The notes under the pieces are model-generated. The model searched no databases, was not told the origin of the DNA, and saw nothing but the letters and a program-made list of their open reading frames with translations. Below, piece by piece: positions 1 to 32,066 of a stretch of 32,066 nucleotides of DNA. Origin of the DNA: Actinomycetes bacterium (GTDB lineage Bacteria > Actinomycetota > Actinomycetes > Streptosporangiales > Streptosporangiaceae); assembly GCA_021792405.1 (NCBI GenBank), contig JAJYUU010000052.1, forward strand, positions 1 to 32,066, in the 5' to 3' direction. Each line of letters starts with the position of its first letter. The first letter of the stretch is position 1. Both the position numbers and the translations under genes were made by a program.

Positions 1-93
1 TACAGCCCCAAGGACATCGACGCCCTGCCCATCACCCGCCACGACTTCCACGGCGAATGGAACTACACCGTGCGGCCGCCCGACACGCCCTAA
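1..93 (+). CDS. ISAzo13-family transposase, C-terminal fragment (cut by window edge)
   Basis: Frame 1 is open from the first base to a TAA at 91-93 and encodes about 30 residues ending LPITRHDFHGEWNYTVRPP plus four more. The pattern LP(V/I)TRHxFHGxWNYT is, from memory, the characteristic end of ISAzo13-type (Rhodopirellula-type DDE) transposases. No catalytic residue lies inside the window, so it cannot be judged whether the element is intact. The AT-richer stretch after the stop (about 94-124) would be the place for the element's terminal inverted repeat. The call rests on a short tail only. Confidence 0.6.
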   Translation, partial: YSPKDIDALPITRHDFHGEWNYTVRPPDTP

Positions 94-138
94 CAAGCCC
101 TACGTTATTTTGTCGCGAGCCCTTAGCTGGAGGTGCCC

Positions 139-993
139 ATGACAGCCGGGTCCGGCCGACCGAGTGAGACAGCCACACCGACCGTGAAGCTGCTCCTCGC
201 CGATGTCGACGGCACGCTGGTCACTCAGGACAAGGTCCTCACCGACCGGGCCGTCGCCGCCGTGCGGACACTGCATGATGCGGGGATCCGCTTCGCGATC
301 ACCAGCGGCCGGCCGCCGCGCGGCATGGCGATGCTGATCGGACCGCTCGATATCCAGACGCCGATCGCGGCCTTCAACGGCGGGCTGATTGTCGACCGGG
401 ACATGAGCGTTCTCGAGCAACGGGTGCTGCCCGCGGACCTGGTGATTCCGGTCACGGACGCGATGTCCGCCTTCGGCCTGGACGTCTGGCTCTACCAGGG
501 AGCCGACTGGTACGTGCCGAAGCCGGACGGACCGCACGTCGCGCGCGAGGCCTGGACCGTGAAGTTCGAGCCCAGGACCATGACATCCGGGGTGCGCGGC
601 CTGACCGGCAACGTCGCCAAGCTCGTCGGCGTCAGCGATGACACCGACGCGGTGGAAAGAGCGACCTCGGCCGTGCGGGACAAGTTCGGCGATCACGTAA
701 CGGCCGCCCAGTCCCAGCCGTACTACCTGGACGTGACTCACCCGAAAGCCAACAAGGGCGAGGTGGCGAAATACCTGGCCGCTCAGTACGGCCTCCAGCC
801 CGAGGAGATCGCAACGATCGGGGACATGCCGAACGATGTGCTGATGTTTGCCCATTCTGGCCTCAGCATCGCGATGGGGCAGTCCAGCCTGGAGGTCAAG
901 CGTGCTGCTCGCCGGGTCACTACCCCGAACGGCAAGGAGGGCTTCGCCAACGCGGTGGAGAAGTTCATCCTCGCCAAGGCAGCCGACAGCTAG
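139..993 (+). CDS. Cof-type HAD-superfamily hydrolase
   Basis: The 284-residue protein carries all four HAD motifs. Motif I is D22-V-D24-G-T, motif II is ITSGRPP, motif III is the lysine of HPKANKGE, and motif IV is GDMPNDVLMF. The order and the large cap between motifs II and III (about residues 80-190) are those of the Cof/IIB subfamily, which are soluble Mg-dependent phosphatases acting on sugar phosphates or similar small metabolites. The true substrate cannot be read from the sequence. ATG 139 is preferred over GTG 133 because GGAG at 129-132 lies 6 bases before it. The probable end of an insertion sequence lies just upstream, so the gene's own promoter may have been displaced or replaced. 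It stands alone, followed by a long gene-free gap. Confidence 0.88.
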   Translation: MTAGSGRPSETATPTVKLLLADVDGTLVTQDKVLTDRAVAAVRTLHDAGIRFAITSGRPPRGMAMLIGPLDIQTPIAAFNGGLIVDRDMSVLEQRVLPADLVIPVTDAMSAFGLDVWLYQGADWYVPKPDGPHVAREAWTVKFEPRTMTSGVRGLTGNVAKLVGVSDDTDAVERATSAVRDKFGDHVTAAQSQPYYLDVTHPKANKGEVAKYLAAQYGLQPEEIATIGDMPNDVLMFAHSGLSIAMGQSSLEVKRAARRVTTPNGKEGFANAVEKFILAKAADS

Positions 994-1087
994 CGAGCCG
1001 GTCGCTGGCACTGGCCCGGGGTTGACCTACAGCGCTCCCCCGACCGAGGAAGTGACCGACCTGGCGCAGCGCGGGATCCGGTGCTCC

Positions 1088-1132
1088 TTTCCGGCATCTG
1101 CCTGACACGTTTTCCGGCATCTGCCTGACACG
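1088..1132. repeat. 22-bp direct repeat, two copies
   Basis: The unit TTTCCGGCATCTGCCTGACACG occurs at 1088-1109 and identically at 1111-1132, a 23-base period with one T between. Read on the minus strand the units begin with a TGTCAGGC core. Several insertion-sequence families, such as IS21-like elements, have ends that begin TGT and carry repeated transposase-binding sites. That makes an insertion-sequence end remnant possible, but no transposase accompanies it here. A regulator-binding repeat upstream of korA is the alternative. Confidence 0.7.
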
Positions 1133-1200
1133 CGGGCCAGCGGCCAGATCACCGCAGGCGGTGCGTGCTCACCGGAGTAGCCAGACCAAGCGTGGCCGAC

Positions 1201-1230
1201 TTGCGATCTGTACTAGGATGACGATATAGC
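1201..1230 (+). promoter_or_regulatory. Candidate sigma-70-type promoter for korA
   Basis: TTGCGA at 1201-1206 and TATAGC at 1225-1230 are 18 bases apart, each matching the consensus hexamer at four of six positions. The resulting leader would be about 128 bases and include both hairpins upstream of korA. A TAGGAT hexamer at 1214-1219 is a competing -10 but lacks a good -35. Confidence 0.25.
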
Positions 1231-1232
1231 CG

Positions 1233-1265
1233 CAGGCGAGAGGCCCGCGCGAGGGCGGGCGCCTG
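1233..1265 (+). other. GC-rich stem-loop in korA leader
   Basis: CAGGCG (1233-1238) pairs with CGCCTG (1260-1265), and inside it CCCGC (1244-1248) pairs with GCGGG (1255-1259). An AGAGG bulge lies on the left side. No T-run follows, so it is not a standard intrinsic terminator. It may be a 5' leader structure. Confidence 0.5.
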
Positions 1266-1331
1266 GCCGGGTTCACGGGTTTCGCCAACTGCAAGTCACG
1301 CAAAGATGCACGCCGTCACCGCGTCTTTTAG

Positions 1332-1358
1332 CCGGCCTCGGCGCGTGAAGGAGGCCGG
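1332..1358 (+). promoter_or_regulatory. Hairpin covering the korA ribosome binding site
   Basis: CCGGCCTC (1332-1339) pairs perfectly with GAGGCCGG (1351-1358), leaving an 11-base loop. The AAGGAGG ribosome binding site for korA spans 1348-1354, so its last four bases lie inside the stem. The stem could limit translation initiation at GTG 1365. This is read from base pairing alone. Confidence 0.5.
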
Positions 1359-1364
1359 AAGACT

Positions 1365-3233
1365 GTGACCAAACAGGTCCAGCAACTTGACCGTGTCATC
1401 ATCAGGTTCGCCGGGGACTCCGGCGACGGCATGCAACTCGCCGGGGACCGGTTCACCCAGGAGACCGCGACTTTCGGCAACGACTTGTCCACGCTCCCGA
1501 ACTTCCCGGCCGAGATCCGGGCGCCAGCCGGCACGCTACCCGGCGTGTCAAGCTTCCAGCTTCACTTCGCTGACCACGACATCCTGACCCCTGGCGATGC
1601 GCCGGACGTGCTGGTCGCGATGAATCCGGCCGCACTCAAGGCCAACCTGGCCGACGTCCCGCGCGGCGGTGACATCATCGCCAACACCGACGAGTTCACT
1701 AAGCGCAACCTCGCGAAAGTCGGCTACGACGCCAGCCCGCTCGAGGACGGCTCACTCGACGCCTACCAACTGCATGCCATCCCGCTGACGTCGGTAACGG
1801 TCAAGGCACTCGAGGGCTTTGACATCACTCGCAAGGACGCCGAGCGGGCCAAGAACATGTTCGCTCTCGGTCTGCTGTCCTGGCTTTACAATCGCCCGGT
1901 CGACGGCACCCTGAAGTACCTGGAGACCCGGTTCGCCGCCCGGCCTGAGATCCTGGCCGCCAACAAGGCGGCGTTCCAGGCGGGCTGGAATTACGGCGAG
2001 ACAACCGAGGCATTCTCGGTTCAGTACGAGGTCAAGCCAGCCCCGCTCAAGCCCGGCAAATACCGGAACATCACCGGGAACGTCGCTCTGGCCTACGGTC
2101 TGGTAGCGGCGTCGCGCCGATCGGGGCTGCCGCTGTTCCTCGGCTCCTACCCGATCACCCCGGCGTCCGATGTCCTGCACGAGTTGTCCAAGCTGAAGCG
2201 CTTCGGCGTCCGTACCATGCAGGCCGAGGACGAGATCAGCGGCGTCGGTGCGGCGCTCGGCGCGTCCTTCGGGGGCGGGCTGGGCGTGACCACGACGTCG
2301 GGCCCGGGCATGTGCCTGAAGGCGGAGACGATCGGGCTCGCCGCGTCGGTCGAGCTACCGCTGATCATCTGTGACATCCAGCGAGCCGGGCCGTCGACCG
2401 GCATGCCGACCAAGACCGAGCAGGCCGACTTGCTGATGGCGATCTTCGGCCGCAACGGCGAGTCGCCGGTCGCCGTGGTCGCTCCGGCCACTCCGGCCGA
2501 CTGTTTCGACACCGCGCTCGAGGCGGTCCGGATCGCGGTGAAGTACCGCACGCCGGTGATCATCTTGTCCGATGGCTACCTGGCCAACGGATCTGAGCCC
2601 TGGCGCATCCCGTCGCTCGACGCGCTGCCGAAGCTCCGGGACGAGTTCAAGTTCGCTAGCGGCAACGTCGCGGTCGACGGAAAGGCCGGCCCGCCGTTCC
2701 TGCCGTTCGCCCGTGATCAGAAGACGCTGGCCCGGCCATGGGCCGTGCCCGGCACGCCGGGCCTCGAGCACCGCATCGGCGGCATCGAGAAGGCCGACAT
2801 CACCGGCTCGATCTCGTATGACCCGGATAACCACGACAAGATGGTGCGCCTGCGGCAAGCCAAGATTGACGGCATAGCTGCCGACATCGCTCCGGTCGAA
2901 GTCGACGATCCGGACGGCAGCGCCAAGGTGCTCGTGCTCGGCTGGGGATCGACGTACGGGTCGATCGGCGCCGCAGTGCGCCGGGTGCGGCTTGCGGGCG
3001 GCGCGGTGGCCCAGGCCCACCTGCGGCACCTGTCGCCGTTCCCGGCAAACCTCGGTGATGTGCTGCGGTCCTACGAGAAGGTGCTGGTCCCCGAGATCAA
3101 CCTGGGACAGCTCGCCCTGCTGCTGCGCGGCCGCTACCTGACCGACGTGGTGTCCTACAACCGGGTTCGCGGCCTGCCGTTCCGCGCCTCAGAACTCGCC
3201 GACGTCATCCAGGATGTGATCGCCAATGTCTGA
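1365..3233 (+). CDS. korA: 2-oxoglutarate:ferredoxin oxidoreductase, alpha subunit (fused gamma-alpha)
   Basis: This is the 622-residue large subunit of a 2-oxoacid:acceptor oxidoreductase. With KorB it decarboxylates 2-oxoglutarate with CoA to succinyl-CoA and reduces ferredoxin. The N-terminal gamma domain (about 10-200) opens with the glycine-rich G17-D-S-G-D-G-M. The pyrimidine-binding alpha domain follows, with YPITPASDV at about 262-270 and the QAEDEISGVGAALGASFGGG stretch after it. The C-terminal part (about 470-622) is the domain II/III region. The gamma-alpha fusion is the layout of actinobacterial KorA. GTG 1365 is supported by AAGGAGG at 1348-1354, 10 bases upstream. korB starts 8 bases before its end, so the two are co-translated. 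Substrate is inferred from the family; a related 2-oxoacid is possible. Confidence 0.93.
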   Translation: MTKQVQQLDRVIIRFAGDSGDGMQLAGDRFTQETATFGNDLSTLPNFPAEIRAPAGTLPGVSSFQLHFADHDILTPGDAPDVLVAMNPAALKANLADVPRGGDIIANTDEFTKRNLAKVGYDASPLEDGSLDAYQLHAIPLTSVTVKALEGFDITRKDAERAKNMFALGLLSWLYNRPVDGTLKYLETRFAARPEILAANKAAFQAGWNYGETTEAFSVQYEVKPAPLKPGKYRNITGNVALAYGLVAASRRSGLPLFLGSYPITPASDVLHELSKLKRFGVRTMQAEDEISGVGAALGASFGGGLGVTTTSGPGMCLKAETIGLAASVELPLIICDIQRAGPSTGMPTKTEQADLLMAIFGRNGESPVAVVAPATPADCFDTALEAVRIAVKYRTPVIILSDGYLANGSEPWRIPSLDALPKLRDEFKFASGNVAVDGKAGPPFLPFARDQKTLARPWAVPGTPGLEHRIGGIEKADITGSISYDPDNHDKMVRLRQAKIDGIAADIAPVEVDDPDGSAKVLVLGWGSTYGSIGAAVRRVRLAGGAVAQAHLRHLSPFPANLGDVLRSYEKVLVPEINLGQLALLLRGRYLTDVVSYNRVRGLPFRASELADVIQDVIANV

Positions 3234-4341
3234 CGACCCGATGTCTGATGGCACAGCAAACGGCGAGGCGGTGGCCGCCGAGTTCCCGGAACCGGCCCAC
3301 CGGTTCGCCTCGCTGACCCTGGTGCCCAAGGCAGACGAGAAGCTGGCAACTAAGGATTTCAAGTCTGACCAGGAAGTCCGCTGGTGCCCGGGCTGTGGCG
3401 ACTACGCGATCCTTGCCGCGTTCCAGTCCTTCCTGCCCGAACTGGAGATCCCGCGCGAGAACCTGGTGATCATTTCCGGCATCGGCTGCTCGTCCCGGCT
3501 GCCGTACTACGTCAATAGCTACGGCATGCACTCGATTCACGGCCGTGCCCCGGCGATCGCGACCGGGCTGGCATCGTCACGGCCCGATCTGTCGGTGTGG
3601 GTGATCACCGGCGACGGCGACGCGCTGTCGATCGGCGGTAACCACCTGATCCACGCGCTGCGCCGGAACGTGAACATCAAAATCCTGCTGTTCAACAACC
3701 GCATCTACGGCCTGACCAAGGGTCAGTACTCGCCGACGTCTGAGCAGGGCAAGGTCACGAAGTCGACGCCGTTCGGCTCGCTCGACACGCCCTTCAACCC
3801 GGTGTCGCTCGCAATCGGCGCGGAGGCCGGCTTCGTCGCCAGGACCATCGACTCCGACCGCAAGCACCTGACCAGCGTGCTGCGCGCGGCCGCCGATCAC
3901 AAGGGCACCGCGTTCGTGGAGATCTACCAGAACTGCCCGATCTACAACGACGACGCGTTCGCCCCAGTGACCGAGCCAGGCGAGCGGGATCAGCGGCTTA
4001 TCCGGCTGGAGCAGGCACAGCCCATCCGGTTCGGCGCCGACCGCAGTCAGGGCCTTCGGTTCGGCCGCTACGGCGCGCTGGAGGCGGTGCCGGTCGCGGG
4101 CAGCGACCCGGACTCGCTGCTCGTGCACAATGCCGAGGAGACCGACCCCTCGTATGCGTTCGCGTTGTCCAGGCTGGACAGCTCTGATTTCGCGCACACG
4201 CCGATCGGCGTGTTCCGCAATGTCGAGCGGCCCAGCTATGACGAGCTCATGTCCGCGCAGATCGACACCGCCCGCCAGCAGCAGGGCGATGGGGACCTGG
4301 CGGAGTTGCTAGCCGGCGCGGACACCTGGCAGGTCGGCTAG
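3226..4341 (+). CDS. korB: 2-oxoglutarate:ferredoxin oxidoreductase, beta subunit
   Basis: The 371-residue protein is the thiamine-diphosphate and 4Fe-4S subunit. Cysteines for the cluster are visible in WCPGCGDYA (about 53-61) and later in the ENCPIYND-like stretch (EIYQNCPIYND). The ThDP-Mg site is GDGDALSIGGNH (from about 129) followed by NNRIYGLTKGQYSPTS. The start at 3226 overlaps korA by 8 bases and has AGGA about 9 bases upstream. A second ATG at 3241 has no ribosome binding site. No ferredoxin gene is in the window, so the electron acceptor must be encoded elsewhere. Complex I lies further along but on the other strand. Confidence 0.93.
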   Translation: MSDDPMSDGTANGEAVAAEFPEPAHRFASLTLVPKADEKLATKDFKSDQEVRWCPGCGDYAILAAFQSFLPELEIPRENLVIISGIGCSSRLPYYVNSYGMHSIHGRAPAIATGLASSRPDLSVWVITGDGDALSIGGNHLIHALRRNVNIKILLFNNRIYGLTKGQYSPTSEQGKVTKSTPFGSLDTPFNPVSLAIGAEAGFVARTIDSDRKHLTSVLRAAADHKGTAFVEIYQNCPIYNDDAFAPVTEPGERDQRLIRLEQAQPIRFGADRSQGLRFGRYGALEAVPVAGSDPDSLLVHNAEETDPSYAFALSRLDSSDFAHTPIGVFRNVERPSYDELMSAQIDTARQQQGDGDLAELLAGADTWQVG

Positions 4342-4342
4342 C

Positions 4343-5203
4343 GTGCCAGCCGGGGCGGCGGACGGCCCGGCTGGCCAGATCGAGCCCGGTCCGACCAAGC
4401 CCGGCCCGACCAAGCCCAGCCCGACCAAGCCCAGCCGCACTGTGGTGCATGTCGATCGCTCGGGTCCGGTGACGACGGTCATCCTGGACCGGCCCGAAGT
4501 CCGCAACGCGGTAGACGGCCCCACCGCGGCGGCACTGACCGAGGCGTTCGCCGACTTCGACGCGGACGACGACGCGGCCGTCGCGGTGCTTTTCGGGGCG
4601 GGCGGCACGTTCTGCGCTGGCGCCGACCTGAAGACCGTCGGCAGCCCGCAGGGAAACAGGACCGAACCCGATGGCCCTGGCCCGATGGGCCCGTCGCGGA
4701 TGCGGTTGTCCAAGCCCGTCATCGCGGCCGTCGCCGGATACGCTGTGGCCGGGGGCCTGGAACTGGCGTTGTGGTGCGACCTCCGGGTTGCCGAGGAGGA
4801 CGCGGTCTTCGGCGTGTACTGCCGGCGCTGGGGCGTGCCGCTGATCGACGGCGGCACCGTCCGGCTGCCGCAGATCATCGGGCTTGGCCGTGCCCTCGAC
4901 CTGATCCTCACCGGGCGGGGAGTCGCCGCCGCTGAGGCCTACGAGATGGGGCTAGTCTCCAGGGTGGTGAAGCATGGCGATGCTCGCGAGGAAGCCGAGC
5001 GGCTGGCGCTGCAGATCTCCGGGTTCCCGCAGACGTGCTTGCGCAGTGACCGGGCTTCGGTGCTTGACTCGATGTCACTGGGCTTCGGCGACGCCATGGC
5101 GAACGAGTTCGCTCGCGGCATGGCGACGCTAGCTGATCCTGGCGTCGTCGAAGGGGTATCGCGATTCCGCGGCGGAGCTGGCCGCCACGGAGCCCAGCCC
5201 TGA
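4343..5203 (+). CDS. Enoyl-CoA hydratase/isomerase-family (crotonase) protein
   Basis: The 286-residue crotonase-fold protein starts 1 base after the korB stop, so it is probably in the kor operon. The oxyanion-hole segment GGTFCAGADLK (about 85-95) and the GYAVAGGLELALWCDLRVA segment (about 131-149) are clear. The first catalytic glutamate of true hydratases matches E in GGLEL. The position of the second falls in CRRWGVPLIDGG and is not glutamate, so classic hydration of enoyl-CoA is doubtful. The first 35 residues are low complexity with three PGPTK-type repeats encoded by 15-bp units. A start nearer GTG 4443 or ATG 4449 would drop these and is possible, though AGGT at 4331-4334 supports 4343. 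The exact substrate is unknown. Confidence 0.85.
   Translation: MPAGAADGPAGQIEPGPTKPGPTKPSPTKPSRTVVHVDRSGPVTTVILDRPEVRNAVDGPTAAALTEAFADFDADDDAAVAVLFGAGGTFCAGADLKTVGSPQGNRTEPDGPGPMGPSRMRLSKPVIAAVAGYAVAGGLELALWCDLRVAEEDAVFGVYCRRWGVPLIDGGTVRLPQIIGLGRALDLILTGRGVAAAEAYEMGLVSRVVKHGDAREEAERLALQISGFPQTCLRSDRASVLDSMSLGFGDAMANEFARGMATLADPGVVEGVSRFRGGAGRHGAQP
4385..4429 (+). repeat. 15-bp tandem repeat, three units, in the crotonase N terminus
   Basis: Units at 4385-4399, 4400-4414 and 4415-4429 differ by one or two bases and encode PGPTK, PGPTK and PSPTK in frame. The repeat sits in the disordered N-terminal extension outside the crotonase fold. Confidence 0.85.
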
Positions 5204-5285
5204 TGACCGCCGCCCTGCCGTCCGGCCGGATACGCCAGATCCGATGAGATCCGGATCGCTCACCTGAAGCTGTCAGACTGGCGCA

Positions 5286-6509
5286 ATGGACGCCGGTGAC
5301 CTGGAACGCGCCTACCGCACCGAAGCCACCCGGGTGCGCGCTATCCTCGCGCGACGGCTCGGTGACGTCGGCCTGGCCGAGGAACTCGTTCAGGATGCCT
5401 TCGTCGAGGCACTTGAGCACTGGGCGGCTGACGGCGTGCCGGCCAACCCGGGCGGCTGGCTGACCACCACCGCCTGGCGCAAGGCCCTGGACCGCCAGCG
5501 CCGCGTGCGAACCGGACGGGAGAAGCTGGCGCTGCTAGCCGTCACCCAGGACCGCGCCGGACTCACCGCCGGGCACTATGCCGATCCGCAGGCCGAGGCC
5601 GATGATTTGCTCAGCCTTGTGTTCGCCTGCTGCCATCCGGCGCTGCCAGCCGATTCACAGGTCGCACTGACGCTGAGAGCGGTGTGCGGCCTGACGACCG
5701 CGGAGATTGCCGCCGCGTTCCTGGTGTCGGAACAGACGATGCGACAACGGCTGTCGCGGGCGCGGCGGACGTTGCAGGACGCGGGGGTTGCCATCCGCAT
5801 CCCGGATCCGGATGAGCTCGGCGAGCGGCTGGCCGCCGCGCTGGCGGTGGTCTACCTGGTCTTCAACGAAGGCTACCTGGCCTCCGCGGGCCACACTCCG
5901 GCCCGGCGTGATCTGGCTGCGCAGGCCATCTCACTGGCAAGGCTGCTGCACCGGCTGATGCCGGGCGAGGCTGAAGTGCTCGGGTTGCTCGCGCTGCTGC
6001 TGCTGCACGAGTCACGGGCAGTCGCCCGGTTCGACGGCTGGGGCCGTCTGATCCGGCTCGCCGATCAGGACCGCGCCAGGTGGGACCACCAACTCGCGGC
6101 CGAGGCCACCGCCTTGCTGGACCGGGCTATCGGGCTGCGCCATCCGGGTCCTTACCAGGTCCAGGCGGCCATCGCCGCGCTCCACGCAGCGACCACGGAC
6201 TATCGTCAGACGGACTGGCAGCAGATCCGGCTCCTGTACGACCGGCTGCTGGTGATGACGCCATCGCCGGTCGTCCGGCTCAACCGCGCGGTCGCGACGA
6301 GGTACGCAGCCGGCCCGGCGGCCGCGCTTGCCGAGGTCGAGCCGCTGACCGCCGACCTCGACGGTTACCGGCTGTTCCATGCGGTCCGGGCCGAGTTGCT
6401 GACCGCGCTCGGCCGGACCGCAGAGGCACGAGCGGCCAACGAGCGAGCGCTCGCGCTGGCCGCGAATCCGGCCGAACGCGAGCTCATCGCCCGCCGCCTG
6501 GATGCCTGA
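5286..6509 (+). CDS. ECF42-type RNA polymerase sigma factor (SigJ-like, DUF6596)
   Basis: The 407-residue protein has sigma region 2 at about 5-75 (LAEELVQDAFVEALEHW, then NPGGWLTTTAWRKALDRQRR). Region 4 lies at about 120-165, with the helix-turn-helix AEIAAAFLVSEQTMRQRLSRARRTL. A long C-terminal extension of about 230 residues begins at DPDELGERLAAALAVVYLVFNEGYLAS and ends in alanine-rich TPR-like helices. ECF42 sigma factors are known for this extension and for sitting beside DGPF/YciI-family genes. Exactly such a gene follows here, converging 3 bases away. ATG 5286 has no clear ribosome binding site, so the message may be leaderless. There is no anti-sigma gene, as expected when the extension itself is the control element. 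Confidence 0.9.
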   Translation: MDAGDLERAYRTEATRVRAILARRLGDVGLAEELVQDAFVEALEHWAADGVPANPGGWLTTTAWRKALDRQRRVRTGREKLALLAVTQDRAGLTAGHYADPQAEADDLLSLVFACCHPALPADSQVALTLRAVCGLTTAEIAAAFLVSEQTMRQRLSRARRTLQDAGVAIRIPDPDELGERLAAALAVVYLVFNEGYLASAGHTPARRDLAAQAISLARLLHRLMPGEAEVLGLLALLLLHESRAVARFDGWGRLIRLADQDRARWDHQLAAEATALLDRAIGLRHPGPYQVQAAIAALHAATTDYRQTDWQQIRLLYDRLLVMTPSPVVRLNRAVATRYAAGPAAALAEVEPLTADLDGYRLFHAVRAELLTALGRTAEARAANERALALAANPAERELIARRLDA

Positions 6510-6512
6510 TGG

Positions 6513-6854
6513 TCAGAACACCACGACCGGCCGCAACTCCATCGTGATCAGCCCGCGGTTCACGCCAGGCCAGCTCTGGGCGACCGCCACGGCCTCATCG
6601 ATGGTCTTTGCCTCCAGCACCGTGTAACCGCCGAGCACTTCCTTGGATTCGATGAACGGGCCGTCGGTGACCCCGCTTGCCCGGACGGTCTTCGCGGTGT
6701 CCGGAGGCTGGAGCTGGGCACCACCGTCGGCGATCACTCCAGTGGTAGCGTTCTTCTCGTACCAGGCCATGACCTCCGCGCTCCAGGCCTGCTGTTCTTC
6801 TGCGGTCAGTTTGTCGGCCGCCTCGGTGTTCATGATGAGCATCACGTACTTCAT
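6513..6854 (-). CDS. YciI/DGPF-domain protein
   Basis: The 113-residue protein begins MKYVMLIMNTE and contains TDGPFIESKEVLGGY, the DGPF signature (YCII-related family). These are small ferredoxin-like-fold proteins, often targets or partners of ECF42 sigma factors. Their biochemical role is not settled. The start at 6854 has GGGAGG 8 bases upstream. An open frame extends upstream to 7358, but that part lacks any family resemblance and no ribosome binding site supports it. The gene converges with the sigma factor (stop codons 3 bases apart) rather than following it, so it needs its own promoter in 6855-7080. Confidence 0.9.
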   Translation of the reverse strand: MKYVMLIMNTEAADKLTAEEQQAWSAEVMAWYEKNATTGVIADGGAQLQPPDTAKTVRASGVTDGPFIESKEVLGGYTVLEAKTIDEAVAVAQSWPGVNRGLITMELRPVVVF

Positions 6855-6913
6855 CGTGCATACCTCCCGGTAGGTGCTCGAGGCGCCGAAGTGGCGGCCT
6901 CGTATCAAGCCAC

Positions 6914-6938
6914 GAACGAGCCGGATCCCGATGCGACA
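6914..6938 (-). promoter_or_regulatory. Possible ECF42-type promoter for the DGPF gene
   Basis: On the minus strand TGTCGC (6938-6933) is followed after 14 bases by CGTTC (6918-6914). ECF42 promoters are reported, from memory, to have TGTCGA near -35 and a CG(A/T)-type core near -10. The match is partial, so this is a weak candidate only. It would place transcription start about 50-55 bases before the ATG. Confidence 0.2.
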
Positions 6939-7030
6939 TCGCCGCGGTGAATTTTCTCCACCTCGTGCCAGATTCACTCGAGCCGGATCATTGCGGCCTG
7001 ATGGCAACCTCCTGACCCCAGGCAACGTCT

Positions 7031-7060
7031 TTGACAGTGAGAAACGACTCGGCACACTAT
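7031..7060 (+). promoter_or_regulatory. Candidate promoter for the exported beta-lactamase-fold gene
   Basis: TTGACA at 7031-7036 is a perfect -35 hexamer. CACTAT at 7055-7060 follows at an 18-base spacing as a weaker -10. Transcription would start about 14 bases before ATG 7081. Confidence 0.4.
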
Positions 7061-7080
7061 CGAGGGGTAACGGGGCATAA

Positions 7081-8046
7081 ATGGGAAGCAATCGGCACAG
7101 TGCACGGACGGCACGAGCGACTTTAGCGGCGGCGTCCATCGCGGTTGCGGCCGCGACGGTGGTGGCGATGACGGGCGTAGCCCCGGCACTGGCCGAGCCG
7201 CAGATTGGTGCCGCACCCGCAGTGGCGACGAGCATGTGCGCCTCGGTGAAGTACCCGAGGCTGGCAGCCAGGATCTCCAGTGGCATCAGGACCGCGCTGG
7301 CAGGCCGGACGCACTCGGTCGTCGGCCTGAAGGCCTCCGCCCCGGGATTCGGCCTCACCTGCTGGCTGAACCAGAATGCGCACTTCTACGCTGCTAGCGT
7401 CATCAAGGTAACGATCCTGAGCGCGCTGCTGTTCAAAGAACACGGCCCCAGCCACCTGACCAGGCAGCAGCGCAATCTTGCCTTCCTGATGATCACCCAG
7501 TCTAATAACTACGCAGCCACGGCCCTGTGGGATGAGGTCGGCATGCGGGGCATGCGCGTGTTCCTCCGCCGGGCGGCAATGCCGCACACCATCCTCAGCC
7601 AGGCCTGGGGCCTGACCTTGATCACCGCGCGGGACGAACTGACCCTGCTGCACCTGCTGACCAGACCCGGCGATGTGCTGGGCAAGTATTCACGCCGGTA
7701 CGTCCTGACGCTGATGGCCGAGGTCATCCCGGCCGAGCGATGGGGCGTGTCCGCCGGGGCGGCACGCGGCATCACCGTGCACATCAAGAACGGCTGGCTG
7801 CCGTATCCGGAGGGCGACGACTGGAACATCAACAGCATCGGCGCGTTCACCGGCAATGACATCAGCTACCAGATCGTGATCCTTACCGGGCCGCCAGCCG
7901 CCGGCGGCCAAGGTGAAGGCTATGGCATCCAGACCATCGAGGATGCCGCCGATGTGATCAACCGCATCCTGGCGCGCCGGCTTGGTCTGCGGTCCGCACC
8001 GGTCCGGTTGCCCGACGCGGCAGCGCTGGCGGAGCCTGGCGGCTGA
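7081..8046 (+). CDS. Exported beta-lactamase-fold serine hydrolase
   Basis: The 321-residue protein begins with a basic segment and a hydrophobic stretch ending ALA-EP at about residue 39, a probable Sec or Tat-like signal peptide. The active-site triad of penicillin-recognising enzymes is present: S106-V-I-K109 (SxxK), S141-N-N143 (SxN) and K236-N-G238 (KTG-like). The ExxLN omega-loop motif with the deacylating glutamate of class A beta-lactamases is not seen. The protein is therefore more likely a cell-wall peptidase-like or penicillin-binding relative than a true resistance enzyme. Upstream of ATG 7081 only a weak ACGGGG ribosome binding site is seen. It stands as a single gene behind its own candidate promoter. 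Substrate is unknown. Confidence 0.85.
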   Translation: MGSNRHSARTARATLAAASIAVAAATVVAMTGVAPALAEPQIGAAPAVATSMCASVKYPRLAARISSGIRTALAGRTHSVVGLKASAPGFGLTCWLNQNAHFYAASVIKVTILSALLFKEHGPSHLTRQQRNLAFLMITQSNNYAATALWDEVGMRGMRVFLRRAAMPHTILSQAWGLTLITARDELTLLHLLTRPGDVLGKYSRRYVLTLMAEVIPAERWGVSAGAARGITVHIKNGWLPYPEGDDWNINSIGAFTGNDISYQIVILTGPPAAGGQGEGYGIQTIEDAADVINRILARRLGLRSAPVRLPDAAALAEPGG

Positions 8047-8059
8047 TAGCGCCGGCCCG

Positions 8060-8119
8060 TCCATGATCGAAGTGAATCTATTGTTGCTATGGCAGCAGTA
8101 GATTCACATCGATCATGGA
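8060..8119. repeat. 60-nt near-perfect hairpin (28-bp inverted repeat)
   Basis: Bases 8060-8087 pair with 8092-8119 around the four-base loop TATG. There is one mismatch (8071/8108) and two G-T pairs. The first 21 bases of the left arm pair with the last 21 of the right arm with only that mismatch. It is AT-richer than its surroundings and lies between two plus-strand genes. The outer stem contains the GGAG that serves the next gene. No T-run follows, so a classic terminator is not supported. Confidence 0.85.
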
Positions 8120-8129
8120 GTCAGCCCGC

Positions 8130-8858
8130 GTGCCGCTCGTTACTGATGACCGCGCCCAGTTCCCGGACTGGCGATTCGCGCCGAACATCGGCGGGCATCC
8201 GGATAGCTATGAACTCGAGAACGCGGCGCTTGACCGGGCCGGGCACGTACTGACTGCGATGCGTGCTATCGCCCCGTGGGCCGGTCGCACGATTGTCGAT
8301 CTGGGCTGCGGCACTGGTTACTGGCTGCGGCGCTACGCCGGCGAGGCAGCCGAGGTCATCGGGATCGAGCCCGACCCCGCGCTGCGCGCGATGGCTGCGC
8401 AAGCAGCCGCAGATCTGCCGGGCACTGAGGTAGTGGCCGGGTCGGCCGAGCACATCCCGCTGCCGGACACAGGCGCGGACGTGGTGCACGCGCGGTTTGC
8501 CTACTTCTTCCCGCCGGGGACCGATGCGGGGCTGGCGGAGGTGCTGCGCGTCCTTCGGCCAGGCGGCTGCCTGGTGGTCGTCGACAACGACTACCGCTGG
8601 GGTGACTTCGCCTGGTTGCTACGGGCGTCTGCGGTCCGGCCGCCGGAGCAGACCGCCGCCTCGGTCGATGCCTGGTGGCGCGATCGGGGGGCCGCCAGGC
8701 ACGAAGTCCGGTCGGAGTTGCGCTTCGCGCGCCGGGCCGACCTCGCCGCCGTCCTGGGCATCGAGTTCCCGGCCGGCGTGGCCGCGGCGTGGCTCCGCCG
8801 CCATCCGGCAGCCACCAGCGTGAGCTATGGCTACGTGCTGTTCTCCGTGCGTCGCTGA
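8130..8858 (+). CDS. Class I SAM-dependent methyltransferase
   Basis: The protein of about 242 residues contains motif I IVDLGCGTGYWLRRY (SAM-binding glycine loop). An acidic residue ends the second strand (VIGIEPD), followed by a motif II/III region around LPDTGADVVHARFAYFFPPG and LRPGGCLVVVDND. This is the Methyltransf_11/25 type of soluble enzyme. The substrate cannot be read from sequence. GTG 8130 is preferred because GGAG at 8117-8120 lies 9 bases before it. ATG 8115 is in frame but sits inside the hairpin without a ribosome binding site. The gene converges with the EamA transporter 13 bases downstream. A role with either neighbour is not supported. Confidence 0.85.
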   Translation: MPLVTDDRAQFPDWRFAPNIGGHPDSYELENAALDRAGHVLTAMRAIAPWAGRTIVDLGCGTGYWLRRYAGEAAEVIGIEPDPALRAMAAQAAADLPGTEVVAGSAEHIPLPDTGADVVHARFAYFFPPGTDAGLAEVLRVLRPGGCLVVVDNDYRWGDFAWLLRASAVRPPEQTAASVDAWWRDRGAARHEVRSELRFARRADLAAVLGIEFPAGVAAAWLRRHPAATSVSYGYVLFSVRR

Positions 8859-8871
8859 ACCTTTTCGTGCG

Positions 8872-9915
8872 TCACTGAGTCCGGGCCGGGCTGACGTCGC
8901 GCACGATCTGCTCGCGGCTGTCAGGCGCCAGGCCGTCAAGCACCGCGCCGGCCCGCCCGGGAAGCGGATCGCGCCGCTGCCGCCGGTGCGCAGTCCCGGT
9001 TCGTGCCGGGGACCTGGCGACCACCAGGACGCCCAGGCAGACTACCGCCGATCCGCCGATCTGGATCAATGTTGGCCGCTCGCCCAGCACGACATCGGCG
9101 AGCACCATTGCCGCGGCCGGCTGCAGAAGCAGCAGAAGCGAGGAAATCGGCGCAGGCAGCCGCGGCAGGGCGGAGGTGATCAGCAGCCAGCCGACCGTCT
9201 GGCTGACCAGCGCCAGAAGCAGCAGCCAGCGCAGCGAGGCCCAGCCGATGTCCAGTTGCAGTCCGCCGGCGATCGGGGCCAGCATGATCGCCCCGGCGGT
9301 GGCCCCGACGGTGGCATCCGCTAGCTGCCCGGCTACCCGCGGCGCATGGCCGGCCGTGGTGCGCATGATGAGCAGGAAGCAGGCGTAGGCCGCGGAGGTG
9401 GCGATGCCGAAGGCGATCCCGGCCACCGGACGTGCACCGGACGCGTGCCCGCCCAGCAGCCCGGATACCAGCACCACGCCTGCCAGCACGGCCGGCATCA
9501 CGGCAAGGAAGCGCCGGTCCGGGCGCTCGCGCAGGACGAGCCAGGCGAACGCCGCGACGAACAGCACCTGCAGGTTGCCGAGCACCGTCGCCACCCCGGC
9601 GCCAACGTCGCCGATCGCATAGTTCCACAGCACCAGGTCCACAGCCAGGAAGACGCCGGCCAGCATGGCAACGGCGCGGCTGGCGAGCGGACGGGGCCCG
9701 AGCCGGCGCCGCTCCAGCATGGCAAGCGGGAGCAGGACCGGCAGCGCGAGCGCACAACGGAAGAAGGCGGTGGTGACCGCGCCGACATGCGCCAGCGTCA
9801 CCAGGATCGCCGAGGACGAGATGCAGGCCGCGCCGAGAGTCGCCATCAGCACCGGCCGTCCGGTCGCCCGGCCGGCGTTGCCGGTCATGACCGTTCTGCC
9901 ATACGGTGCTGACAT
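8872..9915 (-). CDS. DMT-superfamily EamA-type transporter
   Basis: The protein of 347 residues shows about ten hydrophobic segments in two repeated halves (about 18-145 and 165-310), the EamA architecture of drug/metabolite exporters in the inner membrane. The first half ends in AAFAWLVLRERP and the second in VLADVVLGERPTLIQIGGSAVVCLGVLVV, which are the matching RE(R)P-type repeats of this family. A basic 40-residue cytosolic tail follows. The start at 9915 has AGGG 8 bases upstream. ATG 9888 lacks one. The start overlaps the divergent CGNR gene's ATG. The substrate is unknown. Confidence 0.88.
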   Translation of the reverse strand: MSAPYGRTVMTGNAGRATGRPVLMATLGAACISSSAILVTLAHVGAVTTAFFRCALALPVLLPLAMLERRRLGPRPLASRAVAMLAGVFLAVDLVLWNYAIGDVGAGVATVLGNLQVLFVAAFAWLVLRERPDRRFLAVMPAVLAGVVLVSGLLGGHASGARPVAGIAFGIATSAAYACFLLIMRTTAGHAPRVAGQLADATVGATAGAIMLAPIAGGLQLDIGWASLRWLLLLALVSQTVGWLLITSALPRLPAPISSLLLLLQPAAAMVLADVVLGERPTLIQIGGSAVVCLGVLVVARSPARTGTAHRRQRRDPLPGRAGAVLDGLAPDSREQIVRDVSPARTQ

Positions 9916-10504
9916 GAGCACAACCCTACGGGTCGCTGGTGACAGGAGTCAAAGTCACTTTGATGCTGACCAGCTGGAGGCCATGACCGGCTGCGTGGAG
10001 CTGATCAACACCGGCAGGTCGGCCGACGGTGATGGCCTGGGCACGCTCGCTGACCTGCAGGAAATGGCGGACAGGTACGCGTTCGCCGGCATCCGCGGCA
10101 AGGTTGGCGACCTGGCCAGAGCGCGGGAGTACCGGGCCCGGCTTGACTCGATCGTGACGGCCTGCGAGGCGGGCGCTGAGGCGGCCGCGATCGAGCAGAT
10201 CAACGCGCTGCTATCGCAGACTGGCGCCAGCCCGCAGATCGCCGCGCACGACGGCCGCGGCCCGCACCTGCACGTGTCCAGGCCGACGGCGCCGCTGGCC
10301 GACCGGATCGCCGCGCACTTCGCCATGGGCCTGGCCTGGCTTGTGGTGGCTGGCGAGGCTGGCCGGATCCGCAGTTGCGAGTCACCCTCGTGCCGCGCGG
10401 TGTTCGTGGACTTCTCCAGGAACCGGTCACGTCGCTACTGCGACAGCCGCACCTGCGGCAACCGGCTGCACGTCGCGGCTTACCGCGCGCGCAAGCATGC
10501 CTAA
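9914..10504 (+). CDS. CGNR zinc-finger (ABATE-domain) transcriptional regulator
   Basis: The protein of 196 residues has an N-terminal ABATE-like helical domain (about 15-145). A C-terminal zinc finger follows, C-x4-C then YCDSRTCGNRLHVAAYRAR, containing the CGNR signature at about residue 183. These are small DNA-binding regulators, common in actinobacteria. It is transcribed divergently from the EamA transporter, and the two ATGs share bases 9914-9915. Its operator is therefore likely to overlap both starts, and regulation of the transporter is plausible. No strong ribosome binding site precedes ATG 9914, so it may be leaderless. An open frame continues upstream to 9665 but is antisense to the transporter gene. 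Confidence 0.88.
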   Translation: MSTTLRVAGDRSQSHFDADQLEAMTGCVELINTGRSADGDGLGTLADLQEMADRYAFAGIRGKVGDLARAREYRARLDSIVTACEAGAEAAAIEQINALLSQTGASPQIAAHDGRGPHLHVSRPTAPLADRIAAHFAMGLAWLVVAGEAGRIRSCESPSCRAVFVDFSRNRSRRYCDSRTCGNRLHVAAYRARKHA

Positions 10505-10521
10505 TCGCGGTATTTTAAGAA

Positions 10522-10550
10522 TTGTCTCGCTTGCCTATTCCTGACACAAT
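10522..10550 (+). promoter_or_regulatory. Candidate promoter for the secreted propeller protein
   Basis: TTGTCT at 10522-10527 and CACAAT at 10545-10550 are separated by 17 bases, each matching the consensus at four of six positions. They lie in a locally AT-richer patch about 47 bases before the chosen ATG. Confidence 0.4.
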
Positions 10551-10596
10551 CAGAGGTATTTCACCCAGCGCTCTCTTCACGTGCTCAGGAGTTCCC

Positions 10597-12360
10597 ATGC
10601 GGTCCCGGCTCGCCTTCTCCGGCCTCGCTCTCGCGGCCTCCATCGGCGCAATCGCCCTTCCGGCCGCCAGCGCCCAGGCTGCCACCGTCGTTCCGCTGCC
10701 GCCACTGAGCTACGTGCATCAGGTCCTGGTCGACGACGCGGCCGGGTACGTCTTCATCAGCGAGGGCTATTACAGCTCGAGCCTGCAGACAAGTGGCGGG
10801 GGAATCGTCGTCACGAACCTGGCCGGGTCCTATGTCACGACGGTCGATGCGGGAGATGCCGTTGAGGGAATGGCGCTCAGCGGCGGCACCCTGTACGCCG
10901 CCCTCGACGCCAACGGCGCCGTCGCTGCCATCGATGTCTCGACCATCACCCAGCAGGCGCCCACCCAGACTCTCTACTCCCTGGGCAGCGGCTACCTGCC
11001 CTACGACCTAGCCTTGCAAAGCGGCGAACTCTGGGTCAGTTATGGCAATGCGTCCGGTGGATTCGGGGCTATTGGGGAGATCAGCCTGACTTCGAGCAGC
11101 CCCGCGTTCGTCCCCGCGGTGCTCACCGGGCCTAGCTGGTACTACGCGCCGGACCTAGCGGCGGACCCGGCAAACACCGGCTACCTGGCCGCGGCTGTGT
11201 CCGACCTGGTTCCGGCCACGATGGCTACGTACGACGTTGCGAACGGCAACAATGCCCCGCTGGCGCAGACAAACAACCCGTCGACATTCGACGACTGCCC
11301 CTCTGGCGAACTGGGGCTCACCGTCGCGCGAGGAGGCGCGACTATCGGAGTGATCTGCGACGGCTTCCCGAATGCCCTGGCTTTCACGACTGACAGCCTG
11401 GCGCCCGATGGTAACTACGGCAACTTCTCGAACGGCGTCCTAGCCAGCGCCGTAGCGGTCGCGCCGGACGGGACGATCGCCGAAGCAGCGTCGGGCGGAG
11501 CAAATCCCGGCACCAGCGAGATCGGCACGTTCACCGCCAGCGGCCAGCCGCTGAACTTGTACCAGTCGGCCGCCTCCCCGAGCGTCATGACCAACGGCCT
11601 TGCCTGGTCGCAAGACAGCTCGACGCTGTATGCCGTCCTCGTCACCTACAGCACGACTGCCCCGCCCACCGCCACCTACTCACTGGAGGTGATCGACAAC
11701 GCAGGCACGCCACCGCCGGTACTGACCCTGACGGGACCGTCCTCGGCGGCATACAGCTCCCCGGTAGGACTGTCCGGGACCGTCTCTGTCGGCGGGGCAG
11801 CACCATCGGCAGGCTCGACGGTAACCATTACCAGGACCGCGACCGGGCAGGCCAGCAAGACTTTCACTGCTGCGACGACTGCCGTCGGCGGGTTTACCGT
11901 CAGCGACCGGACCGATCCGGTTCCAGGGGAGTACACCTACACTGCGAGCTACGACGGCATGACCTCACCAGGTGCCAGCCTGACCGTCACCATCACGCAG
12001 GCTCACCCTGCCGTAGCCGCGAGACTGCGCGGTTACTACGCATCCGTCCGGCATGGCTCCCTCCTCTACCGGCTCTATCGCCGCAGGGCCCGGATTACCG
12101 TCGTCGTGCGCGTGACACCGGCCAGGCGAGGCGATTGCGTGCGGCTGCAGGTGCAGGAGTACTACCGGCACGCGTGGCGCAACCGGTTCACCACCTTCTG
12201 CGCCGCGCTGAACCGCGCCAACCGGGTCGTCTCCTCCATTGCCGCGCGCCGCGAGGCACTCCACGCCCGCTACCGGCTCCGCGCGATCTTCGTGCCCCGT
12301 GGCGACCCCACGGTGACCAGGGCCAGATCTGGCTGGCTGCACTTCCAGGTCGAACGCTAA
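10597..12360 (+). CDS. Secreted beta-propeller / Ig-like protein of unknown function
   Basis: The 587-residue protein starts at ATG 10597, with AGGAG at 10587-10591 five bases upstream. The reading frame is open back to 10522, but the signal peptide MRSRLAFSGLALAASIGAIALPAASAQA fits this start, with cleavage after AQA. Residues about 35-370 look like a beta-propeller, with repeated strands such as GYVFISEGYYS, GTLYAALDANGAVAAIDVS and STLYAVLVTYS. An Ig-like domain follows (about 375-470, ending GEYTYTASYDGMTSPGASLTVTI). A basic, arginine-rich beta domain of about 115 residues closes the protein, with two cysteines (GDC and TTFC) that could form a disulfide. No catalytic motif or cell-wall anchor is seen. 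It stands alone and converges with msrA. Confidence 0.8.
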   Translation: MRSRLAFSGLALAASIGAIALPAASAQAATVVPLPPLSYVHQVLVDDAAGYVFISEGYYSSSLQTSGGGIVVTNLAGSYVTTVDAGDAVEGMALSGGTLYAALDANGAVAAIDVSTITQQAPTQTLYSLGSGYLPYDLALQSGELWVSYGNASGGFGAIGEISLTSSSPAFVPAVLTGPSWYYAPDLAADPANTGYLAAAVSDLVPATMATYDVANGNNAPLAQTNNPSTFDDCPSGELGLTVARGGATIGVICDGFPNALAFTTDSLAPDGNYGNFSNGVLASAVAVAPDGTIAEAASGGANPGTSEIGTFTASGQPLNLYQSAASPSVMTNGLAWSQDSSTLYAVLVTYSTTAPPTATYSLEVIDNAGTPPPVLTLTGPSSAAYSSPVGLSGTVSVGGAAPSAGSTVTITRTATGQASKTFTAATTAVGGFTVSDRTDPVPGEYTYTASYDGMTSPGASLTVTITQAHPAVAARLRGYYASVRHGSLLYRLYRRRARITVVVRVTPARRGDCVRLQVQEYYRHAWRNRFTTFCAALNRANRVVSSIAARREALHARYRLRAIFVPRGDPTVTRARSGWLHFQVER

Positions 12361-12395
12361 GCACGGGCAGAGCTGTCCCAGGCTGAGCCGCTTGC

Positions 12396-13061
12396 TTACC
12401 CGTCAGCCTTCAGCACGCCGACCGGGCAGGACACGCCGGTGCCGTGGTCCGGGCAGTACCCGTACGGGTTCTTGGCATCGCTGAGGTACTGCTGGTGATA
12501 GTCCTCGGCGAAGTAAAACTCGCCGGCCGCCGCGATCTGCGTGGTGATCTCGCCAAAGCCTGCGTCGGACAGTCGCTTCTGGTACGCCGCCGCGGCGGCC
12601 TCGGCCTCGGCCTGCTGCTGCGGCGAGTGGTAGAAGATCGCGGACCGGTACTGGGTCCCGAGGTCGTTGCCCTGGCGCATTCCCTGGGTGGGGTTGTGCG
12701 ACTCCCAGAAAATCTGCAGCAACTCTGCGTAGCTGATCGTCGCGGGGTCGAACACCACCCGGACCGTCTCGGCATGACCGGTGCGGCCGCTGCAGACTTC
12801 CTCATATGTCGGATTCGGGGTGAAACCGCCTTCGTATCCGACGGCGGTCGACACGACGCCAGGAGCCTGCCAGAAGTTCTTCTCAGCGCCCCAGAAGCAG
12901 CCGAGCGCGAACTCCGCGACCTGCGTGCTCGCCGGATAGGGCGGCAGCAGCGCCGAACCCAGCACCTCATGGCGGTCCGGCACCCGCATCGCGGCGTCAC
13001 GGCCGGGCAGGGCGTCCTCCGCCGTGGGCAGATGGGTCTTGCTGAAACCGAAAATACTCAC
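12396..13061 (-). CDS. msrA: Peptide-methionine (S)-S-oxide reductase
   Basis: The 221-residue enzyme reduces methionine-S-sulfoxide in proteins and repairs oxidative damage in the cytosol. The catalytic cysteine is C55 in the MsrA signature GCFWGAE. The substrate-binding aromatic and EDYHQQYL segment is at about 185-195. Two further cysteines near the C terminus ([14 protein letters not shown]) are the expected resolving residues. The N-terminal extension of about 50 residues is normal for the long form of MsrA. GTG 13061 has GGAGG 4 bases upstream. It lies downstream of the polyprenyl synthase on the same strand, separated by 93 bases and a hairpin, so it is probably a separate unit. Confidence 0.95.
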
Positions 13062-13105
13062 CGATCCTCCTTCGGCCCGCCATGCTCAACCATCGGCGGC
13101 AGCGC

Positions 13106-13139
13106 CCTGTTCCCGTCGCGAGATCGGGACGGGAACGGG
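13106..13139 (-). terminator. Candidate hairpin terminator after the polyprenyl synthase
   Basis: CCTGTTCCCGTC (13106-13117) pairs with GACGGGAACGGG (13128-13139), 12 pairs with one G-T, around a 10-base loop. It lies just past the stop of the minus-strand polyprenyl synthase and before msrA. It has no T-run, as is often the case in high-GC actinobacteria. Confidence 0.4.
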
Positions 13140-13154
13140 CAGCGACGAGCCGGC

Positions 13155-14150
13155 CTATCCGGTCCGCTCGACGACGAACTCGCACATCGCCTCGAATGCC
13201 GCCCGTGCGGGCACGTCCGGCAGGTCCAGGATCAGTTCTCTGGCCTGCTGCGCCCATTGCCTGGTGTCCGCTCGGGCCATCTCCATGGCCGCATGCCCGC
13301 GCAGCAGGGTGAGCGCTTCGGCGTGCAGCACCGGGTCGGTCAGCTCAGGCATGCTCAGCAGTTCGACAAGCCTGCCGTCCGCCGGGCCGGCCGACCGCAG
13401 CGCATGCAGCACCGGCAGCGAGCGCACGCCCTCCCTCAGATCGGTACCCGGCGTCTTGCCCGACTGAGCCGATTCGCTTGCCACGTCGAGGATGTCATCG
13501 GAAAGCTGGAAGGCCACGCCGATGGCGGCGCAAGCCGGGGTGATCCGGTCGATGACGCTCGCAGGCGCGCCGGAGAACATGGCGCCGAACCGGCCAGCGG
13601 TAGCGATCAGGGAGGCGGTCTTCTCGGTGACCACGCCGAGGTAGTGGTTCAGCGGGTCCTCGCCTGGCTGGCAGCCGACGGTCTCCGCGATCTGCCCGTT
13701 GACCAGCCGGGCGAACGTCTCCGCCTGAATCCGGATCGCCTCGGCGCCGAGGTCGGCCAGGATCTCCGAGGCGCGGGCAAACAGGTAATCTCCGGTCAGG
13801 ATCGCGACGGTGTTTCCCCAGCGCGAGTTAGCGCTGGCGCTGCCGCGGCGAACGTCGGCCTCGTCCATGACGTCGTCGTGATAGAGCGTTGCCAGGTGGG
13901 TCAGCTCGACAGCGACCGCCGCCGGCACGATGCGGGGGTCCCTGGGATCGCCGAATTGCCCGGCCAGCAGCACCAGCGTCGGCCGGAAGCGCTTGCCGCC
14001 CGCCTCCATCAGATGCTCGGCTGCCTCGGCGAGCACGGGATGCTGAGCCTTAGCGGCCGTCCGCAGGCCTTCCTCGACGTGCGCGAGGCCGTCAACGACA
14101 TCGGCGGCGAGTGCTGCGTCGGTCAGTTCCATCGGGACAGCGGCAATCAC
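13155..14150 (-). CDS. Long-chain polyprenyl diphosphate synthase
   Basis: The 331-residue E-type prenyltransferase condenses isopentenyl diphosphate onto an allylic primer. Both aspartate motifs are present: FARM D92-D-V-M-D96 and SARM DDILD at about 218-222. GGKRFRP at about 51-57 is the substrate-binding segment. The residues just before the FARM (A87, T88) are small rather than the tyrosine or phenylalanine that stop elongation at C15-C20, which suggests a long product such as C35-C45. That fits a menaquinone side chain. GTG 14150 has AGGGG 7 bases upstream; an alternative ATG lies at 14132. It lies 211 bases after nuoN on the same strand, so read-through from the nuo operon or its own promoter are both possible. 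Confidence 0.92.
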   Translation of the reverse strand: MIAAVPMELTDAALAADVVDGLAHVEEGLRTAAKAQHPVLAEAAEHLMEAGGKRFRPTLVLLAGQFGDPRDPRIVPAAVAVELTHLATLYHDDVMDEADVRRGSASANSRWGNTVAILTGDYLFARASEILADLGAEAIRIQAETFARLVNGQIAETVGCQPGEDPLNHYLGVVTEKTASLIATAGRFGAMFSGAPASVIDRITPACAAIGVAFQLSDDILDVASESAQSGKTPGTDLREGVRSLPVLHALRSAGPADGRLVELLSMPELTDPVLHAEALTLLRGHAAMEMARADTRQWAQQARELILDLPDVPARAAFEAMCEFVVERTG

Positions 14151-14361
14151 GTGGATCCCCTCACAGGCCCGCCGGGACCGCTAGCAAGCCAGTCATAGCT
14201 GAGGTTATCGTCAAGCCATCCCCAAGATATGCGCATAGCCGGGTACTGGCTGACCACCCGCATCTTCGTAGCGCTCATTCCTATCGGCTTAGGGCGATAT
14301 GCGACGCCGCCGGTCGAGCCCGACGTGGTGATCTCGCGGCTGGTCCGGAACTGGCCAGAGG

Positions 14362-15948
14362 CTAGCGGACGAAAAGCTGGCTGGCGGCGTGACTGGCCAG
14401 GCTGAGCAGCGGCTCCGGGATGATGCCGAGCACGACAGTCGCTGCCGCCCCGATCGCCACGGCAAGCCCGGTGTATGCGCTCGGCCGCACGACGACAGGT
14501 CCCTCGGCGGCTGGCTCGCTGAAGAACATCAGCACGATCACCCGCACGTAGGGGAACGCGAGAATCGCGCTGCTGATCACGCCGATGATCACCAAGGGCA
14601 GCGCCCCGCCCTGGATCGCTGCCCGGAACACGGCGAATTTGCCATTGAACCCGCTGGTCAGCGGGATGCCGGCAAAGGCGATCAGGAAGAGGGCGAAAAC
14701 GCCGGCCACGAGCGGCGAGCGCTTCCCGAGGCCAGCCCAGCCGGACATGTGCGCCGCTTCCCCGGCCCGGTCCCTGACGAGCGTGACGATGGCAAAGGCG
14801 CCGATTGTGGCGAATCCGTACGCCGCCAGGTAGAACAGACTGCCGGACAGGCCTGCCGCGTTAGCGGCGATCACACCGGTCAGGATGTAGCCGGCCTGCG
14901 CGATCGAGGAGTACGCCAGCAGTCGCTTCACGTCGGTCTGGGTGATCGCGATGATCGAGCCGACCATCATGGTGACGATCGCCACTGCCCACATGGCCGG
15001 CCGCCAGTCCCAGGTCAGCTGGCCGAAGGCGACATAGAAGACCCGCAGCAGCGCGCCGAATGCCGAGACCAGCGTGCATGACGCCATGAGCGCCGTGATC
15101 GGAGTCGGCGAGCCCTGGTACACATCCGGCTTCCAGGCCTGGAATGGCACGGCGCCGACCTTGAACAGCAAGCCGACGCCGAGCAGCGCGATCCCGGCGT
15201 AGAGCAGGGTGGATGAGGCCAGCCCGCTCTGCGCGGCGGTGGCTATCGCCGACAGCCGCACCGATCCTGCGTACCCGTACAGCATGGCGATGCCGAACAG
15301 GAAGATAGCCGACGAGAACGCGCCGAGCAGGAAGTACTTCATCGCGGCTTCCTGGGACAGCAGCCGCCGGCGCCGCGCGAGGCCGCACAGCAGGTAGAGC
15401 GGCAGGGATAGCACCTCGAGCGCGATGAACATGGTCAGCAGGTCGTTAGCGGCCGGGAACAGCAACATGCCGCCGACCGCGAACAGTGTCAGCGGATACA
15501 CCTCGGTGTGCGACAGGCCGGCCAGCAGGCCCTCGCGTTCCTCGGCGCTGCCGGGAACGGCGGCCGCCTGCGGGGTGAAGGAACTGACCTCGTGGGACGA
15601 CTCGGCGATCAGCAGCACGCTGACGAAGGCCAGGATCAGGATGGTGGCCTGTATGAACAGTGTCGGCCTGTCCACCCCGACGGTCCCGATCGCGGCTACG
15701 ACGCCGGGCTTGCCGGCCGCGAAGATCGAGCTCTTGGCGGCCAGCACCACGGTCAGCACGAAGGCGCCGGCCAGGCTGCCGAGCGTCAGCGCGACATGCA
15801 TGGGCCTTCGCAGGTCCCTCGGAGCGAAGGCCTCGATGAGGACGCCCGCCAGCGCCGCCCCGAACACCAGCAGCATCGGCGAGAGCAAGCTCCACTCGAA
15901 GTGCGGGGCGGCTATTGTCGATGCGGTCGCCGCGACGGTCACGCTCAC
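14362..15948 (-). CDS. nuoN: NADH-quinone oxidoreductase subunit N
   Basis: The 528-residue antiporter-like membrane subunit is one of the three proton channels of complex I. About 14 hydrophobic segments are visible. The central Proton_antipo domain contains LLYGYAGSVRL and KVGAVPFQAWKPDVYQGSPTPITALMA, with the lysine thought to take part in proton transfer, and later TDVKRLLAYSSIAQAGYI. GTG 15948 is chosen because AGGGAG lies 6 bases upstream and it overlaps the nuoM stop as GTGA. The longer open frame would add a hydrophilic leader antisense to nothing useful. It is the last nuo gene. Downstream comes a 211-base gap before the polyprenyl synthase. Confidence 0.95.
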   Translation of the reverse strand: MSVTVAATASTIAAPHFEWSLLSPMLLVFGAALAGVLIEAFAPRDLRRPMHVALTLGSLAGAFVLTVVLAAKSSIFAAGKPGVVAAIGTVGVDRPTLFIQATILILAFVSVLLIAESSHEVSSFTPQAAAVPGSAEEREGLLAGLSHTEVYPLTLFAVGGMLLFPAANDLLTMFIALEVLSLPLYLLCGLARRRRLLSQEAAMKYFLLGAFSSAIFLFGIAMLYGYAGSVRLSAIATAAQSGLASSTLLYAGIALLGVGLLFKVGAVPFQAWKPDVYQGSPTPITALMASCTLVSAFGALLRVFYVAFGQLTWDWRPAMWAVAIVTMMVGSIIAITQTDVKRLLAYSSIAQAGYILTGVIAANAAGLSGSLFYLAAYGFATIGAFAIVTLVRDRAGEAAHMSGWAGLGKRSPLVAGVFALFLIAFAGIPLTSGFNGKFAVFRAAIQGGALPLVIIGVISSAILAFPYVRVIVLMFFSEPAAEGPVVVRPSAYTGLAVAIGAAATVVLGIIPEPLLSLASHAASQLFVR

Positions 15949-17633
15949 GCCGAGCTCCCTTGCTTGCGTAGTGTCTGGCCGCGCTGCCCGCGCCCATGCT
16001 GTACCAGGCTGGTAGTGCTCGCCTGCCGGGCCGACGCGCTGGCCGGGTGCGGCGGAACGGGGTCCCTGCTGTGAACCCCGACCAGCGTGCTGTGCACGGC
16101 CGGGTTGATGATGTCCAGCGCCGGCTTCGGGTAGACGCCGAGCACGACGATGAGCGCGATGAGCGGTGCCACCGCCCATAGCTCGCGCGCTTTGAGGTCT
16201 GGCATGTTCGCCACCTCGGCGCGGACCGGCCCGGTCATGGTCCGCTGATACATCCACAGGATGTAGATCGCGGCCAGGATGATGCCGACCGTTGCCAGGA
16301 CGGCGGCCGCCTCGTACCGGGTGAAGGTGCCGACCAGGACCAGGAACTCGCTGACGAAGGTCGACAGGCCGGGCAGCGCCAGCCCGGCCAGGCCAGCGAT
16401 CAGGAACAGCCCGGCCAGCACCGGTGCCACCTTCTGCACGCCGCCGTAGTCGGCGATGAGGTGCGACTTGCGCCTGCTCACCATGAAGCCGGCCAGGATG
16501 AACAGGGCGCCGGTGGCGAAGCCGTGATTCACCATGTACAGCGTCGCGCCGGCCTGTCCCTGGCTTGTCATCGCGAAGATGCCGAGCGTGATCAGGCCCA
16601 TGTGGGAGACGGAGGTATAGGCGATCAGGCGCTTGATATCCGCCTGGCCGATAGCCACGACCGCGCCATACAAGACACCGACTACCGACAGCACGATCAC
16701 CAGCGGGGTGAAGAAGTGCGCGGCCGACGGGAACAGGTCAAGGCAGTACCGGATCATGCCGAACGTGCCGACCTTGTCCAGCACGCCGACCAGCAGCACC
16801 GCCGCGCCTGGCTGTGCGGAGGTGGCGGCGTCCGGCAGCCAGGTATGGAATGGCCACAGCGGGGCCTTGATCGCGAACGCGATGAAGAAGCCGAGGAAGA
16901 GCCACTTCTGCGTGGTGGGGCTCAGCGCAAGATGACTGAGCCGGGTGAACAGGAATGTGCCCTGGTGGCCGCCGTGGGTTGAGTAGACGTACAGCGCGAT
17001 CACGGCCACCAGCATGAGCAAGCCGCCGAGCAGGCTGTAAAGCAGGAACTTGACCGCCGCGTACTGCCGCTGGCCGACGCCGTAGCTGCCGATCATGAAG
17101 TACATCGGCACGAGCATGGCCTCGAAGAACACGTAGAACAAGAAGACGTCGGTGGCGGCGAAGACGCCGATCATCATCGTCTCGAGCACCAGCATCATCG
17201 CGAAGTACGACTTAGCGCTTCGTCCCCGCCGCGCCCGCCTGCCCGGCGCAGCGGAGGCGGTGCTGGCGGCGACCTCTTCCACGTCATTCCAGGACGCCAG
17301 CACGACCACCGGCATCAGTACCGTGGACATCAGGATCAGCACGAGCGCAATGCCGTCCACGCCGACCGCGTAGTGCACGCCGAACTGCGGGATCCACTGG
17401 TACACCTGCTGGAACTGGAAGCGCGGACCGCCGGGCCTGAACTTCACCGCGATCACGATCGTCAGCGCGAGCGTGATCAGCGAGAAAACCAGGGCGAGCC
17501 GCTTGACCAGCAGGTCGCGAGCGCGCCGGTCAGCCGGGCTGCCTGCCGCCGACCTGCCCGGCGTCAGCGCGATCGCGATCGCGCCGACCAGCGGGACGGC
17601 ACCCGCTACCGTCAGCCATGGGAAAGTGCTCAT
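15945..17633 (-). CDS. nuoM: NADH-quinone oxidoreductase subunit M
   Basis: The 562-residue membrane subunit is a proton-channel paralogue of NuoL and NuoN. The antiporter domain includes LWPFHTWLPDAATSAQPGAAVLLVGVLDKVGTFGMIRY and GAVVAIGQADIKRLIAYTSVSHMGL. The glutamate of the N-terminal helices is in LVLETMMIGVFAATD. A hydrophilic insert rich in alanine and arginine lies between early helices (about residues 105-125). A basic tail of about 45 residues follows the last helix. ATG 17633 begins MSTFPWLTVAGAVPL, with GAGG about 11 bases upstream. The larger open frame upstream is antisense-like hydrophilic sequence. It overlaps nuoN by 4 bases and follows nuoL by 23. Confidence 0.95.
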   Translation of the reverse strand: MSTFPWLTVAGAVPLVGAIAIALTPGRSAAGSPADRRARDLLVKRLALVFSLITLALTIVIAVKFRPGGPRFQFQQVYQWIPQFGVHYAVGVDGIALVLILMSTVLMPVVVLASWNDVEEVAASTASAAPGRRARRGRSAKSYFAMMLVLETMMIGVFAATDVFLFYVFFEAMLVPMYFMIGSYGVGQRQYAAVKFLLYSLLGGLLMLVAVIALYVYSTHGGHQGTFLFTRLSHLALSPTTQKWLFLGFFIAFAIKAPLWPFHTWLPDAATSAQPGAAVLLVGVLDKVGTFGMIRYCLDLFPSAAHFFTPLVIVLSVVGVLYGAVVAIGQADIKRLIAYTSVSHMGLITLGIFAMTSQGQAGATLYMVNHGFATGALFILAGFMVSRRKSHLIADYGGVQKVAPVLAGLFLIAGLAGLALPGLSTFVSEFLVLVGTFTRYEAAAVLATVGIILAAIYILWMYQRTMTGPVRAEVANMPDLKARELWAVAPLIALIVVLGVYPKPALDIINPAVHSTLVGVHSRDPVPPHPASASARQASTTSLVQHGRGQRGQTLRKQGSSA

Positions 17634-17656
17634 CAGTTCTGCAGCCTCACAGTTTC

Positions 17657-19600
17657 CTACAGCCGCACCAGCAGGAACGTGCCAACCAGCAGCACGGCAC
17701 CGACCAGCATGGACAGCGCGTACGAGCGGACGAAGCCGGTCTGCACCTTGCGCATCCTCCCCGACGACCCGCCGAAGGCGGCCGCGACGGTGTTCACCAG
17801 GCCGTCCACGCCGCGGTTGTCGAAATACACCGACAGCCGGGTCAGCCACTGGCCGGGCCGCATCAGCAGGCCTTCGTTGATGGCGTCACCGTACAAGTCC
17901 TTGCGTGCCGCGACGGTGAAAGGGTTGGCGGCCGGCGCAGCGACCGGCACCTCACGCCGGCCGTACAGCACGAAGGCGAGCCCGGCGGCGGCGATCACCA
18001 GCGCGAGACCGGCCCAGCCGTACACGGTGAAGATGCCGTGCGAGACAGGCGGCACGCCGATCACCGGACCGAGGAAGTCCTGCAGCCGGCTGCCGATGAT
18101 GAAGATCGCGCCAGCCGCCAGCGACCCGGCCGCGAGCAGGATTGCCGGCCAGATCATCACCGGCGGTGCTTCGTGCGGGTGCTGGCCCTCGTCCCACCGG
18201 CGCCTGCCGGTGAACGTCATCAGCAGCATCCGCGTCATGTACAGCGAGGTGATGCCGGCCCCGATCAGCGCCGCGGTGCCCAGCAGCGCTCCGGAGACGC
18301 CGCCCCTGCTGAACGCCGCCTCGATGATCGGATCCTTGGTGAAGAACGCCGAGAATGGCGGGATGCCGATGATCGCAAGGTAGGCGCAGAAGAACGCGCC
18401 GAACGTGATCGGCATCGCCACCCGCAGCCCGCCGAACCGGCGCATGTCGACCTCGTCGTTCATCTCATGCTTGACCGACCCGGCCGTGAGGAACAGCGTG
18501 GCCTTGAAGAACCCGTGCGCAAGCAACTGGGCGATCGCGAAGATGTATCCGGCCGGCCCGAGACCGGCGGCCAGCGTCATGTAGCCGATCTGGCTCATCG
18601 TCGATCCGGCCAGCGACTTCTTGATGTCGTCCTTCGCGCACCCGATAATCCCGCCGAACAGCAGCGTGGCTGCGCCGACGATCGCCACCGCTAGCCGCGC
18701 GTCGGGGGTGAGGTTGAAGATCGGGCCGGACCGGACGATGAGGTATACCCCGGCGGTGACCATCGTGGCCGCGTGGATCAGCGCCGACACCGGGGTCGGG
18801 CCCTCCATGGCGTCCAGCAGCCAGGACTGCAGCGGAAGCTGGGCCGACTTGCCGCAGGCACCCAGCAGCAGCAGCAAGCCGATAGCGGTCACGACCCCGT
18901 TGCTCGCCTTCGGGGCCGCCCCGAAGACGCCGGTGAAAGTCACGGAGCCGAACTGGAAGAACATCAGCATGATCGCCAGCGACAGCCCGGCGTCACCGAC
19001 CCGGTTGGCGACGAACGCCTTCTTGGCCGCGACCGCCGCCGAGTCCTTGTACTGCCAGAACCCGATCAGCAGGTAGGACGCCAGGCCGACGCCCTCCCAC
19101 CCCGTGTACAGCAGGAGGTAGTTGTCGGCCAGCACGAGCAGGAGCATCGCGGCCACGAACAGGTTCATGTAGCCGAAGAACCGCCGGCGGTCGGGATCGT
19201 GCGACATGTAGCCGACCGCGAAGATGTGGATCAGCGAGCCGACGCCGGTGATCAGCAGCACGAAGCAGATCGACAGCGGGTCGAGCCGCAAGCCGAACGG
19301 GACCTGGAACCGGCCGACGTCGATGAACTGATACAGGGTGAGTTCGCGGGAGCGCTGCGCTGCCGGGTACCCGAGCATCTGCACGAACGCCGCGACGCCA
19401 TAGGCGAAGGCCAGCACCGGCATCGCCACGCCGACCAGGTGTCCCCAGCTGTTCGTCCGCTTGCCGCCAAGGAGCAGGATGACGGCGCCGGCCAGCGGGA
19501 AGGCGAGCAGCAAGCCGGCCGCGGCCTGGATTCCGGTCGCGTGCAGGCTCGCGAGAGCCGCGGCGTGCGGCACGAGCGCAGCGTGGACTGAGCCGGTCAT
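17657..19600 (-). CDS. nuoL: NADH-quinone oxidoreductase subunit L
   Basis: The 647-residue distal proton-pumping subunit has about 16 hydrophobic segments. The conserved channel region reads [45 protein letters not shown], followed by [21 protein letters not shown]. After helix 14 comes a hydrophilic stretch and a C-terminal helix, as expected of the lateral helix HL that ties the antiporter-like subunits together. ATG 19600 has GGGAG immediately upstream, which is close spacing. It lies 12 bases after nuoK and 23 before nuoM. Confidence 0.96.
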
Positions 19601-19612
19601 GGCTCCCTTTCG

Positions 19613-19915
19613 TCAGTACTTCATCAGGTTCGCGTCATCTACCGACGCGGACCTGCGGGCTCGGAAGATGGCCGTCAGGATCGCCAGCCCGACGACCACT
19701 TCGGCGGCGGCCACCACCATTACGAAGAATGCGATCACCTGGCCGTCGAGCGCATTGTGCATCCTGGCGAACGCGACGAAGGCGAGGTTGGCGGCGTTGA
19801 GCATGAGCTCGACGCACATGAACACCACGATGGCGTTGCGCCGCACCAGCACGCCGACGGCGCCGATGACGAACAAGATCACCGACAGGGCGATGAAGTG
19901 GGCCGGGCTAACCAC
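19613..19915 (-). CDS. nuoK: NADH-quinone oxidoreductase subunit K
   Basis: The 100-residue, three-helix membrane subunit is of normal length. The family segment [23 protein letters not shown] carries the conserved glutamate (in VEL) and [12 protein letters not shown] carries the second, both on the proton path next to NuoJ and NuoN. GTG 19915 overlaps the nuoJ stop by one base (TAGTG), and the frame is open no further in any useful way. It is translated in the run between nuoJ and nuoL. Confidence 0.96.
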
Positions 19916-20766
19916 TACTGCTCACCTGCTTCCTGCCCGCCGGGGGACGCGGGCCCGGTGACTGCGCCGGCCGACGCCGGGCGGGCAAGCGAACTCGCGG
20001 TCTCCGGCTCCGGGTGGCCGGGCAGTTCCCTCGGCTGCTCGCCGGAGCGCCCGGACAGGACTGGGCTCACCGACAACTCGGACTGGCTGCCGTCGGGCAG
20101 CAGCGCGGGCATGTCCGCCGCGTTGTGCTGGGCGTAGGTACCAGGGCCCGGCAGCGGCGCCGGCCGGCCACTGGCGATCCGGCGGGCGGCGAGCTCGCGC
20201 TGGGTGGGCCTCGGCGTGATGCGCTCCCGGTGGGCCAGCACCATCGCCCCGATTGCCGCGACGATCAGCAGTGCGCTGGTGACTTCGAACGGGTACAAGT
20301 ACTTGGTGAAGATAAGGTTCGCCAGCGAGGTCACATTGGCATTGCCGAATTTAGCGCTGCTGGGAGCAGCCGGGCCGATCGCCGCATGCCCGACGACCAG
20401 GCTCAGCAGAACCAGCATGGCGATCCCGGCCAGGGCAGCCCACATGCGCTGCCCGCGGATGGTCTCGATGATCGAATCGGCTGCGCTGATGCCGACGATC
20501 ATCAAGACGAACAGGAACAGCATCAGGACCGCGCCGGTGTAGACGATGATCTGCACGAACGACAGGAACGGCGCGCCGAGCATCGCGTAGAAGGCCGCCA
20601 GCGACAGCATCACCACGGCTAGCAGCATCGCGCAGTGCACCGCCCGGCGCGCCAGCACCATGCCGACTGCGGCTGCGACCGACAGGATGGCCAGGATCCA
20701 GTACCCGACCTCTCTGGTGGTCTCGGCCGCCGGGCTGGCCAGGATAAGCGCATGAGTTCCGGTCAC
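19915..20766 (-). CDS. nuoJ: NADH-quinone oxidoreductase subunit J
   Basis: The 283-residue membrane subunit has five helices in its first 180 residues, including the conserved [30 protein letters not shown] segment that holds the pi-bulge helix of complex I. It is longer than the 180-200 residues of proteobacterial NuoJ. The extra 100 residues are a hydrophilic, proline- and alanine-rich tail after [14 protein letters not shown], as seen in other actinobacteria. GTG 20766 overlaps the nuoI stop as GTGA. Confidence 0.95.
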
Positions 20767-21407
20767 TGCACCCCTCCCTGGCCTGTCGAACCGTCCCGAC
20801 CTTGCACCGGCCAGTCCTGCACCGGCCAGTCCTCCACCGGCCAGTCCTGGACCGGGCCCTTTTCCACCGGGCTGCGCTCAGCTGAGCCAGCCTGGCTGGC
20901 GGCGAGCATGGCACCGAGCTGGTAATAGTCCTCTTCGCTAGTCCCCAGCCGCATCGGGTGCGGCGGCGCCTCCATGCCTGGCCGCAGCGGCACGACTAGC
21001 TGTTCCTTGGTCCAGATCAGGCTCTCCCGGCTGTCATCGGCCAGCTCGTAGTCATTGGTCATGGTCAGCGCCCTCGTCGGGCAGGCCTCGATGCACAACC
21101 CGCAGAGAATGCAGCGCAGGTAATTGATCTGGTAGACGCGCCCATACCGCTCGCCTGGCGAGTACCGCTCCTCGGGCGTGTTGTCCGCGCCTTCCACGTA
21201 GATCGCGTCCGCCGGGCAGGCCCAGGCGCACAGCTCGCACCCGATGCACTTCTCCAGCCCGTCCGGCCACCGGTTGAGCTGGTGGCGGCCGTGGAACCTG
21301 GGCGCGGTCGGCCGCTTCACCTCCGGGTACTCGACGGTGTCCACCTTCCGGAACATCTGCCGGAAGGTGACGCCGAATCCCTTGATGCTGTCGAAGAATT
21401 CAGGCAC
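20763..21407 (-). CDS. nuoI: NADH-quinone oxidoreductase subunit I
   Basis: The 214-residue peripheral-arm subunit holds the two 4Fe-4S clusters N6a and N6b. Their ligands are in [16 protein letters not shown] and [19 protein letters not shown] 21407 is chosen because AAGGAGG lies 6 bases upstream and it overlaps nuoH by 8 bases. The longer open frame starts inside nuoH without a ribosome binding site. The C-terminal tail (about 170-214) is unusual: the pentapeptide [10 protein letters not shown] is repeated three times, encoded by 15-bp units. The ferredoxin core is normal, so function should be unaffected. Confidence 0.95.
20806..20850 (-). repeat. 15-bp tandem repeat, three units, in the NuoI tail
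   Basis: Units at 20806-20820, 20821-20835 and 20836-20850 share ACCGGCCAGTCCT and differ in the last two bases. A degenerate fourth copy follows at 20851-20865. In the nuoI frame they encode [10 protein letters not shown] and PVQDW-type pentapeptides (about residues 186-200). Confidence 0.88.
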
Positions 21408-22848
21408 CCGTGACCTCCTTCGTGCCCCCGCCAGCGGCGGCACTGTCGTCGCCGGTCACCCCGGCCAGCACGGGATTTCCCGCTGAGCCGGCTAGCCCGA
21501 TGCCGTGATAGTGCGGCAGGTCCAGCGGCGGTGTCGGGAACGCGGCTCCGGCAGGCCGGTCTCCTGCCGCCTCGGCCCGGTCTTCGGCGGCCTGGGCCGC
21601 CAGCCGCTCCGCCCGCAGGCCGGCGGACTCCCACCGCCACAGCAGCGCCAGCAGGATCACGAGGATCGCCCCGCCGATGATGTAGACCGCTGGGCTGCCG
21701 CCCTGCCGCCGGTACACCCTGGCGGTCGCGACCACCAGCGTCCAGGTCAGCGCCCCGGGTATCAGCACCTTCCAGCCAAGGCGCATCAGCTGGTCGTACC
21801 GGATCCGGGGCAGCGAGGCACGCAGCCAGAAGAAGCAGAACACGAAGATGACGACCTTTGCCAGGAACCAGAGCACCGGCCACCAGCCGCTGTTGGCGCC
21901 TGACCAGACGCTCAGCGGCCACGGCGCACGCCAGCCGCCGAGGAACAGCGTGGTCGCCAGCGCCGACACGGTGATCACGTTGACGTACTCGGCCAGCTGG
22001 ATCATGGCGAACTTCAGCGAGGAGTACTCAGTGTGGTACCCGCCGACCAGTTCACCCTCGCCCTCGGGCAGGTCGAACGGCAACCGGTTCGTTTCGCCGA
22101 CCATGGTGATCAGGTAGATCAGGAAGGACGGCAGCAGCAGGACCGCATACCACGACGGCCAGTGCCAGATGTAACCGAAGAAATGGAACTCCGAACCGTG
22201 GATCTGCGCCGCGACTATCTGCGAGGTGGACAGCGAGCCGGAGTACAGGAACACCGGCACGAAGGCCAGGCTCATCGCGATCTCGTAACTGATCACCTGG
22301 GCGGACGATCGCAGGCCGCCGAGTAGGGAGTACGGCGAGTGGGCCGACCAGCCGGCCAGCACGATGCCGTAGACACCTAGCGAGCTCATCGCGATCACCA
22401 GCAGCACGGCCACGGGGAGGTCGGTGAGCTGCAGCGGGGTCCGATGGCCCGCGATCGAGACGATCGGCCCCCACGGGATGACCGCGAAGCTGATGAAGGC
22501 AGGGATCACCGAGATGGCCGGGGCAAGCATGAAGAGCACCTTGTCCACGCCGCGCGGAACGATGTCTTCCATCAGCGCGAGCTTGATGCCGTCCATCAGC
22601 GACTGCAGCAGCCCGAACTTTCCCGCCCGGTTCGGGCCGGGACGCTGCTGCATCCGGCCGATGACGCGGCGCTCCGCCCAGATCGCGAACAGCGTGCCGA
22701 GCAGCAGGAACAGGAAGACGACCAGCACCTTGATGATGACGATCCACCACGCGTCATGCCCGAAGCTGGCCAGCGTGGGAACGTTGCTGGCCGGCCCGGA
22801 CGCTAGCAGCGCGGTCCTGCCAGCCGCTGTACCGGCGAGCACGGTCAT
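21400..22848 (-). CDS. nuoH: NADH-quinone oxidoreductase subunit H
   Basis: The 482-residue membrane subunit joins the peripheral arm and forms the quinone chamber. Conserved segments are [33 protein letters not shown] and the [31 protein letters not shown] loop, which lies near the quinone. The [23 protein letters not shown] segment near the end is also typical. A hydrophilic C-terminal tail of about 75 residues follows the last helix and is longer than in E. coli. ATG 22848 has GGAG 7 bases upstream and overlaps the nuoG stop (ATGA). Confidence 0.96.
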
Positions 22849-25265
22849 TCGGCGCTCCTCACCGTGACGACACTCCCATGGCCGGCGTGCAGATCACGAC
22901 GGACGGCGCTGCCGGCAGAGTTGGCCGGCAGCCAGACGACCCGGTCAGGCATATCAGCGATCTCCACGGGAACAGTAATGGCACCGTGGCTGGTGGTCAC
23001 GGTCACCTTGGCGCCGTCCGTCGTTGCGGCCGAAGCGGCGGTCGCGGCCGACATGCGCGCCACGGCTGGGCGCGCAGTGCCCGCGAGATTAGGCTCGCCG
23101 TCCTGCATCCGGCCGACGTCGAGGAGATTATGCCAGGTGGCTAGCAGCGCGCTGGCGGCGCCCGGACGCTCCGCCTCGACCGGGCCGCTCCGGCTGGCCG
23201 CCTCGGCGGTCCCCGCTGGCACGGGACTTGCGGACGGCGCGGAGGCGGGCGGGAGGACGGCCGACTGGGTCAGCATCGCCATCTCGCGCCGGACCGCCGC
23301 GATGTCCGGCAGGCCCAGGTGCACGTCCATCTCGTCGGCCAGCGCGGCCAGCACCTGCAGGTCGGTCTGCACCGACGGCACCGCGAGCGCAGCCCTGAAC
23401 GAGCCAGGACGGCCTTCCCAGTTCACGAACGTGCCGGGCTTCTCCGCGACCGCGGCGACCGGGAAGACCACGTCCGCGCGGTCGGTGACGGCGCTGACGC
23501 GCAACTCCAGGCTGACCACGAACTCGGCGGCTTCGATTGCCGCCAGTGCCGCTGCCGGGTCCGGCAGGTCGTACGGATCGACGGCGCCGATCAGCAGCGC
23601 CCCGATATCACCGGCCGCAGCCGCGGCCAGGATCTCGCTCGTGCTGCGGCCGGGTTCGGCCGGCAGCGAGCCGACCCCCCAGACCCTGGCGACCGCGGCG
23701 GTCGCGTCCGCGCTGCCGATGCGCCGGGCGCCGGGCAGCAGGTTCGGCAGCGCGCCTGCCTCGATGGCGCCGCGCTCGCCTGCCCGCCGCGGAACCCAGG
23801 CGAGCTTTGCCCCGGTCTGGCCCGCCAGGCGAACCGCTGCCGACAGCGCACCGGGCACCTCGGCAAGCCGCTCGCCGACTATGATCACGGCGCCCCGCTG
23901 ACGCAGCGCCGCAGTGATCTCCTCGGGAAGCTGCGCCAGCGCGGCAGCCTCGCCGCCGGGCACCGTAGGCAGCAGTGTGCCGTCGAGCTTGGTCAGTCCG
24001 CTGCTGGCGAGCGCGGCGATCGAGTACACGACGAGCCCGCCGGCCCGGACCGCCTTACGCAGCCTGAGGAACACGATCGGGCACTCGTCCTCTGGCTCGA
24101 AGCCGGCCAGCAGCACAGCCGGCGAGTGCTGCAGCTCGTCGTAGCTGAGGTACACCCGGCCGGCCACGTGGTCGGCAAGGAACTGCAACTCCTCAGCCGA
24201 CTGCGGCCTGCTGCGCATGTCGATGTCGTTGCTGGCCAGCGCAACCCGGGCGAACTTGGCGTAGCCGTAGGCATCCTCCAGCGTGAGTCGCCCGCCGGGC
24301 AGCACGCCGGCCCGGCCGCGGGCGGCCAGCAGGCCACGGGCGGCGACGTCCAGCGCCTCCGCCCAGGACGCGGGCCGCAGCACGCCGTCAAGGTCGCGGA
24401 CCAGCGGCGAGATCAGCCGGTCGGGTTGCGTCGCGTAGGTGAAAGCCCACCGGCCCTTGTCGCAATTCCACTCCTCGTTGACCGCGGGATCGTTGCCGGC
24501 CAGCCGCCGCGTGACAGCTCCGCGGCGGTGGTCGGTGCGCTGGCGGCAGCCCGCCGCACAGTGCTCGCACACGCTGGGCGTGGAGACCAGGTCATACGGA
24601 CGGGAGCGGAACCGGTAGGACGCGCCGGTGAGTGCGCCGACCGGGCAGATCTGCACGGTGTTACCGGAAAAGTAGGAGTCGAACGGGACCCCGTCGGCAA
24701 CGCCGACCTGCTCCTGCGGACCGCGCTCAACCAGTTCGATCAGCGGGTCGCCGGCGATCTGGTCGGCGAACCGCGTGCAACGGGCACACTGGATGCACCG
24801 CTCACGGTCCAGCAGCACCTGAGCAGACAACGCGACGGGCTTGGCGAACGTCCGCTTGACTCCGTCAAACCTGGTCTCGCCTGCCCCGGTGGACATGGCC
24901 TGGTTCTGCAGCGGGCACTCACCGCCCTTGTCACACATGGGGCAGTCGAGCGGATGGTTGACCAGGAGCAGCTCCATCATGCCGCGCTGCGCCTTCTCGG
25001 CCACTGGCGAGGTCAGCTGCGTGCGGACGACCATGCCGTCGGTCACCGTGGTGGTGCAGGACGCGGGCGGCTTCGGCTGCCCTTCGACCTGCACCAGGCA
25101 CTGGCGGCAGGCACCGACAGGAGCCAGCAGCGGATGGTCGCAGAACCGCGGGATCTGAATGCCGAGTTGCTCGGCGGCCCGGATGATCAGCGTTCCCTTG
25201 GGCACGGTGATCTCGAAGCCGTCGATGGTCACGCGGACCCCGTCGGTCACGGGCTGGACTGTCAT
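22845..25265 (-). CDS. nuoG: NADH-quinone oxidoreductase subunit G
   Basis: The 806-residue iron-sulfur subunit belongs to the NADH-oxidising arm. Visible ligands are the N-terminal 2Fe-2S set ([12 protein letters not shown] with nearby cysteines), the His-Cys motif [17 protein letters not shown] for N5, [10 protein letters not shown] with CPVGALT for N4, and CEHCAAGC plus NCDKGRW. The last set suggests the extra N7 cluster. The rest is the molybdopterin-oxidoreductase-like fold, which in NuoG is structural. A low-complexity linker rich in alanine and serine lies near residue 690-730. ATG 25265 overlaps the nuoF stop by 4 bases. Confidence 0.96.
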
Positions 25266-26569
25266 CGGGCCGACTCCAAGGCAAACAGTGTCGATGCGGC
25301 GGGATCGAACGGGCAGCCGCCGATGCGCAGGTGCTCGATGTACTCATCCCGGAAGTACTTGATCGAGGACGCGACCGACGGCTGGATCGAGTCGCCGAGC
25401 GCGCAGAATGCGCGGCCGGTGATGTTGTCGCAGATATCCAGCAGCTTGTCCAGGTCGCCTTCGCTGCCCGCACCACGCTCGAGGCGGTCGAGGAGCTGGA
25501 CGACCCACCAGCTACCCTCCCGGCACGGCGTGCACTTGCCGCATGACTCGTGCCGGTAGAACTCGGCCCAGCGCAGCACGACGCGGACCGGGCAGGTGGT
25601 CTCGTCGAATAGCTGTATCGAGCGGGTCCCGAGCATCGAACCGGCGGCCGCTACTGACTCGTAGTCGAGCGGCACGTCCAGGTGCTGGTCGGTGAACAGC
25701 GGCGTGGACGACCCGCCGGGGGTCCAGAACTTCAGCCGGTTACCGTTCCTGATGCCGCCGGCCAGGCCCAGCAGCTCGCGCAGCGTGGTACCGAGCGGCG
25801 CTTCATACTGGCCGGGCGTAGTGACGTGCCCGGACAGCGAGAAAAGCCCGAAACCCTTCGATTTCTCGGTCCCGAACCGGGCGAACTCGGCGGGGCCGTA
25901 CCGCAAGATGTACGGCACCGTGGCGATCGACTCGACGTTGTTGACGACCGTCGGGCAGGCGTACAGACCTGCGACGGCAGGGAACGGCGGCTTGAGGCGG
26001 GGCTGCCCGCGGAACCCCTCCAGCGAGTCCAGCAGCGCCGTTTCCTCGCCGCAGATGTAGGCACCCGCACCGGCATGGACGACGATGTCGAGGTTGAGTC
26101 CGGAGCCGAGGATGTTCTCGCCCAGGTAGCCCGCCTGGTAGGCCTCGGAAACGGCCAGCTGCAGCCGCCTGATCACGTGCAGCACCTCGCCCCGCACGTA
26201 GATGAACGCCAGCTTCGCGCGGATCGCGTAGCACGCGATGATCATCCCTTCGATCAGCGCCTGCGGGTTGTTGAGCAGCGTCGGCATGTCCTTGCAGGCG
26301 CCCGGCTCGGATTCGTCGGCGTTGACTACCAGGTAGTGCGGCTTGCCGTCGCCCTGCGGAATGAACCCCCACTTGACCCCGGTGGGGAAGCCCGCTCCGC
26401 CGCGGCCGCGCAGCGCTGAGTCCTTCAGCGCCTGGATGACCTCGTCCGGCGCCATCGCGAGGGCCTTGCGCAGTGCCTGGTAGCCGCCATCGCGCCGGTA
26501 GCCGGCCAGCCGGAAGGAATCGGGCTCGTCCCAGTGCGCGCTGAGCTCCGGGATCAGGATCGTCGTCAC
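25262..26569 (-). CDS. nuoF: NADH-quinone oxidoreductase subunit F
   Basis: The 435-residue subunit binds NADH and FMN and carries cluster N3. The FMN/NADH glycine-rich loops are [15 protein letters not shown] and [19 protein letters not shown], with [13 protein letters not shown] between them. The 4Fe-4S ligands are in [11 protein letters not shown] and, about 40 residues on, CALGDS. GTG 26569 is chosen because AAGGA lies 6 bases upstream and it overlaps the nuoE stop (GTGA), giving a normal family length. The longer frame is an out-of-frame continuation through nuoE. Confidence 0.96.
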
Positions 26570-27300
26570 TGCTGTCCTTCCGCCGGGGCGCTGCCGTTCG
26601 CGGCAGTGCTGTCTGCGGCAGTGCTGTTCGCGGCAGTGCTGTCTGCGCTGCCGTCGGGACGCCAGCCCTGCTGCCTGGCCATCCGCAGGCCGGCCAGGGT
26701 GGCCTCGCCCGCGGTGTGACCGTCGGCCGCCTGGCCGTCGGGGAAGCCGGCCAGGATCTTCGACGCTTGCTTCCAGGTGCACAGCCGCGGTGCGCCGCGC
26801 GTCGGCTTGACGTCGCCGCCGGTCCTGAGGTCATCGACGAGGTCGCGCGCCGATTGCGGCGTCATGTTGTCGAAGAACTCCCAGTTGACCATGACCACTG
26901 GCGCGTAGTCGCAGGCCGCGTTGCACTCAACGTGCTCGACGCTGACTTTGCCGTCCGGTGTCGGCTCGTCCACCTCGACGCCGAGGTGATCTTTCAGGCC
27001 CGCGAGGATCGCGTCGCCGCCCATCACCGCACACAGCGCTGTGGTGCAGACGCCGACGTGATACTCGCCGACCGGCGAGCGCTTGTACATGGAGTAGAAC
27101 GACGCCACGCCGGTCACATCGGCGTCGGTCAGCCCGAGCTGCTCGGCGCAGAATGCGATGCCGTCCTGCGACACGTAGCCCTCTTCTGATTGCACCAGGT
27201 GCAGCAGCGGCAGCAGGGCCGAGCGTGCCTTCGGGTACCTGCCGATGATCTCGGCAGCCTGCGGCGCAAGCCGGGTGCGTGCCTCCTCGCTCAGCGCCAT
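26566..27300 (-). CDS. nuoE: NADH-quinone oxidoreductase subunit E
   Basis: The 244-residue thioredoxin-like 2Fe-2S (N1a) subunit partners NuoF. The four ligands are in CTTALCAVMGG and, after about 35 residues, ECNAACDYAP. ATG 27300 overlaps the nuoD stop by one base (TAATG), and the protein begins [19 protein letters not shown]. The fold ends near residue 170. The remaining tail contains a tandem AADST/AANST repeat from 15-bp units and a QQ end. Such tails are variable and probably do not take part in electron transfer. Confidence 0.95.
   Translation of the reverse strand: MALSEEARTRLAPQAAEIIGRYPKARSALLPLLHLVQSEEGYVSQDGIAFCAEQLGLTDADVTGVASFYSMYKRSPVGEYHVGVCTTALCAVMGGDAILAGLKDHLGVEVDEPTPDGKVSVEHVECNAACDYAPVVMVNWEFFDNMTPQSARDLVDDLRTGGDVKPTRGAPRLCTWKQASKILAGFPDGQAADGHTAGEATLAGLRMARQQGWRPDGSADSTAANSTAADSTAANGSAPAEGQQ
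26601..26645 (-). repeat. 15-bp tandem repeat, three units, in the NuoE tail
   Basis: Units at 26601-26615, 26616-26630 and 26631-26645 share CGGCAGTGCTGT. In the nuoE frame they encode ADSTA/ANSTA pentapeptides (about residues 219-233). A partial further copy precedes at about 26590. Confidence 0.88.
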
Positions 27301-28712
27301 TACCTGTCCACGCCTCCCATCACCGGATCGATGCTGGCGACCGCGGCGATGACGTCGGCGATCATGCCGCCCTCGCACATCGCCGCGACCGACTGCAGGT
27401 TCGTAAAGGACGGATCCCTGAAATGCACCCGGTAGGGCCTGGTACCGCCGTCGCTGACGGCATGGCAGCCCAGCTCGCCGCGGGGTGACTCGACGGCCGC
27501 GTAAACCTGCCCGGCCGGCACCCGGAAGCCCTCCGTGACCAGCTTGAAGTGGTGAATCAGGGCCTCCATGGACTGGCTCATGATGTGCGCGATGTGGTCG
27601 GGCGAGTTGCCCATCCCGTCCGGGCCGAGTGCCAGCCTGGCCGGCCAGCCGATCTTGGCATCGGCGACCATCACCGGCTGGCCAGCCAGCTCGGTCAGGC
27701 GATCCACGCACTGCCCGATGATCCGCAGCGACTGGTCGAGCTCATCCATCCGGACCAGATACCGGCCGAAGGCGTCCGCGCTCTGCTGCACCGGCACGTC
27801 GAACTCGTAGGTCTCGTAGCCGCAGTACGGCTGGCTCTTGCGCAGGTCCCAGGGCAACCCGGCGGACCGCAAGATCGGCCCGGTGATCCCGAGCGCCATG
27901 CAGCCGGTCACGTCCAGGTGCGAGATGCCCTTGGTCCTGGCAATGAAGACCGGGGCGGCGTCGAACAGCGCCCGGATTTCGGCCAGCAGGCCCGGCATTA
28001 TCCGGACGTACTCGCGCAACCGCTCAAGCGCGCCGGCCGGCAGGTCCATCGAGACGCCGCCCGGCCGGATGAAGGCGTGATTCATGCGCAGGCCGGTGAT
28101 GAGCTCGAACAGGTCGAGGGTCTTCTCCCGCTCGCGCATGCCGTAGATGAACACAGTGGTCGCGCCGAGTTCCAGGCCCATCGTCCCGATGGCGGTCAGG
28201 TGCGAGCTGATCCGGTTCAGCTCCATCATCAGCACCCGGATGACATTGGCGCGCTCGGGCACTTCCGACTCGATGCCCAGCAGCTTCTCCACTGCCAGGC
28301 AATAGGCGGTCTCGTTGAACAGCGGCGACAGGTAGTCCATCCGGGTGCAGAAGGTGACACCCTGAGTCCAGGTACGGAACTCCATGTTCTTCTCGATGCC
28401 GGTGTGCAGGTAGCCGATGACCGGTCGCAGTTCGGTCACGGTTTCCCCGTCCAGGGTCACCACCAGCCGCAGCACGCCATGCGTGGACGGGTGCTGCGGG
28501 CCCATGTTGACGACCATGCGCTCGCCGGCTGCGTGGTCATCGGCAGCGGCGCCGACGACCTCGTCCCAGTCCTGGCCGCTGACGTGGTAAACCCGCCCCT
28601 CGTCGAAGTCGGCGCCGCCGGTGTCCTCGCCGGGCCTGGTCTCGTTGTCCGGGTCACGGTAGGCACCGGCCGGGCCACTGCCGTGCGTCTGGTGCTCAGT
28701 CGGAGCGGTCAC
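27300..28712 (-). CDS. nuoD: NADH-quinone oxidoreductase subunit D
   Basis: The 470-residue 49-kDa-type subunit forms the quinone site with NuoB. The fold begins at about residue 65 with [22 protein letters not shown], the loop containing the quinone-interacting histidine, and continues [12 protein letters not shown] and [14 protein letters not shown]. The C terminus has the normal GVDR end. The first 65 residues are a hydrophilic extension, longer than in E. coli. GTG 28712 overlaps the nuoC stop by 4 bases. Confidence 0.96.
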
Positions 28713-29458
28713 TCGTACGCCCTCCGCTCATTAGGCGGCGGAATGGTCGCGCCGCGGTACTCCACCGGGATGCCGCCGAGCGGGTAGTCCTTCCGCTGCG
28801 GATGCCCGCGCCAGTCGTCCGGCATCTCGATCCTGGTGAGCGCGGGGTGCCCGTCGAAGATGAGGCCGAAGAAGTCCCAGGTCTCGCGCTCGTGGAAGTC
28901 GCAGGTGGGATAGATGTCCACCAGCGAGGGAACGTGCGGATCGGCGTCGGGCGCTGTGACTTCCACCCGCAACCGCCGGTTATGGGTTATCGACAGCAGG
29001 TGATAGACGGCGCGCAGTTCTTCACCGGCCGCGTCCGGGTAGTGCACCCCGGACACGCCCAGGCACATCTCGAACGACAGGGCCGGGTCGTCGCGGAGCC
29101 GGGACGCCACCGCCAGCAAGTGCTCGCGCCGCACGTACAGGGTGAGCTGGCCGCTGGCGACGATCACCTGCTCGACGGCGTCGCCGAAACTGACGCCGAC
29201 AGTCGCGAGCGAGGCGGCCAGCGCGTCGGCCATCTCGTCGAAGTAGGAGCCATACGGCCGGGGGCTGGACAGCCGCGGTGGCCGGCGGACCTTAAGCCCG
29301 CCGTAGCCCGACGTGTCGCCGGTGTCCGACGTCCCGAACATCCCGGTTCGCTTGACCTGCTCGGCCAGCCGCTCCCGGCCCGCCAGCGCCGCCGGGTCGG
29401 GGACAGCGGTGTGCCCGCGCGCGGCGTCACCCTGCTGAGGCTCGCTCGGTCCGGTCAC
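28709..29458 (-). CDS. nuoC: NADH-quinone oxidoreductase subunit C
   Basis: The 249-residue 30-kDa-type subunit of the connecting module is a separate protein here, not fused to NuoD. The signature [40 protein letters not shown] is at about residues 190-230. The first 75 residues are a poorly conserved extension. GTG 29458 overlaps the nuoB stop by 4 bases, and its own stop overlaps nuoD. Confidence 0.95.
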
Positions 29459-30048
29459 GGCGTGCCGCCCTGGCTAGCGCTGTCACGCTGCGCGCCGGCG
29501 TGCAGGCCGGCCCCGGACACCAGCGGCAGCCGCCGGAGCCGGGCTTCCTCAAGCTCGGTGACTTCGCGCTCCCGGTTGACGCCCAGCTTGGAGTTCTGGA
29601 TCCGGTCGTGCAGCTTGACGATCGCGTCCATCAGCATCTCCGGGCGCGGCGGGCAGCCGGGCAGGTAGATGTCGACCGGGACGATGTGATCAACGCCCTG
29701 CACGATCGCGTAGTTGTTGAACATCCCGCCGCTGGACGCGCACACGCCCATCGAGATGACCCACTTGGGTTCCGACATCTGGTCGTAGATCTGCCGCAGC
29801 ACCGGGGCCATCTTCTGGCTGACCCGGCCGGCCACGATCATCAGGTCGGCCTGGCGCGGGGTGTTGGAGGCCCGCTCCATCCCGAACCTGGCCAGGTCGT
29901 GCCGTGGCCCGCCGGTAGCCATCAGCTCGATGGCGCAGCAGGCAAGACCGAAGGTGGCCGGCCAGACCGAGCTCTTCCGCGCGTAGCCGGCGACCTTCTC
30001 GACCGTCGTCAGCAGGACGCCGGACGGCAGCTTTTCCTCAATTCCCAT
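29455..30048 (-). CDS. nuoB: NADH-quinone oxidoreductase subunit B
   Basis: The 197-residue PSST-type subunit carries cluster N2, which passes electrons to quinone. The tandem cysteines are in [10 protein letters not shown], with further ligands in GVCASSGG and [12 protein letters not shown] 30048 ([13 protein letters not shown]) has GGGA about 7 bases upstream and lies 2 bases after the nuoA stop. The open frame extending to 30312 is antisense-frame nuoA sequence and is not used. The tail after about residue 165 is arginine-rich and variable. Confidence 0.96.
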
Positions 30049-30050
30049 CG

Positions 30051-30407
30051 CTAATCCCACTCCAGCCCGCCGCGACGCCAGACGTAGGCGTATGCGACAA
30101 GCACCGTGGCTATGAAAGTGACCATCTCCACCAGGCCGAACACCCCGAGCTTGTCGAAGTAGACAGCCCACGGGTACAGGAAGATGATCTCGATGTCGAA
30201 GACGATGAACAGCATCGCCGTCAGGTAGTACTTGACAGGGAATCTGATGCCCACCGTCTGCTTGGTTGGCTCGATGCCGCATTCGTAGGCCTCGAGCTTG
30301 GCCCTGTTCCACCGCTTCGGGCCGGATATCGAACCCGCGACCAGCGAGAAGACGGCGAACGCCCCGGCGAGTATGGCCAGCGCCAGGATCGGCACGTACA
30401 GGCTCAT
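30051..30407 (-). CDS. nuoA: NADH-quinone oxidoreductase subunit A
   Basis: The 118-residue subunit has three membrane helices, with the conserved YECGIEP loop and [24 protein letters not shown] segment. The YECG loop holds the cysteine near the quinone channel. ATG 30407 is the first good start; the upstream sequence gives only a weak GGG-type ribosome binding site. It is the first nuo gene proper and lies 71 bases after the reductase gene on the same strand. This suggests that it is transcribed with it. Confidence 0.96.
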
Positions 30408-30478
30408 TGCCCAGTCACCCCCTTCGTCGGAGATTTCTTCATGTCCACGGGCATTTCTCGCTTAGTCGGCATCGCCGG

Positions 30479-31930
30479 TTAAGCCGCGGGCGTCATCTTA
30501 GACACCGCGTTCAGTAGCCGGTCCACCGCATCGCCACCGCGGGCCTCGGTCAGATTGCCGAGCAGTTTCATGGTGAAGCGCATCACGGCCGGCCGCTTCA
30601 CCCCGTGCTTGGTGCAGAACTGCATGATGGACGGCTTGCCGATCAGGTCGACGAAGATCCGGCCCAGTGTGTAATAACCGCCGTAGGCATCCTTGAGCTG
30701 CCGCGGGTACGTCTGGAGTACCCGTTCGCGGTCGGCCGCCGTTGGCCTGGCCAGCGCCTGCGTGATCACCCTGGCCGCGATCTCGCCTGCCTCAAGGGCG
30801 TACGCGATGCCCTCGCCATTGAACGGGTTGACCATCCCGCCGGCGTCGCCGGCCAGCAGCAGGCCCCTGGTGTAGTGCGGGGTGCGGTTGAAGCCCATGG
30901 GCAGCGCCGCGCCACGTACCGGCTGCGTCCGGTTCTCCTCGGTGAAGCCCCATTCGGCTGGCATGCCGCTCAGCCACCTGCGCAGCAGGTGGCGGTAGTC
31001 GATCTCGCCGAAGCCAGTCGAGGTGTTCAGCAGCCCGAGGCCGACGTTGGAGGTGCCGTCGCCCATTCCGAAGATCCATCCGTAGCCGGGCAGCAGGGCA
31101 TCTCCGTCCCACAGGTCCAGCCAGGCCTCGAGATAGTCGTCGTTGTGCCGGGGTGAGGTGTAGTAGGTGCGGACCGCGACGCCCATCGGGCGGTCATCGC
31201 GCTTATGCAGGCCCATCGCGATCGAGAGCCGGGAGGAGTTGCCGTCGGCCGCCACCACCAGCCGCCCCCGGAACTCGCGACCGTCCTTGGTCTGCACCCC
31301 GGTGATCTGGCCAGTCCGGTCGTCGAGCAGCGGGCCGGTAACGTTCGCCCCCTCGATCAGGCGCGCACCGGCCTTCTCCGCGTGCCGCGCCAGGATCTGG
31401 TCGAAGTCCGTCCTCGTCCGGACCAGGCCGTAACCGGGGTAGCTCGATAGCTCGGGCCAGTCCAGTTCGATCCGGCCACCGCCGCCGATAATCCGCAATC
31501 CCCTGTTTCGCAGCCACCCGTCGCTCTCGCAGATCGGCACGCCCATCGCGGTCAGCGCCCGCACCGCACGAGGCGTCAGGCCGTCGCCGCAGACCTTCTC
31601 CCGCGGGAAGCTCGTTTTCTCCAGCATCAGCACGTCCAGGCCTGCTGCCGCCAGGTAGTAGGCCACGGACGAGCCGGCTGGCCCGGCACCGACGACAATC
31701 ACGTCGGCACTGGCGTCAGCGGTACCGCCGTCGGCGGTACTGGCGTCGGCGGTACTGGCGGCGCCCACACTGACAGTGCCGACACTGACAGTGCCGACGC
31801 TCTCAGGCGCGCCGGCCGCCGCCTGTGCCCGTCCGCTGCTGGCCGCAGGCGCGCTACCGCGCTCTGCGCTGACCAGCTCATGCTGAGGGGCCAAGTCTGG
31901 CGGGCCGACGGGGGGTACTTGCTCGGTCAC
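30479..31930 (-). CDS. Geranylgeranyl-reductase-family FAD protein (MenJ-like)
   Basis: The 483-residue flavoprotein has a Rossmann dinucleotide motif GAGPAGSSVAYYLAAAG (about 78-94), then EKTSFPREKVCGDGLTPRAV and, further on, GLLLAGDAGGMVNPFNGEGIAYALEAGEIAA. These are the hallmarks of geranylgeranyl reductases. In mycobacteria the related MenJ saturates one isoprene unit of menaquinone. Co-location with nuo here suggests the same role, although lipid or chlorophyll-type substrates cannot be excluded. The first 75 residues are a low-complexity extension rich in alanine, serine and threonine, with VGTVS and STADA repeats from 15-bp units. GTG 31930 has AGGA about 7 bases upstream. A Rex operator match lies just before it. 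Confidence 0.9.
   Translation of the reverse strand: MTEQVPPVGPPDLAPQHELVSAERGSAPAASSGRAQAAAGAPESVGTVSVGTVSVGAASTADASTADGGTADASADVIVVGAGPAGSSVAYYLAAAGLDVLMLEKTSFPREKVCGDGLTPRAVRALTAMGVPICESDGWLRNRGLRIIGGGGRIELDWPELSSYPGYGLVRTRTDFDQILARHAEKAGARLIEGANVTGPLLDDRTGQITGVQTKDGREFRGRLVVAADGNSSRLSIAMGLHKRDDRPMGVAVRTYYTSPRHNDDYLEAWLDLWDGDALLPGYGWIFGMGDGTSNVGLGLLNTSTGFGEIDYRHLLRRWLSGMPAEWGFTEENRTQPVRGAALPMGFNRTPHYTRGLLLAGDAGGMVNPFNGEGIAYALEAGEIAARVITQALARPTAADRERVLQTYPRQLKDAYGGYYTLGRIFVDLIGKPSIMQFCTKHGVKRPAVMRFTMKLLGNLTEARGGDAVDRLLNAVSKMTPAA
31706..31797 (-). repeat. 15-bp tandem repeats in the MenJ-like N terminus
   Basis: Four units occupy 31706-31765 (core GGTACTGGCGTCGGC), and two identical units of CACTGACAGTGCCGA occupy 31768-31797. 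They encode STADA/GTADA and VGTVS pentapeptides in the disordered N-terminal extension (about residues 45-75). Confidence 0.88.
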
Positions 31931-31949
31931 GGACCCGTCCTGATCTGTC

Positions 31950-31967
31950 TTGTGAACCTCTTCACAA
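31950..31967. promoter_or_regulatory. Rex operator (ROP box)
   Basis: TTGTGAACCTCTTCACAA is a perfect inverted repeat with a 4-base centre. It matches the actinobacterial Rex consensus TTGTGAA-N4-TTCACAA at every fixed position, and one more pair (C31949/G31968) extends the symmetry. Rex binds when NADH is low relative to NAD+ and represses respiratory genes. The site lies 20 bases before GTG 31930 of the MenJ-like gene, downstream of the candidate promoter. Bound Rex would therefore block transcription of that gene and probably of nuoA-N behind it. Confidence 0.9.
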
Positions 31968-31983
31968 GAGCTTTCCGCCTCGC

Positions 31984-32012
31984 AGTCTAGTCCCGGCGCG
32001 ATGCGGCCAGTC
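31984..32012 (-). promoter_or_regulatory. Candidate promoter for the MenJ-like/nuo operon
   Basis: On the minus strand TAGACT (31989-31984) fits a -10 element. The -35 region 17 bases upstream (GACTGG, 32012-32007) is poor. The predicted start near 31977 would put the Rex operator at about +10 to +27, a typical repressing position. Confidence 0.35.
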
Positions 32013-32066
32013 CGCCCGCCCCACCCATCACCCCAGCCCCCTCCGGCGGGCGGGCCGCTGACTACC

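Follow-up and report, generated by a model that had tools for sequence, protein, structure and literature searches.

The window, the whole 32,066-nucleotide stretch of DNA that was analysed, carries on its minus strand a gene for a geranylgeranyl-reductase-family flavoprotein, a probable menaquinone side-chain reductase (30479-31930; TIGR02032). It is followed after 71 bp by nuoA (30051-30407, minus strand; PF00507) and then by nuoB to nuoN (14362-30054, minus strand), confirming an earlier sequence-only reading in which the reductase led a nuoA-N block. NuoA and nine more subunits (B, C, D, E, G, H, K, L and N) were recognised by Pfam and F, I, J and M by position. NuoL and NuoN have an antiporter domain in common and were also told apart by position. 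A gene for a polyprenyl diphosphate synthase (13155-14150, minus strand; PF00348) lies on the same strand 211 bp after nuoN and is possibly the last gene of the unit.

The window stops at a contig end. Assemblies often hold contigs whose ends overlap, and here the final 127 nt of the window's contig recur as the start of contig C286. This overlap joins the 3' end of menG (32062-32066, minus strand) to the rest of the gene on C286 (L004:123-821), identified as demethylmenaquinone methyltransferase by NF001241 (347.8 bits against a cut-off of 327). The menG stop codon (32062-32064) is 131 bp before the reductase and both genes run in the same direction. With menG upstream on C286, the palindrome described below therefore stands between menG and the reductase-nuo unit.

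A pattern scan of the window found the candidate Rex operator TTGTGAAGAGGTTCACAA (31950-31967, minus strand), with no mismatches to the Rex consensus TTGTGAANNNNTTCACAA. The match at all fixed positions and the perfect 8+8 symmetry that had been claimed were thus both borne out, the latter once the outer C/G pair is counted (31949-31968). TTGTGAAGAGGTTCACAA was the only match in the window at up to 3 mismatches; at this threshold shuffled windows gave a mean of 0.18 matches, with at least one match in 16 of 100 shuffles. Across the 5.39 Mb genome, at most 2 mismatches returned 8 matching places but only 7 distinct sites, because two are one site on the overlapping contigs C39 and C286. The reversed pattern had no matches across the same 5.39 Mb. 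The palindrome is almost certainly a docking site for the NADH-sensing repressor Rex, and the operator itself is of an ordinary, well understood type.

The order on the minus strand is TAGACT (31984-31989), 16 nt, TTGTGAAGAGGTTCACAA, 19 nt and the GTG start at 31930, so the box does sit between a -10-like hexamer and the reductase start, as had been proposed. TAGACT was read directly as the -10 element of the reductase-nuo promoter, supported by its conserved spacing to the box: 164 of 167 distinct sequences have a TANNNT that begins 24 to 14 nt ahead of the box. In each of 11 control windows elsewhere, none overlapping the -10 position, a TANNNT occurred in 0-3 sequences. This hexamer was recognised by comparison only. 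A sigma-70 consensus scan of 30300-32066 returned no promoter-like sites and missed the proposed TAGACT promoter too, so the -35 element is weak or different. With a predicted transcription start near 31977, the operator would span roughly +11 to +28, a position that would be suited to blocking initiation or early elongation. The conserved predicted -10 hexamer thus places the box in or just after the promoter, as expected of a Rex operator. Units led by nuoA have a similar hexamer ahead of the box by eye, either TANNNT or, in several genomes of family f24, CANNNT.

Rex sites downstream of the transcription start have been described for cydA1 and wblE (PMC5355995). The Rex site of Streptomyces avermitilis nuoA1 was by contrast mapped to -42 to -16, between -35 and -10 (PMC5355995), a different geometry from the one proposed here. 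At nine loci of family f18 (L266-L274), a -10-like hexamer, TAGGAT or TAAGAT, was seen 15 nt before the nuoA box in 9/9 cases, which conflicts with that published position (PMC5355995).

The suggested check that the genome encodes Rex was passed. The source genome has a rex gene with a PF06971 match and 364 bits on NF003992 (cut-off 226). Its product matches eight distinct solved Rex-type chains, and its GAGNLG loop aligns with GAGNIG of 5zz5. hemA follows rex. Further boxes, with 1 or 2 mismatches each, were found near rex, a WhiB gene and the atp genes. The rex box lies about 150 bp ahead of the conserved Rex domain; the longest rex reading frame spans it, so the true start must be further in if the box is upstream. 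The box of the WhiB gene, which is wblE-like, stands 54 bp before it. The atp box is about 1.1 kb before atpB and 0.54 kb before the preceding open frame, farther from its gene than the S. avermitilis atp site (137 nt; PMC5355995). EMSA, ChIP and footprinting in S. avermitilis support direct control by Rex of rex-hem, wblE, atp and nuo (PMC5355995). Three other Rex-like boxes had no nameable target: L007:5671 (C10), L009:5834 (C63) and L011:5681 (C149). Their neighbourhoods hold a methyltransferase gene, a two-component system and a gene with no match in Pfam.

Co-occurrence of the box with rex was scored across genomes. The reductase and rex were each searched for in 41 relatives and in 148 genomes of the class, and nuoA in the 148-genome class set. 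A box was accepted with at most 2 mismatches of 14, within 500 bp upstream of reductase-led and 350 bp upstream of nuoA-led units. We scored 162 genomes and left out 13: the window's own genome, as its contig ends upstream; seven without a nuoA match (G030, G057, G109, G119, G129, G148 and G157); G139, whose sole nuoA match was weak; and G022, G032, G095 and G111, whose contigs end too near. The nuo unit carried a box in 134 of 140 genomes with rex, compared with 1 of 22 without detected rex (Fisher 4.9e-20, relatedness ignored). The 22 genomes are spread over five families (f6, f9, f15, f21 and f23), and 21 of them are boxless on nuo, indicating that where rex is absent the site is generally absent too.

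The exceptions were few. Six genomes have rex but no box on nuo: G055, G120, G130 and G149 (f6), G097 (f30) and G156 (f36). Their Rex proteins score at the low end (E 1.5e-79 to 2.9e-101), but some box-bearing genomes have Rex scores as low. In G055 and G120 rex itself carries a box with 1 mismatch; a Rex regulon without nuo therefore exists, and in these two genomes the regulon seems not to include nuo. The single genome with a box and no detected rex, G087, lacks hemA too, so the rex-hemA stretch is probably unassembled and the exception is likely an assembly gap. G040 and G059, which have the same genus code, both have rex and the box. G047 was counted as rex-less, but a contig starts at one of its two hemA copies, and a rex gene could simply have gone unassembled. 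In G034 (L286:2120), rex was undetected and nuo has no box, yet a Rex-type box TTGTGAACCGCCGCACAA precedes hemA by about 167 bp, the interval holding no rex; it may be what is left after rex was deleted.

In 590 kb from 122 genomes, outside the 350 bp before the reductase, only 5 sites were found, all ahead of nuoA, and the reversed pattern gave none in the same sequence. Among named genomes (the best 80 of 106 relatives) the box was present at 79 of 80 loci, 73 of them exact and 6 with 2 mismatches. One of the exact boxes stands before the reductase-nuoA pair of Thermobifida fusca (L155). The one boxless locus among these best 80 belongs to a Catenulisporales MAG and has no nuoA. The sequence-only reading had suggested looking for the same box before this gene in related genomes, and it is present in nearly all with the reductase beside nuoA. 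In families f17 and f19 the nuo box at 21 of 24 loci reads TCGTGAA-N4-TTCACGA, a symmetrical change at positions 2 and 17. The boxes upstream of rex in eight f17/f19 genomes have this form in 2 of 8.

The CRP consensus is TGTGA-N6-TCACA, and the 18-mer contains this core. The source genome also has CRP-type HTH genes, and the site could in principle be used by a regulator of the CRP/FNR family instead. Such HTH genes were however found in 21 of 21 genomes tested, 12 of them counted as rex-less and 11 of those boxless, with a model so broad that it matched in 14 of 14 control genomes too. CRP-type genes are thus present with or without the box, and the box follows rex rather than CRP. When sites were gathered by the GTGA-N6-TCAC core alone, the Rex-type flanks were kept (T1 in 121, A7 in 120, T12 in 126 and A18 in 123 of 133 sites, many from related genomes), whilst positions 2 and 17 varied. 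This count covered 153 genomes, nine fewer than the 162 (L291-L296 and three f18 genomes were left out). The other boxes in the source genome, moreover, are found close to genes known as Rex targets. Co-occurrence with rex and the conserved flanks therefore disfavour CRP, the sites do not have the character of CRP sites, and we regard this regulator as extremely improbable here.

Among genomes that have rex and carry the reductase immediately upstream of nuoA, 99 of 100 have the box ahead of the reductase, in 23 families. In rex-bearing genomes whose nuoA is not immediately preceded by a reductase, nuoA itself has the box upstream in 35 of 40. Reductase loci away from nuo, by contrast, had a box at 0 of 16 loci in 15 rex-bearing genomes; three boxed reductases whose contigs end right after them, and one truncated boxless reductase from a rex-less genome, were left out of this count. 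More distant unlinked relatives of the reductase in 20 rex-bearing genomes had a box within about 0.8 kb in 0 of 20. The boxless reductases away from nuo, together with the boxed nuoA-led units, indicate that the operator is a nuo operator, and the reductase comes under it because it leads the nuo unit. The earlier proposal that a menaquinone-modifying gene is under the operator thus stands in part: the box does precede the reductase wherever it lies beside nuoA, with one exception in 100, but the operator tracks nuo. As the boxed reductase-nuo unit was found in 23 of 35 scored families, co-control of the reductase as first gene of the unit is likely to be widespread.

Family f18 shows the other arrangement. 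Of its 12 genomes, 9 have TTGTGACCTGCTTCACAT as the nuoA box and 3 a variant of it, and in all 12 the reductase lies at least 1.7 kb from nuoA and has no box. Because it carries the very site footprinted in S. avermitilis, f18 is presumably Streptomyces or a close relative.

If Rex controlled the reductase alone, the 71-bp gap would have to hold a separate promoter for nuoA. Among the best 80 of 106 relatives, 27 loci have another, weaker box between the reductase and nuoA, so an additional nuo promoter is possible at some loci. In the window, on the other hand, the gap has no TANNNT, the nearest one being inside the reductase reading frame, and the consensus scan, which also misses the proposed TAGACT promoter, detected no promoter-like site there. 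That the box serves nuo is further indicated by its absence from the 16 reductase loci away from nuo and its presence at 35 of 40 nuoA-led units. The separate nuoA promoter, which had been named as a refuting case, thus found no support in the window, and this arrangement appears very unlikely. Nor did the consensus scan find a minus-strand terminator-like site in the gap. The second box has 2 mismatches in 11 loci and 3 in 16, stands 59-97 bp before nuoA, and in 24 of 27 loci belongs to genomes labelled Nocardiopsis (for example L192, L197 and L201).

Taken together, our results indicate that the palindrome is very probably the Rex operator of a unit predicted to run from the polyprenyl-chain reductase through nuoA-N. 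At low NADH/NAD+ a Rex dimer would occupy this site, 16 nt beyond the -10 element and shortly after the point where transcription begins, and would block polymerase. A rise in NADH would release Rex from the operator, and the reductase-nuo unit would be made, with the reductase and nuoA-N presumably on one transcript. From the DNA we infer Rex binding, its release by NADH, the single transcript and a reductase that acts on menaquinone.

The identity of the reductase bears on the last of these. The protein scored 274.6 bits against TIGR02032, above the cut-off of 158.8, placing it in the family, and it is the only protein in the source genome over that cut-off. MenJ is the menaquinone side-chain reductase of Mycobacterium tuberculosis (Upadhyay 2015, cited in PMC5936774 and PMC9686282). 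Against the MenJ equivalog model NF045655 the reductase reached 257.4 bits, below the 700-bit cut-off, and assignment as MenJ was rejected on this basis. Three relatives in other genomes likewise scored 251-260 bits on this model, compared with 764 bits for the protein of G031, with which the window's reductase has 35% identity. The description of the gene as MenJ-like therefore holds for family resemblance only and fails at the MenJ cut-off. Likeness to M. tuberculosis MenJ extends to the flavoprotein superfamily and to a location near menG and a polyprenyl synthase.

The low score on the MenJ model leaves room for a different substrate: the leading reductase might act on another polyprenyl compound, such as geranylgeranyl diphosphate or a precursor of lipids or carotenoids. 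In vitro, GGPP is reduced by an S. coelicolor geranylgeranyl reductase, whose gene may differ from this one (PMC6309074). Genome context argues against this alternative. The reductase, as sole TIGR02032 protein of its genome, lies between menG and nuo, and the polyprenyl synthase follows nuoN. In G031 a relative of that synthase adjoins the MenJ that passes the cut-off at 764 bits, and in Corynebacteriales menJ lies between hepST and menG (PMC5936774). For Geodermatophilales, BLAST was used to assign a gene annotated as "geranylgeranyl reductase family" as MenJ, and MK-9(H4) predominated in the strains studied (PMC9686282). The menG and polyprenyl synthase neighbours suggest menaquinone side-chain reduction, which we consider the probable activity, and a different polyprenyl substrate is unlikely. 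Ahead of its flavin domain the reductase carries an N-terminal extension (window 31706-31930) about 70 residues long, Ala/Ser/Thr-rich with short repeats. Most reductase matches from outside the genus start at around residues 56-75. The sequence TCTAAGAT, which lies at the 3' end of the reductase gene, shows conservation within the genus, but it is coding and was set aside.

Of 30 genomes examined, 23 have a relative of the synthase on the same strand as nuoA and 15-17 kb downstream of it. In five f18 genomes the distance from nuoA is 20-36 kb, and in two f6 genomes the relative adjoins MenJ (G031) or a putative related reductase (G071). With the synthase directly after nuoN, quinone side-chain genes likely flank nuo on both sides, and nuo thus likely sits inside a menaquinone side-chain cluster.

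Rex control of nuoA1-N1 is established in S. avermitilis (PMC5355995), in agreement with the earlier statement that Rex control of respiratory genes is known in Streptomyces. The two systems have in common the repressor family, the consensus TTGTGAANNNNTTCACAA and the nuo target operon, as well as the further targets rex-hem, wblE (here the WhiB gene) and atp (PMC5355995). They differ in the position of the site: the footprinted S. avermitilis site lies 147 nt before nuoA1 (PMC5355995), whereas here the box precedes the reductase that leads the unit. The family of G031, f6, had a box before nuo in 0 of 11 scored genomes, with or without rex. Rex operators of Staphylococcus aureus and Bacillus subtilis have a very similar palindrome, and the targets quoted for these species are fermentation, nitrate respiration, cyd, ndh and a transporter, with no nuo operon among them (PMC5355995).

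Thus, Rex over nuo is known, and its extension over the leading quinone reductase is the part for which we found no precedent: a literature search, with RegPrecise outside its scope, returned no publication placing the reductase under Rex. To our knowledge, the reason for partial menaquinone hydrogenation in many actinobacteria is not well explained. We suggest only tentatively that in most sampled families one Rex-controlled unit may join quinone side-chain saturation, complex I genes and possibly the synthase that sets side-chain length, matching quinone-pool chemistry to complex I output by NADH/NAD+; the Streptomyces-like family lacks this link. That family is the one we take to be the model for actinobacterial Rex, and across the sampled class the Streptomyces arrangement is not the usual one. 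In many families the likely menaquinone reductase heads the complex I unit, where the NADH sensor would control it, which would link redox state, complex I and quinone saturation.
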